DNA of 64,000 nucleotides from Tenuifilum sp. 4138str (GTDB lineage: Bacteria; Bacteroidota; Bacteroidia; Bacteroidales; Tenuifilaceae): NCBI RefSeq assembly GCF_041102575.1, contig NZ_JBGCUE010000001.1, positions 62,001-126,000 of the forward strand, read 5' to 3'. This document shows positions 1 through 64,000 of this stretch, in pieces; position 1 is the stretch's first letter; every line of letters begins with the position of its first letter. The notes under the pieces were generated by a model. It was not told the DNA's origin. It was given only the letters and a program-made list of their open reading frames with translations, and made no database searches. The position numbers and the translations under genes were made by a program.

Positions 1-1030
1 TTCGGGTTGATATATGTTTTACGTAGTAATCGAAAAGTATTGGAATATCCTCCTTTCGCTCGCGGAGCGGCGGTATGTGTATTTGGAACGAGTTTAAGCG
101 GTAGTATAGATCGCCACGGAACTTTCCGTCTTCAATCAGCTTGTTAATATCCTGGTTGGTGGCCGCAATAATCCGGACATCAACAGGGATATCTACACTT
201 GAGCCAATCCTGCGGATTTTGCGGTCTTCAAGAACGCGTAGCAGCTTGCTCTGCATGGCTGGTTGCATTTCAACCACCTCATCGAGGAAGAGCGTGCCAC
301 CATTTGCCACCTCGAACCATCCAGCTTTATCCTCGTTGGCTCCGGTAAATGCCCCTTTTTTGTGACCAAAAAATTCACTCTCGAACAGGGTATCGGGGAT
401 GGCCGAGCAGTTCACGGCATAAAAGTACGATTTCTTGCGGGAGCTAAGGTAGTGAATGCCACGGGCAACAAGTTCCTTACCGGTTCCGCTCTCGCCAGTT
501 ATTAGTACTGAGGTGTTATCGGTTTTAGCCACCTTGCCCATAAGGTCAACTACCTGTCTTATTCCAAAGGAGTTTCCAATAATCTCGGTACCAATACTCT
601 CAATCAAATCCTTTGACACCAAAGAGTATGTTTGGTTAATTTCCTTAAGCTGCTCGTTAAGGGCGATATAGCGTTTGGTGCGTTGAATGGCAGCACGCAT
701 GTCGAGTAATCGGAAGGGTTTTGGGAAGAACTCAATAGCGCCCATGCGCATGGCGTTTATAACAGCATCCATGTCGCCATGCCCGGTAATCATGATAACC
801 TCAATGTCGGGGTATTCTTCCTTTACCTTGGTGAGCACTTGTAGGCCATCCATCTCGGGTAGGCGGAGGTCAAGGATAAGTATATCTATGTGATTCTCGC
901 TGAGAATGCTGAATGCTTCTGAGGGTCGTTCTGCGGTTAGGACGGAAAAACCTTCTCCATCCAGAAATTCTTTTATCTCTTTACGAAAAACCTTTTCGTC
1001 GTCGAGAACCAAAATATTTATCTCTTTCAT
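1..1030 (-). CDS. Sigma-54-dependent response regulator (NtrC family), partial
   Basis: Transcription activator that remodels RNA polymerase-sigma54 after phosphorylation by a partner kinase. The first 343 residues are visible; the DNA-binding C-terminus lies beyond the left edge. In order: a receiver domain (residues 1-120) with acidic pocket D10-D11, phosphoacceptor D54 and K104, then an AAA+ domain with Walker A GESGTGKE (179-186), the sigma54-contact motif GAFTGA (226-231), Walker B GGTLFLDE (about 244-251) and the RDLYYRL-like sensor region (about 306-311). It starts 23 bp after the stop of the TPR sensor kinase on the same strand, so the two form a two-component pair. Family and mechanism are certain; the target genes are unknown, and I saw no convincing -24/-12 promoter nearby. 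Confidence 0.95.
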   Translation of the reverse strand, partial: MKEINILVLDDEKVFRKEIKEFLDGEGFSVLTAERPSEAFSILSENHIDILILDLRLPEMDGLQVLTKVKEEYPDIEVIMITGHGDMDAVINAMRMGAIEFFPKPFRLLDMRAAIQRTKRYIALNEQLKEINQTYSLVSKDLIESIGTEIIGNSFGIRQVVDLMGKVAKTDNTSVLITGESGTGKELVARGIHYLSSRKKSYFYAVNCSAIPDTLFESEFFGHKKGAFTGANEDKAGWFEVANGGTLFLDEVVEMQPAMQSKLLRVLEDRKIRRIGSSVDIPVDVRIIAATNQDINKLIEDGKFRGDLYYRLNSFQIHIPPLRERKEDIPILFDYYVKHISTR

Positions 1031-1053
1031 TGTCTTACATTGGTTTGTATAAA

Positions 1054-3288
1054 TTATTCTCTTGGGATTGATATCTCAAAAAGGGTGAACTCGTTGGGTT
1101 CGCTTACAACGCGAATATCTCCTAGTAGATCCTTGATAAACCCATAGGATATTGAAAGGCCTAAACCAGTACCTTTATCTTCGCTTTTAGTGGTGAAGAA
1201 TGGGTCGAAAATTTTCTCTACTATTTTTTGGGGAATGCCCGTTCCGTTGTCCCATACTGTTAGGTAAACGTTTTGTTCATCTTTGCGGGTGCTAACTTTA
1301 ATCTTTTTTCGGTATGTCCTATCCTCGTTTTTCTTTTCTTTTTCATCTACTGCATATTTTGCATTGGAAAGTAGGTTCAGTAAAACCTGCTCAAGTTTAT
1401 ACTTGTCGGCCGTAATTGGTGGAATGTTCTCATCCAATGAGGTTTCAATTGTAACCCCGTGGTTTTCAAATTGAGCCGATACCATAAAGAGGGCACTTTT
1501 TACCACATCGTTTAGGTTAACCATTGAAAAGGTTACCGGCTTTTGGGTGCGAGAAAAGTAGCGGATATGGTCTATTATCTTTTTAATACGCTCAACATTC
1601 TCAAATAGAGAGTTCAGTTTCTCTTTCAGGTACTCCTCGCTACAGTTTTTGTCCTGAATACGCATAAGGATATTATCCAGACCCATCGATATTCCCCCAA
1701 GTGGCTGATTGATTTCGTGTGCAATACCGGCTGCTAGGGTACCTAGCGATTCGAGCTTCGACTTCTGCGATAGAAGTTGCTGTTGCTTTTCCTGTTTCTT
1801 TATCTCTTCAATCATTCGGCGTTCAAGTTCTCGGTTAATCTCAGTGATACGCTGTTCCGTTTCCTTTTGCTTGGCAATCTCTTTCTGTTTATTGCGGAAT
1901 AGCACAACCAGTAACGAGAGAATTATTGCCACAACCACTAGCATCGATATCAGAAAACGCAATTGGTACCTCGACTTCGCTATCTGTAACTTTTGGATCT
2001 CGGAGTTTTGCTTTAGGATTTCGTTCTCTTTTTCCTTTTGCGATATTTCGTAAAGTATTTGGAGTTTCGCCAGACGTTGTCCTGTTTCTTCGTACTGCAA
2101 TGAATCGCGCAGGTCAACCCACATCTTGTGGTAATCAAGGGCATCCTTGTAGCGCCCTTGGGCCTCATTGATTACCGAAAGGTATCGGTAAACATCGGCT
2201 TTTGAAGAGGTAAGGTTGTTTTTCTGCGCTATGTTAAGCGCTTGGTTTAGGAAGCGCGACGAAGTGGGGTAATCGCCAAGCTGAAAGTGGCAACGCGATA
2301 TGCTTACCAAGGCAGCTATTAAGGTTGGTATGTCGTTGTATTTTGAGGAAATGCTTTGGCACTGTGTGTAGTAGTTTATGGCCTGGTTATAGTTCCCTTT
2401 TTCATAGTAGTAGTCGCCCAGTCCCTGTAAACTTTGGATAATTCCAACGGTATCGGAAGCATTCAGGCTAATGGTGTACGATAGGTTGAAGTACTGATAG
2501 GCGCTATCGTACTTTTGCGTAAGCATAAAAACCACACCAATTTCATTGAGCGATTTACTGTATGAAATTGAGTCGGATTGTTTTATTGCAGCCTCGCTAA
2601 CCTTTTTAAAGTAATCGAGACTAGTACCTAAATCGCCTGAATTTTTGCTGGCTTGGCCAAGTAGGGTATAGGTATCAATCAGGGCTTTGTTTTTATTGTA
2701 AACAGTGGTAGTTTGGTTGTTTAGCAGGGTAAGGGCTTCAATTCCATATTGCTTTGCCTGCTTAAAGTTCTTTTGGTTTAAATGGAGGTTGCCGAGCTTA
2801 AGTATCAGCTCAAGGTAAACATTTTTGTTTGGAATATTTTTAAGCGTTTTTATGCCCGCTTCGAGCTGTTGTATTGCCAGGTCGAAATTTTGGCTTGCTT
2901 CGTAAACCCTGGCTATTCCTAAAAGAGACTTTGCTGTAAATTCGGGTTTATTGATTGATGAGTAAAGGTTGGCAGCCCGGTTAAAGTAACGGAGCGAGGT
3001 TTCGTACTCGCCAAGCTTATAGTTTGCTTCGGCAAGCAGCTCTAAGGCCATCGATTCCGTAAAGGAATCACCTTCCTTTTTAGCCGTTACAAGGGCTTGT
3101 AACCCAATATCAAGGCAGCGATCAGGGTTGGTTTTAAGCAGGGATTTACCCTGAACCACAAGGTCAGCGGCTTTTGAACTTCCCTTTACAGCAATCTCTT
3201 GGGGCAAAGTATCGGCTTGGCTTAGGCCAATTTGCGCTAAACCGGAAAGGCTTAATGTAAGCCATACTATTCGTAGTAAATGTTTCAT
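1054..3288 (-). CDS. TPR-containing membrane sensor histidine kinase
   Basis: Sensor kinase of 744 residues, probably the cognate kinase of the downstream sigma54 activator. It has an N-terminal signal peptide (residues 1-25), then a long tetratricopeptide array (about 40-400) predicted to lie outside the inner membrane, one transmembrane helix (about 440-465), a charged coiled coil (about 470-515), a HisKA box with phosphoacceptor H in [14 protein letters not shown] (about 525), and an ATPase domain with N box ([12 protein letters not shown]), G1 (DNGTGIP) and G2 (GTGLGLSIS). TPR-TM-HisKA kinases are common in Bacteroidota and are thought to sense envelope or protein ligands through the TPRs. 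The ligand cannot be read from sequence. Domain assignment is firm; pairing with the adjacent regulator is inferred from gene order. Confidence 0.95.
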
Positions 3289-3363
3289 CTAACTTTGCTG
3301 ATGCTAATATAGCTATATTCCAAAAATTGCCTACTTTTATAGCCTTGAATAATTTATGCTAGT

Positions 3364-4227
3364 ATGTTTTTTAAAGTAAAGAACTACTTGTCGCTGGTAA
3401 AGTTCAGCCATACAATTTTTGCAATGCCTTTTGCCCTTATTGGTTATTTTTTAGCTTACTATAAGCACTCGCTAAACCCTGACTGGTGGCTTTTTTTAAA
3501 GGTGATACTCTGCATGGTTTTTGCCCGAAATGCAGCTATGAGTTTCAACCGTTTAGTTGATAGGCATTTTGATAAGTTAAATCCACGTACAAGCGGGCGG
3601 GAAATTCCTAGGGGTATCATTGCTCCCAGGTCTGTTATGCTTTTCTGCATTGTCAATTCCATCCTTTTCGTTTTAACTACATACTTTATTAACCCATTGG
3701 TGTTTTACCTGTCGCCTGTAGCGTTGGGTGTCATCCTTTTTTATAGTTACACCAAGCGGTTTACCATGTTCAGCCATCTTGTTCTGGGAATAGGCCTATC
3801 GCTTGCGCCTATTGGCGCATACCTTTCGGTTACTGGTAGTTTTGCTCTTATTCCTATTCTATACTCGGTTGTTGTTCTTTTCTGGGTGGCAGGCTTCGAT
3901 ATCATTTATGCTCTTCAGGATGAAGATTTTGACCGTAATTCTAAGTTGCACTCAATACCTGCTGCAGTTGGTGCTCGCGGGGCTTTGGCCATTGCTTTGG
4001 TGTTGCATTTTATAAGTGCATCAATAGTTATTTCCATTGGGATACTGGCAGGCTTTAACATTTACTACTGGATAGGAGCATTCCTTTTTATAACTTTAAT
4101 GATTTACCAGCATTACCTTGTCCGTCCAACCGATATTTCTAAGGTGAACATGGCTTTTGCCACCACCAATGGAATGGCAAGCCTTCTGTTCGCATTGTTT
4201 AATATAATTTCGATATTAACTTACTAA
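3364..4227 (+). CDS. UbiA-family polyprenyltransferase (MqnP-like)
   Basis: Integral membrane prenyltransferase of 287 residues that attaches a polyprenyl chain to an aromatic acceptor. Both magnesium-pyrophosphate motifs are present: NxxxDxxxD at N62-D66-D70, followed by the RTSGREIPRG loop, and a second aspartate cluster D179...D186-D188-D190. About eight hydrophobic segments follow the family pattern. The sequence resembles the UbiA subgroup annotated as putative 4-hydroxybenzoate polyprenyltransferase in organisms without ubiquinone. In such organisms the likely role is prenylation in the futalosine menaquinone route (MqnP); that is inference, since no other mqn gene is in the window. The neighbouring lipoprotein and PepSY genes do not clarify the substrate. 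Confidence 0.88.
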   Translation: MFFKVKNYLSLVKFSHTIFAMPFALIGYFLAYYKHSLNPDWWLFLKVILCMVFARNAAMSFNRLVDRHFDKLNPRTSGREIPRGIIAPRSVMLFCIVNSILFVLTTYFINPLVFYLSPVALGVILFYSYTKRFTMFSHLVLGIGLSLAPIGAYLSVTGSFALIPILYSVVVLFWVAGFDIIYALQDEDFDRNSKLHSIPAAVGARGALAIALVLHFISASIVISIGILAGFNIYYWIGAFLFITLMIYQHYLVRPTDISKVNMAFATTNGMASLLFALFNIISILTY

Positions 4228-4236
4228 GAGTTATGA

Positions 4237-4289
4237 AACACCCATGTAAGGCAGCTTACTCAAACTTAGATGAACAAGCTATGGGTGTT
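4237..4289 (+). other. Two-tier stem-loop between ubiA-like gene and lipoprotein gene
   Basis: The arms AACACCCAT (4237-4245) and ATGGGTGTT (4281-4289) are perfectly complementary over 9 bp. Directly inside the left arm lies a second hairpin, GTAAG-gcag-CTTAC (4246-4259). No U-tract follows, so it is not a standard terminator. It could be an RNA-processing or stability element downstream of the prenyltransferase gene. Function unknown. Confidence 0.4.
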
Positions 4290-4364
4290 CCATCCGCTCG
4301 ATAAAGTTTGTTAAAAGCAAGAGAGTAACGAGTTAGTAATTAATAAAATAAATATTTTGTACGG

Positions 4365-4790
4365 ATGAAAAAATATATTGTATTCTTTGGCCTTCTATTA
4401 CTAATATTGGGCTGTTCCGGTAACCAAAATAGTGCTAACAAAGTGGAGCTGGTTGATGGTCAGTCAGTTATTGATGTAACGGTCGATTCGTTACTTTTAA
4501 ACGCTAAGAATTACGAGAGTAAGGTGGTTCGTGTTAGCGGTATTGTTGAGCATGTGTGTGTTCATACCGGCTTGCGGATTACGCTTCAGGGCAAATCGCG
4601 GGAAATGAAGCTGAGTGTTAAAACATCGGATGCCAGTCGGCCTTTTGATATGTCAATGAAAGGAGCAAAGGCTACGGTCACTGGTGTTTTCAAGAGGGTA
4701 GGGGGAGCAAACGAAGTCTGCGATGTGGAATCGGCTCACCATCCAGGTGAAATTTACTTTTTGGAGTGTAACAGCATTAATGTTAAGTGA
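4365..4790 (+). CDS. Small lipoprotein with OB-fold-like domain
   Basis: Protein of 141 residues with a lipoprotein signal peptide and lipobox ending LILGC (Cys about 17). The mature part has alternating strands with the pattern NAKNYESKVVRVSG...TVTGVFKR, which resembles the small OB-fold (tRNA_anti-like) periplasmic domains of Bacteroidota, and contains three further cysteines. It is followed almost without gap by the PepSY-like membrane protein, so the two are probably co-expressed and may act together at the envelope. I do not recognise a characterised homologue. The lipoprotein call is firm; the OB-fold call is moderate. Confidence 0.75.
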   Translation: MKKYIVFFGLLLLILGCSGNQNSANKVELVDGQSVIDVTVDSLLLNAKNYESKVVRVSGIVEHVCVHTGLRITLQGKSREMKLSVKTSDASRPFDMSMKGAKATVTGVFKRVGGANEVCDVESAHHPGEIYFLECNSINVK

Positions 4791-4792
4791 TT

Positions 4793-5344
4793 ATGACTCT
4801 TTCAAAGTTCTTACGGGTAATTCACAGGGATTTCAGTTACTTTTTTGCCGGAATGGTTTTGCTATACTCTGTAACAGGAATACTCTTAAACCATGGGCAT
4901 CAGCTTAACCCTTACTACTACATCGATGTTAAAACAGTAAAGGTTGATATCCCTAAGGATTCCTCAAAGGTTAACGATCAGTTTCTTTTAGGTGTCTTCA
5001 GCCCATTTGGCGAAAGCGAGATTAGGTCGCATTACTACCCCGACTCATCAACCCTGAAAGTTTTTTTCAAGAACGGAACCGCCACGGTAAACCTGAATGA
5101 GCAAACCGCGCTAATCGAAAATAGTATACGGCGACCAATCCTATACCAGCTCAACATGATGCATCGTAACCGACCCAAGGCATGGTGGACATGGTTTAGC
5201 GATATATTTGCCGTTGGGCTAATTGTTATTACGTTAACCGGGCTTTTCCTGGTAAAGGGGAAAAATGGAATTACCCGGCGAGGTGCAGTACTGGTTGCCG
5301 CAGGCCTTATTTTACCCATACTGGCCATGATCATTTTCTTTTAA
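4793..5344 (+). CDS. PepSY-associated transmembrane-like protein
   Basis: Membrane protein of about 184 residues. It opens with a helix in the context KFLRVIHRDFSYFFAGM...YSVTGILLNH, the hallmark start of PepSY_TM proteins. A soluble loop follows (about 40-120), then two C-terminal helices around SDIFAVGLIVITLTGLFLV and VLVAAGLILPILAMIIFF. An in-frame GTG at 4787 overlaps the upstream stop; ATG at 4793 fits better and leaves 2 bp after that stop. PepSY_TM proteins are often tied to iron or heme reduction and electron transfer, but this short form has no catalytic motif that I can name. Likely translationally coupled to the lipoprotein gene. Confidence 0.75.
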   Translation: MTLSKFLRVIHRDFSYFFAGMVLLYSVTGILLNHGHQLNPYYYIDVKTVKVDIPKDSSKVNDQFLLGVFSPFGESEIRSHYYPDSSTLKVFFKNGTATVNLNEQTALIENSIRRPILYQLNMMHRNRPKAWWTWFSDIFAVGLIVITLTGLFLVKGKNGITRRGAVLVAAGLILPILAMIIFF

Positions 5345-5429
5345 ACGAGGGCAACTTCAATACATTTTCAAGGGGGGGCTTTTGTCATTCTAAAATCAAT
5401 GTCGTTTAGTTAACAAAAATATTCATGCC

Positions 5430-5759
5430 TGTCATCCTGAGCGGCCTGTCCCGCACTAGCGGGGAGCGAAGGATCTCTAATCGACCCCATGAGACGTTTT
5501 GCTCGCGCTCAACATGACAATAGTTTCAAGAACAACGCTTTCAGCCCCGTAGGGACGTAATATCTGTAACCCCACCTGTTAGTGCTCGTCTCCAGACGCG
5601 TGCATCATTCGCCCTGAAAGGGCAAATCGCATTAGCCCTGGGTTTTAACCCAGGGTATTGAGGTGTTCAAATTATTTTGCGATGCACGCAATACATATTC
5701 CTAAGAGCGAAACTGAAGCGTTGCATCGCAACGGAAAGGCATGGCAAAGAGTGGTTTAC
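5430..5759. repeat. Direct repeat, copy 1 (with 6263-6570)
   Basis: Begins TGTCATCCTGAGC and runs through a CCCCGTAGGGA mini-hairpin, the words GCCCTGAAAGGGC and CCCTGGGTTTTAACCCAGGG, to a segment reading GCGATGCACGCAATACAT. The same order and near-identical sequence recur at 6263-6570; copy 1 has extra bases after CCTGAGC. Confidence 0.85.
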
Positions 5760-6090
5760 ATGTTCTTTCTTGTCTTGATACAAGAAAGAACCAAAGAAAA
5801 TCAAGGCTGAAAAGCCCGACCCGATGGGTACCCCGTGGGTGGAACTGCCACGCGATACTATTCGCCACGCCTGAGGCGTGCCTCATGTGGTATCGCTTAC
5901 AAAAGCCCACCGCCACGTTCCACCCCCGACCCATTGCCGGGTCAGGCTTTTATGCCTTTGCCTGCTTCTTCCGCTCCATAAGCCCACCGCCACGTTCCAC
6001 CCCCGACCCATTGCCGGGTCAGGCTTTTATGCCTTTGCCTGCTTCTTCCGCTCCATTCCCTCTCAGGGAAAAGGGCTGGGGTGAGGTGTC
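5679..6090. repeat. Hairpin-bearing intergenic element, copy A
   Basis: Contains a perfect 11-bp stem, GTTCTTTCTTG (5762-5772) and CAAGAAAGAAC (5781-5791), then a CACGCC/GGCGTG hairpin and a GACCCATTGCCGGGTC hairpin. A second full copy lies at 58346-58680, where the 77-bp internal duplication is absent. A truncated third copy is at 6491-6570. No coding content is supported; it looks like a dispersed palindromic element. Confidence 0.8.
5903..6056. repeat. 77-bp perfect tandem duplication
   Basis: Positions 5903-5979 and 5980-6056 are the same 77-bp unit, starting AAGCCCACCGCC and ending CTTCCGCTCCAT. The other copy of the parent element (58346-58680) has one unit, so this is a local duplication. 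Confidence 0.9.
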
Positions 6091-6262
6091 GTTTCCTATA
6101 TTCAACCTAGATGACCCCTCTAAATTTCCCCTGAGAGGGGAGACTTTAGCCCTGCAATAAGGTCTCCTAAATGCTTCTCCCCTCTCCTATCAGGAGAGGG
6201 GAGGGGGTGAGGTCAATTTCACGAACAACGAACATTGAGTAACTTACACGAATGACTTCATT

Positions 6263-6570
6263 TGTCATCCTGAGCATAGCGAAGGATCTCTAATTGACCC
6301 CATGAGATGTTTCGCTTGCGCTCAACATGACAATAGTTTCAATAACAACGCTTCCAGCCCCGTAGGAACGTAATATCTGTAACCCCACCTGTTAGAGCGC
6401 GTCTCCAGACGCGTGCATTATCCGCCCTGAAAGGGCAATTCACATTAGCCCTGGGTTTTAACCCAGGGTATTGAGGTGTTCAAATTATTTTGCGATGCAC
6501 GCAATACATTTTCCAAAGAACAATCCTGAAGCGTTGCATCGCAACGGAAAGGCATGGCGAAGAGCGGTTA
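6263..6570. repeat. Direct repeat, copy 2 (with 5430-5759)
   Basis: Second copy of the 5430-5759 repeat, about 830 bp downstream in the same orientation. It includes the truncated 5' part of the hairpin-bearing element and stops shortly before that element's long stem. Confidence 0.85.
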
Positions 6571-6929
6571 CTAAAAAAACAACAAGGATTTAAGGTAAAG
6601 AGATGCTTTGGCAAGCTCTGCATGACAAGAGAGCAGAAAGGAAAATAGGGTTTTTGTCATCCCAAGCAAAGTCGTTCAAGGGATTGAAGAGAAAAGAGCA
6701 ATGAGATGCTTCGGCGAAGTCTATACTTATAAATCGGGACTCAGCACGACAGCATTATGTTTCGCTTGCGAGCAATATGACAAATAACTTTAACTAAATA
6801 ACATTGATTTTAAAATCGTTTTCGATTTGTAATTTTTTTATTTTTGCATGAGTTGAAAATCTACGAGAGTGATATTTAAGGAAAACATATACCTAAAGTT
6901 TACTGCTAAGTACGTGTTTCTGAATATAA

Positions 6930-6955
6930 AGAACCGCGATAGGTTCTAATTTTTT
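6930..6955 (+). terminator. Terminator-like hairpin in the tryptophanase leader
   Basis: AGAACC (6930-6935) pairs with GGTTCT (6942-6947), followed by AA and six T residues. It sits about 100 bp before tnaA and downstream of a TAnnTTTG-like element at 6839-6846. It could be an attenuator or simply the end of an upstream transcript; the 6-bp stem is weak. Confidence 0.35.
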
Positions 6956-7051
6956 CCACCCAGCCATACCGGCATTTACATTTTTCGCCTTTGGTGAAAA
7001 CATCTGCTTTTATAAATCGATATCAGTTTAACAATTAAAATATTTATTAGT

Positions 7052-8428
7052 ATGGAACTACCATTTGCCGAATCGTACAAGATTAAAATGGTTGAACCCA
7101 TTCGACGTAGTACCCGTCAGGAGCGGGAACAATGGATAAAAGAGGCAAAGTACAACCTTTTCAATTTGCCCAGCAATCAGGTTTACATCGATTTGCTGAC
7201 CGATTCAGGAACCGGGGCTATGAGCGACCGCCAGTGGAGCGCCATAATGCTTGGCGATGAGAGCTATGCTGGGGCTTCCTCATACTTCAACCTGAAGAAC
7301 GCCATCAGGAACATCCTTGGTTTTGACTACATAATGCCAACTCACCAGGGACGTGCTGCCGAGAATGTTCTTTTCTCGGTACTAGTGAAAGAGGGCGATT
7401 ACATCCCTGGCAACTCACACTTCGATACCACTAAGGGTCATATTGAGTTCCGTCGTGCCCACGCTGTGGATTGCACCATTGACGAGGCTGCCGATACTGA
7501 ACTCATTCATCCCTTCAAGGGCAATGTCGATCCCCAAAAGCTCGATTATTTTCTTAAGGAGCATTCCCAAAGGGTTCCATTTGTTATAGTAACTATTACC
7601 AACAATACCGCCGGCGGACAGCCCGTATCAATGAAAAATCTTCGTGAGGTTAGGGAGATATGTAACCGTTACGGCAAGCTTTTAGTTTTTGACTCCGCTC
7701 GTTTTGCCGAGAATGCATACTTTATCAAAACCCGAGAGGAGGGCTACGCCCACAAATCCATCAAGGAGATTGTAAGGGAAATGTTCTCCTACGCCGACGC
7801 CATGACCATGAGCAGTAAAAAGGATGCCATTGTCAATATTGGTGGTTTCATTGCCATGCGCGATCAGGAGCTTTGGCGTCAGTGTTCAAAGTTCAACATT
7901 ATGTTTGAGGGTTATGTTACCTACGGTGGAATGTCGGGTCGCGATATGAATGCTTTGGCTGTTGGCCTTGACGAGGGAACCGAGTTCGATTACCTGGAAA
8001 CCCGAATCAAGCAGGTTGAGTACCTTGGTAACCGCCTCGATGAGTTTGGTATTCCCTACCAAAAACCTGCTGGTGGCCATGCCATCTTTGTTGATGCCAA
8101 CAAGGTATTACCCAATATCCCGCGCGAACAGTTCAGGGCGCAAACACTTGCCATAGAGCTTTACCTTGAGGCTGGTGTGCGTGGTGTTGAGATTGGCACC
8201 CTACTTGCCGACCGTGACCCCGAAACCCGTGAGAATCGCTATCCTAAGCTTGAACTCCTTCGGCTTGCCATTCCACGCCGTACCTATACCAACAACCATA
8301 TGGATGTGGTGGCCGTTGCCCTTAAAAACGTTTACGATAGGCGAAACCAAATAACCAAAGGACTTGAAATTGTTTGGGAAGCTCCTATAATGAGGCACTT
8401 TACCGTGGAACTTAAACCTGCCAAGTAA
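7052..8428 (+). CDS. tnaA: Tryptophanase (tryptophan indole-lyase)
   Basis: PLP enzyme of 458 residues in the tryptophanase/tyrosine phenol-lyase family, full length. It cleaves L-tryptophan to indole, pyruvate and ammonia in the cytoplasm. The PLP lysine is in SSKKDA (K257). Two positions separate the sister enzymes. Tyrosine phenol-lyase has Thr in its YFTTT motif and Arg381 in SMERG. Here they are Asp125 (HFDTTKGH) and Ile381 (GVEIG), as in tryptophanase. DSARFAENAYFI is likewise tryptophanase-like. It is monocistronic, with a long AT-rich leader and a strong terminator immediately downstream. I saw no TnaC-like leader peptide. Substrate call is good but rests on recalled residues. Confidence 0.9.
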   Translation: MELPFAESYKIKMVEPIRRSTRQEREQWIKEAKYNLFNLPSNQVYIDLLTDSGTGAMSDRQWSAIMLGDESYAGASSYFNLKNAIRNILGFDYIMPTHQGRAAENVLFSVLVKEGDYIPGNSHFDTTKGHIEFRRAHAVDCTIDEAADTELIHPFKGNVDPQKLDYFLKEHSQRVPFVIVTITNNTAGGQPVSMKNLREVREICNRYGKLLVFDSARFAENAYFIKTREEGYAHKSIKEIVREMFSYADAMTMSSKKDAIVNIGGFIAMRDQELWRQCSKFNIMFEGYVTYGGMSGRDMNALAVGLDEGTEFDYLETRIKQVEYLGNRLDEFGIPYQKPAGGHAIFVDANKVLPNIPREQFRAQTLAIELYLEAGVRGVEIGTLLADRDPETRENRYPKLELLRLAIPRRTYTNNHMDVVAVALKNVYDRRNQITKGLEIVWEAPIMRHFTVELKPAK

Positions 8429-8448
8429 TATCTTTATTCATAAATGCA

Positions 8449-8477
8449 AGAGCCGGATAGTAAAGTCCGGCTCTTTT
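8449..8477 (+). terminator. Rho-independent terminator after tnaA
   Basis: AGAGCCGGA (8449-8457) pairs perfectly with TCCGGCTCT (8466-8474), followed by a short T run. It lies 20 bp after the tnaA stop. Confidence 0.9.
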
Positions 8478-8639
8478 GCAATTTCATCAATGTTTTTTTC
8501 ATCAACCTTGATTTATAGAATTACTAATCGTGGTTAAAAAACAATACCAGTTGCACTAAACACCAAAAACTAAACACAAAACACTACCTTTGTAGTTCTC
8601 ATTTTTTTTAGCCTACTTTGCAATGCATTTCATTAAGCC

Positions 8640-10019
8640 ATGAAAGACTTTACCACTGGTAATGAGGCCAAACACATTTTTCGATTTGCACTGCCAATGT
8701 TAATTGGCAATATATTTCAGCAGCTATACAATGTTGTAGATAGTATCATTGTGGGACGCTACCTTGGCGATAAGGCATTGGCCGCAGTTGGGGCTTCGTT
8801 CCCAATTATTTTCATGGTTATCGCGCTTATTATTGGTATTGGCATTGGCTCTTCGGTTGTAATTTCACAGTACTTTGGGGCTAAGGATTTTGATAAGGTT
8901 AAACGGGCAGCCGATACCACCTATATTTTCCTCTTTTTTGCAGGTATTATTATTACCATTGTAGGTTTGCTCAGTGGTGAGTATATCTTTAGGTTAATGC
9001 GCTTACCCGAGGAGATTTTGCCAATGGCAAAAACCTATCTCGATATCTACATGTATGGGTTGGTGCTAATGTTTGGGTTTAATTCAGTATCGAGCATACT
9101 ACGAGGCGTTGGCGATTCCAAAACACCACTATACTTCCTTATTGTTTCAACCTTTCTAAATATTTTTCTCGATATCCTTTTTGTTCTTGGGTTTAAGTGG
9201 GGTATTGCTGGTGCCGCATGGGCTACTGTAATTGCACAAACCTTTTCATTCGTTATCGCAGTAATATACCTGGAAAGGCTAAGGCACATGCTTCGCATCA
9301 CCTTTAAGCGATTGGTTTTCGACTGGGAAATCTTTTGGCAAAGTGTTCGAATGGGTTTGCCCACCGGCATTCAACAAACCTTAGTTGCATTGGGAGGAAT
9401 GGCATTAATGGGCATAGTAAACACATTTGGGACTGAGGTTATTGCCGGTTTCTCAGCAGCCAGCCGAATCGACTCGCTGGCGGTAATCCCTATAATGAAT
9501 TTTTCTGCATCGCTTTCCGGGTTTGTGGGGCAGAACATTGGTGCTGGTAAGGTTGATAGGGTAAAGCGTGGCCTATGGGCTACCATCAAAATGTCAGTGC
9601 TATTCAGCGTAATTATCACTGCAATCATAATTATTTGGGGCGATAAGATGATGGTAGTATTCACAACAAACCCAAGGGTTATTGATATTGGTTATCACTA
9701 CCTTATGGTGGTAAGCTTTTTTTATGTGGCATTTGCTGTGATGTTCTGCATAAATGGATTGCTACGCGGGGCTGGGGCAGCGGTTGTGCCCATGTATATA
9801 ACACTACTATCGCTTTGGATTGTTCGCATACCTCTGGCATATCTGCTAAGCAAAACTTTTGGAATGAACGAGGCTGGGGTTTGGTGGTCAATTCCAATTG
9901 GCTGGTTAATGGGTGCAGTAGCTTCAACTATTTATTACAGGTATGGAAGTTGGAAAAATAAATCGGTTGTTAAGCCCGTAACCACTGAAGATGATGGGGT
10001 GGCTACCGATTTGGTGTAG
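8640..10019 (+). CDS. MATE family multidrug/sodium antiporter
   Basis: Inner-membrane efflux protein of 459 residues, the usual MATE length, with about twelve hydrophobic helices in two homologous halves. The N-terminal signature (FALPMLIGNIFQQLYNVVDSIIVGRYLG) and the repeated motif in the second half (GLPTGIQQTLVALGGMALMGIVNTFG) are typical of the NorM/DinF-like branch in Bacteroidota. It exports cationic or metabolic compounds in exchange for Na+ or H+; the substrate cannot be read. A TACCTTTG element at 8585-8592 could serve as -7 box. Separated from tnaA by a terminator, so independently expressed. Confidence 0.93.
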   Translation: MKDFTTGNEAKHIFRFALPMLIGNIFQQLYNVVDSIIVGRYLGDKALAAVGASFPIIFMVIALIIGIGIGSSVVISQYFGAKDFDKVKRAADTTYIFLFFAGIIITIVGLLSGEYIFRLMRLPEEILPMAKTYLDIYMYGLVLMFGFNSVSSILRGVGDSKTPLYFLIVSTFLNIFLDILFVLGFKWGIAGAAWATVIAQTFSFVIAVIYLERLRHMLRITFKRLVFDWEIFWQSVRMGLPTGIQQTLVALGGMALMGIVNTFGTEVIAGFSAASRIDSLAVIPIMNFSASLSGFVGQNIGAGKVDRVKRGLWATIKMSVLFSVIITAIIIIWGDKMMVVFTTNPRVIDIGYHYLMVVSFFYVAFAVMFCINGLLRGAGAAVVPMYITLLSLWIVRIPLAYLLSKTFGMNEAGVWWSIPIGWLMGAVASTIYYRYGSWKNKSVVKPVTTEDDGVATDLV

Positions 10020-10031
10020 CAGATTTCACTG

Positions 10032-10061
10032 TTGGTGATAACACAAAAAGTATTACCTTTG
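10032..10061 (+). promoter_or_regulatory. Bacteroidota-type promoter for the 94-residue protein gene
   Basis: TTG (10032-10034) and TACCTTTG (10054-10061) are separated by exactly 19 bp, matching the -33/-7 consensus known for the primary sigma factor of Bacteroidota. Predicted start of transcription is around 10067, about 20 bp before the ATG at 10088. Confidence 0.7.
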
Positions 10062-10087
10062 CAAACTGATAAATAAAACTACTGATT

Positions 10088-10372
10088 ATGGCAAGCAAGA
10101 GAGATCTTAAAAAGGATATCGATTACCTGGTTGGTGAGGTTATTAGCGATTGCTACACCTACATGCTAATAAATGGTGAAAAGAAACGCGATGATGCAAT
10201 TGCTATCATCGAGTCGATTCTTGAAAAACGCAACGATCTTATTCATCGTATTAAACATCCCGCCAAAAAGGATGACAGAAAAGCCGTTAAAGCGTATTAC
10301 CGCGAAATTCAGAAAGATGCCCTAAAGGCTATTGATGAAAGTTTTAGCAAGCTTAGCGAGCTTACAAAATAG
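10088..10372 (+). CDS. Small conserved helical protein of unknown function
   Basis: 94 residues, no signal peptide, strongly helical and charged, with the pattern DLKKDIDYLVGEVISDCY near the start and a lysine-rich middle (KHPAKKDDRKAVKAYY). Expression is well supported: a near-ideal promoter upstream and a strong terminator 20 bp downstream make it a single-gene transcript. It resembles small hypothetical proteins annotated across Bacteroidota. I do not recognise a function. Confidence 0.75.
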   Translation: MASKRDLKKDIDYLVGEVISDCYTYMLINGEKKRDDAIAIIESILEKRNDLIHRIKHPAKKDDRKAVKAYYREIQKDALKAIDESFSKLSELTK

Positions 10373-10392
10373 TATTCCAAATCACCCATATT

Positions 10393-10417
10393 TCCCGGCC
10401 CTTTGCCGGGATTTTTT
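10393..10417 (+). terminator. Rho-independent terminator
   Basis: TCCCGGC (10393-10399), loop CCTTT, GCCGGGA (10405-10411), then TTTTTT. It ends the transcript of the 94-residue protein gene. Confidence 0.9.
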
Positions 10418-10491
10418 GTTTTATGCTTTCACAGCTCAGTGGCATAAAAGAATTCTTAATTTTGCAGTTCAACCATTTAATTTCTTAAGCC

Positions 10492-12456
10492 ATGATTCAG
10501 GTGTTCAGGCAATACTTTTCCGATATTACCCTAAAAGGTAACATATACCTAATGCTTTTTCGGCGATTTGCTCTTTTGATGCTGATATTCACCCTTTGCC
10601 GGGTACTTTTTTACCTGTTCAATATCGATTTTTTTGCCAGCGTTACTGCTGCAGGCCTTTTGCGAATGCTTGCCGGTGGGCTTTGGTTCGATACCAGCGC
10701 TCTTATTTACACAAACATTTTATACATCGTTTTATTCCTTTTGCCATTCACTTTTAGGTATAATGAATGGTACCAAAGGGTACTTAAATATCTGTTTGTG
10801 GTTACAAACAGTGTGGCTATTGGCGCAAATTGTGCCGACTTTATCTACTTTCGTTTTACCATGCGTCGTACTACCGCTACTGTTTTTAGTGAGTTTAAGC
10901 ACGAAACCAATTTTGGTTCCCTTATCCCAAAGTTTATTGCCGATTACTGGTATGTTTTCCTGATATGGATTGCCCTAACTGCTATACTGGTATTACTGTA
11001 TGGTAGGGTTCGTCCTATCAATAAGGGAAAAGGTTTTAGGTTTCATTTGGTTTATGGCTTTAATGGCCTTGTGCTTTTACTGGTTTTTGCTACACTCATG
11101 GTTGGCGGTATGCGTGGAGGGTTTCGCCATAGTACTCGTCCAATAACCCTTAGTAATGCTGGCCAGTATATTAATGAGCCTCTTGAGGCCGCCATTGTCC
11201 TGAATACTCCCTTTGCCATTTATCGTACCCTAGGGAAAAAGTCGCTTGTTAAGGTTGATTACTATAAAAACCCCAAGGAACTCGATGAGGTTTACACACC
11301 CTTACACAAACCACAGGTAACCGATTCGCTGAAGCGGATGAACGTTGTCATTTTTATACTTGAGAGTTTTGGTAGGGAATACATTGGGGCTTACAATAAA
11401 CACTTAAAGGAAAAGGATGGCTATACCGGATTTACTCCTTTCCTCGATTCGCTCATTGGGCACTCGTTATGGTTTACGCACTCTTATGGCAATGGCCGAA
11501 AATCGATTGATGGGATGCCCTCGGTTTTGGCCAGTATACCTATGTTTGTTGAGCCCTACTTTTTAACCAGCTACTCTACCAACAAAATCAATAGCATTGC
11601 ATCGGCCTTAAGGGCCGAGGGTTACCATACAGCTTTCTTTCATGGTGCACCCAATGGCTCAATGGGTTTTCAGGCATTTGCCAATGTTGCTGGATTTGAG
11701 GAATACTACGGAATGAGTGAGTATCCTGACCCCTCGCATTTCGATGGGATGTGGGGGGTATGGGATGAGGAGTTTTTCCAGTTCTTTGCGCAAACCCTTA
11801 ATAAGTTTCCACAGCCTTTCTGCGCAGCATTATTCTCGGTTTCGTCGCATCATCCCTTTAAGGTGCCTGAGCGTTACGAGGGTGTGTTTCCCAAGGGAAC
11901 TCTGCCCATTCACCAGTGCATAGCCTACACCGATTACTCGCTCAAACGTTTCTTTGAAACCGTTTCACGCATGGATTGGTACCCAAATACGCTTTTTGTC
12001 ATAACAGCCGATCACCCTAACCAAACCCAGTTCCCGGAATATCAAACAAGCGTAGGAGCATTTGCTGTTCCCCTTATATTCTACAGACCCGATAATAGTC
12101 TTGCTGGTCAAAAGGATGAGTTTGCCCAGCAAATCGATATCATGCCGTCAGTTCTTGGATATTTACACTATAGCAAGCCCTTTATAGCCTTTGGACGTGA
12201 TGTTTTCGATTCCACTTCCAAACCATTCGTGGTTAACTATATAAACAACTGTTACCAGTATTACTCCGATGATTACGTGCTGATTTTTGACGGAAAAAAA
12301 ACTTTAGGCCTTTATAACATCAAGGATGATATTATGCTTACAAACAATCTACAGGGTCAACTTCCTGATAGGGTGAACGAAATGGAAAGTAAGCTTAAAG
12401 CTATAGTTCAGCAGTACAACTCAAGGATGATTGATGATAATTTGGTGGTAAAGTAG
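10492..12456 (+). CDS. LtaS-like membrane phosphotransferase/sulfatase
   Basis: 654 residues. Five transmembrane helices (about 1-210) precede a periplasmic alkaline-phosphatase-superfamily domain. The domain starts RMNVVIFILESFGREY (acidic metal ligand E), carries the likely Ser nucleophile in GRKSIDGMPS (about 337), and ends with the metal-binding ADH motif in FVITADHPN (about 505). Members of this family transfer phosphoglycerol or phosphoethanolamine groups to glycans, lipids or lipoteichoic acid. Bacteroidota lack LTA, so the likely acceptor is an outer-membrane or periplasmic glycan; this is inference. A second enzyme of the same family is at 21315-23147. A TAATTTTG box at 10457-10464 may be its -7 element. 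Confidence 0.88.
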   Translation: MIQVFRQYFSDITLKGNIYLMLFRRFALLMLIFTLCRVLFYLFNIDFFASVTAAGLLRMLAGGLWFDTSALIYTNILYIVLFLLPFTFRYNEWYQRVLKYLFVVTNSVAIGANCADFIYFRFTMRRTTATVFSEFKHETNFGSLIPKFIADYWYVFLIWIALTAILVLLYGRVRPINKGKGFRFHLVYGFNGLVLLLVFATLMVGGMRGGFRHSTRPITLSNAGQYINEPLEAAIVLNTPFAIYRTLGKKSLVKVDYYKNPKELDEVYTPLHKPQVTDSLKRMNVVIFILESFGREYIGAYNKHLKEKDGYTGFTPFLDSLIGHSLWFTHSYGNGRKSIDGMPSVLASIPMFVEPYFLTSYSTNKINSIASALRAEGYHTAFFHGAPNGSMGFQAFANVAGFEEYYGMSEYPDPSHFDGMWGVWDEEFFQFFAQTLNKFPQPFCAALFSVSSHHPFKVPERYEGVFPKGTLPIHQCIAYTDYSLKRFFETVSRMDWYPNTLFVITADHPNQTQFPEYQTSVGAFAVPLIFYRPDNSLAGQKDEFAQQIDIMPSVLGYLHYSKPFIAFGRDVFDSTSKPFVVNYINNCYQYYSDDYVLIFDGKKTLGLYNIKDDIMLTNNLQGQLPDRVNEMESKLKAIVQQYNSRMIDDNLVVK

Positions 12457-12459
12457 GTG

Positions 12460-12891
12460 TTAGTTGTAAATCCTAACGTAATCGCCACTTTTTAAAACCT
12501 GGTATCTTTTTAATGGGTACCCTTCCTTAGGATAACCATAGTTTACAAGGTAGTAAATGGTTCCGCAGTGCGGACAGGTTGCAGTACCTGACCCATTTGA
12601 ATCGGGATTCACCGATGCGTTGATATCGATATGTTTTGGGCAAGTTGCATCAAAAGCTAAAATTTCGTTCTCGCTAAGCCTGAAAACAATTACGCCGTTG
12701 TTCCTGTAACCGTATCCATCTATTTTAACAGCACCCATTACACTAGTCAGATTAAAATATTGTGGCTCATTTAGGTTGAACTCTATATTTACAGGAACAT
12801 CAGGAATAATATCATCAATATTGTCGTCGCAGGTAGTATTAGCAAAAACCAAAATTGAAAAAAGCAAAATATGGATTATCTTTGTTTGCAT
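12460..12891 (-). CDS. Rieske-like lipoprotein with altered ligand order
   Basis: 143 residues. Signal peptide with a lipobox-like ANTTC (Cys about 21), then a Rieske-type fold ending in the typical basic/hydrophobic strands (YPLKRYQVLKSGDYVRIYN). A Rieske [2Fe-2S] centre needs CxH...CxxH. Here the two ligand loops read CPKH and CPHCG, so the first histidine sits one residue later and the second loop has His before Cys, the reverse of canonical CPCHG. Four candidate ligands remain, but the geometry would differ. It may bind a non-Rieske metal or an unusual cluster. Convergent with the LtaS-like gene (3 bp apart) and divergent from the next lipoprotein gene. Confidence 0.7.
   Translation of the reverse strand: MQTKIIHILLFSILVFANTTCDDNIDDIIPDVPVNIEFNLNEPQYFNLTSVMGAVKIDGYGYRNNGVIVFRLSENEILAFDATCPKHIDINASVNPDSNGSGTATCPHCGTIYYLVNYGYPKEGYPLKRYQVLKSGDYVRIYN
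12855..12884 (+). promoter_or_regulatory. Promoter inside the start of the Rieske-like gene
   Basis: TTG (12855-12857), 19 bp, TATCTTTG (12877-12884): an exact -33/-7 match on the plus strand, lying within the first codons of the minus-strand Rieske-like gene. Predicted transcription start is about 12890, 20 bp before the TTG start at 12912. Confidence 0.65.
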
Positions 12892-12911
12892 TGGTAAATT
12901 AAATTTGTATC

Positions 12912-13292
12912 TTGGACAAAGGTATAAAAAAGATACTTTTTGCGCTTATTGCACTTTTTGTTCTGGTTGGTTGTGGTAAACAGCTAGCACCCTCGCCTGT
13001 TCCTGCCACCCCTGGAAGGAGTAAGTGGCAGGTTAAGCGGGAGGAATACCGACGCGCATGGGTTGCATATTGGCACGATAGGAAAACCGAAAGGTTAACT
13101 CGTAGGGCTAAAGCAAAATCGGTTAAAAGGGAGAGGGAGGCTGAAAAGGCGGAGAAAAAGTTGGCGGAGAGGCACCTCAAAAAACAACCACCTGAGGTGC
13201 AGGAAAGGATGAAGGCTTCGTTGAAAGAGGCTGAGAAAAACAGGCCCAAGCGGACTTTAAGGCAGAGGTTAGGCTTTTGGAAGTATAAATAG
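12912..13292 (+). CDS. Small basic lipoprotein
   Basis: 126 residues from a TTG start at 12912; no ATG fits the signal peptide. Lipobox LVGC (Cys about 21), then a Pro-rich spacer and a highly charged, Lys/Arg/Glu-rich helical tail (about 40-126) with the pattern KREREAEKAEKKLAERHLKK, probably a coiled coil. Followed 13 bp later by the acidic membrane-anchored protein at 13306, so the pair may form a charge-complementary envelope complex. That last point is inference. Homologues of this kind are annotated only as hypothetical. Confidence 0.7.
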   Translation: MDKGIKKILFALIALFVLVGCGKQLAPSPVPATPGRSKWQVKREEYRRAWVAYWHDRKTERLTRRAKAKSVKREREAEKAEKKLAERHLKKQPPEVQERMKASLKEAEKNRPKRTLRQRLGFWKYK

Positions 13293-13305
13293 TAAAATAA
13301 ATGAT

Positions 13306-13902
13306 ATGGATGCAGGCGATTTTATATACATTCTCATAGCAATAGCATTAGCAATACTCAATGCTTTTGCGAATAGCAAGAAGAAAAAGGCTGCCGAGCA
13401 AAAACGGCAGGCACAGACTTCTGCACCTGCCGATGATGACTTGATTGCCAAAAAATTGCAGGAGTTGCTGGGTCAGGAGGTTATTGTTGAAAATGAAGAG
13501 CAACCCCTGGAATCAACTGTTGTTAATGAGGAGGAAAAGTATATATATGAATACAGCAGCAAACCTGAGGATGAAACATTGGATAGGAGCGTTGAGTTCG
13601 AAAAGGAGCCTATTGATAAGCCACTAACCGAGGAGGAACTCTACCCTGTACAGCCCCCGAAGCCAATCGATACTTCAACCCCTATTGATATTGCCGAATC
13701 AAAGGTAGAGGGCCCTATTGGCGATTTCTCCTACCAGGATTCCTTTAATGAAAGTATGCACGAGGTTGAAATTGATGCTCCCGATGCAGAAGAACTTGAG
13801 AATGTTAAGAAGGTGGAAGAAGAAAAGGAACCCCTTTTAGCCGATTTTGATCCGCTAAAGGCTGTTGTTTACGCCGAGATTATTCGGCCAAAATATTTTT
13901 AG
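13306..13902 (+). CDS. Acidic single-pass membrane protein, unknown function
   Basis: 198 residues. One N-terminal helix (about 5-20, FIYILIAIALAILNAFA) followed by a Lys-rich stop-transfer segment (NSKKKKAAEQK), which places the long acidic, low-complexity remainder in the cytoplasm. The acidic part is rich in Glu/Asp/Pro and probably disordered, with a short conserved-looking end (DFDPLKAVVYAEIIRPKYF). It lies between a basic lipoprotein and greA. Function unknown. Confidence 0.75.
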   Translation: MDAGDFIYILIAIALAILNAFANSKKKKAAEQKRQAQTSAPADDDLIAKKLQELLGQEVIVENEEQPLESTVVNEEEKYIYEYSSKPEDETLDRSVEFEKEPIDKPLTEEELYPVQPPKPIDTSTPIDIAESKVEGPIGDFSYQDSFNESMHEVEIDAPDAEELENVKKVEEEKEPLLADFDPLKAVVYAEIIRPKYF

Positions 13903-13941
13903 TTACAGCATAATGGTTGGAATTTTGAATTAATTTTTTTA

Positions 13942-13949
13942 TATCTTTG
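13942..13949 (+). promoter_or_regulatory. Putative -7 element of the greA promoter
   Basis: TATCTTTG matches TAnnTTTG. The nearest upstream TTG (13917-13919) gives a 22-bp spacer, longer than ideal. The predicted transcript start, about 13955, is immediately in front of the terminator-like hairpin. Confidence 0.5.
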
Positions 13950-13957
13950 CAATCAAA

Positions 13958-13989
13958 GAGTTCCGATTTCCCTGTCGGGATTCTTTTTT
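13958..13989 (+). terminator. Terminator-like hairpin in the greA leader
   Basis: GAGTTCCGA (13958-13966) and TCGGGATTC (13975-13983) form 9 bp with two G-U pairs, an 8-nt loop, then six T residues. It lies between the putative greA promoter and the greA start codon. It may terminate upstream transcription or act as an attenuator on greA. Confidence 0.6.
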
Positions 13990-14000
13990 ATTTCATATTT

Positions 14001-14006
14001 AGGAGG
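14001..14006 (+). promoter_or_regulatory. Strong Shine-Dalgarno sequence of greA
   Basis: AGGAGG four bases before the ATG at 14011. This fixes the start and is unusual here: most other genes in the window have no recognisable SD, as is normal for Bacteroidota. Confidence 0.8.
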
Positions 14007-14010
14007 TAAA

Positions 14011-14484
14011 ATGAGTAAAATAACCTATTTAACCGAGGAAGGGCTCCAGAAGTTGCGCAAGGAACTAGAGCAGCTTAAAACTGTGGAACGGCCTGCAATT
14101 TCAAGAATGATTGCCGAGGCTCGTGATAAGGGCGATTTATCGGAAAACGCCGAGTACGATGCTGCTAAGGAAGCACAAGGTATGCTTGAGTTGAAAATTT
14201 CAAAGCTTGAAGATTTGATTGCCAATGCACGCATTATTGATGAGTCAAAGATTGATACAACCCAGGTTCAGATACTGAATAAGGTAAAGCTCAAAAACCT
14301 TAAAACCAACGCCGTAGTGGAGTATACCCTTGTGGCTGAGTCGGAAGCTAACCTTAAGGAGAATAAGCTCTCAATCTCTACCCCCATTGGCAAAGCCCTA
14401 ATTGGCAAAAAGGTTGGCGATGTGGTTGATGTTCAGGTGCCTTCAGGTTTGATGAAGTTTGAGATTCTTGGAATATCACTCTAA
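14011..14484 (+). CDS. greA: Transcription elongation factor GreA
   Basis: 157 residues, full family length. It rescues backtracked RNA polymerase by stimulating transcript cleavage through its secondary channel. The N-terminal coiled coil (about 1-75) carries the acidic tip in RDKGDLSENAEYDAAKE (D42, E45), and the C-terminal FKBP-like domain ends PIGKALIGKKVGDVVDVQVPSG. The leader contains a terminator-like hairpin and a strong Shine-Dalgarno sequence. The HIT-family gene follows 11 bp downstream and is probably co-transcribed. Confidence 0.97.
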   Translation: MSKITYLTEEGLQKLRKELEQLKTVERPAISRMIAEARDKGDLSENAEYDAAKEAQGMLELKISKLEDLIANARIIDESKIDTTQVQILNKVKLKNLKTNAVVEYTLVAESEANLKENKLSISTPIGKALIGKKVGDVVDVQVPSGLMKFEILGISL

Positions 14485-14495
14485 ATCATATTGTT

Positions 14496-14891
14496 ATGGC
14501 TACAATATTCAGCCGGATAGTTAGTGGTGAAATACCCTCGTACAAGGTTGCCGAGGATGAAAGGTTTTACGCCTTCCTCGATATTAACCCCTTGGCCAAG
14601 GGCCATACCTTGGTAATACCCAAGGTTGAGGTTGATTACCTCTTCGATCTTGATCCTGAAACCCTGGCTGGACTTACACTTTTTGCCCAGCGGGTGGCCA
14701 AAGCTATTGAAAGGGTTGTGCCCTGCAAGCGAATTGGGGTTGCAGTGCTCGGCCTTGAGGTACCCCATGCGCATATACATTTAGTCCCGCTGAATAAGGA
14801 ATCGGATATCGATTTCCATAAAACCAAGCTTAAGCTCACCCCTGAGGAATTTACAGATATTGCACAGCGGATTGCCTCAGAATTCAAATGA
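14496..14891 (+). CDS. HIT family (HinT-like) nucleotide hydrolase
   Basis: 131 residues, the size of HinT proteins. The histidine triad H91-A-H93-I-H95 in VPHAHIHLVPL is the catalytic site for hydrolysing AMP-linked compounds (nucleoside phosphoramidates, aminoacyl-AMP). The N-terminal TIFSRIVSGEIPSYKVAEDE and ILDINPLAKGHTLVIPK-type segments are also standard. Downstream of greA with an 11-bp gap. A bidirectional terminator follows. Confidence 0.95.
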   Translation: MATIFSRIVSGEIPSYKVAEDERFYAFLDINPLAKGHTLVIPKVEVDYLFDLDPETLAGLTLFAQRVAKAIERVVPCKRIGVAVLGLEVPHAHIHLVPLNKESDIDFHKTKLKLTPEEFTDIAQRIASEFK

Positions 14892-14914
14892 AATTGAACC
14901 CATAAAATAAATTC

Positions 14915-14948
14915 AAAAAAAGCTGGACACAATGTTCCAGCTTTTTTA
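14915..14948. terminator. Bidirectional terminator between hinT-like gene and mnh operon
   Basis: AGCTGGA (14921-14927) pairs with TCCAGCT (14936-14942), flanked by an A-run on the left and a T-run on the right. It can serve the HIT gene (plus) and the convergent Mnh operon (minus). Confidence 0.85.
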
Positions 14949-15806
14949 TTTTCCCATACTTCTTTCCACAAAGAACCGTTTAAAGCTTGATGCTTGTAGA
15001 AGGTATTCCGATGGTGCGGCATGGCTTTGTTCTATTATTCTATTGCAGCACTCAATGGCAAACTTATTGCTGACTTCAAAATCAAAGGCAATATGTATTG
15101 CTTTAAGGGGGAATTCTAGGTTTTCAGGATGCTGCTTCATAGCATCCTCAATTACATTTAATGCTCTGTTGGGCAACTTGTTTTCCACATAAAAATTAAC
15201 TAAAGCAAATGAGGCTTTGGGGCTGAACATGCATGCTTCACAAGCCTGTTTAAGGTATTTTTCAGCCTTTTCAAACTTTCCCATTTTACTATAAATATTG
15301 CCCGTTATTCTATACCCGGTTGCAAAATCAACTTTTGTTATTTCGCGGGCAATGTCCAGTGCTTTGCTGAAACTCCCACCATGTGATGCAGGTAACTGAA
15401 TAATAGCGCAAACAAGTTCCTCGGCAATTTCAGTGTTGTTTTTATTGTTGAGCCATGCTAATTCTAGTTCATTTGCTTTCAGGTAAAGGGCTTGGAGTTC
15501 GTCAATTATTGTACTATCGCTATACTTTATTTTTTGTTTGTAGGCTGCTCGGGCTATTGCATGAGCCCCAATGGGGTTGGTAAGCAGTAAAAAAGTAATA
15601 ATAATAAAACTCTTTGCAAACACTCCTATTTGATCAAAATGTATAGAAATGCCCAGTAGCACTAACCCTAGACCTAGAGTTGACGCTTTTGTAATGGCTG
15701 ACATACGTGTGTAAAAATCAGGAAGTTTTAAAATGCCAATTGATGCAATTAGCATAAACAGTGAGCCCGTAGCAATGAGTATGGCGGAAATAAATTCAAT
15801 AATCAT
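14946..15806 (-). CDS. mnhG: MnhG/MrpG antiporter subunit with C-terminal TPR-like extension
   Basis: 286 residues. Residues 1-115 are a standard three-helix MnhG subunit (ILIATGSLFMLIASIGILKLPDFYTRMSAITKASTLG, then a helix ending LLTNPIGAHAIARAAY). MnhG normally ends near there. Here about 170 more residues follow, soluble and helical, with TPR-like repeats (GNIYSKMGKFEKAEKYLKQACE and similar, about 165-270). The extension would face the cytoplasm if the usual topology holds. It is the last gene of the antiporter operon, 2 bp after mnhF. No frameshift or internal start suggests two genes. The role of the TPR tail is unknown; recruitment of a regulator is one possibility. Confidence 0.88.
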   Translation of the reverse strand: MIIEFISAILIATGSLFMLIASIGILKLPDFYTRMSAITKASTLGLGLVLLGISIHFDQIGVFAKSFIIITFLLLTNPIGAHAIARAAYKQKIKYSDSTIIDELQALYLKANELELAWLNNKNNTEIAEELVCAIIQLPASHGGSFSKALDIAREITKVDFATGYRITGNIYSKMGKFEKAEKYLKQACEACMFSPKASFALVNFYVENKLPNRALNVIEDAMKQHPENLEFPLKAIHIAFDFEVSNKFAIECCNRIIEQSHAAPSEYLLQASSFKRFFVERSMGK

Positions 15807-15808
15807 GG

Positions 15809-16072
15809 CTAATCCTTTCTTTTTAAAATGTAGTAAGCAAAAGAAAGCGCTCCTAAAAAAGCAATTAACGATAGAATGACTGCTACATCAAGGAAATTAA
15901 CATTTTCCCAGATTAGGGAAAAAATGGCAATAGATGCAATTACCATTGTGGTGAATAAATCAAAAGCTGTAACTCTATCGGGCAACGATGGACCTTTTAG
16001 GAAACGTATTACCACCAGCAGCATGGAAATGCCCATCAAAATAATCGATACCTTGAGTACTAATTCTACCAT
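15809..16072 (-). CDS. mnhF: Mrp/Mnh antiporter subunit F
   Basis: 87 residues, three hydrophobic helices, the size and pattern of MrpF/MnhF (LVVIRFLKGPSLPDRVTAFDLF...VALILSLIAFLGALSFA-type). A small membrane subunit needed for assembly or activity of the multisubunit cation/proton antiporter. Sits 9 bp after mnhE and 2 bp before mnhG in a tight operon. Confidence 0.93.
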   Translation of the reverse strand: MVELVLKVSIILMGISMLLVVIRFLKGPSLPDRVTAFDLFTTMVIASIAIFSLIWENVNFLDVAVILSLIAFLGALSFAYYILKRKD

Positions 16073-16081
16073 ATTGGATAA

Positions 16082-16573
16082 TTAATTAAAAATTCGTTGA
16101 ACACGTCTTTCAAAGCCATTCTTAATTTGCGATTTAATTCTATCAGCATCACCATCAGGAATATTTATTAGGTGAATAAAAAGGAACGATTTGTCCTCGG
16201 AAACCTCGAGACTCAGAGTTCCTGGTGTAAGCGAAATTAGCGAGGCTAGAATGGTTATCTCGATATCGCTTTTAACGTCAAGAGGCATGGCGATGATGCC
16301 TGCCTTTATTCTTGATTTTACTGATAACACCTCTTTGATTACTAGGTATGTGGCAACGAACATTTCTTTTATGAAGTAAACTAAAAGTTCAACCATGTAA
16401 ATTGTTTGGTAGAATGCGTTCTTGTTGAAGAAATATGTAAATAGCCAAAAGGTTAGGTTTAATGAAAGGAATATCAGAATGACCCAGTGAGCCTCGATTT
16501 TAAAATCGACATAAAAAAGAAAAATTAAAGTTAGGACAGCGGCTATAGCAATTAACCTGAGTATTGTTTTCAT
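16082..16573 (-). CDS. mnhE: Mrp/Mnh antiporter subunit E
   Basis: 163 residues. Hydrophobic N-terminal helices, then a cytoplasmic domain with the MnhE signature SLISLTPGTLSLEVSEDKSFLFIHLIN and a conserved region around AGIIAMPLDVKSDIEITILAS. Accessory subunit of the Mrp antiporter. The order A-B-C-D-E-F-G is the canonical mnh/mrp order, and spacing to mnhF is 9 bp. Confidence 0.94.
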   Translation of the reverse strand: MKTILRLIAIAAVLTLIFLFYVDFKIEAHWVILIFLSLNLTFWLFTYFFNKNAFYQTIYMVELLVYFIKEMFVATYLVIKEVLSVKSRIKAGIIAMPLDVKSDIEITILASLISLTPGTLSLEVSEDKSFLFIHLINIPDGDADRIKSQIKNGFERRVQRIFN

Positions 16574-16611
16574 TTTTCTTTGTTTTAACCCTATTTGAGC
16601 ATTGCAACAAA

Positions 16612-18126
16612 TTAATTGTAGAGACCTATTACACTTTCAATATACCTGTCTCGTTCAGTTAAAACTAATATTGAATCGTAGCACCAGTTAATCAAGTTTT
16701 GGGGTGCAAAACTGATAATCAGAACCAAAATGGTAATTGCAATAATTGAAAACATCACCCCGGGTTGCATTTTTAAAAGATTATTCAAACTTAATTTTGG
16801 TTTTTCCCCAGCAGGATTAGGTTTCCAGAAAACTTCGTTCCAGATTTTTGTCATTGAAAAAAGAGTCAGCAAGCTAACCATCAGCGAAATGGCAGTTACA
16901 ATGATGACCAGTATGCTTCCTTCCTCAAATCCGCTGCGTGCAAGTAAATATTTTCCCCAGAAACCTGAAAGCGGGGGCACGCCAGTTAGAGAAAATGCTG
17001 AAATGGCAAATAGCATTGCTAACCATGGGGCTTGCTTTATTATGCCACCAAGTTCTTTGAGTTTATAGCTGCCTGAAATTCTATAAACACCACCCGCTAT
17101 GAAGAATAGGTTGGTTTTGACCAGGACATTGTGAATGACAAAAAAAATTGAACCAGCAATGGCTAGCGGGGTAAAAATGGCTATACCCATAACCATGTAT
17201 CCTATTTGAGAGATTATATGAAACGATAGTATTTTTCTGAAATCAACCTGTGCAGCCGCGCCAAGCACACCAATAGCCATTGTTAAGGCTGCAAAAACTA
17301 GCATAATAGTTTGTAGGAAAGTGCCTTGTAGTGGATAAATGATTGTAAAAAACCGGGTTAATGCGTATACTCCAACTTTCGTGAGCAACGCAACCGCTAA
17401 GGCAGTTATACCTACTGGTGCTGTGTGGTATGTTGCGGGAAGCCAAAAGAATAGTGGGAAAATGGCCGCTTTTATTCCAAAACTAATGAAGAAAAAGGTG
17501 GCAGCAACTCCAACTAATTCCTGGTTGCCAATCAAAGGGATTGTTTTTGCAATATACGCCATGTTTAAATGACCGGTTAAGCCGTATAAAAGCCCAATAC
17601 CAATCAGGAAAAAGGTGGAACCTAAAACATTTATTGCAACGTACTTAATGGTGCCCTCGAGCTGTTGCCTGTTTGCGCCAATTGTGAAAAGAACAAATGA
17701 GCTAACCAGCATTACTTCAAACCATACGTATAAATTGAATAAATCGCCTGCTAAAAAGGTACCCGACAGGCCAAAAGCCAAGAAAAAGTATGTAGGAAAG
17801 AATATTGAAAGTGATGTTTTCTCCTTAACGAATGAAACGGCATACCAGAATGCAATAAGTTCAATACAAGCACTAAGTATTATGTAAATTGAAGACATAC
17901 CATCGACAACAAGCATGATGCCTAAACCATTTGGCCAGTTGCCAACGCTAAGTAACTGTAATCCATTAGCATTAACAACCCTAAAAAGCCATAGCGAAAC
18001 AATAAGAAAGGACAGTGTGGATAAACCGCCAACAATTACCTGTATTTTGGTTTTACCCCAAAGCGCAAGCATTAGAATTGCAGTTGTTAATGGAATAGTA
18101 AGTATTAAAGCTATAGCAATATTCAT
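16612..18126 (-). CDS. mnhD: Mrp/Mnh antiporter subunit D
   Basis: 504 residues, about fourteen transmembrane helices, related to the proton-pumping NuoN/NuoM subunits of complex I. Conserved acidic and lysine residues expected for proton transfer are in segments such as LYVWFEVMLVSSFVL (the TM5 glutamate) and FGIKAAIFPLFFWLP (the TM7 lysine). With MnhA it forms the ion-translocating core exchanging Na+ (or other cations) for H+. The operon gap to mnhC is 18 bp. Confidence 0.96.
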   Translation of the reverse strand: MNIAIALILTIPLTTAILMLALWGKTKIQVIVGGLSTLSFLIVSLWLFRVVNANGLQLLSVGNWPNGLGIMLVVDGMSSIYIILSACIELIAFWYAVSFVKEKTSLSIFFPTYFFLAFGLSGTFLAGDLFNLYVWFEVMLVSSFVLFTIGANRQQLEGTIKYVAINVLGSTFFLIGIGLLYGLTGHLNMAYIAKTIPLIGNQELVGVAATFFFISFGIKAAIFPLFFWLPATYHTAPVGITALAVALLTKVGVYALTRFFTIIYPLQGTFLQTIMLVFAALTMAIGVLGAAAQVDFRKILSFHIISQIGYMVMGIAIFTPLAIAGSIFFVIHNVLVKTNLFFIAGGVYRISGSYKLKELGGIIKQAPWLAMLFAISAFSLTGVPPLSGFWGKYLLARSGFEEGSILVIIVTAISLMVSLLTLFSMTKIWNEVFWKPNPAGEKPKLSLNNLLKMQPGVMFSIIAITILVLIISFAPQNLINWCYDSILVLTERDRYIESVIGLYN

Positions 18127-18144
18127 AACAGTTCCGAGTAATAT

Positions 18145-18498
18145 TTAGTCAATTTTTTCTGATGAGTTTAGTTGCTCCATGTTCGATATACCGGTAACTT
18201 TATAAACCTTACGTATAAGTACTATGGCAAAAGCCTGGATTCCAAACCCGATAACAATTGCAGTTAGCATTAACGCTTGAGGAATAGGGTCGGCAAATGG
18301 TGGGGTTAACACCTCTTTACCTTGATCAATAATTGCGGGAACTCCTCGAGTAATCCTTGCAATTAGGAATATAAACAAATTTGTTGCGTAACCCATCATC
18401 ATAATCCCAATGATGAGTTTTATCATGTCCTTGTGAAGCATTAGGTAAAGCCCTGCAGCAAAAAGTAATCCTGTTAAGATAGCTAATACAATTTCCAT
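18145..18498 (-). CDS. mnhC: Mrp/Mnh antiporter subunit C
   Basis: 117 residues, three helices, homologous to NuoK. Typical segments: LFAAGLYLMLHKDMIKLIIGIMMMGYATNLFI and ADPIPQALMLTAIVIGFGIQAFAIVLIRKVY. NuoK-like subunits line the proton path of the complex. It starts 2 bp after the mnhB stop, so the genes are translationally linked. Confidence 0.95.
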   Translation of the reverse strand: MEIVLAILTGLLFAAGLYLMLHKDMIKLIIGIMMMGYATNLFIFLIARITRGVPAIIDQGKEVLTPPFADPIPQALMLTAIVIGFGIQAFAIVLIRKVYKVTGISNMEQLNSSEKID

Positions 18499-18500
18499 GT

Positions 18501-18908
18501 TTAATTTTTTGAGAGAGTAATAGTAATGTTCAAAACAACACCAATCACAAGAATGTAAACCCCAGTATCAAAAATTAGCGGAGTTCCAATTTTGCCTATT
18601 AAAGGTACTGAAAAACCAAGCCAAATGCCTGTCATTAATGGTTTGTTAAGAAAAATTGGGATAATGATACTAATAGCCGATACCATTAAGCCTGTGACAA
18701 TTATTACAATTGGTTTGATTCTGTAATTGGCCGTAGAGCTATTCGCTCCTAATACCATGGTTCGCATAAAAAGACCAATTGCGGCAAGCAATCCTCCAAT
18801 AAATCCCCCACCCGGTGCATTGTGTCCTCTGAAAAGAAGGAACAGTGAAAAAATGATAAAAAGTGGTGTGAGCAACTTGATTGATGTTTGAAGAATAACT
18901 GAGCGCAT
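18501..18908 (-). CDS. mnhB: Mrp/Mnh antiporter subunit B
   Basis: 135 residues with four hydrophobic helices and the MnhB signature [21 protein letters not shown]. MnhB is an integral subunit of the Mrp complex. Located 14 bp after mnhA. Confidence 0.95.
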
Positions 18909-18922
18909 ATCTATTGGTACTT

Positions 18923-21238
18923 TTAATTTCTTAAACGATATTTCAGTATGGATAGAATTCCTATCGAAGTAACGGCCAGAACAACTATTTCACCCATAGT
19001 ATCGAGCCCCCTAAAATCGACAAGGATAACGTTAACAACATTTCGGCCTTTTGCAAGTAAGTAACTCGATTGTGCATAAAAATCCTTTACTGGCGAAGGA
19101 GTTGGTAGCGTGTGAATCCAAAGTAAAAGCATGGTTAATGTAGCGCCAAAAAGTAATGATAGGCCCATGTATTTTAACTTTGAACTATTTGCTATTGGTA
19201 AAAATTTAGGTAAGAGGTTAAGTGTAAGCACAAATATTACAATGGTAAGGGTTTCAACAAGGAATTGGGTCATGGCAATATCTGGGCCGCCGAAATAAAG
19301 GAATATAGCTGCGGTACCATAACCGATAAGCCCTAACGATACTATTGAAATTAATCTTGACTTGGCGGTGATTGTATTAACCAATCCAATTATCATAATT
19401 AAAACGAATACAATTTCGTACCATCTTAAATGAGTTAGTTCCTCAAAACTTTGAAGGGAGGGAAATTGGCCCTTTTGAAGTATTTGGTACCATGTTAGTA
19501 TTAAGAAAGTGGAAATAATTACTATAAAATAGTTTTTCAGAATTCCTGATTGAAAAAATAAAGTCTGTTTTTTTGCAAGTTCTAACAAGGATATAATGCT
19601 TTTGTTGTAGAGATGTTCTGGCCCAAACAATTCGTTTAACTTGGACTTTAATGCACGGGACAAAATATTACCCCGAATTCTGTATAGTACATATCCAAAT
19701 ACCAGTGTTAAAACACTAAGTCCAAAAATAAAGGTAAACCCATGCCAGATTCCAAGTTTTAATACCTTTTCAACGTTTAAGATTTGACTCGAGGAGTGAT
19801 GCAATATGGGCTGGGCAAGCTGTTCGGAAAATACACCGCCAAGCAACCCTAGAGTTGCCATTACAATTGGCCCAATTAGCATTGAAAGAGGTGCTTCGTG
19901 TGGTTTTTTAGGAGTTGAGGCCTCTTTCCCAGTAAAAATCTTATACCCAAACTCAAAAGCAATACCAGTAAACATAACCCCTGTTGAAAATGTGAGAAAA
20001 CCTATTAGTCCGCTGGCTAATGGTGAGCTGAAAGCCGCTCCGTATATAATTTCTTTGGCTATAAAGCCAAAAAAAGGAATTACACCGGCCATTGAAAGCG
20101 ATGCTAAAGCCGCTGAGTAGAAAGTGAATGGCATCAATTTCCCTAAACCTGAGAGTACCGATAAGTCGCGTGTGCCAGTTTCGTGATCGATGTTGCCTGT
20201 TACCATGAAAAGAGTACCCTTATAAAGTGCATGGGCAAGAAGAAACACCATGGCTGCCTGTATGGATATTGTTGTCCCAATACCAAGTAACATGGTCATT
20301 ATGCCAAGAGCGCTAACGGTTGTATAGGCTAAAACCTTTTTCATGTCATTTTGAATTATGGCAAATAGCGCTCCATATACCATGGTTATTGCACCAATGT
20401 GAATAAGTGGTAACCTCCAAACTTCCGTGTCGGCAAACATTGGTGTGAGTCGGGCTATTAAAAAGATACCAGCCTTGACCATGGTTGTGGAATGTAGAAA
20501 TGCGCTTACTGGAGCAGGCGCAGCCATGGCTTTGGGCAGCCAGAAATGAAATGGGAATTGCGCTGATTTTGTGATAGCGCCTATTAAGATCAGTATGGCA
20601 ATTATTGGTTTTAATTTACTTTCGGAAAGTAGGTTTGAGCTTTTAAATATGTCAGCAAGCTCATAGGAGCCCACCTCATTACCCAGTAATATAAACCCCG
20701 ATAGCATAAACAACCCACCAGTAACAGTTACCAGCATGGCCATTAAGGCCGATTTTCGCGATTCCTCACTGTCATGGTAGTAGCCTATTAACAGGTACGA
20801 TGACAAACTTGTCAACTCCCAAAAAATGAATAGGACAATAAGATTACCCGACATCACAACACCAAGCATGGCGGTCGTGAACAGGCTGAGGTAAAGGTAA
20901 AATAAACCCTTGTTTTTATCCCCCTTTAGATATCCGTTGGCATAATTAAAAATAAGAAAACCAACACCGGAAATCAGCAATACAAAAAAGATGCTTAATC
21001 CATCAAGTCTTAATGTAAAATTTAAATTGAGTAACTCAATCCACCGGACTTGCTCTACTAATACTCCTTGCTCAATTACATGATTTAGCTTTGATAATGC
21101 GAAAACAAAAATACCAAGTGGAAATATACTCAGCCAGTTACCGCTATGTTTTGGATATAGGTGGTGAACTGGCACTGAAACCAGGGATAATAGTAATAAG
21201 GTTATAATAACAGTAATCACCGCCAGTGTTTTTATCAA
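18923..21238 (-). CDS. mnhA: Mrp/Mnh antiporter subunit A
   Basis: 771 residues, the long MrpA form. An N-terminal NuoL-like antiporter domain (about 1-500) contains [18 protein letters not shown] (conserved glutamate) and [33 protein letters not shown]-type sequence (lysine and histidine of the proton path). A C-terminal domain (about 600-771) with MbhD/MbhE-like helices ends in the [22 protein letters not shown] motif. First gene of the seven-gene antiporter operon. Such complexes maintain pH and sodium balance and are widespread in alkaliphiles and anaerobes. I found no clear promoter; 76 bp separate it from the upstream LtaS-like gene on the same strand, so read-through is possible. Confidence 0.96.
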
Positions 21239-21314
21239 ATATACTAAATTGATATAATGCTGGCAAGGAAACAGCTGGCGATAAATGTTTGTTCAAATGT
21301 GTATTGCCGCTATA

Positions 21315-23147
21315 CTATAAGTTGTTGAACTCCTCCTGGTAAGCATTAAAGAATGCCCATGCATCATTCCTGGTTTCGGCGATATTCTTTCCGGTTTGCT
21401 TTATGTATTTTTTCCCTACAAGGTCGTAAACTATGGTATCGGTTTGGTTTACGTAGCCAAAGCCTTCGTTAAAGGCAAAGTAGGCAAAGGGTGTAACCTT
21501 ACATGCAAGAATATTCTTTGATAGAGTAAATTGACCATGAGGCAAATTAAGCTGTGCAAGGAGTGTAGCGGCCAAATCGGTTTGTGAGCATGTGGTTGTG
21601 ACAACCAAGGGTTTCCTTTCTATAGCCCCGCCCAGCCAAACCATAGGAATACCAAACTTTAAGGGCTCCCAGTTGGGATGGTTTGCAGGATGACGATGAC
21701 CATGGTCGGCAATAAGTACAATAAGGGTGTTCTTGAACCACTCCCTTTGCTGGGCTTTGGCCATAAAATCTCCAAGACAGCTATCGGCATAGTATGCCGA
21801 GCTAAGGAATTGTTCCACCTCGGTCTTCCCATTAAACTTCGGTTTGGCGGGAATTTCAAAGGGCTCGTGGCTGCTAAGGGTGAAGAACATTTTGAAGAAA
21901 GGCGTTTTGGCTGAGTCGATATCGGTAAGCAAGTAATTAAAAACATGCTCATCGTGCACTCCCCACTTAGAGTTGCGGTAGCTTTTAGGAAAATCGTCCT
22001 GTGTTATCAATCTTTGAAATTTAGCATGGTAAAGGAATGAGCGAATATTCGCAAAATCGGGGTCGCCTCCGTAGTAAAACGCTGTACTATAGCCTTTTTT
22101 GTAAAGCACTTCGCTAATGGTTGGCAGTTTGTTCGATTTTGTGGGGTACTTGATTACCGATTGGGTGGGCTGGGCAGGAAATCCCGAAAGTACAGCTATA
22201 ATCCCTTTGTCGCTTCTATCGCCGCTTGCGGTGGTTCGGGTGAAAAGTATACCCTCGGAAGCCAAACGGTTTAGGTTTGGGGTAACATTGGGAAGCCCGC
22301 CAAGGGGGCCAATCAGCTTTGCACCAAAACTTTCAAGTAGAATGATAATAATATTTGGTTGGTTCGTGTTCAAAACATATAATGTACTATCGGTATGCAT
22401 GAGCTCACCAAAGCGTTGGTGGGCTGCAGCTTTGTCAATTTCAACATTGTATGTTTTGCTCATGCTGCTGCTTTTACTTACGGAGTACATCATGTTCCAA
22501 ACTGGGTTAAGGGCAGCGTGGTTGCAAAAGTTATTCTGGCTAAAGTACACTTTACCGGGGTTCATGGGTGCAATACCAAAACCTCCACGAATTGGAATTA
22601 TCATGGTTGCAGCCAGGAAAATGTAAATTGGAGAGTACCACCATCTTGCCTTATTGGTTTGGTTTAGTTCCCTGGCAACCCACTTACGGTATGCAAGGTG
22701 TGAAAGGTAAGTGATTCCTATAAGCAAGACAACGAATAGTATTAATAATGGCGTTTTTACCGACGCCATTGCCTCCTTTGGGGTTTTAAGGTATAGCAAT
22801 GGGGTTGCATCGATACGGTAACCCCAATTGCGGTATAGTTCCATATCGCTGATAACAACCGTATTTACAACTAAAAGTAGTAGTATGGTTAAAGCATTGT
22901 ACATTCTAGTAATACTCTTTGGGGAAACCCAGAAAAAGATAGCCAAAAGCAGAAATGTTAGTAGAAGAATATATCCTGCAAGCGAGGAATCCATCCAGGC
23001 TCCTCGAATGAAAATATTTATGAACTCGTTAAACTTAACCGACTTAAGGTTTTCAAACTGGTAAATAAGGAAAGCTTTACGGTAGGTGGCAAACAGTATT
23101 ACCCAAAATACGAAATACCTTAAACTGAATGATAAATGTTTTCTCAT
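21315..23147 (-). CDS. LtaS-like membrane phosphotransferase/sulfatase (second copy)
   Basis: 610 residues from ATG at 23147 (MRKHLSF). A longer frame reaches 23282 but would overlap the divergent asparaginase gene, and its extra 45 residues look non-coding. Five N-terminal transmembrane helices, then a periplasmic alkaline-phosphatase-superfamily domain with NIIIILLESFGAKLIGP (metal-ligand E), a Ser-containing loop ASGDRSDKGIIAVLSG (likely nucleophile region) and LIADHGHRHP (metal ligands D and H). Same architecture as the enzyme at 10492-12456 but clearly divergent in sequence. The acceptor is unknown; a periplasmic glycan or lipid is inferred. Confidence 0.88.
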   Translation of the reverse strand: MRKHLSFSLRYFVFWVILFATYRKAFLIYQFENLKSVKFNEFINIFIRGAWMDSSLAGYILLLTFLLLAIFFWVSPKSITRMYNALTILLLLVVNTVVISDMELYRNWGYRIDATPLLYLKTPKEAMASVKTPLLILFVVLLIGITYLSHLAYRKWVARELNQTNKARWWYSPIYIFLAATMIIPIRGGFGIAPMNPGKVYFSQNNFCNHAALNPVWNMMYSVSKSSSMSKTYNVEIDKAAAHQRFGELMHTDSTLYVLNTNQPNIIIILLESFGAKLIGPLGGLPNVTPNLNRLASEGILFTRTTASGDRSDKGIIAVLSGFPAQPTQSVIKYPTKSNKLPTISEVLYKKGYSTAFYYGGDPDFANIRSFLYHAKFQRLITQDDFPKSYRNSKWGVHDEHVFNYLLTDIDSAKTPFFKMFFTLSSHEPFEIPAKPKFNGKTEVEQFLSSAYYADSCLGDFMAKAQQREWFKNTLIVLIADHGHRHPANHPNWEPLKFGIPMVWLGGAIERKPLVVTTTCSQTDLAATLLAQLNLPHGQFTLSKNILACKVTPFAYFAFNEGFGYVNQTDTIVYDLVGKKYIKQTGKNIAETRNDAWAFFNAYQEEFNNL

Positions 23148-23205
23148 TTGTGTAAATGATTTAAATTGCAAACCTAATAAATAAGAACGTATAAACGTCA
23201 CGGTC

Positions 23206-24156
23206 ATGCGCAAGAAAATTTTAGTCTTATTGTTTATTGTTGGGTTCGTTGTAAGCAATTCATTCCCACAAACCTGGAGCATCGCTGTTCACGGTGGTGC
23301 TGGGAACATGAAACCCGAAAACTTTACCAAGGAGCAGCTTGATGAGTATGAACGGGAGATGAATGCAGCTCTAAGCATTGGGGTAAAAATCTTGAATTCG
23401 GGTGGAACAAGCCTCGATGCCGTTGAGCAAGTTGTCCGATACCTTGAGGATTGCCCGTTGTTCAATGCCGGGAGGGGCGCAGTTTTCACCCACGAGGGGC
23501 GTAATGAGCTTGACGCGGCAATTATGGATGGTAAAACCCTTATGGCAGGCTCAGTTGCTGGTGTAACCGATGTCAAAAATCCCATATCGCTTGCTCGCAA
23601 AGTAATGGAGGATTCACCCCATGTAATGCTGGCAGGTAAGGGGGCTTCGGAATTTGCTAGAGTTAAGGGTATTGAAATGGTTGATAGCTCATACTTTTTT
23701 ACTCCACAGCGCTGGAACGACCTTCAGCGTACGCTATCAAGGGAAAAGATGGGCACTGTTGGGTGCGTGGCACTCGACATGCATGGCAACCTGGCTGCTG
23801 CAACATCAACCGGAGGAATGACCAATAAACGATGGGGGCGAATAGGTGATGCGCCAATTATTGGTGCCGGAACTTACGCCAATAATTCCACCTGTGCCAT
23901 TTCGGCTACTGGGCATGGCGAATATTTTATAAGATATACTGTAGCCCACGATATTTCAGCGTTCATGGAATACCAAAACCTTTCACTCAATGCAGCGGTT
24001 GAGCGTGTTATTATGGGTAAACTCCTTAATGCTGGAGGGCGCGGAGGAGTAATTGCGGTTGACCGCTCCGGTAATGTTTGCATGATGATGAATACCACAG
24101 GCATGTTCCGTGCATTTGCTCGTTCCGATGGAAGTAATGGATTTGCCATTTTTTAA
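23206..24156 (+). CDS. Isoaspartyl peptidase / L-asparaginase (type T2)
   Basis: 316 residues with a signal peptide (about 1-22), so probably periplasmic. Ntn-hydrolase that self-cleaves to alpha and beta chains. The catalytic threonine is T184 at the start of GTVGCVALD. Substrate-binding motifs follow: TSTGGMTNKRWGRIGDAPIIGAGTYA, split here as STGGM (201-205) and RIGDAPIIGAGTYA (212-225), and GHGEYFIR. N-terminal WSIAVHGGAGN and PLFNAGRGAVF are also typical. It hydrolyses isoaspartyl dipeptides and asparagine. Its start lies 58 bp from the divergent LtaS-like gene. Confidence 0.95.
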   Translation: MRKKILVLLFIVGFVVSNSFPQTWSIAVHGGAGNMKPENFTKEQLDEYEREMNAALSIGVKILNSGGTSLDAVEQVVRYLEDCPLFNAGRGAVFTHEGRNELDAAIMDGKTLMAGSVAGVTDVKNPISLARKVMEDSPHVMLAGKGASEFARVKGIEMVDSSYFFTPQRWNDLQRTLSREKMGTVGCVALDMHGNLAAATSTGGMTNKRWGRIGDAPIIGAGTYANNSTCAISATGHGEYFIRYTVAHDISAFMEYQNLSLNAAVERVIMGKLLNAGGRGGVIAVDRSGNVCMMMNTTGMFRAFARSDGSNGFAIF

Positions 24157-24255
24157 GATACATTTTTTGGGTTTTTAATTACAATTTGGTATAATTTGAA
24201 TTAAATTTGATGAACCTAACCTTATCAGTAGTGTTAAACCTAATCCGGTAAACTT

Positions 24256-24771
24256 ATGGCACTCGAAGTTCATGTAAAATCAGCTGAAAGCAAGGGACAT
24301 ATCGAGATATTTTTGCTTCACTTTGTACTCATGCTCATCGCCATGTTTGTATTCCTTGCCTTGATTATGCTTATAGGTGGTTCTTTTACCTGGCCAAATT
24401 TCTGGAAGTTCTACATCACCTTTATACCTTTAACAGTGATACTTCCTGTTATTGTGGCCATAACCACATCGGTATCGTATAAAAGGGTTAATGTTCACAT
24501 TTTACCTGCCTCAAAGGTTAACATCGATAAGCTGAAAGATTTCATGTTTAGCGAGGATTACATCATTGTTGATAAGGATAAAACTTTCATACAGTTTATT
24601 CGAAGAAAAAATCTACCCCGTTTGCTTAGCTTAAACTACGATAAGCCATCAATCACCATACAGAACGATGAGGTGGTAGTTAATGTCCTTAAACGTTTGT
24701 CGTTAGTGTTACTCCCACAGCTTACCATTGGCAAAAGGTTTTTACTTGAGCCCGAAAGCAGTAAAGAATGA
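24256..24771 (+). CDS. Two-helix membrane protein, unknown function
   Basis: 171 residues. Two transmembrane helices (about 20-45 and 53-73), then a soluble C-terminal half with beta-rich pattern (VNVHILPASKVNIDKLKDFMFSEDYIIVDKD, FIQFIRRKN) reminiscent of small PH-like domains attached to membrane anchors. The stop overlaps the start of the next gene (ATGA at 24768-24771), so it is translationally coupled to the D-serine dehydratase-like enzyme. No recognisable function. Confidence 0.75.
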   Translation: MALEVHVKSAESKGHIEIFLLHFVLMLIAMFVFLALIMLIGGSFTWPNFWKFYITFIPLTVILPVIVAITTSVSYKRVNVHILPASKVNIDKLKDFMFSEDYIIVDKDKTFIQFIRRKNLPRLLSLNYDKPSITIQNDEVVVNVLKRLSLVLLPQLTIGKRFLLEPESSKE

Positions 24772-25868
24772 TTAAAGGATTTCCTTTCTTACTCGTCGAT
24801 ATTCCTAAATGTGAGCAAAACATTGCCTTCATGGTTCAAAAGGCCACGAAGGCAAAAGTTTTATTACGTCCTCACTTTAAAACGCATCAAAGTTTAGCCG
24901 TTGGGGAACTATTCCGTAAGCAAGGAGTTAATCGGATTACGGTTTCGTCGGTTGCCATGGCTGAATACTTTGCTGCAGGTGGTTGGAACGATATCACAAT
25001 TGCATTTCCTTTTGTACCACAAATGGTGCAGCGGGTAAATGCGCTGGCGCTGGGTGTTGATTTAAATGTAACTTTCTCATCTTCTCAAAACCTTTTAGCC
25101 ACAATTGATAGGGTTGAGAGTAAAGTTGGCGTATTTGTTGAGGTTGATGTTGGTCATGGCCGTTCCGGAGTAGCTGTTGAAAATACCCGTGAACTTGCCC
25201 TTATGGTGAATCTTATCAGCTCAAAACCGAATTTGGTTTTTAAGGGTTTTCTTACTCACGCCGGGCACTCCTATAGCGCGAGGAGTAGGGAGGAGGTAGA
25301 TAAACTTCATTCCGAAGCTTTAAGCAAACTTGCTAAACTCCGAAGCTTTTGGGTCGACCAGTTTCCTGACCTTGCCATATCGTATGGCGACACCCCAACC
25401 TGTTCCGTATCCGATGAGTTTTGGGGAATTAGCGAGATTCGTCCCGGTAACTTTGTGTTTTACGATGTGATGCAATACCAAATTGGCTCATGCACCACTT
25501 CGCAGGTGGCTTTGGCTCTTATCTGTCCGGTAGTTGACGTGTATCCCGGTAAGCAGAAAATAATTGTTCATGGTGGGGCTATTCACCTATCAAAGGACAG
25601 GGTTGAGATTGATGGGGCAGATTGCTATGGCTTTGTATGCAGATTTGATGGTAAAGGATGGAGCAACCCTATTCCAAATGCTATGGTAACTTCCCTTAGC
25701 CAGGAGCATGGGGTAATCTCCTATTCCGGTAATGACCTCGATGGTATAAAACCTGGCGATTTACTTGCCATTTTGCCAGTTCATAGCTGTTTAGCGGTCG
25801 ATTGCATGGGCCAAATGTTCGATTCCGAAGGCAATACATACGATGTTTTACCTAAAAATAAAAGGTGA
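24768..25868 (+). CDS. D-serine dehydratase/D-threonine aldolase-like PLP enzyme
   Basis: 366 residues. Alanine-racemase-type PLP barrel with the lysine in LLRPHFKTHQS (K38), followed by a C-terminal beta domain. Members use a metal next to PLP, and the metal-site motif PVHSC (His and Cys about residues 340 and 342) matches the His-x-Cys zinc site described for eukaryotic-type D-serine dehydratase rather than the His-x-Asp site of D-threonine aldolase. It probably converts D-serine, or a related D-hydroxy amino acid, to pyruvate and ammonia. Substrate is inferred. Overlaps the upstream gene by 4 bp and the M64 peptidase gene by 1 bp. Confidence 0.85.
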   Translation: MIKGFPFLLVDIPKCEQNIAFMVQKATKAKVLLRPHFKTHQSLAVGELFRKQGVNRITVSSVAMAEYFAAGGWNDITIAFPFVPQMVQRVNALALGVDLNVTFSSSQNLLATIDRVESKVGVFVEVDVGHGRSGVAVENTRELALMVNLISSKPNLVFKGFLTHAGHSYSARSREEVDKLHSEALSKLAKLRSFWVDQFPDLAISYGDTPTCSVSDEFWGISEIRPGNFVFYDVMQYQIGSCTTSQVALALICPVVDVYPGKQKIIVHGGAIHLSKDRVEIDGADCYGFVCRFDGKGWSNPIPNAMVTSLSQEHGVISYSGNDLDGIKPGDLLAILPVHSCLAVDCMGQMFDSEGNTYDVLPKNKR

Positions 25869-27202
25869 TGAAAAGGTTAACTCAGCTTCTGTTGTTCAGC
25901 GTGATTTCTACATTAACAACCGCTCAGTCCACCAAGAGCAATAGTGTATTTGATAAATATTTCGAGAATAAAACCATGAGGGTTGATTACATTCACGGGG
26001 GCAACTCGTTTAGCGAGGATTTTAAGATATTTGGCATAAAGAACGATGGAGAGTGGGGCGGAAGAGTTCGGGTGATGGATGACCCTTACAACCTGGGGCT
26101 TTATGCATTTGATATAATTGATGCTGCATCGGGAAAGGTTTTATACACACAGGGTTTTTGCAGCGTATTTGGCGAGTGGCAAACAACCGCTGAGGCTGGT
26201 AAACTAAACAAGAATTTTGAGGAGAGCGTCAGGTTCCCATGGCCAAAGGATATTTTTAAATTGGTTATGCGAAAGCGCGATAGCACCAACACTTTTCAAG
26301 TAATTTGGTCTGAAACTATTAATCCATCCATGTATGCCGATGCAAACCATGCCTATCCTGCGGCTAAGGTGCAATACTTTGTAAAAAGCGGTAACCCTAA
26401 GGAAAAGGTTGATATAGTTGTGCTTGCCGATGGCTACACTGTGGCTGATTCCGCCGAATTCAGGAAAGATGTGGAACATTTCACTGAGGCTTTCTTTTCT
26501 GTTGAACCATTTAAGAGTCGTAAAACTGATTTTAACGTTGCTGCGGTTTACTCCACATCACCCACTAGTGGCATACGGCTACAGAAACACAACTACTACC
26601 CGGCCAATGTTTTGGGGTGCACCTATTACACCTTTGGAACTGAACGTTACGTTTTAACCGAGCGGGAGTGGACTGTACGGGACTATGCTTCGGCAGTGCC
26701 CTACGATTTTTTGGTTATCCTATTAAACTCCAATAAGTATGGTGGCGGAGGTATTTACAACCTTTATATCACCGCATCGGCAAAATCGAGCAGCTCCGGA
26801 TATGTAATGGTTCACGAAATGGGGCATCATATAGCTGGCCTTGCCGATGAGTACTATACCAGCGATGTGGCTTACCAGGTTTCAGCCCCTAAGTATGAGC
26901 CCTGGGAGTTTAATATTACAGCTCTTCTCAACCCAGCAAGTTTGAAGTGGAAAAACATGGTTGAACAAACCACTCCAATCCCAACGCCCTGGCAAAAGGA
27001 AAACTACGAGCGAACAGGCAAATTGCGCATTGCCGATGAAGTGTACTCAGGTAAGGTTGGGGCTTTTGAGGGAGCAGGTTACCTAAGTAAAGGTATGTAT
27101 CGCCCCGAGGTTGACTGCATAATGTTCTCCCATTCATTAACATTCTGTAGGGTTTGTCAGGAGGGCCTAAACAGGGTGCTCGATATGTATGTGGTTAGGT
27201 AA
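25868..27202 (+). CDS. M64-family (IgA peptidase-like) metallopeptidase
   Basis: 444 residues from ATG 25868 (an in-frame GTG three bases earlier is possible). Signal peptide ending about residue 20 (TTAQ). An N-terminal beta domain (about 25-165) is followed by the M64 catalytic domain, starting KEKVDIVVLADGYT. The zinc site is HEMGHHIAGLADEYY (about 318-332), with HExxH and the distal Asp. M64 peptidases of Bacteroidota are exported endopeptidases; one Clostridium member cleaves IgA, but most are uncharacterised. Joined to the upstream D-serine dehydratase-like gene by a 1-bp overlap and convergent with the SpoIIE gene (8-bp overlap of ends). Confidence 0.92.
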   Translation: MKRLTQLLLFSVISTLTTAQSTKSNSVFDKYFENKTMRVDYIHGGNSFSEDFKIFGIKNDGEWGGRVRVMDDPYNLGLYAFDIIDAASGKVLYTQGFCSVFGEWQTTAEAGKLNKNFEESVRFPWPKDIFKLVMRKRDSTNTFQVIWSETINPSMYADANHAYPAAKVQYFVKSGNPKEKVDIVVLADGYTVADSAEFRKDVEHFTEAFFSVEPFKSRKTDFNVAAVYSTSPTSGIRLQKHNYYPANVLGCTYYTFGTERYVLTEREWTVRDYASAVPYDFLVILLNSNKYGGGGIYNLYITASAKSSSSGYVMVHEMGHHIAGLADEYYTSDVAYQVSAPKYEPWEFNITALLNPASLKWKNMVEQTTPIPTPWQKENYERTGKLRIADEVYSGKVGAFEGAGYLSKGMYRPEVDCIMFSHSLTFCRVCQEGLNRVLDMYVVR

Positions 27203-29381
27203 TCCTGATTCCCATTACTGTAACATCATCAACCTGAACATTATTACCTTTCCATTCGGAAAATATCTCAAGCAAAAAATCTTTTTGTTTTGCCATGGGA
27301 TAGCTGGCTATGGAGCACAACATATTTCTGAAATCCACAAGTCTGAACTTTTTGCCATTGGGTCCGCCAAACTGATCGGTAAAACCATCGGTGTAAAGGT
27401 AGATTATATCATCTTTTTCCAGCTGAACGCTGTGCGTGGAGAAACTTACCTTCTCAGTTACGTAGCCAATTGATTGCCGCTCACATTTTACCTGGTATAG
27501 GGTGTGTGTCTCGTTTTGGTTCAAAATAATATTTGAGACTGGTTGAGTATTTGATTTCCGAACAATGTTAAGGTAAATATTAGCGCCGGAGTACCTTAAT
27601 TCCCTTGTTTCAGGGTTGTAGTTGCAAAAGGCAATGTCCATTCCATCAAAAATTTCGGAGCCTTCCCTTTGCTCAAACGATTTATGGAATAACCCGTTCA
27701 AATTTTGCAGTACCTCGCCTGGGTTGGTCTCATTGAGTTCACTAACAATTTGGTTAAGACCAAACATGCCAATAATACTCATGAATGCTCCGGGTGCCCC
27801 ATGGCCTGTACAATCGGCAACTGCAAAAAGCATTTGATTGTTAAAACGCTTGAACCAGTAAAAGTCACCACTAACAAGTTCCTTAGGCAGGAAAATCAAA
27901 AAGGAGTCGTCAAAAAAATCAGTTGGCTGTTCTGAGGTTTGTAAAATTGCTTTTTGAATCCTGCGAGCATAGTTAAGGCTATCGGTAATGTCGCGGGAGC
28001 GTTGCTCAAGCATGTTTTTCTGCTTTTCAATCTTTTCCTTTTGCTGGGCAAGCAGGAGGTTTGCTTTTTGCTTGTTCCTGTAAGCCAAATACGAAACTAC
28101 CACCAGGACAATTAGTATTGCAATAAAACCAACCAGAAAAAGCTGACGCAATCGCGATTTGTTCAAGTTGGCCTGGCTTAACAAAAGATTCTCTCGCTGG
28201 TGTTGAATTTCCTTCTCTTTCTGACGTAAGGCTGATATATTTTCCAGCCTGTTGGCTTCGCTGATAATTTGATAGTTGAATAGGCTGTCAGTTAATGAGA
28301 TGTATTTCCTGAGGTATTGGTATCCTATGGTTTTGTTTCCCTGTAGCTCTTCCAGCTGAGAGAGTTCCTTGTATGCAAGCCGACTAATGTTGATTATACT
28401 TAAGCTCTCCGATTGCTTTAGGCATTGAAGTAGATACTTTTTTGATTCGGAATAGTTTCCAACTCTGGCGTGTGCCTTACCCAAAAGCAGTAAAGGGTAA
28501 AGTTGTCCATACCTGTCGTTTATTTCATTTTGAGTATTTAGGATTGACTGTAAAAGCGGAATCGCACTATTAGGTTTTTGCTGATTAATTAGTAGTTCAG
28601 CACCAACAGTTTGAGTTCTGGCTAACTCCTTGGGGTTGTTTTTTAGGTAGGTTTCCGATTTTTTTAAATGTTTATCGGCCATCAGATTGTTTGATTGTCT
28701 CAAGCTATTGTTGGCCAGCGCTCTGTATGTTATACCTAGATATGTGCTATCCACTACCACTTTCAGGATAGCTATGGCATTTTCAAGGTAGCTTTGGGCT
28801 GTAACAAAGTTTCCAAACTCTGTGTGAATAATTCCTTGCGATGTATAAATTTTTGCTAGGCTTAATGAATCGTTGCGGGATTTAAAGAAGTTAATTGCAG
28901 TCAGGTTGTTCTCTATGGCGTTGTTCAAGCGGCCAAGTTCTCCTTCCACTTTTGAGATTGATAGCAAGTACCATCCAATTTTTAATGAATCCCTTGTGGC
29001 AATACTGTAACGGTAACCAGGGTATAGGTAATCAATTGATTCGTATAGCAACCCTTTTTCGATATGGATTTGCGAAAGGAGGTAGTATGCCTTTTCTAGG
29101 TACTGTTCGCGTCCCATATCCAATGAGACTATTAACGCCTGGTTCGCCTCAATTAGGGCATTGTCAAAATTCTTCTTATTAAAGAGGTATTGCGATTTTG
29201 CAATTAACGTCTCCACCAGTTTTACCTTATCGCCATCCCTCTCATACTGACGGGTTAGATTTTCAAAATACTTTAAGGAATCAATATTATCTAATGGCAC
29301 TGGTTTGGCATTCACCCTTAGTGTTAGTATGCCAAATACAGCTAAAAGCAGAAATGCTTTGATGGTGTTAGGTTTAAACAC
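27195..29381 (-). CDS. TPR-sensor SpoIIE-type (PP2C) phosphatase
   Basis: 728 residues: signal peptide (about 1-25), TPR repeats (about 30-380) predicted to be periplasmic, one transmembrane helix (about 400-425), a coiled coil (KANLLLAQQKEKIEKQKNML, about 430-470), then a SpoIIE/RsbU-like PP2C domain. Catalytic motifs are FAVADCTGHGAPGAFMS (metal Asp and Gly), DGMDIAFCNYN, and DIIYLYTDGFTDQFG with the late VDDVTVMGIRI. Such phosphatases usually act on anti-anti-sigma proteins. No STAS or RsbW partner is in the window. Architecture parallels the TPR kinase at 1054-3288. Confidence 0.93.
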   Translation of the reverse strand: MFKPNTIKAFLLLAVFGILTLRVNAKPVPLDNIDSLKYFENLTRQYERDGDKVKLVETLIAKSQYLFNKKNFDNALIEANQALIVSLDMGREQYLEKAYYLLSQIHIEKGLLYESIDYLYPGYRYSIATRDSLKIGWYLLSISKVEGELGRLNNAIENNLTAINFFKSRNDSLSLAKIYTSQGIIHTEFGNFVTAQSYLENAIAILKVVVDSTYLGITYRALANNSLRQSNNLMADKHLKKSETYLKNNPKELARTQTVGAELLINQQKPNSAIPLLQSILNTQNEINDRYGQLYPLLLLGKAHARVGNYSESKKYLLQCLKQSESLSIINISRLAYKELSQLEELQGNKTIGYQYLRKYISLTDSLFNYQIISEANRLENISALRQKEKEIQHQRENLLLSQANLNKSRLRQLFLVGFIAILIVLVVVSYLAYRNKQKANLLLAQQKEKIEKQKNMLEQRSRDITDSLNYARRIQKAILQTSEQPTDFFDDSFLIFLPKELVSGDFYWFKRFNNQMLFAVADCTGHGAPGAFMSIIGMFGLNQIVSELNETNPGEVLQNLNGLFHKSFEQREGSEIFDGMDIAFCNYNPETRELRYSGANIYLNIVRKSNTQPVSNIILNQNETHTLYQVKCERQSIGYVTEKVSFSTHSVQLEKDDIIYLYTDGFTDQFGGPNGKKFRLVDFRNMLCSIASYPMAKQKDFLLEIFSEWKGNNVQVDDVTVMGIRIT

Positions 29382-29448
29382 TTGTTAAAACATTAAAGTT
29401 ATGGTATAAATGTAAAAAATATTTCAACATCAAAGTCTTGAAAATTGA

Positions 29449-31389
29449 CTAAAACAGTTCGCTAAGCAGGTCAAGCAATTCATTCACCTTAATGGGTTTA
29501 GTTAAGTAGCCATAAGCACCTTGGGCAATGGCTTTGTCAATATATTCAGCTGGGGTATATGCCGATTGAACTATAATGGGAACATTGGGTATTTTTTCTT
29601 TGATTCTCTTGATAAGTTCTAGTCCATTGGTGTCGGGAAGTTGAATGTCGAGTAGTACAGCATCTATCTTTTCCCGGTTCAATAATTCAATGGCCTGAGA
29701 ACCCGACATTGCAGTAAGGCTTTTTGCGCCTGAGGCAATTACTACATCGCTCAGGTAGTTAACGTTGGCTTCGTTATCTTCAACAATCAGTATTGTTTTG
29801 CCGGTAATTTTATTGTAGTCGTTTTTGGTGGGAAAACCTATCCGGCTAATGTTTTTGGTGTTTGGAATTATAAGGGGTAGTGTAAAACTAAAACACGAGC
29901 CCTTATTGGGTTCTGATTCAACCCAAATCCTCCCACCCATTAGTTCTACCAGTCGTTTTGATATTGCCAATCCTAAACCTGCACCGCCGTAGAGACGCTG
30001 AGCCGTTTCGTCGGCCTGTCGGAACCGCTCAAATATTTTTTCCTGCAGCGATTTAGGGATACCTATACCGGTATCGCTTACAAAAAACTCAATGGTGGCG
30101 TTGTTTGGAATACGGTAGCCCATGGTAACGCTACCCTGCGAGGTAAACTTAATGGCATTGCTAAGCAGGTTAAGCAGAACCTGCTTAAGCCGTTCACCAT
30201 CGGCAAGTATGTGTGTTATTCCACTGTTGTTACCGATATCGCGCGCTATTAAAATATTCTGTTTTTGTCTTTTTTTCTCGTTAATGGCAAATTGGTGAAG
30301 CTCGTTGAACAGGCTATCAAGCTCCACGGGTTGTCTTCGTATGGAGTATATTCCTGCTTCAATCTTGGAGAGTTCAATAATGTCATCGATAAGGGTTAGG
30401 AGTAGCCGCCCATTACTGGTAATGTAGTCGGCATAAACCTTCTTTTTCTCAGGGCTTATGGATTCGCGGGTAATTAGTTCCGAGAAACCGAGTATGGCGT
30501 TCATAGGGGTACGGATTTCATGGCTCATATTGGCCAGAAAGGCCGATTTTAGCTTGTCGGCTTCTTCGGCTTTACCCTTGGCTAACTTTAACTCGTTTTC
30601 CCGCTCTTTTTGGATAATCATGTAGGTTAGTTGCGATGAAACAAACTCAAGAACTTCCAAGTCATTATGGTCGTAAGCATTAGGGTTTTGGTAGTTTTGC
30701 ACAGCAATAACCCCTACAGTATCGCTTTTAGTTTTAAGCGGCACAGCCATCCAGCACAATGCCGGGGGGCCGTAAAAGGTAAGATTATGCTTGCTTCTAA
30801 GCCTGTTCATCTGTTGCCGGTTCAGAATAACACCTTGACCGCGATGCGCTACCCAAAGGGCAAAAGTGTTTCCGCTTGGGTAATCGGAGTTTATGGTGTG
30901 GGTGTCGCTAACATAGGCTAAGCTTAGCCTTTGTCGACTCTTATCGAGCAACACAAGGTAGATATTCCTGGCATCGAAAAGCGTGTTCAGCTCTTCCTGC
31001 ATCAACCTATAAAAATCCTCAGGCGATGTGCTTTCAAGTCCTATTGCGGAGAGTTTTACGAGTGTTCGGTTAATCCGTTCAACTTTACTGCTTAGGGTAA
31101 TATTTTCAATCCAAACCAAAAAATTGCTCCATTCCACAGGTTTAACATTTGCCCTGTAGGTGTACTGTTTACCATGTGTGCTGTGTTCAAATGTGTATGT
31201 GCGCTCCTTTTTGGATGCTTTGAAGGGTAGGTTTGGGAATAGGCTATCAATTCTACATCCATCAGGAATAGGTTTATCGGTAAGCAAAAGTACCGATGGG
31301 CTATAGCTTATTACTATCCCATCCCTTTTAACCAGAAGGACACCTATTGGCAGGTCATTAATATCAATGTGATTTTTATTTTTTGTCAT
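29449..31389 (-). CDS. Hybrid histidine kinase (PAS-GAF-HisKA-HATPase-REC)
   Basis: 646 residues, no transmembrane helix, so cytoplasmic. A PAS-like segment (about 10-100), GAF domain (about 120-260), HisKA with phosphoacceptor H in ANMSHEIRTPMNAILGF (about 290), HATPase (about 390-500) with [20 protein letters not shown] and GAGLGLAISK, then a receiver domain (about 530-645) with Asp in VLLDIQLPDTNG and Lys in YLTKPI. Hybrid kinases of this kind feed phosphorelays; the output partner is not adjacent. Upstream of it lies a divergent ABC importer. Confidence 0.95.
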   Translation of the reverse strand: MTKNKNHIDINDLPIGVLLVKRDGIVISYSPSVLLLTDKPIPDGCRIDSLFPNLPFKASKKERTYTFEHSTHGKQYTYRANVKPVEWSNFLVWIENITLSSKVERINRTLVKLSAIGLESTSPEDFYRLMQEELNTLFDARNIYLVLLDKSRQRLSLAYVSDTHTINSDYPSGNTFALWVAHRGQGVILNRQQMNRLRSKHNLTFYGPPALCWMAVPLKTKSDTVGVIAVQNYQNPNAYDHNDLEVLEFVSSQLTYMIIQKERENELKLAKGKAEEADKLKSAFLANMSHEIRTPMNAILGFSELITRESISPEKKKVYADYITSNGRLLLTLIDDIIELSKIEAGIYSIRRQPVELDSLFNELHQFAINEKKRQKQNILIARDIGNNSGITHILADGERLKQVLLNLLSNAIKFTSQGSVTMGYRIPNNATIEFFVSDTGIGIPKSLQEKIFERFRQADETAQRLYGGAGLGLAISKRLVELMGGRIWVESEPNKGSCFSFTLPLIIPNTKNISRIGFPTKNDYNKITGKTILIVEDNEANVNYLSDVVIASGAKSLTAMSGSQAIELLNREKIDAVLLDIQLPDTNGLELIKRIKEKIPNVPIIVQSAYTPAEYIDKAIAQGAYGYLTKPIKVNELLDLLSELF

Positions 31390-31535
31390 TTTTTTGCAGG
31401 ATTCCCGGATGCAAGCATCAAGTTTTACTTTTCTAATTTAGGTAATTTCCTTTAATCCTCAATGCAGTGTTAAAAGTGTTTAATTACAGGTGGGTTTGAA
31501 TGTGTTGAAATGTTGCATCTAGTTGGGCTTAGCTG

Positions 31536-31564
31536 TTGCAATTTATAGGTAAATGGTATTTTTG
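31536..31564 (+). promoter_or_regulatory. Promoter of the binding-protein/ABC importer operon
   Basis: TTG (31536-31538), 18-bp spacer, TATTTTTG (31557-31564): close to the -33/-7 consensus. Predicted transcription start is about 31570, giving a very short leader before ATG 31583. I saw no cobalamin riboswitch in the 193-bp intergenic region. Confidence 0.6.
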
Positions 31565-31582
31565 CATTAAATTTTGTTTTGT

Positions 31583-32704
31583 ATGCATAAGCTGTTTTAT
31601 ATTCTATTAATTGCAATTTTTCCCATTTCTTGTAGCGAAAGCGGCAAGCCGAGCAGCAATTTAAGTCATAGGAATGGCTATGTAAAGCATGCAAAAGGTT
31701 TTGATATAGAGATTGATGGCTCAGTGACTAAAGTGTGGGCCAACAATCCGTTTGAACCTACTGCCAATGGCTTGGTTTATACACTGTATGCCGATTCAGT
31801 ACGAAGCATTGATCCGAATAGTATTCAAATTCCTATAAAAAGGGTTGTTTGCATGTCGTCCACCCATGTAGGTTTTATAGGCGCTTTAGGTGCCAATTCT
31901 GCTATTGTTGGAATTTCCGGAACAAAGTATGTCAATAATCCTAAGCTCTGGGAACGGGTTGTTAATGGACAAATTGCCGAGGTAGGATATGATCAAACCT
32001 TGAACTACGAACTGTTAACCCGCTTGAAACCCGATGTAATTTTTGCTTACGGGGTTAGTTCGGAATCGCTATCGTTTATCGATAAGCTAAAGGAGTTGGG
32101 GTTAAAGGTGGTAATGGTGTCCGATTACCTAGAAACATCGCCATTAGGCAGGGCTGAGTGGATTAAGTTTTTTGGTGCTTTTTTGGGTAAAAAGGAGTTG
32201 GCCGATTCAATTTTCAGTGAGGTTGAGGTAAGCTATGCCAAGCTTACCCAGTCAGTAGAACATGTTGATGCTAAGCCAAAGGTTTTTCTTAATTTGCCAT
32301 TCAGGGACATATGGTACTTCCCGGGAGTTGATAATTACTTTGTGAAGCTGATTAACGATGCTGGCGGAAGTTACGTTTTCCCTGAACTTACAGGCTCCCA
32401 AAGCCATCCGGTGAGCACGGAGGTAGCGTACAAGGCTGGTTTAAGCTGCGATATTTGGTTAAACCCTGGCACCGCTAACAGCCTTAGCGATATTACCAAT
32501 TCCGATAATCGTTTTTCCAAGTTTAAATCGTTTAGCAATGCAAGGGTTTACAACAACAATAAAAGGATGGGGCAGGGAGGCGGCAACGATTTTTGGGAAT
32601 CGGGTGTGGTGCATCCTGAGCAAATACTAAGCGATATGATTAAAATATTTCATCCGGAATTAATGCCCACCGATTCATTGTACTTTTACAGGCGATTGGA
32701 GTAA
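31583..32704 (+). CDS. ABC-importer substrate-binding lipoprotein (iron/corrinoid type)
   Basis: 373 residues from ATG 31583. Lipobox FPISC (Cys about 17). It has the two-lobed periplasmic-binding-protein fold of the FecB/BtuF class, beginning PIKRVVCMSSTHVGFIGALGANSAIVGISG and including LKPDVIFAYG, with no large hinge movement expected. Captures a siderophore, heme or corrinoid and delivers it to the permease encoded two genes downstream. The ligand cannot be decided. First gene of a four-gene set: binding protein, DsrE-like, permease, ATPase. Confidence 0.9.
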   Translation: MHKLFYILLIAIFPISCSESGKPSSNLSHRNGYVKHAKGFDIEIDGSVTKVWANNPFEPTANGLVYTLYADSVRSIDPNSIQIPIKRVVCMSSTHVGFIGALGANSAIVGISGTKYVNNPKLWERVVNGQIAEVGYDQTLNYELLTRLKPDVIFAYGVSSESLSFIDKLKELGLKVVMVSDYLETSPLGRAEWIKFFGAFLGKKELADSIFSEVEVSYAKLTQSVEHVDAKPKVFLNLPFRDIWYFPGVDNYFVKLINDAGGSYVFPELTGSQSHPVSTEVAYKAGLSCDIWLNPGTANSLSDITNSDNRFSKFKSFSNARVYNNNKRMGQGGGNDFWESGVVHPEQILSDMIKIFHPELMPTDSLYFYRRLE

Positions 32705-32731
32705 CCATATCTTTTAAAAATTCAGTTGTTT

Positions 32732-33052
32732 ATGAAATTTGGAGTCATAATTGAAACAAAGGAGCCCGAAAAGGCATGGAATGCCTTTAGGTTTGCTGTG
32801 GCATCGCTAGGCAAGGGGCACGAGGTTATGGTGTTTTTAATGGGTGAGGCTGTTGAGTGTCAGGGTTTAACCCATAACAAATTTGATGTTGATGTACAAA
32901 TGCTCAAGTTCGCAGCTGAGGGAGGAACAATTCTGGCTTGCGGAACCTGCCTTAAGTCGCGCCAGATGGATGGAACCGAGCTATGTCCTATATCAACCAT
33001 GGCCGATTGTATTCAAATGGTGGAATGGGCCGATAGGGTTATCACGTTTTAG
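32732..33052 (+). CDS. DsrE/DsrF-like small sulfur-relay protein
   Basis: 106 residues from ATG 32732. DsrE fold: FGVIIETKEPEKAWNAFRFAVASLGKGHEVMVFLMGEAVEC at the start, and a cysteine motif LACGTCLKSRQMDGTELCPIS near the C-terminus. DsrE-family proteins carry persulfide sulfur or act as small-molecule-binding regulators. It lies inside a metal/corrinoid importer operon, 27 bp after the binding protein and 17 bp before the permease, an unusual companion. Role in the importer is unknown. Confidence 0.85.
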   Translation: MKFGVIIETKEPEKAWNAFRFAVASLGKGHEVMVFLMGEAVECQGLTHNKFDVDVQMLKFAAEGGTILACGTCLKSRQMDGTELCPISTMADCIQMVEWADRVITF

Positions 33053-33069
33053 CAAATACACACAAAGCA

Positions 33070-34092
33070 ATGCAGGGTAGAACCCGAAATACAATACTAT
33101 TTATCTCGCTGATGGTGGTTTTATTGCTATTAGCCCTGCTTAGCTTGCTTTTGGGTTCAGTGGCAATACCACTGGCAGATATCAAAGCCTATTTTTTTGG
33201 TGGCAGCTTTACCGATGAGGTGAATTTATCCATAATTCAAAATTTCCGAATGCCCAAGGTGGTTTCCGCTTTGCTTGCCGGTTCCGCTTTGGCAGTAAGC
33301 GGTTTACAAATGCAAACCGTTTTCCGGAATCCGTTGGCCGGCCCATATGTTTTGGGTATCAGCTCTGGTGCTAGTTTAGGAGTTGCTCTTGTGCTAATGG
33401 GTTCTTCGGCATTTGGGCTTTCGTTTTGGGGCAGTCAGGTAGGAACGGTTGTGGCAGCGCTTGTTGGTTCGCTTTTGGTTTTAATGCTTATACTGGCAGT
33501 GTCCATTCGGGTAAGAGATATTATGACACTGTTGATTTTAGGGATGATGTTTGGCACGGCTGTTTCAGCAGTAACAAGTCTTTTGCAGTACTTTGGTAGC
33601 GAAACTTCCTTAAAGAATTTTGTGATATGGACGATGGGTAGTTTAGGAGGTGTTGGCCGTCAGCAGCTTTGGCTTTATGCTGCGCTGGTTCTTTTAGGAC
33701 TTGCACTTGCCTGGGCGTACGTTCGTCCGTTAAATGTACTTGGAATAGGCGACACCTATGCGCGTAGCCTTGGTTTCAATGTAAAGCAAACGCGGTTCCT
33801 GATATTCCTTTCAACAAGTTTGTTGGCCGGAACGGCTACCGCTTTCAATGGGCCTATAGCTTTTGTGGGCATAGCCGTGCCGCACTTGGCGAGGATGGTT
33901 TTTCGAACTTCAAACCATGCCATTCTGGTGCCTGCTTCGGCTTTGGCAGGTGCTGCTACTCTTTTACTTTGCGATATTATTGCCCAGCTACCAGGGTCGG
34001 CAACTGTGCTTCCCTTAAACTCGGTGGCCTCGCTAATGGGTATCCCTGTTGTTATTTATATCGTTCTAAAAAACAAACGCGTAGTTAGCTGA
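33070..34092 (+). CDS. FecCD/BtuC-type ABC permease
   Basis: 340 residues, about ten transmembrane helices, standard for the iron-siderophore/heme/vitamin B12 permease family. Motifs: RMPKVVSALLAGSALAVSGLQMQTVFRNPLAGPYVLGISSGASLG near the start, and GPIAFVGIAVPHLARM in the coupling region. Forms the membrane channel with the following ATPase; the genes overlap at TGATG (34090-34094). Confidence 0.95.
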   Translation: MQGRTRNTILFISLMVVLLLLALLSLLLGSVAIPLADIKAYFFGGSFTDEVNLSIIQNFRMPKVVSALLAGSALAVSGLQMQTVFRNPLAGPYVLGISSGASLGVALVLMGSSAFGLSFWGSQVGTVVAALVGSLLVLMLILAVSIRVRDIMTLLILGMMFGTAVSAVTSLLQYFGSETSLKNFVIWTMGSLGGVGRQQLWLYAALVLLGLALAWAYVRPLNVLGIGDTYARSLGFNVKQTRFLIFLSTSLLAGTATAFNGPIAFVGIAVPHLARMVFRTSNHAILVPASALAGAATLLLCDIIAQLPGSATVLPLNSVASLMGIPVVIYIVLKNKRVVS

Positions 34093-35111
34093 TGAACGGT
34101 ATAGTGATTGACATAAAAGGATTAGTATCCGGTTACCGAAATGGAGTTTCATCAGCATATAGGTATCCGGCGTTTAACGCCGTGGCTTTGCGTGGCGAAC
34201 TTATTGCGCTTATTGGACGGAATGGGGTGGGCAAGAGCACGCTGCTTAGAACCCTAGCACGCTTACAGCCATCGCTTGATGGGAATGTTTTTGTTAAAGG
34301 GGTTAACTTTCAGCAGATATCAGGTTCAGAGTTTGCACAGCTGGTGAGTTTTATCCCCTCGGAGCCAGCACATGCTTCGCATACTACGGTTTACGAGTTT
34401 GTTAGCATGGCCCGTTATCCCTACCATGGTTGGTTTGAGGCTTTGAATGATAATGACTATAAATTGGTTGATGATGCAATATCGGCCGTTGGTATGCAGA
34501 ATTTTCGGGATCGGTTTATCGATAACCTGAGCGATGGAGAGCGCCAGCGCGTAATGATTGCCTTTGCAATTGCACAGGATACGCCAATTATCATGATGGA
34601 TGAACCAACAGCTTTTCTTGATTTGCCCAATAAGTTTGAGGTTATGCGTTTGCTAAGGGAGCAAGCACAAAAGGGTAAAACTATTATCATTTCCACTCAC
34701 GACCTGCAAACCGCTTTTGGTTTAGTTGATACCATTTGGCTTATGCTTTCCGATGGTGTTAGGGTTGGCGCTCCGGAAGATATTGTTCTGTCCGGTAACC
34801 TCAACCGCTTAATGGACGATACGCCTGTACTCTTCGATTTGAAATCGGGACAGTTTGTCTATAAGCATCAAACCAGGTTAGTGGCTTGTGTTTTGGGCGG
34901 TTCGCCCAATATCAAAAAGTGGACCTCGCACGCACTAAGGCGTATGGGATACGAGGTTGAATTCTCCCCCATTGCCGATGCTAGTGCCTACGTTCAAATT
35001 CAGGAGCATGAGGGTAAGGTACAATGGATACTTGGCCGCGACGACCGTAATCCTACCTTCGATTCCATTCGGAATCTATGTATCTACATTAAGGGAACCG
35101 CGCTTCTATAG
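34092..35111 (+). CDS. ABC transporter ATPase (FepC/BtuD type) with C-terminal extension
   Basis: 339 residues. Complete ATPase domain: Walker A GRNGVGKST (about 42-50), signature LSDGERQRV, Walker B IIMMDEPTAFLDL, and the switch histidine in ISTHDLQ. FepC/BtuD proteins are usually about 255 residues; here about 85 more follow (from roughly 255), beginning VYKHQTRLVACVLGGSPN and predicted alpha/beta. The extension may be regulatory. Powers import by the upstream permease. Its 3' end overlaps the convergent omega-amidase gene by 6 bp. Confidence 0.94.
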   Translation: MNGIVIDIKGLVSGYRNGVSSAYRYPAFNAVALRGELIALIGRNGVGKSTLLRTLARLQPSLDGNVFVKGVNFQQISGSEFAQLVSFIPSEPAHASHTTVYEFVSMARYPYHGWFEALNDNDYKLVDDAISAVGMQNFRDRFIDNLSDGERQRVMIAFAIAQDTPIIMMDEPTAFLDLPNKFEVMRLLREQAQKGKTIIISTHDLQTAFGLVDTIWLMLSDGVRVGAPEDIVLSGNLNRLMDDTPVLFDLKSGQFVYKHQTRLVACVLGGSPNIKKWTSHALRRMGYEVEFSPIADASAYVQIQEHEGKVQWILGRDDRNPTFDSIRNLCIYIKGTALL

Positions 35112-35876
35112 CTTTATTTCAAAGCTATCGGCATCTAAGTGAACGGGGAATGAACTTCTTACGCTATGTAGGTAATCCTTATCGATGCTTGAATAAATTA
35201 CTTCCTCCGTGTTTGGTTTAGCCTGGGCAATAATTTGACCCATGGGGTCAATGATTTGCGAGTCGCCGGTGTGGTTTATTTGGTTGCCATCGGTTCCAAC
35301 ACGGTTGCAGGCAGCCACGTAAACCTGATTTTCGATGGCTCTTGCCACCAGTAGCGAGTTCCAGGCATACCTACGACGCTCCGGAAAATTTGCAACAAGT
35401 ATCATCAAATCGTAATCGTTCCGGTTACGAAGCCAAACCGGGAAACGCAGGTCGTAGCATACTGCCAGCAGAATTCGCCAGCCCTCATGGGTTACAATCA
35501 CGCGTTGTGTTCCTGAAGTATAGTGTGCGTCCTCGTTTGCCATTCGGAAAAGGTGGCGTTTATCGTAGGTTTCAATTGTGCCGTTAGGGTAGGCAAAAAC
35601 CATGCGGTTGAAGTACTTGCCATCGGTTTCGGCAATGTAGCTACCCGCAAGGGCAAACCCATGCTTTCTTGCCATGGATTTCATCCATTCAACGGTTCGT
35701 CCCGGATGCCTCTCAGCAAGGGAGGCCGGACTCATGCTGAATCCGGTTGTGAACATCTCGGGAAGTAAAACCAGGTGTGTTCCGGGTTCAATTCCAGTCA
35801 GTTTCTGCTCAAACTGCTCAAAGTTCTTATCGGGCAATTCCCAGTATAGTTTACTTTGAATTACTGCTATCTTCAT
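35106..35876 (-). CDS. Omega-amidase / nitrilase-family hydrolase
   Basis: 256 residues from ATG 35876; a longer frame to 35912 lies inside the upstream gene and is less likely. Carbon-nitrogen hydrolase with the full Glu-Lys-Cys triad: E in LLPEMFTTGFSM, K in TYDKRHLF, C in LAVCYDLRFPVWLRN. The TTGFSM and CYDLRFP contexts match the YafV/Nit2 omega-amidase branch, which hydrolyses 2-oxoglutaramate and 2-oxosuccinamate to the oxo acids and ammonia. It overlaps by 26 bp with the class IV aminotransferase gene, so a linked step is likely. Family call strong, substrate inferred. Confidence 0.9.
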   Translation of the reverse strand: MKIAVIQSKLYWELPDKNFEQFEQKLTGIEPGTHLVLLPEMFTTGFSMSPASLAERHPGRTVEWMKSMARKHGFALAGSYIAETDGKYFNRMVFAYPNGTIETYDKRHLFRMANEDAHYTSGTQRVIVTHEGWRILLAVCYDLRFPVWLRNRNDYDLMILVANFPERRRYAWNSLLVARAIENQVYVAACNRVGTDGNQINHTGDSQIIDPMGQIIAQAKPNTEEVIYSSIDKDYLHSVRSSFPVHLDADSFEIKL

Positions 35877-36705
35877 TTTCCGCTCTCCAATTAATGATGC
35901 ACTGTTCAACAAGTGTCTCGTAATGGGCTGAGATATTTCTTACCAAATCAGGTATTTCGTGGTAAATGTGATTGTCAATCTGCTTAACCGGTAAAACACC
36001 GGGCGAGGTGCCCGTGATAAAGCATCCTGTGGTCTGCTTAATTTCATTAGCCCCAAGGCACCTAAAGTTAATGTTGATTTGCAGGGTGTTGCATATTTCA
36101 ATCACTTTTTGACGCGTTATTCCGCCAAGCACCTTGCTATCGGGGGCGGTAACTAGTTCATTATCTTTAATAAAGAATACGTTTGATCGGCTCCCCTCAG
36201 TGATAAAGCCATCGTGGTCAACCAGTAAAACCTCGTAGCATCGGTGTGTTTCTAGAATTTCGTTAGCAATGGCCCTAATGGCTTTGTTCTCAAACTTAAC
36301 AGTTGGGTTATGCCTTTCGGCATTGAGGGTTTCAAGGCGAACCCCCGTGCTTATCTCATCGGCAGTTGGGTAGCGCGATGGTATAAAGTATATCAATAGG
36401 GTAGCTCCGTTTTCATTGGAATAATACATCAACCTAAAATTTCTCTGATCAACCGGGTTTGCTTTTAGTAGTTCCTTTATCCCATGGGTGATCTCATCGA
36501 GATTTATATTATAGCCCATCATCTGGGCAGAGTACATAAAACGGTTTAGGTGATCGTTCAGAAATATTGGAGTGGAGTTTTTTACACGAATTACTTCGTA
36601 AATAATATTTTCACCCTCGGTTAGGGCGACGGAAAACTTATTAAGGGGTAATATTTTTCCGTTGTAAAAGAAAAAACATTGTTGATTATCGGGTGGAAAA
36701 TTCAT
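35851..36705 (-). CDS. Class IV PLP aminotransferase
   Basis: 284 residues, fold-type IV (branched-chain aminotransferase / aminodeoxychorismate lyase / D-amino acid transaminase family). Conserved segments: FENKAIRAIANE with the likely PLP lysine, VDHDGFITEGSRSNVFFI with the Glu that contacts PLP, and KVLGGITRQKVIEIC. Which family member it is cannot be decided: it lacks the clear double-Arg loop I would expect for branched-chain transaminase. Translationally coupled to the omega-amidase. A combined glutamine-transaminase plus omega-amidase route is possible, though that activity usually belongs to class I enzymes. Confidence 0.85.
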   Translation of the reverse strand: MNFPPDNQQCFFFYNGKILPLNKFSVALTEGENIIYEVIRVKNSTPIFLNDHLNRFMYSAQMMGYNINLDEITHGIKELLKANPVDQRNFRLMYYSNENGATLLIYFIPSRYPTADEISTGVRLETLNAERHNPTVKFENKAIRAIANEILETHRCYEVLLVDHDGFITEGSRSNVFFIKDNELVTAPDSKVLGGITRQKVIEICNTLQININFRCLGANEIKQTTGCFITGTSPGVLPVKQIDNHIYHEIPDLVRNISAHYETLVEQCIINWRAENEDSSNSK

Positions 36706-36788
36706 GCCATAAATGTTTCCAGCAAAAATAGCACAAGCTATTTTTTTTAAAGCAATATCCTAAACAAATGTAGGTTTGGGTTTTAAGT

Positions 36789-37937
36789 TTACTGTTCCCT
36801 TGATGTGTAATTGTTTAATATATTGCTGATTAGGGGTAGATAAAAGTTGTTGAAGAAAGCATTCCTTGGTGAGTTTAGGTGAAGTATAGAGTTTAGCGTT
36901 TTCCCCCCTTTCAGCTTTGATGTGGCTATGCTAACGCTGTTTTCGGCAAAATCGCCTGCAAAGTAGTAGCAGAACTTATCGGAATAGCCTTTCACCACAG
37001 CTGGGAACTGGTTTTTTAAGCCAAACGATTTTAATTTTTCCTCGCCTGCTGGGGTTGTTTCCAGCTTAAAAGTGGCATGTACCTCTGAACCGATTCCTGC
37101 CATAATAATATCGAACCATCCGTAAAATTCAGTTTCCTTTGGATTATTCTGCCATTGGGGCATGGTAGGTTCGGTAATGAGTTTTACTATGGGGGTTAGC
37201 AGGTCAGAGCCTTCCTCAAGCACATCAATTAACCCATCGTTGCTAATCAGGATTATGCCTGAGCCTTTACTTGGCCAAGGTTTCTGGTGTTGTTTCTCGT
37301 ATAGCTTAACCATCCATTCGGCAGGTCCCTTACCATTGTTAATTGCCCCAAGATTTGGACAATACTTACCAGCCCAACCAGTCCAACTCACATTGAAAAG
37401 TTCTTCGGTTTTGGTTCGGATAAGTGCATTGGTTGGGGAGCTAAACATGTTGTACTCGCCAATAATAAGCTTATTGAGTTCCTTCATCCGTTTCAGTAGA
37501 AAGTAGTCGTTCTGGTTTAGGCCTCCGTAAACCTTCGATGAATTTGGGGCTTTGGTTTCGGTTTTATACCACTCGTAGGAGTAAACCCCGTAGCAATCGG
37601 CATAGTAGGCGGCATCGTAAACGGCAGCATAGGCATCTACCTCGTTCAGTCGAATCGATTTTATATCGAATAGTTGCTGATTTAAATCGATGGGGAAAAA
37701 GCCCCAGTAATCCGATTTATGGTTGTACGATTTGCCATCGGGGCCCACAATCCGAAAGTGGTTGAGCAGCCAAACAAGCGATTTGTGCTCAATTCTATCG
37801 GTTTGGGTTACTGTTTTGTCGAGTATGTATATGTTGAGTGGCTTTGACTTCTGAAGGTACCAGGCTAGGTGAAGCGCAATAACAATACCAATGATACATG
37901 CAATAGCAATTCCAAGGTAAGTGGCAATCTTTTTCAT
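36789..37937 (-). CDS. Membrane-anchored protein of unknown function
   Basis: 382 residues. One N-terminal helix (about 5-28), then a large extracytoplasmic domain. Visible segments include KPLNIYILDKTVTQTDRIEH, YAAVYDAAYYADCYGVYSYEWYK, LIIGEYNMFSSPTNALIRTK and SGIILISNDGLIDVLEEGSD, an alpha/beta pattern that could be a Rossmann-like or glycoside-associated fold. No catalytic motif is recognised. Followed by nothing on the same strand for 83 bp. I cannot name a family; expression is assumed from the length and normal codon pattern. Confidence 0.75.
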   Translation of the reverse strand: MKKIATYLGIAIACIIGIVIALHLAWYLQKSKPLNIYILDKTVTQTDRIEHKSLVWLLNHFRIVGPDGKSYNHKSDYWGFFPIDLNQQLFDIKSIRLNEVDAYAAVYDAAYYADCYGVYSYEWYKTETKAPNSSKVYGGLNQNDYFLLKRMKELNKLIIGEYNMFSSPTNALIRTKTEELFNVSWTGWAGKYCPNLGAINNGKGPAEWMVKLYEKQHQKPWPSKGSGIILISNDGLIDVLEEGSDLLTPIVKLITEPTMPQWQNNPKETEFYGWFDIIMAGIGSEVHATFKLETTPAGEEKLKSFGLKNQFPAVVKGYSDKFCYYFAGDFAENSVSIATSKLKGGKTLNSILHLNSPRNAFFNNFYLPLISNILNNYTSREQ

Positions 37938-38059
37938 TGCAATAAGGTTTCTAAAACTTGTTTAGCCTTGGCAAATTACAAAAAAATGAAAAAGATTACA
38001 AGTGAAGGGGGTAAATTCGTGAAACGTGAGCCGTGAGCCGTGAACCGTGAGCCGTTAAA

Positions 38060-38440
38060 AGGTTAAAAGTTAAAAGAATGGCTTTAAGTGGGGATGAGGA
38101 GGAATACTCGGAATGAGTCGGAATACTCGGAATATGATGGAGTTAGATGAAGTTAGATGAAGATAGAGGTAGATTGAGTTCGTGAAAAGTTAAAAGGTTA
38201 ACGCATGGCTTTAAGTGGGAATGGTTCGGAATGATTCTGAATACTCAGAATGCGTCGGAATAGACACTCTTTTACTTTCAACCATCAACCATCAACCATC
38301 AACCATCAACTGTCTACCCAATTAGTTTCACAGTGTTACACGGAGTTTAACACAGTGTTACAGAGTGAAAATCCATCATTTCTGCGGAATCAGTGTTCAA
38401 TTTCCAAACACAAAACACAAAACACAAAGCACAAAATAGG
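38060..38440. repeat. Mosaic intergenic repeat, plus-orientation copy
   Basis: Ordered words: GGCTTTAAGTGGG, GAATACTCGG repeats, TAGACACTCTTTTAC, ATCAACC repeats, CAATTAGTTTCACAG, the 64-bp word at 38342-38405, and AAACACA repeats. The same words occur in reverse order and on the opposite strand at 56700-57080; the 64-bp word matches there at 62 of 64 positions (56734-56797). Confidence 0.75.
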
Positions 38441-38442
38441 CT

Positions 38443-38816
38443 TAATAGACATTTTTCAGGCTGGCATAGTGTTTAACTCCAATAAATATCGAACTTTGAA
38501 GAATTTGAAAGCCTTGAATGGAAAATTTGCTTTTTTTGCAAAGTGTCAAGCTGAAAAAAACTATTAAATGAGTTTTCGAAGGCATCTGCTCTTGGAATTG
38601 TCAATAAATAAAGGCTGACGAGTGTCAGCCTTTATGACCATTCCAGTCGGTCAGGATATTCCTGACAGGTTGCTCTCCAGCAGAGCCTGTTTCTGCTTAC
38701 CTGACATACAAATCTATTAATACTATTTGCTTCTTTCGAAAAACATTAAAATAAAAAGCCTGAAAAATGTCCATTAGAACAAACTACCTAAAAAATAGCC
38801 TGAATTTTGTCCATTA
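38443..38816. mobile_element. Inverted-repeat-bounded element with stacked hairpins (MITE-like candidate)
   Basis: TAATAGACATTTTTCAGGCT (38443-38462) is an inverted copy, with one mismatch, of AGCCTGAAAAATGTCCATTA (38757-38776); a third copy with a TTT change lies at 38797-38816. Inside are three successive hairpins: TAAAGGCTGAC/GTCAGCCTTTA (38609-38634, 11 bp perfect), GTCAGGA/TCCTGAC (38650-38666) and GCTCT/AGAGC (38672-38686). No transposase frame. It could be a MITE or a structured RNA gene. Confidence 0.5.
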
Positions 38817-38971
38817 CGCCACAAAATACTAAAACCATCAACCGTCAACCATCAACCGTCAACCATCAACCATCAACTGTCAACTATCAACTATCAACCA
38901 TCAACCATCAACTTAATAATTGGCTTGAACCTTTTGGGATTCAGCCCGGAGATGATTTGATGGCATATTTA

Positions 38972-39289
38972 CTAAAAGATTTTTACCACTAAAACCCTTG
39001 CAGTGTTTGTTGATTTATTGGTAAGTGAACGACTTTCGTTAATCTCAACAAACGTAGCTGAATTTGGGGTAAGTAAAGCCGATTCGTTATTTACGGTGAG
39101 TTCAAGTTCCCCATCAAGTAGGTAGAATACAACGCCAAATGGGTTGGCATGCGCGGGTATTACCTCTCCTGGTTTAAGCGTTAGATGAACCATTTCTACT
39201 TTAGAACTTGAAAACATTATACGCCCGTCCAAATCGAATGGAACCTTTGGCGCGCTCAGTAGGGTTTCGGTTTTAATCATTTTTTTCAT
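38972..39289 (-). CDS. Small cupin protein (end of nitrite/NO operon)
   Basis: About 105 residues from ATG 39289 (a second ATG at 39280 is possible). The longer upstream frame overlaps ccsA and is rejected. Single-domain cupin: metal-site region HANPFGVVFYLLDGELEL (His, Gly-rich strand) and a beta-barrel ending ARVLVVKIF. Function unknown; small cupins often bind a metal or ligand. It lies 5 bp after ccsA and is the last gene of the long minus-strand operon; another cupin is encoded by the first gene after hcp. Confidence 0.8.
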   Translation of the reverse strand: MKKMIKTETLLSAPKVPFDLDGRIMFSSSKVEMVHLTLKPGEVIPAHANPFGVVFYLLDGELELTVNNESALLTPNSATFVEINESRSLTNKSTNTARVLVVKIF

Positions 39290-39294
39290 TTTTT

Positions 39295-40080
39295 TTAACC
39301 ACCATATACATGTATGCTTTGACTTGCAGAGGGCAAGTATTTTATTCCCAGCCAGGTAATTAGCAGAACCCCCAGTGCAACAATCATTAAATGAGCCAGT
39401 AGCTTGCGCTTGGTGGGCAAGTACCGGTGAATATGAATAACTAAAAGATAGAAGAACCAGGTAATTAATGCCCAAACCTCCTTTGGGTCCCATGCCCAGT
39501 AGTCACCCCATGCAAACTTAGCCCAGTAAGCGCCTAGGAGCATTCCCAGCGTTAAAAGTGCAAACCCGGGATATACTAGTCGCATTTGCTGCTGGAGTTC
39601 ATCGTGAACTGAACCTTTTGAAAATGATGTCCAAGCCACTGAAAGGCTTGCTGATGCAAGAACTGCATAGGCTAACATATACGAAACCACATGTGGTATA
39701 AACCAGGGGCTTTGAAGAGCAGGCATAAGAAACCTACCCTGATATTCTGGATGAATGATATCAACAACCAGAAAAACCGAGGCCATTATTAGGCCTATGG
39801 TTAGCATGTTTTTACTGCGATATGCTTTAAATACGCTTAGGCTAACAAGGCTCACCAGGAAAGAGTACCATATTCTAGTCTCAGCCATGGTTCGCATGGG
39901 CGGGCGTTTAATATCGAACCAGTATAAAATAATAAATACCCCCAAAAGAGCGCTGGCTGTAACTCCAGAATACCATAAAATGATTTTTCCTTTTGCGGAT
40001 TCTTTGTGGTTAAAGTAAACAGAAACTAACCAAAGTAATATCACAGTCAGAGCAACGGGAACAAAATAATTCCAAACCAT
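39295..40080 (-). CDS. ccsA: Cytochrome c assembly protein CcsA-like
   Basis: 261 residues, about eight transmembrane helices. The heme-handling WWD domain is seen as AKFAWGDYWAWDPKEVWALITW (about 205-226), with conserved histidines such as PHVVSYMLAY and IHIHRYLP. CcsA with ResB (Ccs1) forms system II cytochrome c synthase, which attaches heme to CxxCH motifs outside the cytoplasm. Here it directly follows the ResB-like gene and serves NrfA/NrfH upstream in the operon. Confidence 0.92.
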   Translation of the reverse strand: MVWNYFVPVALTVILLWLVSVYFNHKESAKGKIILWYSGVTASALLGVFIILYWFDIKRPPMRTMAETRIWYSFLVSLVSLSVFKAYRSKNMLTIGLIMASVFLVVDIIHPEYQGRFLMPALQSPWFIPHVVSYMLAYAVLASASLSVAWTSFSKGSVHDELQQQMRLVYPGFALLTLGMLLGAYWAKFAWGDYWAWDPKEVWALITWFFYLLVIHIHRYLPTKRKLLAHLMIVALGVLLITWLGIKYLPSASQSIHVYGG

Positions 40081-40084
40081 TTGT

Positions 40085-40708
40085 TTACTTTTTTGAATCG
40101 TTAATAAAAACCAAGCCTAATCCACCCAGGAGCATCATAGCAAATCCTATGTATATCAGGGGTAACCATGGGTCGTAGATTACCTTAAAGGAGCTGTAGG
40201 TTGAGTCTGGGCCAGCAAGATTATCGTATGAATACTGGTAAATCCACCAACCATCAACCCTAAAGGGTTTGTTTACCTCAATTAGGCATTGGTTTACGGA
40301 GTTTGATTTTTTTGAATAGATTTTGGCGTATGAACCAAAGTATTTTGCCTCGGCAGGTAAAAGTCTTAGCTCTCTGCCATCGGGAAGTGGAAGGGTCTTT
40401 TCGGCTGTAACATGGGTAAGGCTCGAGATCCAGCCCATTGTAACGGTTTGCCCATTCGAGTCAAATACTTGTATCATTGCCGCTGGCCCGGTAAAGGGAA
40501 CACCCCTTGCATCAATGAAGGTTGAATCGGTTGCAAATGCCTTGGGTAAGTATTGCATAACCTGAATGGTTAGGTTATCAATTTTAATGCTTGGGTTACT
40601 GTTTAGGTCGTATTCCGATTCTGGGAAGAATGTCTTACTACCCATTAAAGCCAATCGAGGTTGGTAGAATTGTGCTTCAAACTTTTGTAGTTCAATTGCT
40701 ATTGGCAA
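40085..40708 (-). CDS. ResB-like protein, C-terminal fragment (frameshifted)
   Basis: 207 residues if started at the TTG at 40708, but the reading frame is really the continuation of the preceding gene. In this frame the sequence runs back without a stop to about 40778 and encodes the expected linking stretch (TVQVNQNEIAWYGTDKNG, then SVIELPIAIELQKF). The C-terminal part is extracytoplasmic with ResB-like strands (IEVNKPFRVDGWWIYQYSYD) and a final transmembrane helix (PLIYIGFAMMLLGGLGLVF). Together with 40714-41301 it makes a ResB-like protein of about 405 residues. Confidence 0.85.
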   Translation of the reverse strand: MPIAIELQKFEAQFYQPRLALMGSKTFFPESEYDLNSNPSIKIDNLTIQVMQYLPKAFATDSTFIDARGVPFTGPAAMIQVFDSNGQTVTMGWISSLTHVTAEKTLPLPDGRELRLLPAEAKYFGSYAKIYSKKSNSVNQCLIEVNKPFRVDGWWIYQYSYDNLAGPDSTYSSFKVIYDPWLPLIYIGFAMMLLGGLGLVFINDSKK

Positions 40709-40713
40709 TTCAA

Positions 40714-41301
40714 TTACACTACCGTTCTTGTCTGTTCCGTACCATGCAATTTCATTCTGGTTAACCTGAACGGTTCCTCAATCTTATCGGAACTTCCTAC
40801 TAAACCTGCCGATAAGCAAACCCAAAGCCCTGCATGGTTAAGGGTGAAAATTATGTTTTTTAGGGTAATTGGAAATACACGGTTTACAACAGCCGCCCCT
40901 AAGGTTATTAGCATAAAAATTAAAGGGAATAAAAACAACCAGGAACCCAGTAGGTTAAATAATGCCCCGGGTATTCCCATACCATGTCCTATCTGTGGGA
41001 TAATTCCCATTAGAATAATTGAGAAGAGAAATAATGAAATTGATGGAATAGCTGACTTAACCGAGGCAAGCCAGTTGAAAAATTTCGATTTTGGGAAAAT
41101 GATTTTTAAGAGGATTAAAAGGTTAAGAATTGTAACTAAAACGATAGCATTGGTTGGGAAACCAGGTTTAGGAAATAGCGATAGAGGGACAAATAGTTCC
41201 AAAAAGAAAGCTAGTACCCATAACCCAACGGACACAATAAAACCCTCTAAAAAACCCCAAGGCCATAGCCAAAGGGGTTTCTTTTTAAATTGATTGCCCA
41301 T
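40714..41301 (-). CDS. ResB-like protein, N-terminal fragment (frameshifted)
   Basis: 195 residues in the present frame. Four transmembrane helices of the Bacteroidota ResB/Ccs1 type are seen, ending in the heme-channel region TLNHAGLWVCLSAGLVGSSDKIE (residues about 154-175). After SSDKIE the frame changes: the residues EPFRLTRMKLHGTEQTRTVV are out of frame and end at an early stop. One missing base near 40776-40779 (GAGGAA where GAGGGAA would restore the frame) explains the break. Part of the system II cytochrome c synthase with CcsA. Confidence 0.85.
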   Translation of the reverse strand: MGNQFKKKPLWLWPWGFLEGFIVSVGLWVLAFFLELFVPLSLFPKPGFPTNAIVLVTILNLLILLKIIFPKSKFFNWLASVKSAIPSISLFLFSIILMGIIPQIGHGMGIPGALFNLLGSWLFLFPLIFMLITLGAAVVNRVFPITLKNIIFTLNHAGLWVCLSAGLVGSSDKIEEPFRLTRMKLHGTEQTRTVV

Positions 41302-41312
41302 GATTTTGATTG

Positions 41313-42824
41313 CTACATTATTCTTTCAGGCAAAGGCATGTTCTGTTCACGCTCTTTTGCTAATTGTAACCACTTGGGAAGCACATTTTTCTTCCATTCT
41401 TCTTTCTCACCCTTAAGTTTTTTCAGATCAATCCCCACATAGGCCTGAGCTTTTTCCTTTGATGAAAGGTCTGGCATGGGAACAGGCTCATTGTGTCCTA
41501 ACGTTGCAAGTACCCTGGAGAGCTGTAAGCGTGCTTCTGAGGCTTTCTCTATTCCATCGGCAATTATTCGCATACTCTCAAGGGGAGCATGGAACGATGC
41601 TCCATGGCTTGCGGCTACAAAATCCCAACGCCACTGTGCTTGTCTGATTAGTTTTAGTACTGGCTCCATCATTTTTTCATTGGCGCCATTGTCCCATGCG
41701 AATTTTGCTTCTATATGTGCCTTTACCAACAAGTCTTCCAGTACAATTTTTTGGGTATATACTCTGTCCTGCCTATCGTAAACGTTCTTAATGAGTTCTT
41801 CTTTTGTTTGTTTATGACAAACCATGCAAGAGGCCTCCATGTTGTTCAGGGGGCTTTGAACCTTATGGTCGGTAATTTTCTGGCTACCTTCTGTAACGTA
41901 TGGCATATGACAATCGGCACATGAAACCCCGCGCTGGTAGTGAATGGAATGTTGGAAAAGCTCAAAATCGGGATGCTGAGCCTTTATGATTGGAGTTTTG
42001 CTTAAGGGGTGAATCCAGTCGGCAAATGCGTATTCGTCGTAGTACTTCTCAATGTCATCAACGTTAAGCCCTTTATCCCAAGGGAAGGTTACATATTTAC
42101 CATCGCCTTTAAAGTAGTACTCCACATGGCACTGGGCGCACACCATAGTGCGCATTTTATTTAACGGCAACGACTCAACATTTTTACCCATACGCTCATA
42201 AGCCTCTTTTAATGGAATTTGGAACAGGCGTAGAGTCATATCGCTTGGATTGTGGCAGTTTGCACAACCAATAGGGTTTACAATTTCCGAGAGCATAGCC
42301 GACCACTTTGTTTTGTAGAAATCGGCTGGCGACATTTTAGCCATAACCCTTGCAACATCGGGGCTCTTGCAAGCCCAGCAACTTGAATTTTGAGGGCCCT
42401 CATTCTCATTGGCAGGTGTGCCAGTGCGTAACGTATTATGAACATCCACCACTGAATATACATGACCTCGGGCCTGATTAAAATCTTTTGAAAAGGCATA
42501 GCCGGCAAAGAGTATTACCAGTCTTGGGTCTTCGTCAAGTAAATCGCGAAAAGCGCTTCCGCCATATTTTGACCGGAAAAGGGTATCAGACATCTGGGAG
42601 TAGGTTTGATACTCTCGCGGAAATGCCATACCCCATGCCTCGTTTCGGGGCTCAAACTCATCGATCTTATACCTTGGAGTATTCATTAGGTTTGCTTCTG
42701 TTCGTCGCTGAACAATGCTGGCTGCCAGTAAACCAAGAACAAAAACAACAATCATTGTTCCCAGAAATAATGCCCATCCAATCCATGGATTCTTAGCAAT
42801 TTTTTCACTTAACGGAGTTTTCAT
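41313..42824 (-). CDS. nrfA: Cytochrome c nitrite reductase NrfA (ammonia-forming)
   Basis: 503 residues with an N-terminal membrane anchor or signal (about 15-40). Pentaheme enzyme reducing nitrite to ammonia with six electrons; it also reduces NO and hydroxylamine. Catalytic heme motif CWACK (149-153) with the lysine ligand that defines NrfA, then CANCH (187-191), CAQCH (229-233), CADCH (302-306) and CMVCH (333-337). Active-site tyrosine region HVEYYFKG and KAQHPD histidine loop are present. Paired with NrfH 18 bp upstream. Confidence 0.97.
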   Translation of the reverse strand: MKTPLSEKIAKNPWIGWALFLGTMIVVFVLGLLAASIVQRRTEANLMNTPRYKIDEFEPRNEAWGMAFPREYQTYSQMSDTLFRSKYGGSAFRDLLDEDPRLVILFAGYAFSKDFNQARGHVYSVVDVHNTLRTGTPANENEGPQNSSCWACKSPDVARVMAKMSPADFYKTKWSAMLSEIVNPIGCANCHNPSDMTLRLFQIPLKEAYERMGKNVESLPLNKMRTMVCAQCHVEYYFKGDGKYVTFPWDKGLNVDDIEKYYDEYAFADWIHPLSKTPIIKAQHPDFELFQHSIHYQRGVSCADCHMPYVTEGSQKITDHKVQSPLNNMEASCMVCHKQTKEELIKNVYDRQDRVYTQKIVLEDLLVKAHIEAKFAWDNGANEKMMEPVLKLIRQAQWRWDFVAASHGASFHAPLESMRIIADGIEKASEARLQLSRVLATLGHNEPVPMPDLSSKEKAQAYVGIDLKKLKGEKEEWKKNVLPKWLQLAKEREQNMPLPERIM

Positions 42825-42842
42825 GTTGGTATAGGTTTAATT

Positions 42843-43430
42843 CTATTTAATCAGTTTCTTTAACCAGTTAGGGGTGTCAGTTTTAGGCACTGGTGCAGTG
42901 CCATATGGTGTTGCGGAAAGGCTTTTTACTGTGCCATGGGGTACCTCACGGTGACAATCCCAGCAGCGTTTCCCATTTCCGGCAAGTATTGTATCTAAAT
43001 CGACATTGGCTTTAACCATGGCTGTGAGGTTTCCATGGCAGCGTATGCAGTTTTCCTGAACCACTCTTTGCCCAGGCTTATGCATGTAAATGGTTTGGGG
43101 GTAAGTGTTTAGTGTAAAGATGGTGGCATGCCGCAAACCATCGTTTGCTTTAAAGTAATACTTACGGACGATGTTGTCGTGGGGTACGTGACAATCGTTG
43201 CAGGTGGCTTGTTCCCTATGCGATGAGTGGTGCCAGGTAACATATTGCGTCCTCATGATATGGCAATTAACGCACGTTGCAGGGTCGTCGGACACATACG
43301 ACCATGCCCTGGAGGTATAAAAAACAAACAATCCTGTTCCAGTGAAAATACCCGCCAATACAATTACTGGTACTCGCCAGTTTGGTGGGGGTTGAAAACG
43401 TTTTAGTATCTGTTTAGCCCAGTCAAACAT
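42843..43430 (-). CDS. nrfH: NrfH tetraheme quinol-oxidising subunit
   Basis: 195 residues. One N-terminal transmembrane helix (about 20-38) and four heme motifs: CVNCH (53-57), CNDCH (77-81), CIRCH (128-132), CWDCH (156-160). NrfH takes electrons from menaquinol and passes them to NrfA on the outer face of the inner membrane. The order nrfH-nrfA with 18 bp spacing is canonical. A UbiA enzyme near the left edge may contribute menaquinone, but the link is speculative. Confidence 0.96.
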   Translation of the reverse strand: MFDWAKQILKRFQPPPNWRVPVIVLAGIFTGTGLFVFYTSRAWSYVSDDPATCVNCHIMRTQYVTWHHSSHREQATCNDCHVPHDNIVRKYYFKANDGLRHATIFTLNTYPQTIYMHKPGQRVVQENCIRCHGNLTAMVKANVDLDTILAGNGKRCWDCHREVPHGTVKSLSATPYGTAPVPKTDTPNWLKKLIK

Positions 43431-43470
43431 ATCGATTTTTTTTCAAATTTAGGTAATAAAAAGTTTAGAA

Positions 43471-44976
43471 TCAATTTAAATATTTACGCTTATACCACAT
43501 CATAAAGCCCGATAGTACTACTACCACAAGGAAAATGCCTGTTAATGGAACCACCAGGATGTAAAAGTCGCCAAGTATAAAGCTGAAAATTCGACCGGTA
43601 TGGATTTCCTGAGCCAGATTCCACAGCGGGAATTTGAAAGCATCAGCAACTGTTGATGGCATTGGAATAGCAGGCTCTGAATGATGTAAAGCAACCATCC
43701 CTTTATCGTAATCGAATATGTATTCTAACCCTGAAATATGAGCGTATCCCGATACAACATTCTCGCCTAATGGTTTTCGTAGGCCGTTTTCTTTTCTATG
43801 CAGGTTGCCTGTTATGTAGTTGAAGGTTTCTCCCGTGTCGGGGTTCCAACGGAATAATCCGCTAAAGCTTCCCACCAGGTAAAACACGCTGTCTAGAGGC
43901 TCAAGAACATTGATGCCCATTACGCTAACTGGTGGCTGATTGGGAAACTTGGTTAAGGGCTCTGAGAAGTCAGTGCAATGGTAAATTCCATCGGACGTTG
44001 CCAGGATGAACTTTTTTCTAGCTGAGTCATATCTTATATCGCGAAGTTTATCGTTCCAGTAGTAGCTGTTAGAAACCTTTTGGTTGTTAAGCACTATTTG
44101 ACTATTGGCAATGGTTAGCAGGAAAGGAGGACGCAGGAAAGTTCCTGTTAGGCCCGATATTACCAATAGCAATGTAGCCAGTGCTCCTACCTTTAAGTGC
44201 CATTTATAAGAGAAACGGGTGGTACGTTTTAGTTTATGGAACCTGAATTGCTCATGGTACCTTTTGATTATTTTGGGGGATAAAAAGTAGATAATACCTG
44301 TAATGCTTAAGAATATCATGACCAAGGCAACCAAATCGGCTAATAATCGTCCGGGAATTCCAAAAATCTCGCCGCTATGAATATTCCAAAAAAGCCGGAA
44401 GGTTGATATTTCTTTTTTGGAACCTAGAGGGGCTTTCAAATCGATTGGCGTAAACTGCAGGGTTTGTGCCGATGAATAATAAATTGAATTACGTGTTGTA
44501 ATGTATATACTTGATTCGACCACCTCAATTGAGGTGCAGAATTCATCGCTTTGAGGTAGGTGCAACTTTACCCAATGATTTTCCCCTTTGCCAAGCCAGT
44601 ACAAACCGAAACGGGTGGCAGCAAGTATCCCGTTTGGGGTTACTTCAAGGTCAAAAATCTTTCTGTAATCGCTCCCTTCCGGGATACCATCCATTAAGGG
44701 CTTCCAATTTTCAAAATTGCCTTTGGTAAACCAAATCCCAATTCCCCCATAAAGGATGATAGAATCAGAGTAAATGGTTCTTGCTCCTTTTACCGATGCC
44801 AGGTTCCAGTTTTTTAACTGGTAGTTCTTAGGTAAATACTTACGGTTGATATCGATATGGGCAATGGTTTGCCGGTGATTCATCAAAACTCCCGAAATGG
44901 CAAAAAGCAAAAAAAACAATGTAAATACTAAAGCGGGCCATTTGTGGTACTTCCGCAGAGTACTATAAAAACTCAT
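43471..44976 (-). CDS. PepSY-associated membrane protein
   Basis: 501 residues with four transmembrane segments: KYHKWPALVFTLFFLLFAISGVLMNHR at the start (typical of PepSY_TM), two in the middle (about 215-240 and 255-275) and one at the end (about 475-497). Large extracytoplasmic loops with beta-propeller-like strands lie between. Such proteins are suspected electron-transfer or iron-reduction partners. Located between the DUF1858/DUF2249 gene and nrfH in the same direction; it may belong to electron delivery for this pathway. Function uncertain. Confidence 0.82.
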   Translation of the reverse strand: MSFYSTLRKYHKWPALVFTLFFLLFAISGVLMNHRQTIAHIDINRKYLPKNYQLKNWNLASVKGARTIYSDSIILYGGIGIWFTKGNFENWKPLMDGIPEGSDYRKIFDLEVTPNGILAATRFGLYWLGKGENHWVKLHLPQSDEFCTSIEVVESSIYITTRNSIYYSSAQTLQFTPIDLKAPLGSKKEISTFRLFWNIHSGEIFGIPGRLLADLVALVMIFLSITGIIYFLSPKIIKRYHEQFRFHKLKRTTRFSYKWHLKVGALATLLLVISGLTGTFLRPPFLLTIANSQIVLNNQKVSNSYYWNDKLRDIRYDSARKKFILATSDGIYHCTDFSEPLTKFPNQPPVSVMGINVLEPLDSVFYLVGSFSGLFRWNPDTGETFNYITGNLHRKENGLRKPLGENVVSGYAHISGLEYIFDYDKGMVALHHSEPAIPMPSTVADAFKFPLWNLAQEIHTGRIFSFILGDFYILVVPLTGIFLVVVVLSGFMMWYKRKYLN

Positions 44977-45009
44977 AATAGCAAAAGGCTTTTTCTTTCA
45001 GAAAATTGT

Positions 45010-45531
45010 TTACGGTTTATAGAAATAGATATTAAAGTGTTCATCGTCAATCTTTTCTACCCAGTGTTTTATTCCCAAGCTCGAAGCCTTATCTATTAAG
45101 GGTGCAGTAATAAATGGGGCAACCACTTTGTAGATTTTATCAGAACTCAGGTCGGTTAAATCGGCCATTATCTGGTTAACTGGTTGCTCGCCAGCCTGTA
45201 ACATCACCCTTACATCTATTTCTGAGGCAACTTTGTTAGAATCGAACCATTGTGGTTTCTGGGTGGTGAACTCCATCTCATCGGCACCCTCAAGCAAGTC
45301 CTGTCCTACAGCTTTCCGGAGGACATTAATAAGTTCCTCTACCTTAACATTTCCAATTGCTGCAGCTTGCTGAAGTGTTGCAACACGTGCAACTGTTTTC
45401 CTTAGAACAGGATTTTTCAGCTTTTCAAAAGCTGGAACATACCCAATAAGCACCTCCTCGAGCTGCGGGTATGCTTCAATTAGCTGCAAAACCTTGGTTT
45501 TAGGTGTTATAATGAGTTTGTTTTCGTCCAT
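45010..45531 (-). CDS. DUF1858/DUF2249 protein linked to NO and nitrite metabolism
   Basis: 173 residues, cytoplasmic. Residues 1-70 fit DUF1858 (ITPKTKVLQLIEAYPQLEEVLIGYVPAFEKLKNPVLRKTVARVATLQQAA), a small helical domain like the N-terminal domain of the iron-sulfur repair protein Ric/YtfE. Residues about 100-173 fit DUF2249 (EIDVRVMLQAGEQPVNQIMADL and IKHWVEKIDDEHFNIYFYKP), found in many denitrification and nitrosative-stress clusters. Stop of the hemerythrin gene is 2 bp upstream. The pairing suggests it cooperates with the hemerythrin domain protein. Mechanism unknown. Confidence 0.82.
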   Translation of the reverse strand: MDENKLIITPKTKVLQLIEAYPQLEEVLIGYVPAFEKLKNPVLRKTVARVATLQQAAAIGNVKVEELINVLRKAVGQDLLEGADEMEFTTQKPQWFDSNKVASEIDVRVMLQAGEQPVNQIMADLTDLSSDKIYKVVAPFITAPLIDKASSLGIKHWVEKIDDEHFNIYFYKP

Positions 45532-45533
45532 AA

Positions 45534-46766
45534 CTATTTGGAATATGATAGAATACGTTGTTCACCTTCAAGTTTGCGATACACTGAAACATTGTGCGAA
45601 ACCTCCAAAACACCAAGGTATTCACCTTTCTCGTTTCGTAATGCAAAGTACTCGATATGTATCAGGTTGCCACCAATATTAATCCAGAAGGGGGCTCTAG
45701 AAGCCTTTCCGCTTTTAAAGTCCTCAATGATTTTATCAACAATGTGTGCGCTGGCTGGGGGATGGCATAATCTTACATCGCGGTTAAGGATAGCCCTGTT
45801 ACGCTGGAATATTCTTTCGGGGCTTTGCGAGAAATACTTAACCTTATCGTTTTTGTCAACAAATGTGATATCAACTGGTAAGGTGTTAAGGATTGCCAGA
45901 AGTTCTTCCACTGAGAAACTACCCGTTGGGAGTTGAATGTTTTCGGCCGTTTTGTTTAACTCCTGAAGTTCGCTGCCTTCAACCCATGATGGTTTCCATT
46001 TTGTAGGAGGGTCGTATAGGCAAAAGCCTATTTCAAGCTGCTGCTTATGAATCTCGTACCAGTCAGCTTCAGTAAGCTTATCCAAGGCCATGGGGAAAAG
46101 AATTTCTTCCTCCTTGGTAGTCATTTCCATAACGCCTTTAATGGCAGGGCGAAGCACAATCTCGCTTGAGGCAATTAGTTCGTCGCGTGATATTCCTTCG
46201 GTTTGCAGGAGTTCAATTGAGCCTTTAATAAGCTCTCTTATTTCATCGTGTTTTCCCCACATTACCTTTGGAGGGCCAGTAATTCCCTGCTTTTCAAGAA
46301 AGGGGAAAAGTAGGTATTCCTTTCGCTGATAGTGCTTATCTACATCAAACAGAGCGTTAAACTGTCCCCTAAGCTTGAGTACAAGCTTTGGGATGTCAAC
46401 TGCTTCACTTGACTCAAGTTCCATAAGCGATTGCTCAATGGATTGGCAAAGCTGGTTGAGTTCTTTATTTTCCTTAATGAACACATCAACAGGGTGACCG
46501 TCGGGAATTTTTTTAACCGTGGTAAGATCGATATTCCCCTTCAGCACTGCTGAGTGTACATCGCAAAGTTTCAGTACTTCCTGTTCCGGTAAACCTTCGC
46601 TAATCAATTCCTGCTCAACCTCAACTACCTCGCCATAGGGAATATTAGTCAGGCTTTGTATTAGTTCCTGCCGCACTTCCTGTTCTGAGTCGCCTTTATG
46701 TAACCGGAGAATGAGCTCTTTGAGCTTTTTCTTCCTGTTTTCGGAGTTATTTATCAGTTCGCTCAT
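45534..46766 (-). CDS. DUF438-hemerythrin-PAS protein
   Basis: 410 residues from ATG 46766 (a longer frame to 46808 lacks support). N-terminal DUF438 (about 10-75), hemerythrin domain (about 90-245) with candidate iron ligands in YQRKEYLLFPFLEKQG, MWGKHDEIRELI and TTKEEEILFPMAL, then a PAS domain (about 285-405; ILNTLPVDITFVDKNDKVKYFSQSPERIF). A cytoplasmic diiron sensor of O2 or NO is likely. It may regulate or protect the operon's iron enzymes. Located 2 bp from the DUF1858 gene. Confidence 0.87.
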   Translation of the reverse strand: MSELINNSENRKKKLKELILRLHKGDSEQEVRQELIQSLTNIPYGEVVEVEQELISEGLPEQEVLKLCDVHSAVLKGNIDLTTVKKIPDGHPVDVFIKENKELNQLCQSIEQSLMELESSEAVDIPKLVLKLRGQFNALFDVDKHYQRKEYLLFPFLEKQGITGPPKVMWGKHDEIRELIKGSIELLQTEGISRDELIASSEIVLRPAIKGVMEMTTKEEEILFPMALDKLTEADWYEIHKQQLEIGFCLYDPPTKWKPSWVEGSELQELNKTAENIQLPTGSFSVEELLAILNTLPVDITFVDKNDKVKYFSQSPERIFQRNRAILNRDVRLCHPPASAHIVDKIIEDFKSGKASRAPFWINIGGNLIHIEYFALRNEKGEYLGVLEVSHNVSVYRKLEGEQRILSYSK

Positions 46767-46827
46767 GTTTTTTCTTTTAAAGTTAGGAATATAATAAGCG
46801 CAAGGCAAGGGAATTGATTAATGTCAA

Positions 46828-47160
46828 CTATTCCTTTATCATGGTAAGAACCATTTTAAACCTTTCCTCAGCCTGAAGTGCATGAGGTATGTTTGCAGGC
46901 ATAATAATTGTTTCGCCTGCAACTAGCTGGTGGGGTGTTCCACCGATTATTATTGTGGCTTTACCTTCAATAACCTGAACAACGGCATCAAAAGGTGCTG
47001 TGTGCTCGCTTAGACCCTCGCCCTTATCGAATGCAAAAAGCGAGATGTTTCCCGTTGGGCGTTTTAGCACATTTTTGCTTACTATGCCGCCATTACTGTA
47101 TTCAACCTCATTTATAAAGTTGAACTTATGTCCTTTAGGAAATTCATTCATTAAATTCAT
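46828..47160 (-). CDS. Cupin protein (first gene after hcp terminator)
   Basis: 110 residues from ATG 47160 (MNLMNEF); a second ATG lies at 47151. The frame extends to 47217, but that runs through the hcp terminator, so the short form is used. Cupin barrel with LFAFDKGEGLSEHTAPFDAVVQVIEGKATIIIGG and IIMPANIPHALQAEERFKMVLTMI, containing the likely metal His residues. Small cupins of this type are frequently next to hcp and hemerythrin genes in anaerobes. Probably first gene of the nrf operon after partial read-through from hcp; I found no TAnnTTTG element for it. Confidence 0.82.
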   Translation of the reverse strand: MNLMNEFPKGHKFNFINEVEYSNGGIVSKNVLKRPTGNISLFAFDKGEGLSEHTAPFDAVVQVIEGKATIIIGGTPHQLVAGETIIMPANIPHALQAEERFKMVLTMIKE

Positions 47161-47200
47161 AGCAATTTGGATTAGAGTTAATTTATGCACAAATGAAAAA

Positions 47201-47227
47201 TCCCAGCCGTAGTGCATACGGCTGGGA
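47201..47227 (-). terminator. Strong hairpin terminator after hcp
   Basis: On the minus strand, TCCCAGCCGTA and TACGGCTGGGA form a perfect 11-bp stem with a 5-nt loop, followed by TTTTT. It lies 8 bp past the hcp stop and before the cupin gene, so it should insulate hcp from the nrf operon or set a lower read-through level. Confidence 0.85.
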
Positions 47228-47234
47228 AAAATGG

Positions 47235-48881
47235 CTAGCCTACCATTAGCTTGATGTCTTCATCTACAGTAGTGATTCCACCAATTCCAAAGTTCTCAAC
47301 CAATACTTTGGCCACATTGGGAGAGAGGAATGCAGGAAGTGTTGGGCCTAGGTGAATGTTCTTTACTCCCAGGTAGAGTAGCGCAAGAAGAACAATTACA
47401 GCCTTTTGTTCATACCATGCAATGTTGTAGGCAATTGGCAGTTCATTGATATCGTTAAGTTGGAATACCTCTTTTAGCTTAAGAGCGATAACTGCCAATG
47501 AATAGGAATCGTTGCATTGGCCGGCATCAAGTACACGAGGAATTCCACCTATATCGCCCAAAGGTAATTTGTTATAGCGATATTTTGCGCAACCTGCAGT
47601 GAGGATAACTGTATCCTTTGGTAGTTTCTCAGCAAACTCGGTGTAGTAGTTGCGATCCTTCATACGGCCATCGCATCCGGCCATTACGATAAACTTACGA
47701 ATAGCTCCCGATTTTACAGCATCTACTACCTTGTCGGCCAAGGCAAACACCTGTTCGTGAGCAAATCCGCCTATAATTTCGCCCTTCTCTATCTCAACAG
47801 GAGGTTTGCAACGCTTTGCGTGTTCAATGATTGCGCTGAAATCCTTTGGTTTGCCATTCTCCCTGTCGGGTATGTGTTTTGCGCCCTCAAGACCTGCTGC
47901 ACCGGTTGTGTAAATCCTATCCTTATAGCTGGCATTGGCAAGTGGTGGAACAATACAGTTAGTGGTGAATAGGATTGGGCCATTGAACGACTCAAAATCC
48001 TCGCGCTGGTGCCACCAGCTGCTTCCGTAGTTACCCACAAAGTGTTTGTATTTCTTAAAAGCAGGGTAGTAGTTGGCGGGTAGCATCTCGCTATGGGTGT
48101 AAACATCAACCCCAGTGCCCTCGGTTTGGGCAAGGAGTTCCTCCATGTCCTTAAGGTCGTGACCACTGATTAGGATTCCCGGATTGTTACGAACGCCAAG
48201 GTTTACCTTGGTGATTTCAGGGTTACCGTAGCTGGTGGTGTTGGCCTTATCGAGCAGCGCCATGGTTTGCACGCCATACTTCCCGGTTTCAAGTGTGAGC
48301 GCAACCAACTCATCGGCATTCAAATTCTTTGTGATATCGGCCATGGCCTTTTGCATGAATGCATAAACAGCGGTGTCCTCAAAGCCAAGGTTGTAGGCAT
48401 GCTCGGCATAGGCAGCCATACCCTTTACGCCGTAGGTAATCAGTTCCTTAAGGGAACGGATATCCTCGTTGGTTTCGTTCAGAATTCCCACGGTGGCAGC
48501 TTTAGCATCAAACTCTTCGGGCTTACCTTCCCATGTGCATCCCTCAAAGGTGGTGTCAACCTTTACCCCTTTCTTTTGGGCTTCATCGCGCAGCATGTTA
48601 CGAATTTCTATGGCCTTTTCAACACGCTTCGTGATGGCTGTCTTATCAAAATTGGCATTGGTAATGGTGGAGAATAAGCTGTCAAAAACAAACTTGTTAA
48701 CCATAGGACTTTCGTAACCCTTTTGCTCGCGGAGCGCTGTGCTGTAAACGCAAATCCCCTTGGTTACAAAGAGCAGGAGATCCATCATATTGGCAAGGTC
48801 GTCGTTTTTACCGCAAACTCCCTTGATTGTGCAGCCTACTCCTTTGGCTGCTTCCTGGCACTGATAGCAAAACATACTCAT
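47235..48881 (-). CDS. hcp: Hybrid cluster protein / hydroxylamine reductase
   Basis: 548 residues, full length for the short (anaerobe-type) Hcp. The N-terminal cysteine set C5-x2-C8-x8-C17-x5-C23 binds a [4Fe-4S] cluster, followed by the hybrid-cluster ligands in [42 protein letters not shown] and [10 protein letters not shown]. Hcp reduces NO to N2O (and hydroxylamine in vitro) and acts against nitrosative stress. Encoded just after the ferredoxin-like protein (69 bp), which likely feeds electrons to it. Confidence 0.97.
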
Positions 48882-48950
48882 AGCTTGATTGTTTTTAGTA
48901 AATAGTTAAATGTAGTAAGTGAATTATTGATTTTGTTGATTATTTGCTGA

Positions 48951-49862
48951 TTAAACCCAGTTTGACTCTAAAATTTCACCCTGAATTCCAACAGTTATCA
49001 CCTTAATAGGTACCTTGCGTTTTGCATGTTCCATGGCCATACGGGCTAGCTGAACAAGCCCACCGCAGCAGGGAACCTCCATTTTCATCACAGTGATAGT
49101 GTCAACCTGTGCATCGTCAATTAGCGCAGTAATCTTCTCAACATACGATTCCTTGTTTGAGTCGAGCTTTGGGCAGGCAATAGCCAAGGTTTTACCCTTC
49201 AGGTGTTGGCTATGGAAATTGCCAAGGCTGAACGCCACACAGTCGGCTGCAAGCAACAGGTTTGAGCCGCGGAAATGACCCGAGTGTGGGTTAATCAGGT
49301 GTAGCTGTACGGGCCAGTGGGTTAGCTCCGATTTCCCCGAAACCATTCCCTCAGCACCTGCATTGGCTTGTGCAAAGCTGCGAACTGCCGAACCCGGACA
49401 ACCCCCACCATGGTGATGCATGGGTTGAGGCTTAACCTTGGGCTCGCTTGTCCCACAACCGCAGGCATCCTTGGTGTGGTTATGCACTGCTTGTAGCACC
49501 TCATCTACGCTGAACGTGAGTTTGTCGCGGTTGGCCAACAGCCACTCAACACCCTGGCGCAGATATTCCTTTTCGTTATAATCCTTTAGGTGCTTTAGGT
49601 GAGCAATAACGGTATTCTTACCGTTTGCCACCATCTTGCTAATGGTGTGTACCTCGTCGTAAGGCTCAGCCTCGCGGTGCTCAATGGTAATGGCACCCTC
49701 GGGGCATTCGCCTATGCAGGCTCCAAGTCCATCGCACATCAGCTCGCTGATCAGTACAGCTTTGCCATCAATAAGCTGTAGGGCTCCCTCGTGGCAACCA
49801 CTAACACATAGTCCGCAACCGTTGCACTTGCCCCTGTCAATTGTAATAATGTCGCGCTTCAT
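48951..49862 (-). CDS. 4Fe-4S ferredoxin-domain protein (Hcp partner)
   Basis: 303 residues. The first cluster motif is complete: CNGCGLCVSGC (C13, C16, C19, C23). The second reads CDGLGACIGEC (C43, C49, C53) and lacks the usual second cysteine, a form I recognise from similar Bacteroidota proteins next to hcp. Further cysteines occur in ACGCG and GGCPG (about 135-155) and in VPCCGGLVQLAR (about 270). Probably the electron donor for Hcp. First gene of the cluster; its promoter carries a Crp/Fnr palindrome. Confidence 0.88.
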   Translation of the reverse strand: MKRDIITIDRGKCNGCGLCVSGCHEGALQLIDGKAVLISELMCDGLGACIGECPEGAITIEHREAEPYDEVHTISKMVANGKNTVIAHLKHLKDYNEKEYLRQGVEWLLANRDKLTFSVDEVLQAVHNHTKDACGCGTSEPKVKPQPMHHHGGGCPGSAVRSFAQANAGAEGMVSGKSELTHWPVQLHLINPHSGHFRGSNLLLAADCVAFSLGNFHSQHLKGKTLAIACPKLDSNKESYVEKITALIDDAQVDTITVMKMEVPCCGGLVQLARMAMEHAKRKVPIKVITVGIQGEILESNWV

Positions 49863-49913
49863 ATCTATTTATTTTTAATTGTTATCAAATTGGGTTGATT
49901 AGTTTTTCTGAGA

Positions 49914-49958
49914 CAAAAGTAGGCCAACCCCACTCCGCGAATTGTAACATATGTTACA
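49914..49958 (-). promoter_or_regulatory. Promoter with Crp/Fnr-type palindrome for the hcp cluster
   Basis: On the minus strand, TACTTTTG (49921-49914) matches the TAnnTTTG -7 element; no TTG lies at the expected -33. A perfect 16-bp palindrome, TGTAACATATGTTACA (49943-49958), is centred about 40 bp upstream of the predicted start (about 49911). This is the position of a class II activator of the Crp/Fnr family (FNR, HcpR or NnrR type). Regulator gene not in the window. Confidence 0.8.
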
Positions 49959-50145
49959 CACGGTGCGGATTTTGGAGTTTTTAGGGTTGATATATATCAA
50001 TACCGGAAGTTGTGCGGTGTATCAGGCTTCTGGAAAACTAGTGGCTATTAGTGTTTGAAGATAGTTGACAGTTGATAGTTGATGGTTGATAGTTGATAGT
50101 TGATAGTTGAGATTGCGGTTTGAGCACTCCCTGTAAGCGAAAATC

Positions 50146-50551
50146 TTCGCCGTAGGCGATATGGTATTGTAGGTTTCCGCGCAGCGGATAGGGAGATATA
50201 ATTGAAAAATCTATAATTTTATTATTCCCCGCATGGGATAATTTTTTCGCCGTAGGCGATATGGTATTGTAGCAAACCCAACGCCCCACCGTTTTTCTCT
50301 TCCCCGTAGTGGATAAACCCCAAATGCGTAACCCCTACGGGGTAAGGATATTTAATTCCGTTGTTTTTTTACAAAACCCTATGCCCTACGGGCAAAGCAT
50401 TTGGTGCATGATTTTGCCATAGGCGATAATTTTTTTCGCCGTAGGCGATATGGTATTGTAGAGAGAGTTTACCCGCAGGGGATAAGTTTTTTCGCCGTAG
50501 GCGATGAGGTATTGTAGGGTTTATGAAATAATAGCGGTATCCCCGTAGGGG
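50146..50551. repeat. Array of mini-hairpins with GTA/TAC loops
   Basis: Four copies of a 27-bp unit starting TTCGCCGTAGGCGAT and ending ATTGTAG lie at 50146-50172, 50246-50272, 50435-50461 and 50491-50517 (last with a changed base). Between them are other 3- to 5-bp stems with 3-4-nt loops: CCGC-gca-GCGG (50177-50187), CCC-gcat-GGG (50228-50237), ACCCC-tac-GGGGT (50331-50343), GCCC-tac-GGGC (50393-50403), GCC-ata-GGC (50416-50424), CCCC-gta-GGGG (50541-50551). Stems vary but stay paired. Confidence 0.75.
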
Positions 50552-50579
50552 ATTAACGATGAATCAAAAATAAGAATAT

Positions 50580-50830
50580 CAACATATTACCACAGTGTTA
50601 CACGGTGTGGCACAGTGTTTCACTGAGTGAGGTTATAGGTCTTTTGCATTTACCATCAACCATCAACCGTCAACTATCAACTCAATTAGCATCACAGAGT
50701 TACACAGGGTTTAGCACAGTGTTAAATCGCGTAAATCCTTCAAATCTGTGTAATCAGCGTTCCATTCCCAAACACTAAACACTAAACACTAAACACCAAA
50801 AACCAATCACTAATCAACCATCAACTAGCC
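50580..50830. repeat. Mosaic intergenic repeat, second plus-orientation copy
   Basis: Contains CACAGTGTTACAC-type words, ATCAACC/GTCAACT tandem repeats, the segment reading CAATTAGCATCACAGAG, a word ending in AATCAGCGTTCCATTCCC, and an AAACACT run. Order and orientation match the copy at 38250-38440 but with more divergence. Confidence 0.65.
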
Positions 50831-50875
50831 TTATCCCTTTACTTCCCTTGCTAGTACTTACCCCTTAAAGAACAG

Positions 50876-52288
50876 CTATTTCAGCTCTTCCTCTAAGATT
50901 TTTTCGAGCGTTTCCACGCTTATTCGCTTAGCCAAAATCTTTTTGTTTTTGTCCAAAACGTAAATTACAGGCGTGGCATATATATCGTACAGGTTGCGGA
51001 AGTTTGAGCTGAACGTAGGATCCCAAACATTTATCCAGGTTAATTCGTTGGTTTTAATGTATTCCATCCATTTGGGCTGGTCGCCCTGGGTGTAAACGGC
51101 AAACACCTCAAACCCTTTACCCTTATATTTCTCGTAAACCTTTTTCAGCTCAGGGGTAACCTTTTTACAGTGGCTACATTCTGGATCCCAGAAGTAAGCA
51201 ACAGTAACCTTGGCATTAATATCGCTTAAGCGGTAGTATTTCCCATTGGGGTTTGGCAGCCAAAGATCAGGGGCTACATTGCCAATAATATTGGGCTTTA
51301 TGGCTTTTACACGTTCGGCAATCTTATCGAGCAGTTTCTGGTCGGCCCACCAGGTTTGGCCTCCCAGGTAGTACTTTTCAGCCACTGCCACAAATACACC
51401 ATCCATTCCCATTCGTTCCGAGGTTTGAAATTTATTGGTTAGGGTAGATAGGATGTACTGGAACATCTCCTTGTTGGCCTTTGCCTTCTCAATTAGTTCA
51501 ATTGCTGCTGGGATAATGCTATCGGGCATGGGGAGTAGAACCCTATCGAAATACACATTTATTTTACTCTCCAGTATGGGGGTTCGCAGTAGGCGAGCAT
51601 CGGAAAAATCGATATTATCAAAGAAATGGTACCGGTTATAGTTGTAGTTATGCGCCCAAACCAGCGAATCGTACTTTGGAGTATCCTTGGCTATATTGTG
51701 CTTGGGTGCTTCAACATTCCGCATGGCTTTTATAATTGCTGCAAGCAGGGTGCCCTTGTAGTTGGTTTCCACCTCGTCCCAGTAAGCTAAAACCTTGTTG
51801 TTAAGCTCGTTCATTTTATCGCGGATGGCATTGGCCTTAAGAGAATCGGAAAGCGATTCCTTCAGCTGTTCCGAGAGCTCCTTGCTCTGCTTCTGCATGT
51901 CAATCATGAAACGCTGGTACTTAATAAACCCTTCGTTTTCACTAGAGTTGGTGAACTTGAGGTTTTCGAGTAAGTTATCCTTCGATGTGGCAACTGAAAA
52001 TTTCTGGTTCTTATCAACAAGCACCTCAAAGTAGTTTTTCTCTGGCAATATAACAAGGTATATACCACCAGGCAAAAGGGTGTCGCCTTCAAACACGGCA
52101 ACTCCTTTGCTATTTACTGTGGCGGTATCTTTCACATACTTTTTATCGCCAAAGTGGTAGCCTAGCAGTAAATCACCCTGGGTTAATCCATCAATCTTAA
52201 CTTCAATCCTGTATCCGTTTTTTTGTGCAAATGCACTTGCAAAAACCATTAAGCTCAATGTGAGTGTAATCAGGAAAAACTTTTTCAT
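50876..52288 (-). CDS. Thioredoxin-fold lipoprotein-like protein (DUF4369/DUF5106/TlpA)
   Basis: 470 residues with a signal peptide (about 1-21), so periplasmic. N-terminal DUF4369-like strands (about 22-110, GYRIEVKIDGLTQGDLLLGYHFG), a helical DUF5106-like middle (about 115-320), and a C-terminal TlpA/thioredoxin domain (about 325-470) with the CSHC redox motif (in FWDPECSHCKKVTPELKKVYE) and a cis-Pro loop (YATPVIYVLDKN). Such proteins reduce or isomerise disulfides in Bacteroidota envelopes and may help cytochrome c maturation. No same-strand neighbour is close. Confidence 0.9.
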   Translation of the reverse strand: MKKFFLITLTLSLMVFASAFAQKNGYRIEVKIDGLTQGDLLLGYHFGDKKYVKDTATVNSKGVAVFEGDTLLPGGIYLVILPEKNYFEVLVDKNQKFSVATSKDNLLENLKFTNSSENEGFIKYQRFMIDMQKQSKELSEQLKESLSDSLKANAIRDKMNELNNKVLAYWDEVETNYKGTLLAAIIKAMRNVEAPKHNIAKDTPKYDSLVWAHNYNYNRYHFFDNIDFSDARLLRTPILESKINVYFDRVLLPMPDSIIPAAIELIEKAKANKEMFQYILSTLTNKFQTSERMGMDGVFVAVAEKYYLGGQTWWADQKLLDKIAERVKAIKPNIIGNVAPDLWLPNPNGKYYRLSDINAKVTVAYFWDPECSHCKKVTPELKKVYEKYKGKGFEVFAVYTQGDQPKWMEYIKTNELTWINVWDPTFSSNFRNLYDIYATPVIYVLDKNKKILAKRISVETLEKILEEELK

Positions 52289-52417
52289 AGTTCATTCAAT
52301 TTTCATGGAAGCAACAAGCAAAGATAGCATTTTTGAAATGAGCCAATATTGATAGCCCTATATTTCAACAAAAATACAACCTGTTTTGTTAGTGTATCAA
52401 ATTAGATACCAAATTTG

Positions 52418-54430
52418 ATGGATACCTGGAAAGATGCCCGGCCAAACCGATTAGTTCGTGAGGTTAGTCCATACCTTTTACAGCATGCATATAACCCTGT
52501 AGACTGGTTTCCGTGGGGCGAGGAGGCTTTTGCGAAAGCTAAAGCAGAAAATAAACTTTTGCTCATAAGCATTGGTTACAGCAGCTGTCATTGGTGCCAT
52601 GTAATGGAGCACGAATCGTTCTCGGACGAAAAGGTGGCTAAAACCATGAACGAGCGATACGTTTGCGTTAAGGTTGACCGTGAGGAACGCCCCGATGTCG
52701 ATCAGATTTACATGAATGCCGTGCAGATTATTACCCGTCGTGGTGGTTGGCCCTTAAACTGTTTTGCCTTGCCCGATGGCCGACCGGTTTACGGAGGTAC
52801 CTATTTCCCAAAGGAGAACTGGCTTAGCATACTTGAGAGCCTCGATGAAACATGGAAAAACGAGCCTCAGCGCATTTACGAGGTTGCCGATGAACTGGCC
52901 GAGGGGATTGCAAACACTGAGATTATCAGGGTTAAAGCTGATGTCAGTAATGTTAACCTTAATGTCGTTTTAGCTGAAAACCTCAATTCCTGCCGAAATC
53001 AGCTCGACTTTAAGTTGGGTGGCACGCTGGGTGCACCCAAATTTCCCATGCCGGGTTTGCTGAAATACCTGCTGATAACCGGACAACACTCCCAGCGTAA
53101 GGACTTACTTGCTTTTGTCGATACTACCCTTGAGCGAATGGCCAACGGCGGCATATACGACCACGTTGGCGGTGGATTTTTCCGCTACTCGGTTGATGAA
53201 AAGTGGTTTGTTCCCCACTTTGAAAAGATGCTCTACGATAATGCCCAGCTAATTGAGGTTTACTCCCTGGCCTATAGGCTCAACCCAAATCCTTTGTATA
53301 GGAGAGTGGTTGAGGAGACTATTACCTTTATTGAGCGTCAACTTCTATCGTCAACTGGTGGTTTTTTCAGCGCACTCGATGCCGATACGGCTGGTCTTGA
53401 AGGTGGTTATTACACCTGGGGGAAAAGCGAGGTTGAGCAGATATTGGGATATGACTCAGAGCTTTTCTGTGTGGCTTACGGTATTACTCCAACCGGTAAC
53501 TGGGAAAGCACCAATATTTTATTCCGCTCCCTTACCAATGCCCAGCTCTCGAGCCTTTTTGGACTACCCGAGGGGGAGATTGATTACAGGCTTAAAACTA
53601 GCCTTATAAAACTCAAGAACCATAGGGATTTCCGTGTCCCTCCCCTTGTCGATGATAAAATTATCACCTCGTGGAATAGCTTGATGGTTTCGGCTCTTTC
53701 CACTGCATATCTTACCTTTGGTTACGATAAATACCTTCAGTTTGCCTTGTTATCCGCAAATTATCTGATTGATAACCATGTTAATGATGACTGGACACTT
53801 AGCCGGATTACATGCAAAGGGAGGGTTTATGGTACTGCATTGCTCGACGATTACGCCTATACTATCAATGCGTTGATAAATCTTTACCAAATCACCAAGA
53901 GTACAGTATGGCACGATTATGCTGTTAACCTGGCTCAAAAAACTAAAGAAATTTTCTTCGACATCAATTCAGGAATGTTTTATTACACTCCTGTCGGCAC
54001 AGAGCTTATTACCCGTAAAATGGAACTGATGGACGGTGTTATGCCTTCGGCATCGGCTGTAATGGTAAGTAACCTGCTTGCACTTGCCGAACACGATACT
54101 AGCAGTGAGTATGGCACAATTGCATTGCAAATGATTGCTAACGTTGGGAACCATATCAAACAGGGCAATGTTTTTGTTCATACTTGGGCATTACAGCTTT
54201 TGAGTACCATTCTGCCAGTTGCTGAAATCAAGGTAAATGGCGATGATTTGAATGCTACCAAAATGTTGATAGCCTCAAAATTGGTTTACCCTAAGCTAAA
54301 GTTCCTGCAATCAACCGATATACCCAACATGTACCTGCTCTGCATAGGAAATACCTGCCAGTCGCCTACCGATAATTCCGAAGATATTGTAAAGTGGACT
54401 AACGCTATTAGCTATGAGTACTATGTTTAG
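52418..54430 (+). CDS. YyaL/DUF255 thioredoxin-domain protein
   Basis: 670 residues from ATG 52418 (the in-frame TTG three bases earlier is not needed). N-terminal thioredoxin-like DUF255 domain with [30 protein letters not shown], the SSCHWCHVM motif (CxxC, about 54-57) and [13 protein letters not shown], then an (alpha/alpha)6 glycoside-like barrel (about 200-600). Widely conserved, including human SPATA20, with no settled function; an N-acylglucosamine-epimerase-like fold has been suggested. Length is normal for the family. No operon partners. Confidence 0.92.
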
Positions 54431-54898
54431 TTGGAACGCATAAAGCACCTTGGTCGAATTGTTTTAAAATCAAATCTCTTGTTTCAATTGTACTATTTTC
54501 CGGATAAAGTTACACTGCTGTCCGCCTAATGAATTTAAGGGTTTGTAAAACCCTACTTAATTTATCCTCTTCGGGAAATAGTAAATGTTAGGGTTGATTT
54601 CTCAAACAACACTTTACTGCCTTTGACCAATCGAAATAATAGAATACGCCGAAACATCTCAAAATGATAGATTAATAGAGATCCTTCGCTCCCCGCTAGG
54701 GCGGGACAGGCCGCTCAGGATGACAAGCGGAGTTGACAGTTGATGGTTGATGGTTGATAGCAAAAACACCAAACACCAAACACCAAACACAAAATACTAA
54801 CCACCTCTGTATACTGCACACTAATTTTCTCTCTACCTTTCTAAACTCCCTTTTTATTTTCAAAAGATTTATCCTAATTTTATTGAAAATTTCATTGA
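54431..54898. other. Gene-free repeat stretch (0.47 kb)
   Basis: No gene. Carries an inverted copy of the TCCTGAGCGGCCTGTCCCGC word (54679-54725), followed by GTTGACAGTTGATGG repeats and an AAACACC run (about 54765-54800), all shared with other islands. Confidence 0.7.
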
Positions 54899-56638
54899 AT
54901 GGCGTACTCGTTTGATTCATATAGGGTTGAAATTCTTCAGAGGCCTTTTGTTCGTTCCGATGGCTTTACCACTAAGCAAACCGCAAAAATTGAGCTGTTC
55001 AATAGTAAGGGTGTTTTAATAACAACATTAAGCTTGGGCATCCCTGAAATGGCCGATGTTTATGAGCGTATCGGGAAAATGGAACCCGTTAATCTCGATT
55101 ACTGTTACATCCAGGGATTCTCCACAGTTGCCTGCAAGCGATACCTCCAAATTGACAAAGCACAACCTTTGCCTATTGCTCAGTTTACAGCCTGCAACAG
55201 TTTTTTCGATTCGCCAGTAAGCATCGATTTGTCATTATCCATAAGCGAAAAAGAATTCGTTATTGATGAATCGTACGTGGTTACTGAACTTTTTGATTTA
55301 CACCTATCGAATCTGTTAGGCTCTTTCCGTTTAACCAATTGTTATATAAAAGCGGCCAAGAGCAATTTTACCCAGATCAGGTTTAAAGGGGAGCAGGTGT
55401 CGTTTAAAAATACAATATTCGATGTGGGTGTTAAGGATTTTCAGGACACCTCATTTGGTAGTGGCGAGGCCATTTTCACTAATGTTGATTTTGGCGATGG
55501 CGATGTATCGTTCATTAATGCTGGGTTCAATAATTCCGATGTCGATTTTAGGGTGTGCCGGTTCGGCATGGGTAAGGTCGATTTTCACTATTCCCGGTTT
55601 GGAGGAGGTGGTGTATCGTTTGAGCGTGTTGACTTTGGTAGTGGGCGAGTCGATTTTCGTGCTGCCGAATTCCGTGCTGGTCGAACCTCGTTTAACCGTG
55701 CCTCCTTTCGTGAGGGGGAGTTGAACTTTGAGGGTGCCGAAACGCCAAAGGGTAAGCTCGCTTTCAAACGAGCTGCATTTGGAAACGTTACCCTTTTTTT
55801 CGATTTATACCAGGGGGCTAAATCCGAAATCGTTTTTGAGCGCTCGTTGTTTAGCCAAAACATTAGCTTTTCCGAGGCACAGATTGGTAGGCTAATTTTT
55901 TCCGATTGTCAGTTCAATTCTACGGTTAACCTGCATGTAAAGCAGAGTGACGAAATTAGCTTAGCAGGCTGCACCATTCGCGATATAGTTGAATTTTATA
56001 CCCATGGTGATCCACCCAGAATCAATAGCTTAAACCTGACGGGTGTACGATTACTGGGTCAAATCTATATCGATTGGGTCGCCAATGGCGTTCGTGGATT
56101 GATTTACTCTCAGGGATGTACTACAATAGCTGAGAAGGCTGAACAATTCCGAATTCTAAAGGAAAACTTTAATGCCCTTGGCAAGTACGACGAGGAGGAT
56201 GCTGCCTATGTTGAGTTTAAACGATGCCATATGAGAGCATTGCTCTTGAGCTCAAATAACCAGGGCAAGCTGAGGCATTTTATCAATAGGATAATTTACT
56301 GGGCAAAGAAACTGCTTTTCGATTATATGGGTCTTTTTGCCACCTCGCCCCAGCGAGTAATTTTCAGCATTTTGGTGGTTTACGTAATATACAGCCTGGC
56401 ATATATCGCTATAATGGGTTTGGGTTGGGGGCATATTATTGCAACATCGGCCAGTGGCGAACAGTTGGGGGTAATTGCCCGAGGTTTCTACTTTAGCGTG
56501 GTTACCTTTTTCACCATTGGCTATGGCGATTTTGCACCTTCAGGAATAGCAAGGTTTGTTGCCGGCACCGAGGGTTTTATGGGGGTATTTCTGATGGCTT
56601 ACTTTACTGTGGCCTTTGTGAGGAAGATACTCCGCTAA
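54899..56638 (+). CDS. Beta-helix (pentapeptide-like) potassium channel
   Basis: 579 residues. The N-terminal two thirds are soluble; residues about 175-300 form a 12-residue repeat with a xVxFxxxxFGxG pattern (rows such as VSFINAGFNNSD, VDFRVCRFGMGK, VSFERVDFGSGR), consistent with a right-handed beta-helix related to pentapeptide-repeat proteins. A linker (about 410-450, EQFRILKENFNALGKYDEEDAA) precedes a two-helix ion channel (about 480-579). The selectivity filter is TIGYGD (539-544) in TFFTIGYGDFAP, the K+ signature. The beta-helix is likely a cytoplasmic gating or ligand-sensing domain. The combination occurs in other bacteria; the gating signal is unknown. Confidence 0.88.
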   Translation: MAYSFDSYRVEILQRPFVRSDGFTTKQTAKIELFNSKGVLITTLSLGIPEMADVYERIGKMEPVNLDYCYIQGFSTVACKRYLQIDKAQPLPIAQFTACNSFFDSPVSIDLSLSISEKEFVIDESYVVTELFDLHLSNLLGSFRLTNCYIKAAKSNFTQIRFKGEQVSFKNTIFDVGVKDFQDTSFGSGEAIFTNVDFGDGDVSFINAGFNNSDVDFRVCRFGMGKVDFHYSRFGGGGVSFERVDFGSGRVDFRAAEFRAGRTSFNRASFREGELNFEGAETPKGKLAFKRAAFGNVTLFFDLYQGAKSEIVFERSLFSQNISFSEAQIGRLIFSDCQFNSTVNLHVKQSDEISLAGCTIRDIVEFYTHGDPPRINSLNLTGVRLLGQIYIDWVANGVRGLIYSQGCTTIAEKAEQFRILKENFNALGKYDEEDAAYVEFKRCHMRALLLSSNNQGKLRHFINRIIYWAKKLLFDYMGLFATSPQRVIFSILVVYVIYSLAYIAIMGLGWGHIIATSASGEQLGVIARGFYFSVVTFFTIGYGDFAPSGIARFVAGTEGFMGVFLMAYFTVAFVRKILR

Positions 56639-57110
56639 GGCTTTAGTGTATAGTGTGCAGTGTTCAGTTTACAGTAGTGGTTGATAGTTGATGGTTGATG
56701 TTTTTAGTATTTAGTGTTTTGTGTTTAGTGTTTGGAAATTGAACACTGATTCCGCAGATTTGATGGATTTTCACTCTGTAACACTGTGTTAAACTCCCTG
56801 TAACTCTGTGAAACTAATTGGGTTGTTGGTTGAAAGTTGTTGGTTGTAAGTAAAAGAGTGTCTATTCCAACTCATTCCCAGTATTCCAACTCATTCCGAA
56901 CCATTCCCACTTAAAGTTATACGTTAACCTTTTTCACTTTTCACTTTTCACTTTTAACTAACTCAAACTTCCTCTAACTTCCTCATATTCGGAGTATTCC
57001 GAGCATTCCGAGCATTCCGAGCATTCCGACTCATTCCCACTTAAAGTCAATCTTTTCACTTTTCACTTTTCACTTTTATCCTTTATCCTTTATCCTTTAT
57101 CCTAAAACCC
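56639..57110. repeat. Mosaic intergenic repeat, minus-orientation copy
   Basis: Inverted relative to 38060-38440. The 64-bp word is at 56734-56797 (62 of 64 identical to the reverse complement of 38342-38405). AAACAC/GTGTTT runs, GTTGATGG words, GAGTGTCTATTCC, ATTCCGAGC repeats (about 57000-57030) and TTCACTTTTCACTTT repeats (56940-56955, 57055-57075) follow in order. No gene supported. Confidence 0.75.
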
Positions 57111-57791
57111 TTACTCCTCCCTAAGCAGGTTTGGGCGTAACCGTTTGGTTCGCTCATAGGCCTGTTCCATTTGCCACTTCTCAATCTCCTTAAAATTACC
57201 AGATAGTAAAATTTCGGGTACTTTCCACCCATTAAATTCAGCGGGCCTAGTGTAAACTGGAGGAGCAAGTAGTCCGTCCTGAAACGAGTCCGTTAGTGCC
57301 GATGTTTCATCGGAGAGCACGCCTGGCACAAGGCGTACAACGCTATCTACAATAATGGCAGCTGCCAGTTCTCCCCCCGAAAGCACATAGTCGCCAATAG
57401 ATATTTCACGGGTAATAAGGTGTTCGCGAACACGGTGATCAACCCCCTTGTAATGGCCGCATAGTATAAGAATGTTTTCCTTGGTACTCAGGATGTTTGC
57501 CAGCTTTTGGGTGTAAGGTTCGCCATCGGGCGAGGTGTAAATTATCTCGTCGTAATCCCTCTCGCTTTTAAGTTTTTCTATTGCTTTGTAGATGGGTTCA
57601 ATCTTAAGTACCATTCCGGCATCGGGACCAAAGGCGTAGTCGTCTACCGTGCGATGCTTATCGGTGGTATAGTCGCGCAAATGGTGTAGGTTTATACTAA
57701 CCAAACCTTTCTTTTGCGCTCGTTTTATTATGGAATGGTTAAGCGGACTTTCAATCAACTCAGGGAGAACGGTTATTATATCAATTCTCAT
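57111..57791 (-). CDS. trmD: tRNA (guanine-N1)-methyltransferase TrmD
   Basis: 226 residues from ATG 57791 (MRIDIIT); an ATG two codons upstream is possible. Methylates G37 of tRNAs with a G36, using S-adenosylmethionine, which prevents +1 frameshifting. Trefoil-knot SPOUT motifs: [49 protein letters not shown], and the C-terminal [32 protein letters not shown]. TrmD is often encoded near rpsP and rimM; here it stands alone between repeat islands. Confidence 0.96.
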
Positions 57792-57812
57792 ACTCATTGC
57801 TTTATTCTGCAA

Positions 57813-59084
57813 AATTACTAAAAAGTTAGCTATTGGGAGTCAACGTCGTTTAGATAGCAGAACAGACATTGCTTTTGTCATCCTGAGCGCAGCGAGGGAT
57901 CTTTTGATGGGTAGTGTGCAGTGTACAGTTTGCAGTTTACAGGGAAGATGGAAAGTAGTGTTTGGTTTTTAGTGTTTAGTTTTTGGTGTTTAGTGTTTGG
58001 TGTTTAGTTTTTGGTGTTTAGTGTTTTTGCTATCAACCATCAACTGTCAACTATCAACCATCAACTGTCAACTCCGCTTGTCATCCTGAGCGGCCTGTCC
58101 CGCCCTAGCGGGGAGCGAAGGATCTCTAATCGGCCCTAGAGATGTTTCGCTAACGCTCAACATGACAATAGTCTTGGGAACTTATCAAAAACAAGTAACA
58201 CAGAGTTACACAATGTAACACAGTGTTTCACAGAGTAAATGACATGACATTCACGGACAACGAACAACGATTCACGAACAACGAATAACGTCTTCAGCCC
58301 CGTAGGGGCTGACATTTGTAACTCCATGAAACTTCCGTATGTACAGCGATGCACGCAATACATAATCCAAAGAGCAAGGGTGAAGCGTTGCATCGCAATG
58401 AGAAAGGTATAAGAAAGAGCGTTTTACATGTTCTTTCTTGTCTTGATACAAGAAAGAACCAAAGAAGATCAAGGCATAAAAGCCCGACCCGATGGGTACC
58501 CCGCGGGTGGAACTGCCACGCGATACTATTCGCCACGCCTGCGGCGTGACTCATGTGGTATCGCTTACAAGACCCACCGCAACGTACCACCCCCGACCCA
58601 TTGCCGGGTCAGGCTTTTATGCCTCTGCTTGCTTCTTCAGCTCCATTCCCTTTCAGGGAAAAGAACTGGGGTGAGGTCGTATCCCACGAATGACGAACAA
58701 CTTATACGAGTGGCTTCATTTGTCATCCTGAACACAGCGAAGGATCTCTATTCATCCATCGTTGAGATGTTTATGCGGAGTCTATCCCTATTATATCGGG
58801 ACCCAATATGACAAACAACCTTAACTAAACGACGTTGTATTGGGATTGGTTACTCTGAATCCTGCAAGCATTGTTTACTTTAAAATTTCAACCCACAAGT
58901 AAATCGCATGCTATTACAAAGCGCATGTTTTTAAAAGTATTCATGATTTTTCGAAGCATTATAGCGACATATTGACACGATGGTTTTGTATTTGTATGAC
59001 ATAATGACTTGTTTTTCCGTATGGCACACTATTAGCTAAATGTTAAATGTGAATGTGAATATCAACTTTAAAAATTATAATACT
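57813..59084. other. Gene-free repeat island (1.3 kb)
   Basis: No gene supported. Holds TGTCATCCTGAGC words (57878 and 58079-58170, 58720 region), GTGTTTAG runs (57958-58025), ATCAACTGTCAACT repeats (58030-58075), a CAGCCCC-GTA-GGGGCTG mini-hairpin (58305-58321) and copy B of the hairpin-bearing element (58346-58680). The final 100 bases lead into hsp20. Confidence 0.75.
58346..58680. repeat. Hairpin-bearing intergenic element, copy B
   Basis: Near-identical to 5679-6090 apart from the missing 77-bp duplicate. The 11-bp stem is GTTCTTTCTTG (58430-58440) and CAAGAAAGAAC (58449-58459), with an 8-nt loop identical in both copies. Same orientation, 52 kb away. Confidence 0.8.
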
Positions 59085-59525
59085 ATGACACTTGTAAGTT
59101 TCTACAACCCGCTTGCCTCAAGGAGGAGAGGGTTCGATTTTGAGAGGGTGTTCGATAGCTTTGTTAAATCGGCCAGCGAAATGGCTAATGCCAGGCTCAG
59201 CTATCCAGCCGTAAATATCTATGAGGAGCCAGAGCGCTTTCGTTTGGAGGTTGCTGCTCCCGGATACCAAAAGGACGATTTTAAGGTAAGTATCGATAAC
59301 GATATGCTTAAGATTAGCGCCGAGAAGGAAAATAATCCTGTTGAAGGTGAGGCTTATACCCGCTGCGAGTTCCTAACAGGCTCATTTGAGCGAACCTTTG
59401 TTGTTGGAAAGGCTATTGATACCAATAAGATTGATGCCCGTTACGATAATGGCATCCTCACGGTTTTCCTTTCCAAGCGCGATGAGGCTAAGCCACAAAA
59501 GCCCAGAAGTATTAAAATTGACTAA
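59085..59525 (+). CDS. Small heat-shock protein Hsp20
   Basis: 146 residues from ATG 59085 (MTLVSFYNPL); the longer frame to 59040 adds a poor N-terminus. Alpha-crystallin domain (about 40-140) with AAPGYQKDDFKVSIDNDMLKISAEKE, and the conserved ARYDNGILTVFLSK near the end. An ATP-independent chaperone that holds unfolded proteins. Ends in KPRSIKID. A terminator follows 25 bp downstream, so it is a single-gene transcript. Confidence 0.95.
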   Translation: MTLVSFYNPLASRRRGFDFERVFDSFVKSASEMANARLSYPAVNIYEEPERFRLEVAAPGYQKDDFKVSIDNDMLKISAEKENNPVEGEAYTRCEFLTGSFERTFVVGKAIDTNKIDARYDNGILTVFLSKRDEAKPQKPRSIKID

Positions 59526-59549
59526 GTATTTATATTGCAAATATTATTC

Positions 59550-59580
59550 AGCCCGAATCCCTTTAAATTCGGGCTTTTTT
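59550..59580 (+). terminator. Rho-independent terminator after hsp20
   Basis: AGCCCGAAT (59550-59558) pairs perfectly with ATTCGGGCT (59567-59575), followed by TTTTT. Confidence 0.9.
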
Positions 59581-59705
59581 GTTTTACCAGTCAATTATTC
59601 TTTATTCTTTTACGTTAATTTGTTTGCGTTACGCCCGATTATATGTAATTTCGTAGGCAAAATTTTTTAAATACTGCTGATTTATAACCGGTTAAGTTTT
59701 GAGCT

Positions 59706-63331
<3,626 letters not shown>

Positions 63332-63346
63332 AGTAAGTGTAAATGC

Positions 63347-63354
63347 TACCTTTG
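63347..63354 (+). promoter_or_regulatory. Putative -7 element for yidC
   Basis: TACCTTTG matches TAnnTTTG; no clear TTG lies at 19 bp upstream. Would give a start near 63360, about 48 bp before the yidC ATG at 63408. Confidence 0.45.
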
Positions 63355-63407
63355 CAATCACTCCAATTTGTTGAATTTTAATTTTTAAACTGAATAATAT
63401 TTTTGAG

Positions 63408-64000
63408 ATGGATAGGAATACGGTTATTGGTTTAGTGTTGATTTTTCTTATAATGATTGGTTTTGGTTACCTCACACAACCATCAAAGGAGGAGCGTGAG
63501 GCATACCAACGAAAAGCCGATTCAATTGCACGCGTTCAGGAAGAGGAGCGCCAAAAACGACTTGCCGAAGAGCAGGCTAAAGCCTTACTTTCCGATAGTG
63601 CCAAGAAACAGGAGGCCATTACTCAGTTCGGACTATTTTCCGATGCGGCAAGTGGCACCAACAAGTTTATCACCCTTGAGAACGATTTAATGAGGGTTAC
63701 CCTTACTGCTAAAGGGGGGCGTATTTACTCGGTAGAGCTCAAGAAGTATAAAACATATTCGGGTGAACCACTCGTGCTCTTTACTGGCGATGAAAATACA
63801 TTTGGCCTTCAGTTCTGGGGCGATAATGTTGCCGTTAAAACAAACGATCTATTCTTTACCCCTCAAACAACCGATAGTATTATTACGGCTACCACCGACT
63901 CGGTTTCAGTAACCATGAGGCTGGCTGCAGGTGGTGATGCCTATATCGATTACATTTATACAATCAAACCCGGTAGTTACATGCTCGGTTTCGATATCAA
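63408..64000 (+). CDS. yidC: Membrane protein insertase YidC, partial
   Basis: First 197 residues of a protein cut by the right edge. Starts MDRNTVIGLVLIFLIMIGFGYLTQPSKEE, the typical opening of Bacteroidota YidC, with the first transmembrane helix, then a charged Ala/Glu-rich segment (about 28-65) and the beta-sandwich periplasmic domain (FITLENDLMRVTLTAKGGRIYSVELKKYKTY onward, about 88). YidC inserts inner-membrane proteins, alone or with SecYEG. Only the N-terminus is visible. Confidence 0.94.
   Translation, partial: MDRNTVIGLVLIFLIMIGFGYLTQPSKEEREAYQRKADSIARVQEEERQKRLAEEQAKALLSDSAKKQEAITQFGLFSDAASGTNKFITLENDLMRVTLTAKGGRIYSVELKKYKTYSGEPLVLFTGDENTFGLQFWGDNVAVKTNDLFFTPQTTDSIITATTDSVSVTMRLAAGGDAYIDYIYTIKPGSYMLGFDI

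Follow-up and report, generated by a model that had tools for sequence, protein, structure and literature searches.

A putative nitrite and NO defence cluster in Tenuifilum harbours a widely conserved, almost unstudied hemerythrin-like/DUF1858 gene pair

As described in PMC1274295, the core of the HcpR regulon comprises hcp with a ferredoxin-like gene, frdX, and the HcpR2 motif GTAACnnnnGTTAC, and in most Bacteroides species HcpR2 regulons are predicted to hold hcp genes only. In Bacteroides thetaiotaomicron, nrfH, nrfA, a resB-type gene, and ccsA are described in a single operon (BT1414-BT1418; PMC10434189), and hcp is located ~0.89 Mb from nrfA (preprint PMC13370916). PG_0686 of Porphyromonas gingivalis is described as a non-canonical hemerythrin, a single protein of 517 amino acids with hemerythrin (96-215), PAS10 (297-402), and DUF1858 (421-497) domains; it is reported to be induced by NO, O2, and H2O2, to contain iron, to bind O2, and to make c-di-GMP, and its mutant is reported to be sensitive to H2O2 (PMC10101095). 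DrpB of Thermus thermophilus, as described in PMC6282519, comprises a DUF1858 domain followed by two DUF2249 domains, is encoded next to a nitrogen-oxide respiration operon, and affects nitrate reductase expression; it has as partner DrpA, a small DUF2249 protein, and that description names no hemerythrin or PAS partner.

Here, we describe a cluster of 11 genes at positions 38972-49862 (minus strand) of a 64,000-nucleotide stretch of DNA (hereafter the window) from Tenuifilum sp. 4138str (Bacteroidales). The order of the genes and their location on one strand are as a first-pass annotation had given them. The majority of the cluster is ordinary: frdX-hcp is a classic HcpR target pair and nrfHA-resB-ccsA is a known Bacteroides operon. 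The unusual part is a pair of genes, denoted D438Hr and D1858, that lies between them. In contrast to the arrangement in B. thetaiotaomicron, hcp and nrfA are neighbours in the Tenuifilum cluster, alongside two cupins, a PepSY membrane protein, and the D438Hr-D1858 pair. Interpretation of the cluster as a module for nitrite/NO reduction to ammonia and for nitrosative stress, as initially proposed, is well supported by intact Hcp, NrfH, and NrfA, by system II genes, and by an HcpR2-type site; comparison with relatives, in which the same gene families are present in a different order, also favours this reading.

The first unit comprises a gene for an FrdX-type 2[4Fe-4S] ferredoxin-domain protein (FdX; 48951-49862, minus strand; Pfam Fer4 domains), a partner of hcp in relatives, and hcp (47235-48881, minus strand), the product of which is assigned to the hybrid cluster protein family by TIGR01703 (756.7 bits versus a cut-off of 360.8). 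Upstream of this unit is the palindrome GTAACATATGTTAC (49944-49957, minus strand), which fits the HcpR2 consensus published in PMC1274295 and is the sole exact match in the window, against a chance expectation of 0.10 per window. Of 10 family genomes examined, eight (two of them from one species) carry the site before frdX without a mismatch, whereas G138 has one mismatch and G024 has two. Its position upstream of an hcp unit and its conservation among relatives identify it as a candidate HcpR2-regulon site. The distance from the palindrome centre to the start of a TAnnTTTG element, TACTTTTG (49914-49921, minus strand), which we take to be of the Bacteroidetes -7 promoter type, is exactly 29 bp in all 10 family genomes. 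A sigma-70 promoter scan was uninformative (19 found versus 24.8 expected). The arrangement differs from the described regulon core in that frdX precedes hcp.

The genome encodes seven CRP/FNR proteins, of which L193 alone carries, as read by eye, the Arg-Pro pair at the two specificity positions that PMC1274295 ties to the HcpR2 motif. This suggests L193 as a candidate HcpR2-type regulator for the frdX-hcp site. At the cluster, only one of 80 named loci (L114) and 3 of 20 order-level regions carry an exact box. Genome-wide, the motif was not enriched (9 places versus 18 for a reversed control), and therefore no regulon can be read from it. In B. thetaiotaomicron, deletion of hcpR changes nrfA only modestly (preprint PMC13370916), which suggests that HcpR need not govern the second unit.

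The two units are separated, as previously claimed, by a strong intrinsic terminator 3' of hcp (47201-47227, minus strand) with an 11-bp stem and a T-run (-20.7 kcal/mol, z -7.6). The hairpin is retained in four genomes, namely that of the window, G164, G162, and G165, the last with a different stem sequence. Downstream, cupin A (46828-47160, minus strand; Pfam Cupin_2, 38.0 bits; nearest solved relatives by sequence PDB 3rns and 1yhf) precedes the D438Hr-D1858 pair, followed by the PepSY_TM membrane protein (43471-44976, minus strand; Pfam, 75.1 bits). A cytochrome c nitrite reductase is encoded by nrfH (42843-43430, minus strand), with four CXXCH motifs and 170.6 bits to TIGR03153 (cut-off 134.2), and nrfA (41313-42824, minus strand), with one CXXCK and four CXXCH motifs and 618.3 bits to NF008339 (cut-off 595); NrfA scores below the TIGR03152 cut-off (506.4 of 692.5). 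The gene list of the first-pass annotation is accurate except for resB (40085-41301, minus strand), which was given as a single gene and here is split between two reading frames, as ORFs 40714-41301 and 40085-40708, with the ResB domain detected by Pfam solely in the second. The gene is one ORF in G161, of the same species, and in G164, such that this assembly carries a 1-bp frameshift. The product of ccsA (39295-40080, minus strand; Pfam Cytochrom_C_asm, 102.3 bits) is under the TIGR03144 cut-off (119.9 of 187.6). Cupin B (38972-39289, minus strand; Pfam Cupin_2, 41.6 bits) completes the cluster. The two cupins do bracket the nrf part; in a congener where the nrf block was not found they adjoin each other, indicating that they flank the block because it sits between them, having been gained or lost.

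D438Hr (45534-46766, minus strand) comprises DUF438, hemerythrin-like, and PAS_10 domains (Pfam) and is separated by 2 bp, as annotated, from D1858 (45010-45531, minus strand), which comprises a DUF1858 domain and a TusA-fold (DUF2249-like) domain. The DUF1858 assignment stands; DUF2249 falls under the Pfam cut-off (17.6 of 29.5 bits), yet is supported by the predicted fold. Specifically, residues 97-173 of the D1858 prediction align with YeeD/TsuB (Z 10.2, rmsd 1.9, 73 aligned) and TusA 3lvj (Z 8.8, rmsd 2.4, 73 aligned), with a Foldseek E of 0.007 at best for the TusA-fold match; NCBIfam yielded no match to D1858, whether searched whole or as a 76-aa fragment. D1858 has the predicted fold of a TusA sulfur carrier and lacks the catalytic cysteine. 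Cysteine is absent altogether from D1858 of the window and from 70 of 80 partners, and no invariant cysteine was found among 46 sequences. The hemerythrin-like domain of D438Hr aligns with that of FBXL5 (Z 12.4, rmsd 3.0, 150 aligned), a match inside the range that the tool flags for helical bundles. HxxxE ligand motifs are present in this domain in none of 75 paired orthologues. Other positions are strongly conserved (H24, C69, H72, H92, K150, M216, and a CHPP motif in the PAS domain), with K150 and M216, numbered from window:45534-46769 and so one higher than when counted from the ATG, kept in 75/75 paired orthologues.

The pair is widely conserved and almost unstudied, and a description of it as two genes was not found in the open-licence literature searched. 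Of 80 named loci, 77 have the two genes side by side, with a gap of between -4 and +14 bp in 64 of those 77, and the genes also adjoin each other in all 20 order-level regions taken around best matches. Natural D438Hr-D1858 fusions were identified in three of nine long ORFs examined, with single-ORF forms in L202 and L205. On the basis of these fusions, the pair can be read as an apparent split form of a PG_0686-type protein: the adjacent genes encode DUF438-like, hemerythrin, and PAS10 domains and then DUF1858, the domain order of PG_0686, which shares a cysteine at position 69 with D438Hr (PMC10101095). PG_0686 itself is likened here by its published description, in which a DUF2249 domain is unnamed, and the sequence comparison covered the fused relatives L202 and L205. 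D1858 resembles DrpB in having DUF1858 followed by a DUF2249-like domain, and differs in having one such domain rather than two (PMC6282519). The pair contains no known output domain, an observation against a sensing model, and such a model leaves the reported synthesis of c-di-GMP by PG_0686 unexplained.

The families found most often within eight genes of the pair (of 80 loci) were Rrf2 (21), PepSY (16), NorB (14), RIC-type (13), cupin B (12), NrfH (9), cupin A (9), NrfA (8), FdX (8), and Hcp (8). Genes for norB, RIC, hcp, or nrf were near the pair in 32 loci, and a search for N-oxide enzyme genes around it gave none in 48; 38 of the 80 loci are shorter than 15 kb, and among the 42 longer loci, only 14 have an N-oxide enzyme gene. 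In Draconibacterium aestuarii Z1-6 and Maribellus sediminis Y2-1-60, free-living relatives available in culture, norB and a RIC-type gene both lie next to the pair. The congener G165 retains hcp and nrf without D438Hr and, at the locus, without D1858. In Perlabentimonas gracilis (L149), of the same family, the pair is at another place in the genome, and all of the recurrent neighbours are missing there. Upstream of the pair, no palindrome half-site was shared by more than 3 of 72 regions of named loci, and an FNR-type TTGATnnnnATCAA was exact in one of the 72 (L114) and within one mismatch in two. Between cupin A and D438Hr, G161 and G164 have an exact TTGATnnnnATCAA, and the window has it with one mismatch; these relatives are too close to count.

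Collectively, we consider it reasonably probable that the locus is a layered nitrite/NO defence and ammonification cluster, with HcpR-driven frdX-hcp, a terminator, an nrf unit, and a sensing pair. An HcpR-type regulator would bind at 49944-49957 and activate the TAnnTTTG promoter of frdX-hcp, the FrdX-type ferredoxin would supply Hcp with electrons for NO reduction, and the terminator would restrict read-through into the second unit. In that unit, the genes of which may be co-regulated, NrfH and NrfA would turn periplasmic nitrite (and NO) into ammonia, and ResB-CcsA would attach their haems. The most likely role of the pair is cytoplasmic NO/redox sensing and signalling: as a two-protein PG_0686, it would sense NO or redox state through its hemerythrin-like and PAS domains, and D1858 would relay the signal through its cysteine-free TusA-fold domain, as proposed for DrpB in Thermus nitrate respiration. 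We advance only tentatively, as something that falls short of an even chance, the broader proposal that the pair is an undescribed two-protein NO/redox signalling system found throughout Bacteroidota and also outside it. Here, a hemerythrin-like domain lacking canonical di-iron motifs, joined to PAS, would govern the nitrosative response via such a partner.

The 48 loci where an N-oxide enzyme gene was not found suggest that the pair may serve a wider role, with O2 or peroxide as for PG_0686. Its signal might then be the oxidative stress that anaerobes face in general, in which case its occurrence in NO clusters would be secondary; the induction of PG_0686 by H2O2 and O2 and the H2O2 sensitivity of its mutant (PMC10101095) agree with this. 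We regard it as unlikely, given that 7 of the 10 families near the pair in at least 8 of 80 loci (NorB, RIC-type, NrfH, NrfA, Hcp, FdX, and Rrf2) are either N-oxide enzymes or partners and regulators that usually accompany them; PepSY and the two cupins make up the rest, and other families occur in at most seven loci. An enzyme or scavenger is similarly improbable. In this reading, NO would be bound, and then reduced or sequestered, at an unusual metal or haem site of D438Hr, and D1858 would be a structural subunit. While the strongly conserved residues of D438Hr, including K150, M216, and the CHPP motif, the proximity of norB and hcp at some loci, and the reported iron content and O2 binding of PG_0686 (PMC10101095) would be consistent with this, the PAS domain points to signalling, the pair lacks a redox partner, and such an activity would be redundant next to NorB, Hcp, or NrfA.

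The first-pass annotation had proposed that the DUF1858 and hemerythrin genes are a split analogue of Ric/YtfE. The pair resembles the RIC/YtfE/ScdA family (TIGR03652) in its hemerythrin-type domain, small helical partner domain, and NO context, and DUF1858 is itself similar to ScdA_N, another small helical domain. RIC proteins hold di-iron ligands in two HxxxE motifs, which all 13 RIC-type proteins carry and D438Hr lacks, and have an ScdA_N domain with a CC motif (again 13/13), for which the window has DUF1858 instead. That D438Hr nonetheless holds iron and, aided by D1858, supplies it to damaged Fe-S clusters would accord with the lack of an ScdA_N match in the genome and the reported iron in PG_0686 (PMC10101095), but is very unlikely, since RIC-type genes coexist with the pair within eight genes in 13 of 80 loci (two of the 13 proteins were profile-scanned, both over the TIGR03652 cut-off) and the CC motif has no counterpart in a cysteine-free D1858; the split-RIC claim is thus unsupported and was rejected.

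For the Tenuifilaceae, these observations provide HcpR-type control of hcp with a promoter site, in candidate form, that is exactly placed and conserved. The D438Hr-D1858 pair links a Porphyromonas stress protein, PG_0686, to a Thermus regulator, DrpB. The little-studied domains DUF438, DUF1858, and DUF2249 thereby gain a firm joint context from pairing, natural fusions, and, at some loci, NO-detoxification neighbours, and what were scattered domains become one testable unit.

All eleven genes of the minus-strand cluster (38972-49862) listed by the first-pass annotation, namely frdX (encoding FdX), hcp, cupA, D438Hr, D1858, PepSY, nrfH, nrfA, resB, ccsA, and cupB, were found at the positions it gave. 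NrfA, NrfH, and Hcp exceeded curated family cut-offs, and the haem motifs read from sequence comprise one CXXCK and four CXXCH in NrfA and four CXXCH in NrfH. resB (40085-41301) is split over two frames in this assembly by a 1-bp frameshift, as revealed by alignment with the same-species genome G161, and is a single ORF in G161 and in the family genome G164. The strength ascribed to the terminator after hcp (47201-47227) was confirmed by a predicted fold of -20.7 kcal/mol (z -7.6); the hairpin is retained in G164, G162, and G165, with an equally strong one formed from another stem sequence in G165 (-22.4 kcal/mol). For the most part, the cluster represents a familiar type of system, compactly arranged.

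A candidate HcpR2-type box, GTAACATATGTTAC (49944-49957), lies upstream of frdX and fits the HcpR2 consensus reported by Rodionov and co-workers (PMC1274295). Among the window and nine family genomes with a fetched frdX upstream region, the box is exact in eight of 10 (the window and G161 being one species), with one mismatch in G138 and two in G024. The start of a TAnnTTTG motif lies 29 bp from the box centre in all 10 genomes, despite divergence of the surrounding DNA. With this fixed spacing the box falls near -41, where class II FNR-type activators are positioned. L193 is the only one of the genome's seven CRP/FNR proteins with an Arg-Pro pair in the recognition helix, as judged by eye; such a pair was reported to correlate with the HcpR2 motif (PMC1274295). 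A preprint on Bacteroides thetaiotaomicron reports that HcpR binds haem and is required for hcp transcription, and that nrfA is only modestly affected by hcpR deletion (PMC13370916); a second unit under its own control, downstream of the terminator, would fit this modest effect. The HcpR2-type motif showed no genome-wide enrichment, and the exact box was present at the cluster in three of 20 order-level regions and in one of 80 named loci (the best 80 of 542; see below). In G138 (locus L210), FdX, Hcp, and cupA have one stop each alongside the one-mismatch box, which suggests joint decay of the unit.

Several repeats were also observed. Directly upstream of the frdX promoter are four 50-nt repeats (50123-50517) with the palindrome CGCCTACGGCG, which has seven matches in the window at ≤1 mismatch versus 0.34 expected. 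GTTGATGGTTGA-type tracts on both cluster flanks (38830-38910 and 50060-50110) might be edges of an insertion or simple junk repeats. Upstream of nrfH (43425-43480) is TTGATTCTAA, shared with loci L114, L073, and L074, where the DNA beyond is less similar, and TAAATTTG occurs at 43451; a separate nrfHA promoter around these elements is possible. Elsewhere, a 292-nt direct repeat (5465-5756 and 6278-6569; 93%) holds in each copy a minus-strand Acido-Lenti-1 RNA match (RF01687; 5610-5655 and 6423-6468) scoring barely above the gathering score.

In relatives, the full set occurs in G161 (over two contigs) and G164, and D438Hr and D1858 (hereafter the pair) are missing at the G165 and G160 loci. 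G165 otherwise retains the order of the window, while the G160 locus comprises FdX, Hcp, two cupins, NrfH, NrfA, ResB, CcsA, and cupB, with PepSY also absent. G162 (78% complete), in which FdX, Hcp, cupA, and cupB are consecutive, yielded no match to nrfA or D438Hr, and G163 (77% complete) has a decayed 5' piece of D438Hr behind cupA. The adjacency of the cupins in G162 and the remnant in G163 therefore suggest that the D438Hr-to-CcsA block acts like a cassette flanked by two cupin genes of longer standing, and that this block has decayed at least once. Among 27 family genomes, matches numbered 25 for Hcp, 18 for NrfA, and six for D438Hr, the latter including the G163 fragment, a G167 match only 35% identical, and a G151 match (73% identical) with a stop. 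This stop, one in-frame TAA (L087 / L149), may reflect a start-site difference, decay, or sequencing error. G151 has DNA in common with L149, from Perlabentimonas gracilis, which NCBI places in the Tenuifilaceae and in which the pair is separate from its recurrent neighbours.

Scanning GTDB genomes with a D1858 alignment yielded 542 relatives, of which the best 80 were analysed. D438Hr is immediately upstream of D1858 in 77 of these 80 loci, 64 of the 77 with a gap of -4 to +14 bp; the others are L192, with a truncated D438Hr match at a contig edge, and L171 and L172, with only 543 and 233 bases upstream. The genes also adjoin in all 20 order-level regions around best matches (D438Hr being a partial ORF in L047). 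The closest named records are Bacteroidales MAGs (L113 and L114; D1858 99% and 97% identical). Judged by MAG title, most hosts among the best 80 belong to Bacteroidales, Bacteroidetes, or families within them, and the rest include Calditrichia, Deltaproteobacteria, Chlorobiota, Ignavibacteriae, Aminicenantes, Acidobacteria, Chloroflexi, and further taxa. Because hosts range beyond Bacteroidales/Bacteroidetes, the pair likely spread by transfer or is of wide ancestry. L115, L117, and L120, from MAGs assigned by title to Calditrichia, Deltaproteobacteria, and Actinomycetota, carry a D1858 that shares 67-70% identity with that of the window, pointing to either gene transfer or misbinning.

Within eight genes of the pair in these best 80 loci, the recurrent families were Rrf2 (21 loci), PepSY (16), NorB (14), RIC-type (13), cupB (12), NrfH and cupA (9 each), and NrfA, FdX, and Hcp (8 each), with any other family in ≤7; chance expectation for a randomly placed single-copy gene is <1 of 80 (80 x 16 / ~3,000 genes), a figure tempered by the relatedness of the genomes. 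Identities were confirmed in family libraries for representatives (three Rrf2, one NorB, two RIC-type, and one porin), and all 27 neighbouring Rrf2 proteins have three spaced cysteines. Four of the 80 loci (L133, L144, L165, and L178) carry FdX, Hcp, the pair, cupA, PepSY, NrfH, and NrfA in a different order, together with an alginate-export porin. Counting against this association, no N-oxide enzyme gene was near the pair in 48 of the 80 loci; among the 42 of ≥15 kb, 14 had one.

The first-pass annotation described the pair as looking like a split analogue of Ric/YtfE, which was not borne out by the ligand positions, and the pair was rejected as a split RIC. HxxxE is found in 0 of 75 paired D438Hr proteins, whereas 13 of 13 neighbouring RIC-type proteins have both sites. 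In all 75, the first-motif carboxylate position is Lys (K150) and the last-motif His is Met (M216), with H146 retained in 67 and H174 in 68 (numbering follows 45534-46769, the ATG count plus one). The predicted D438Hr model (mean pLDDT 80.8) aligns with PF0695 (3cax; Z 23.1, rmsd 20.8, 311 aligned) and with the SMU_1151c PAS domain (2qkp; Z 16.8, rmsd 2.1, 133 aligned). In the predicted D1858 model (pLDDT 82.0, pTM 0.49), the N-terminal part is a DUF1858 domain (2fi0; Z 9.5, rmsd 2.6, 74 aligned) and the C-terminal part adopts a TusA fold (YeeD/TsuB; Z 10.2, rmsd 1.9, 73 aligned); Foldseek alone returned no E-value <0.001 for this model. D1858 is cysteine-free in the window and in 70 of the best 80 of 542 relatives.

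Three of nine fetched long ORFs with a D1858 match are D438Hr fusions, the other six being unfused: L206 joins D438Hr to a DUF2249-like part, and L202 and L205 join it to DUF1858, the architecture of Porphyromonas gingivalis PG_0686. That protein is reported to contain iron, to be induced by NO, O2, and H2O2, and to have a non-canonical hemerythrin domain and diguanylate cyclase activity (PMC10101095). Related domains are described in Thermus DrpB (DUF1858 plus two DUF2249 domains), which influences nitrate reductase expression (PMC6282519), among DUF2249 proteins induced during haloarchaeal denitrification (PMC11218638), and in a DUF1858 protein gene listed in a Bradyrhizobium NnrR study (PMC6710368). 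The pair is best read as a split PG_0686 with a putative role in NO or redox signalling, and is the part of the cluster worth following.
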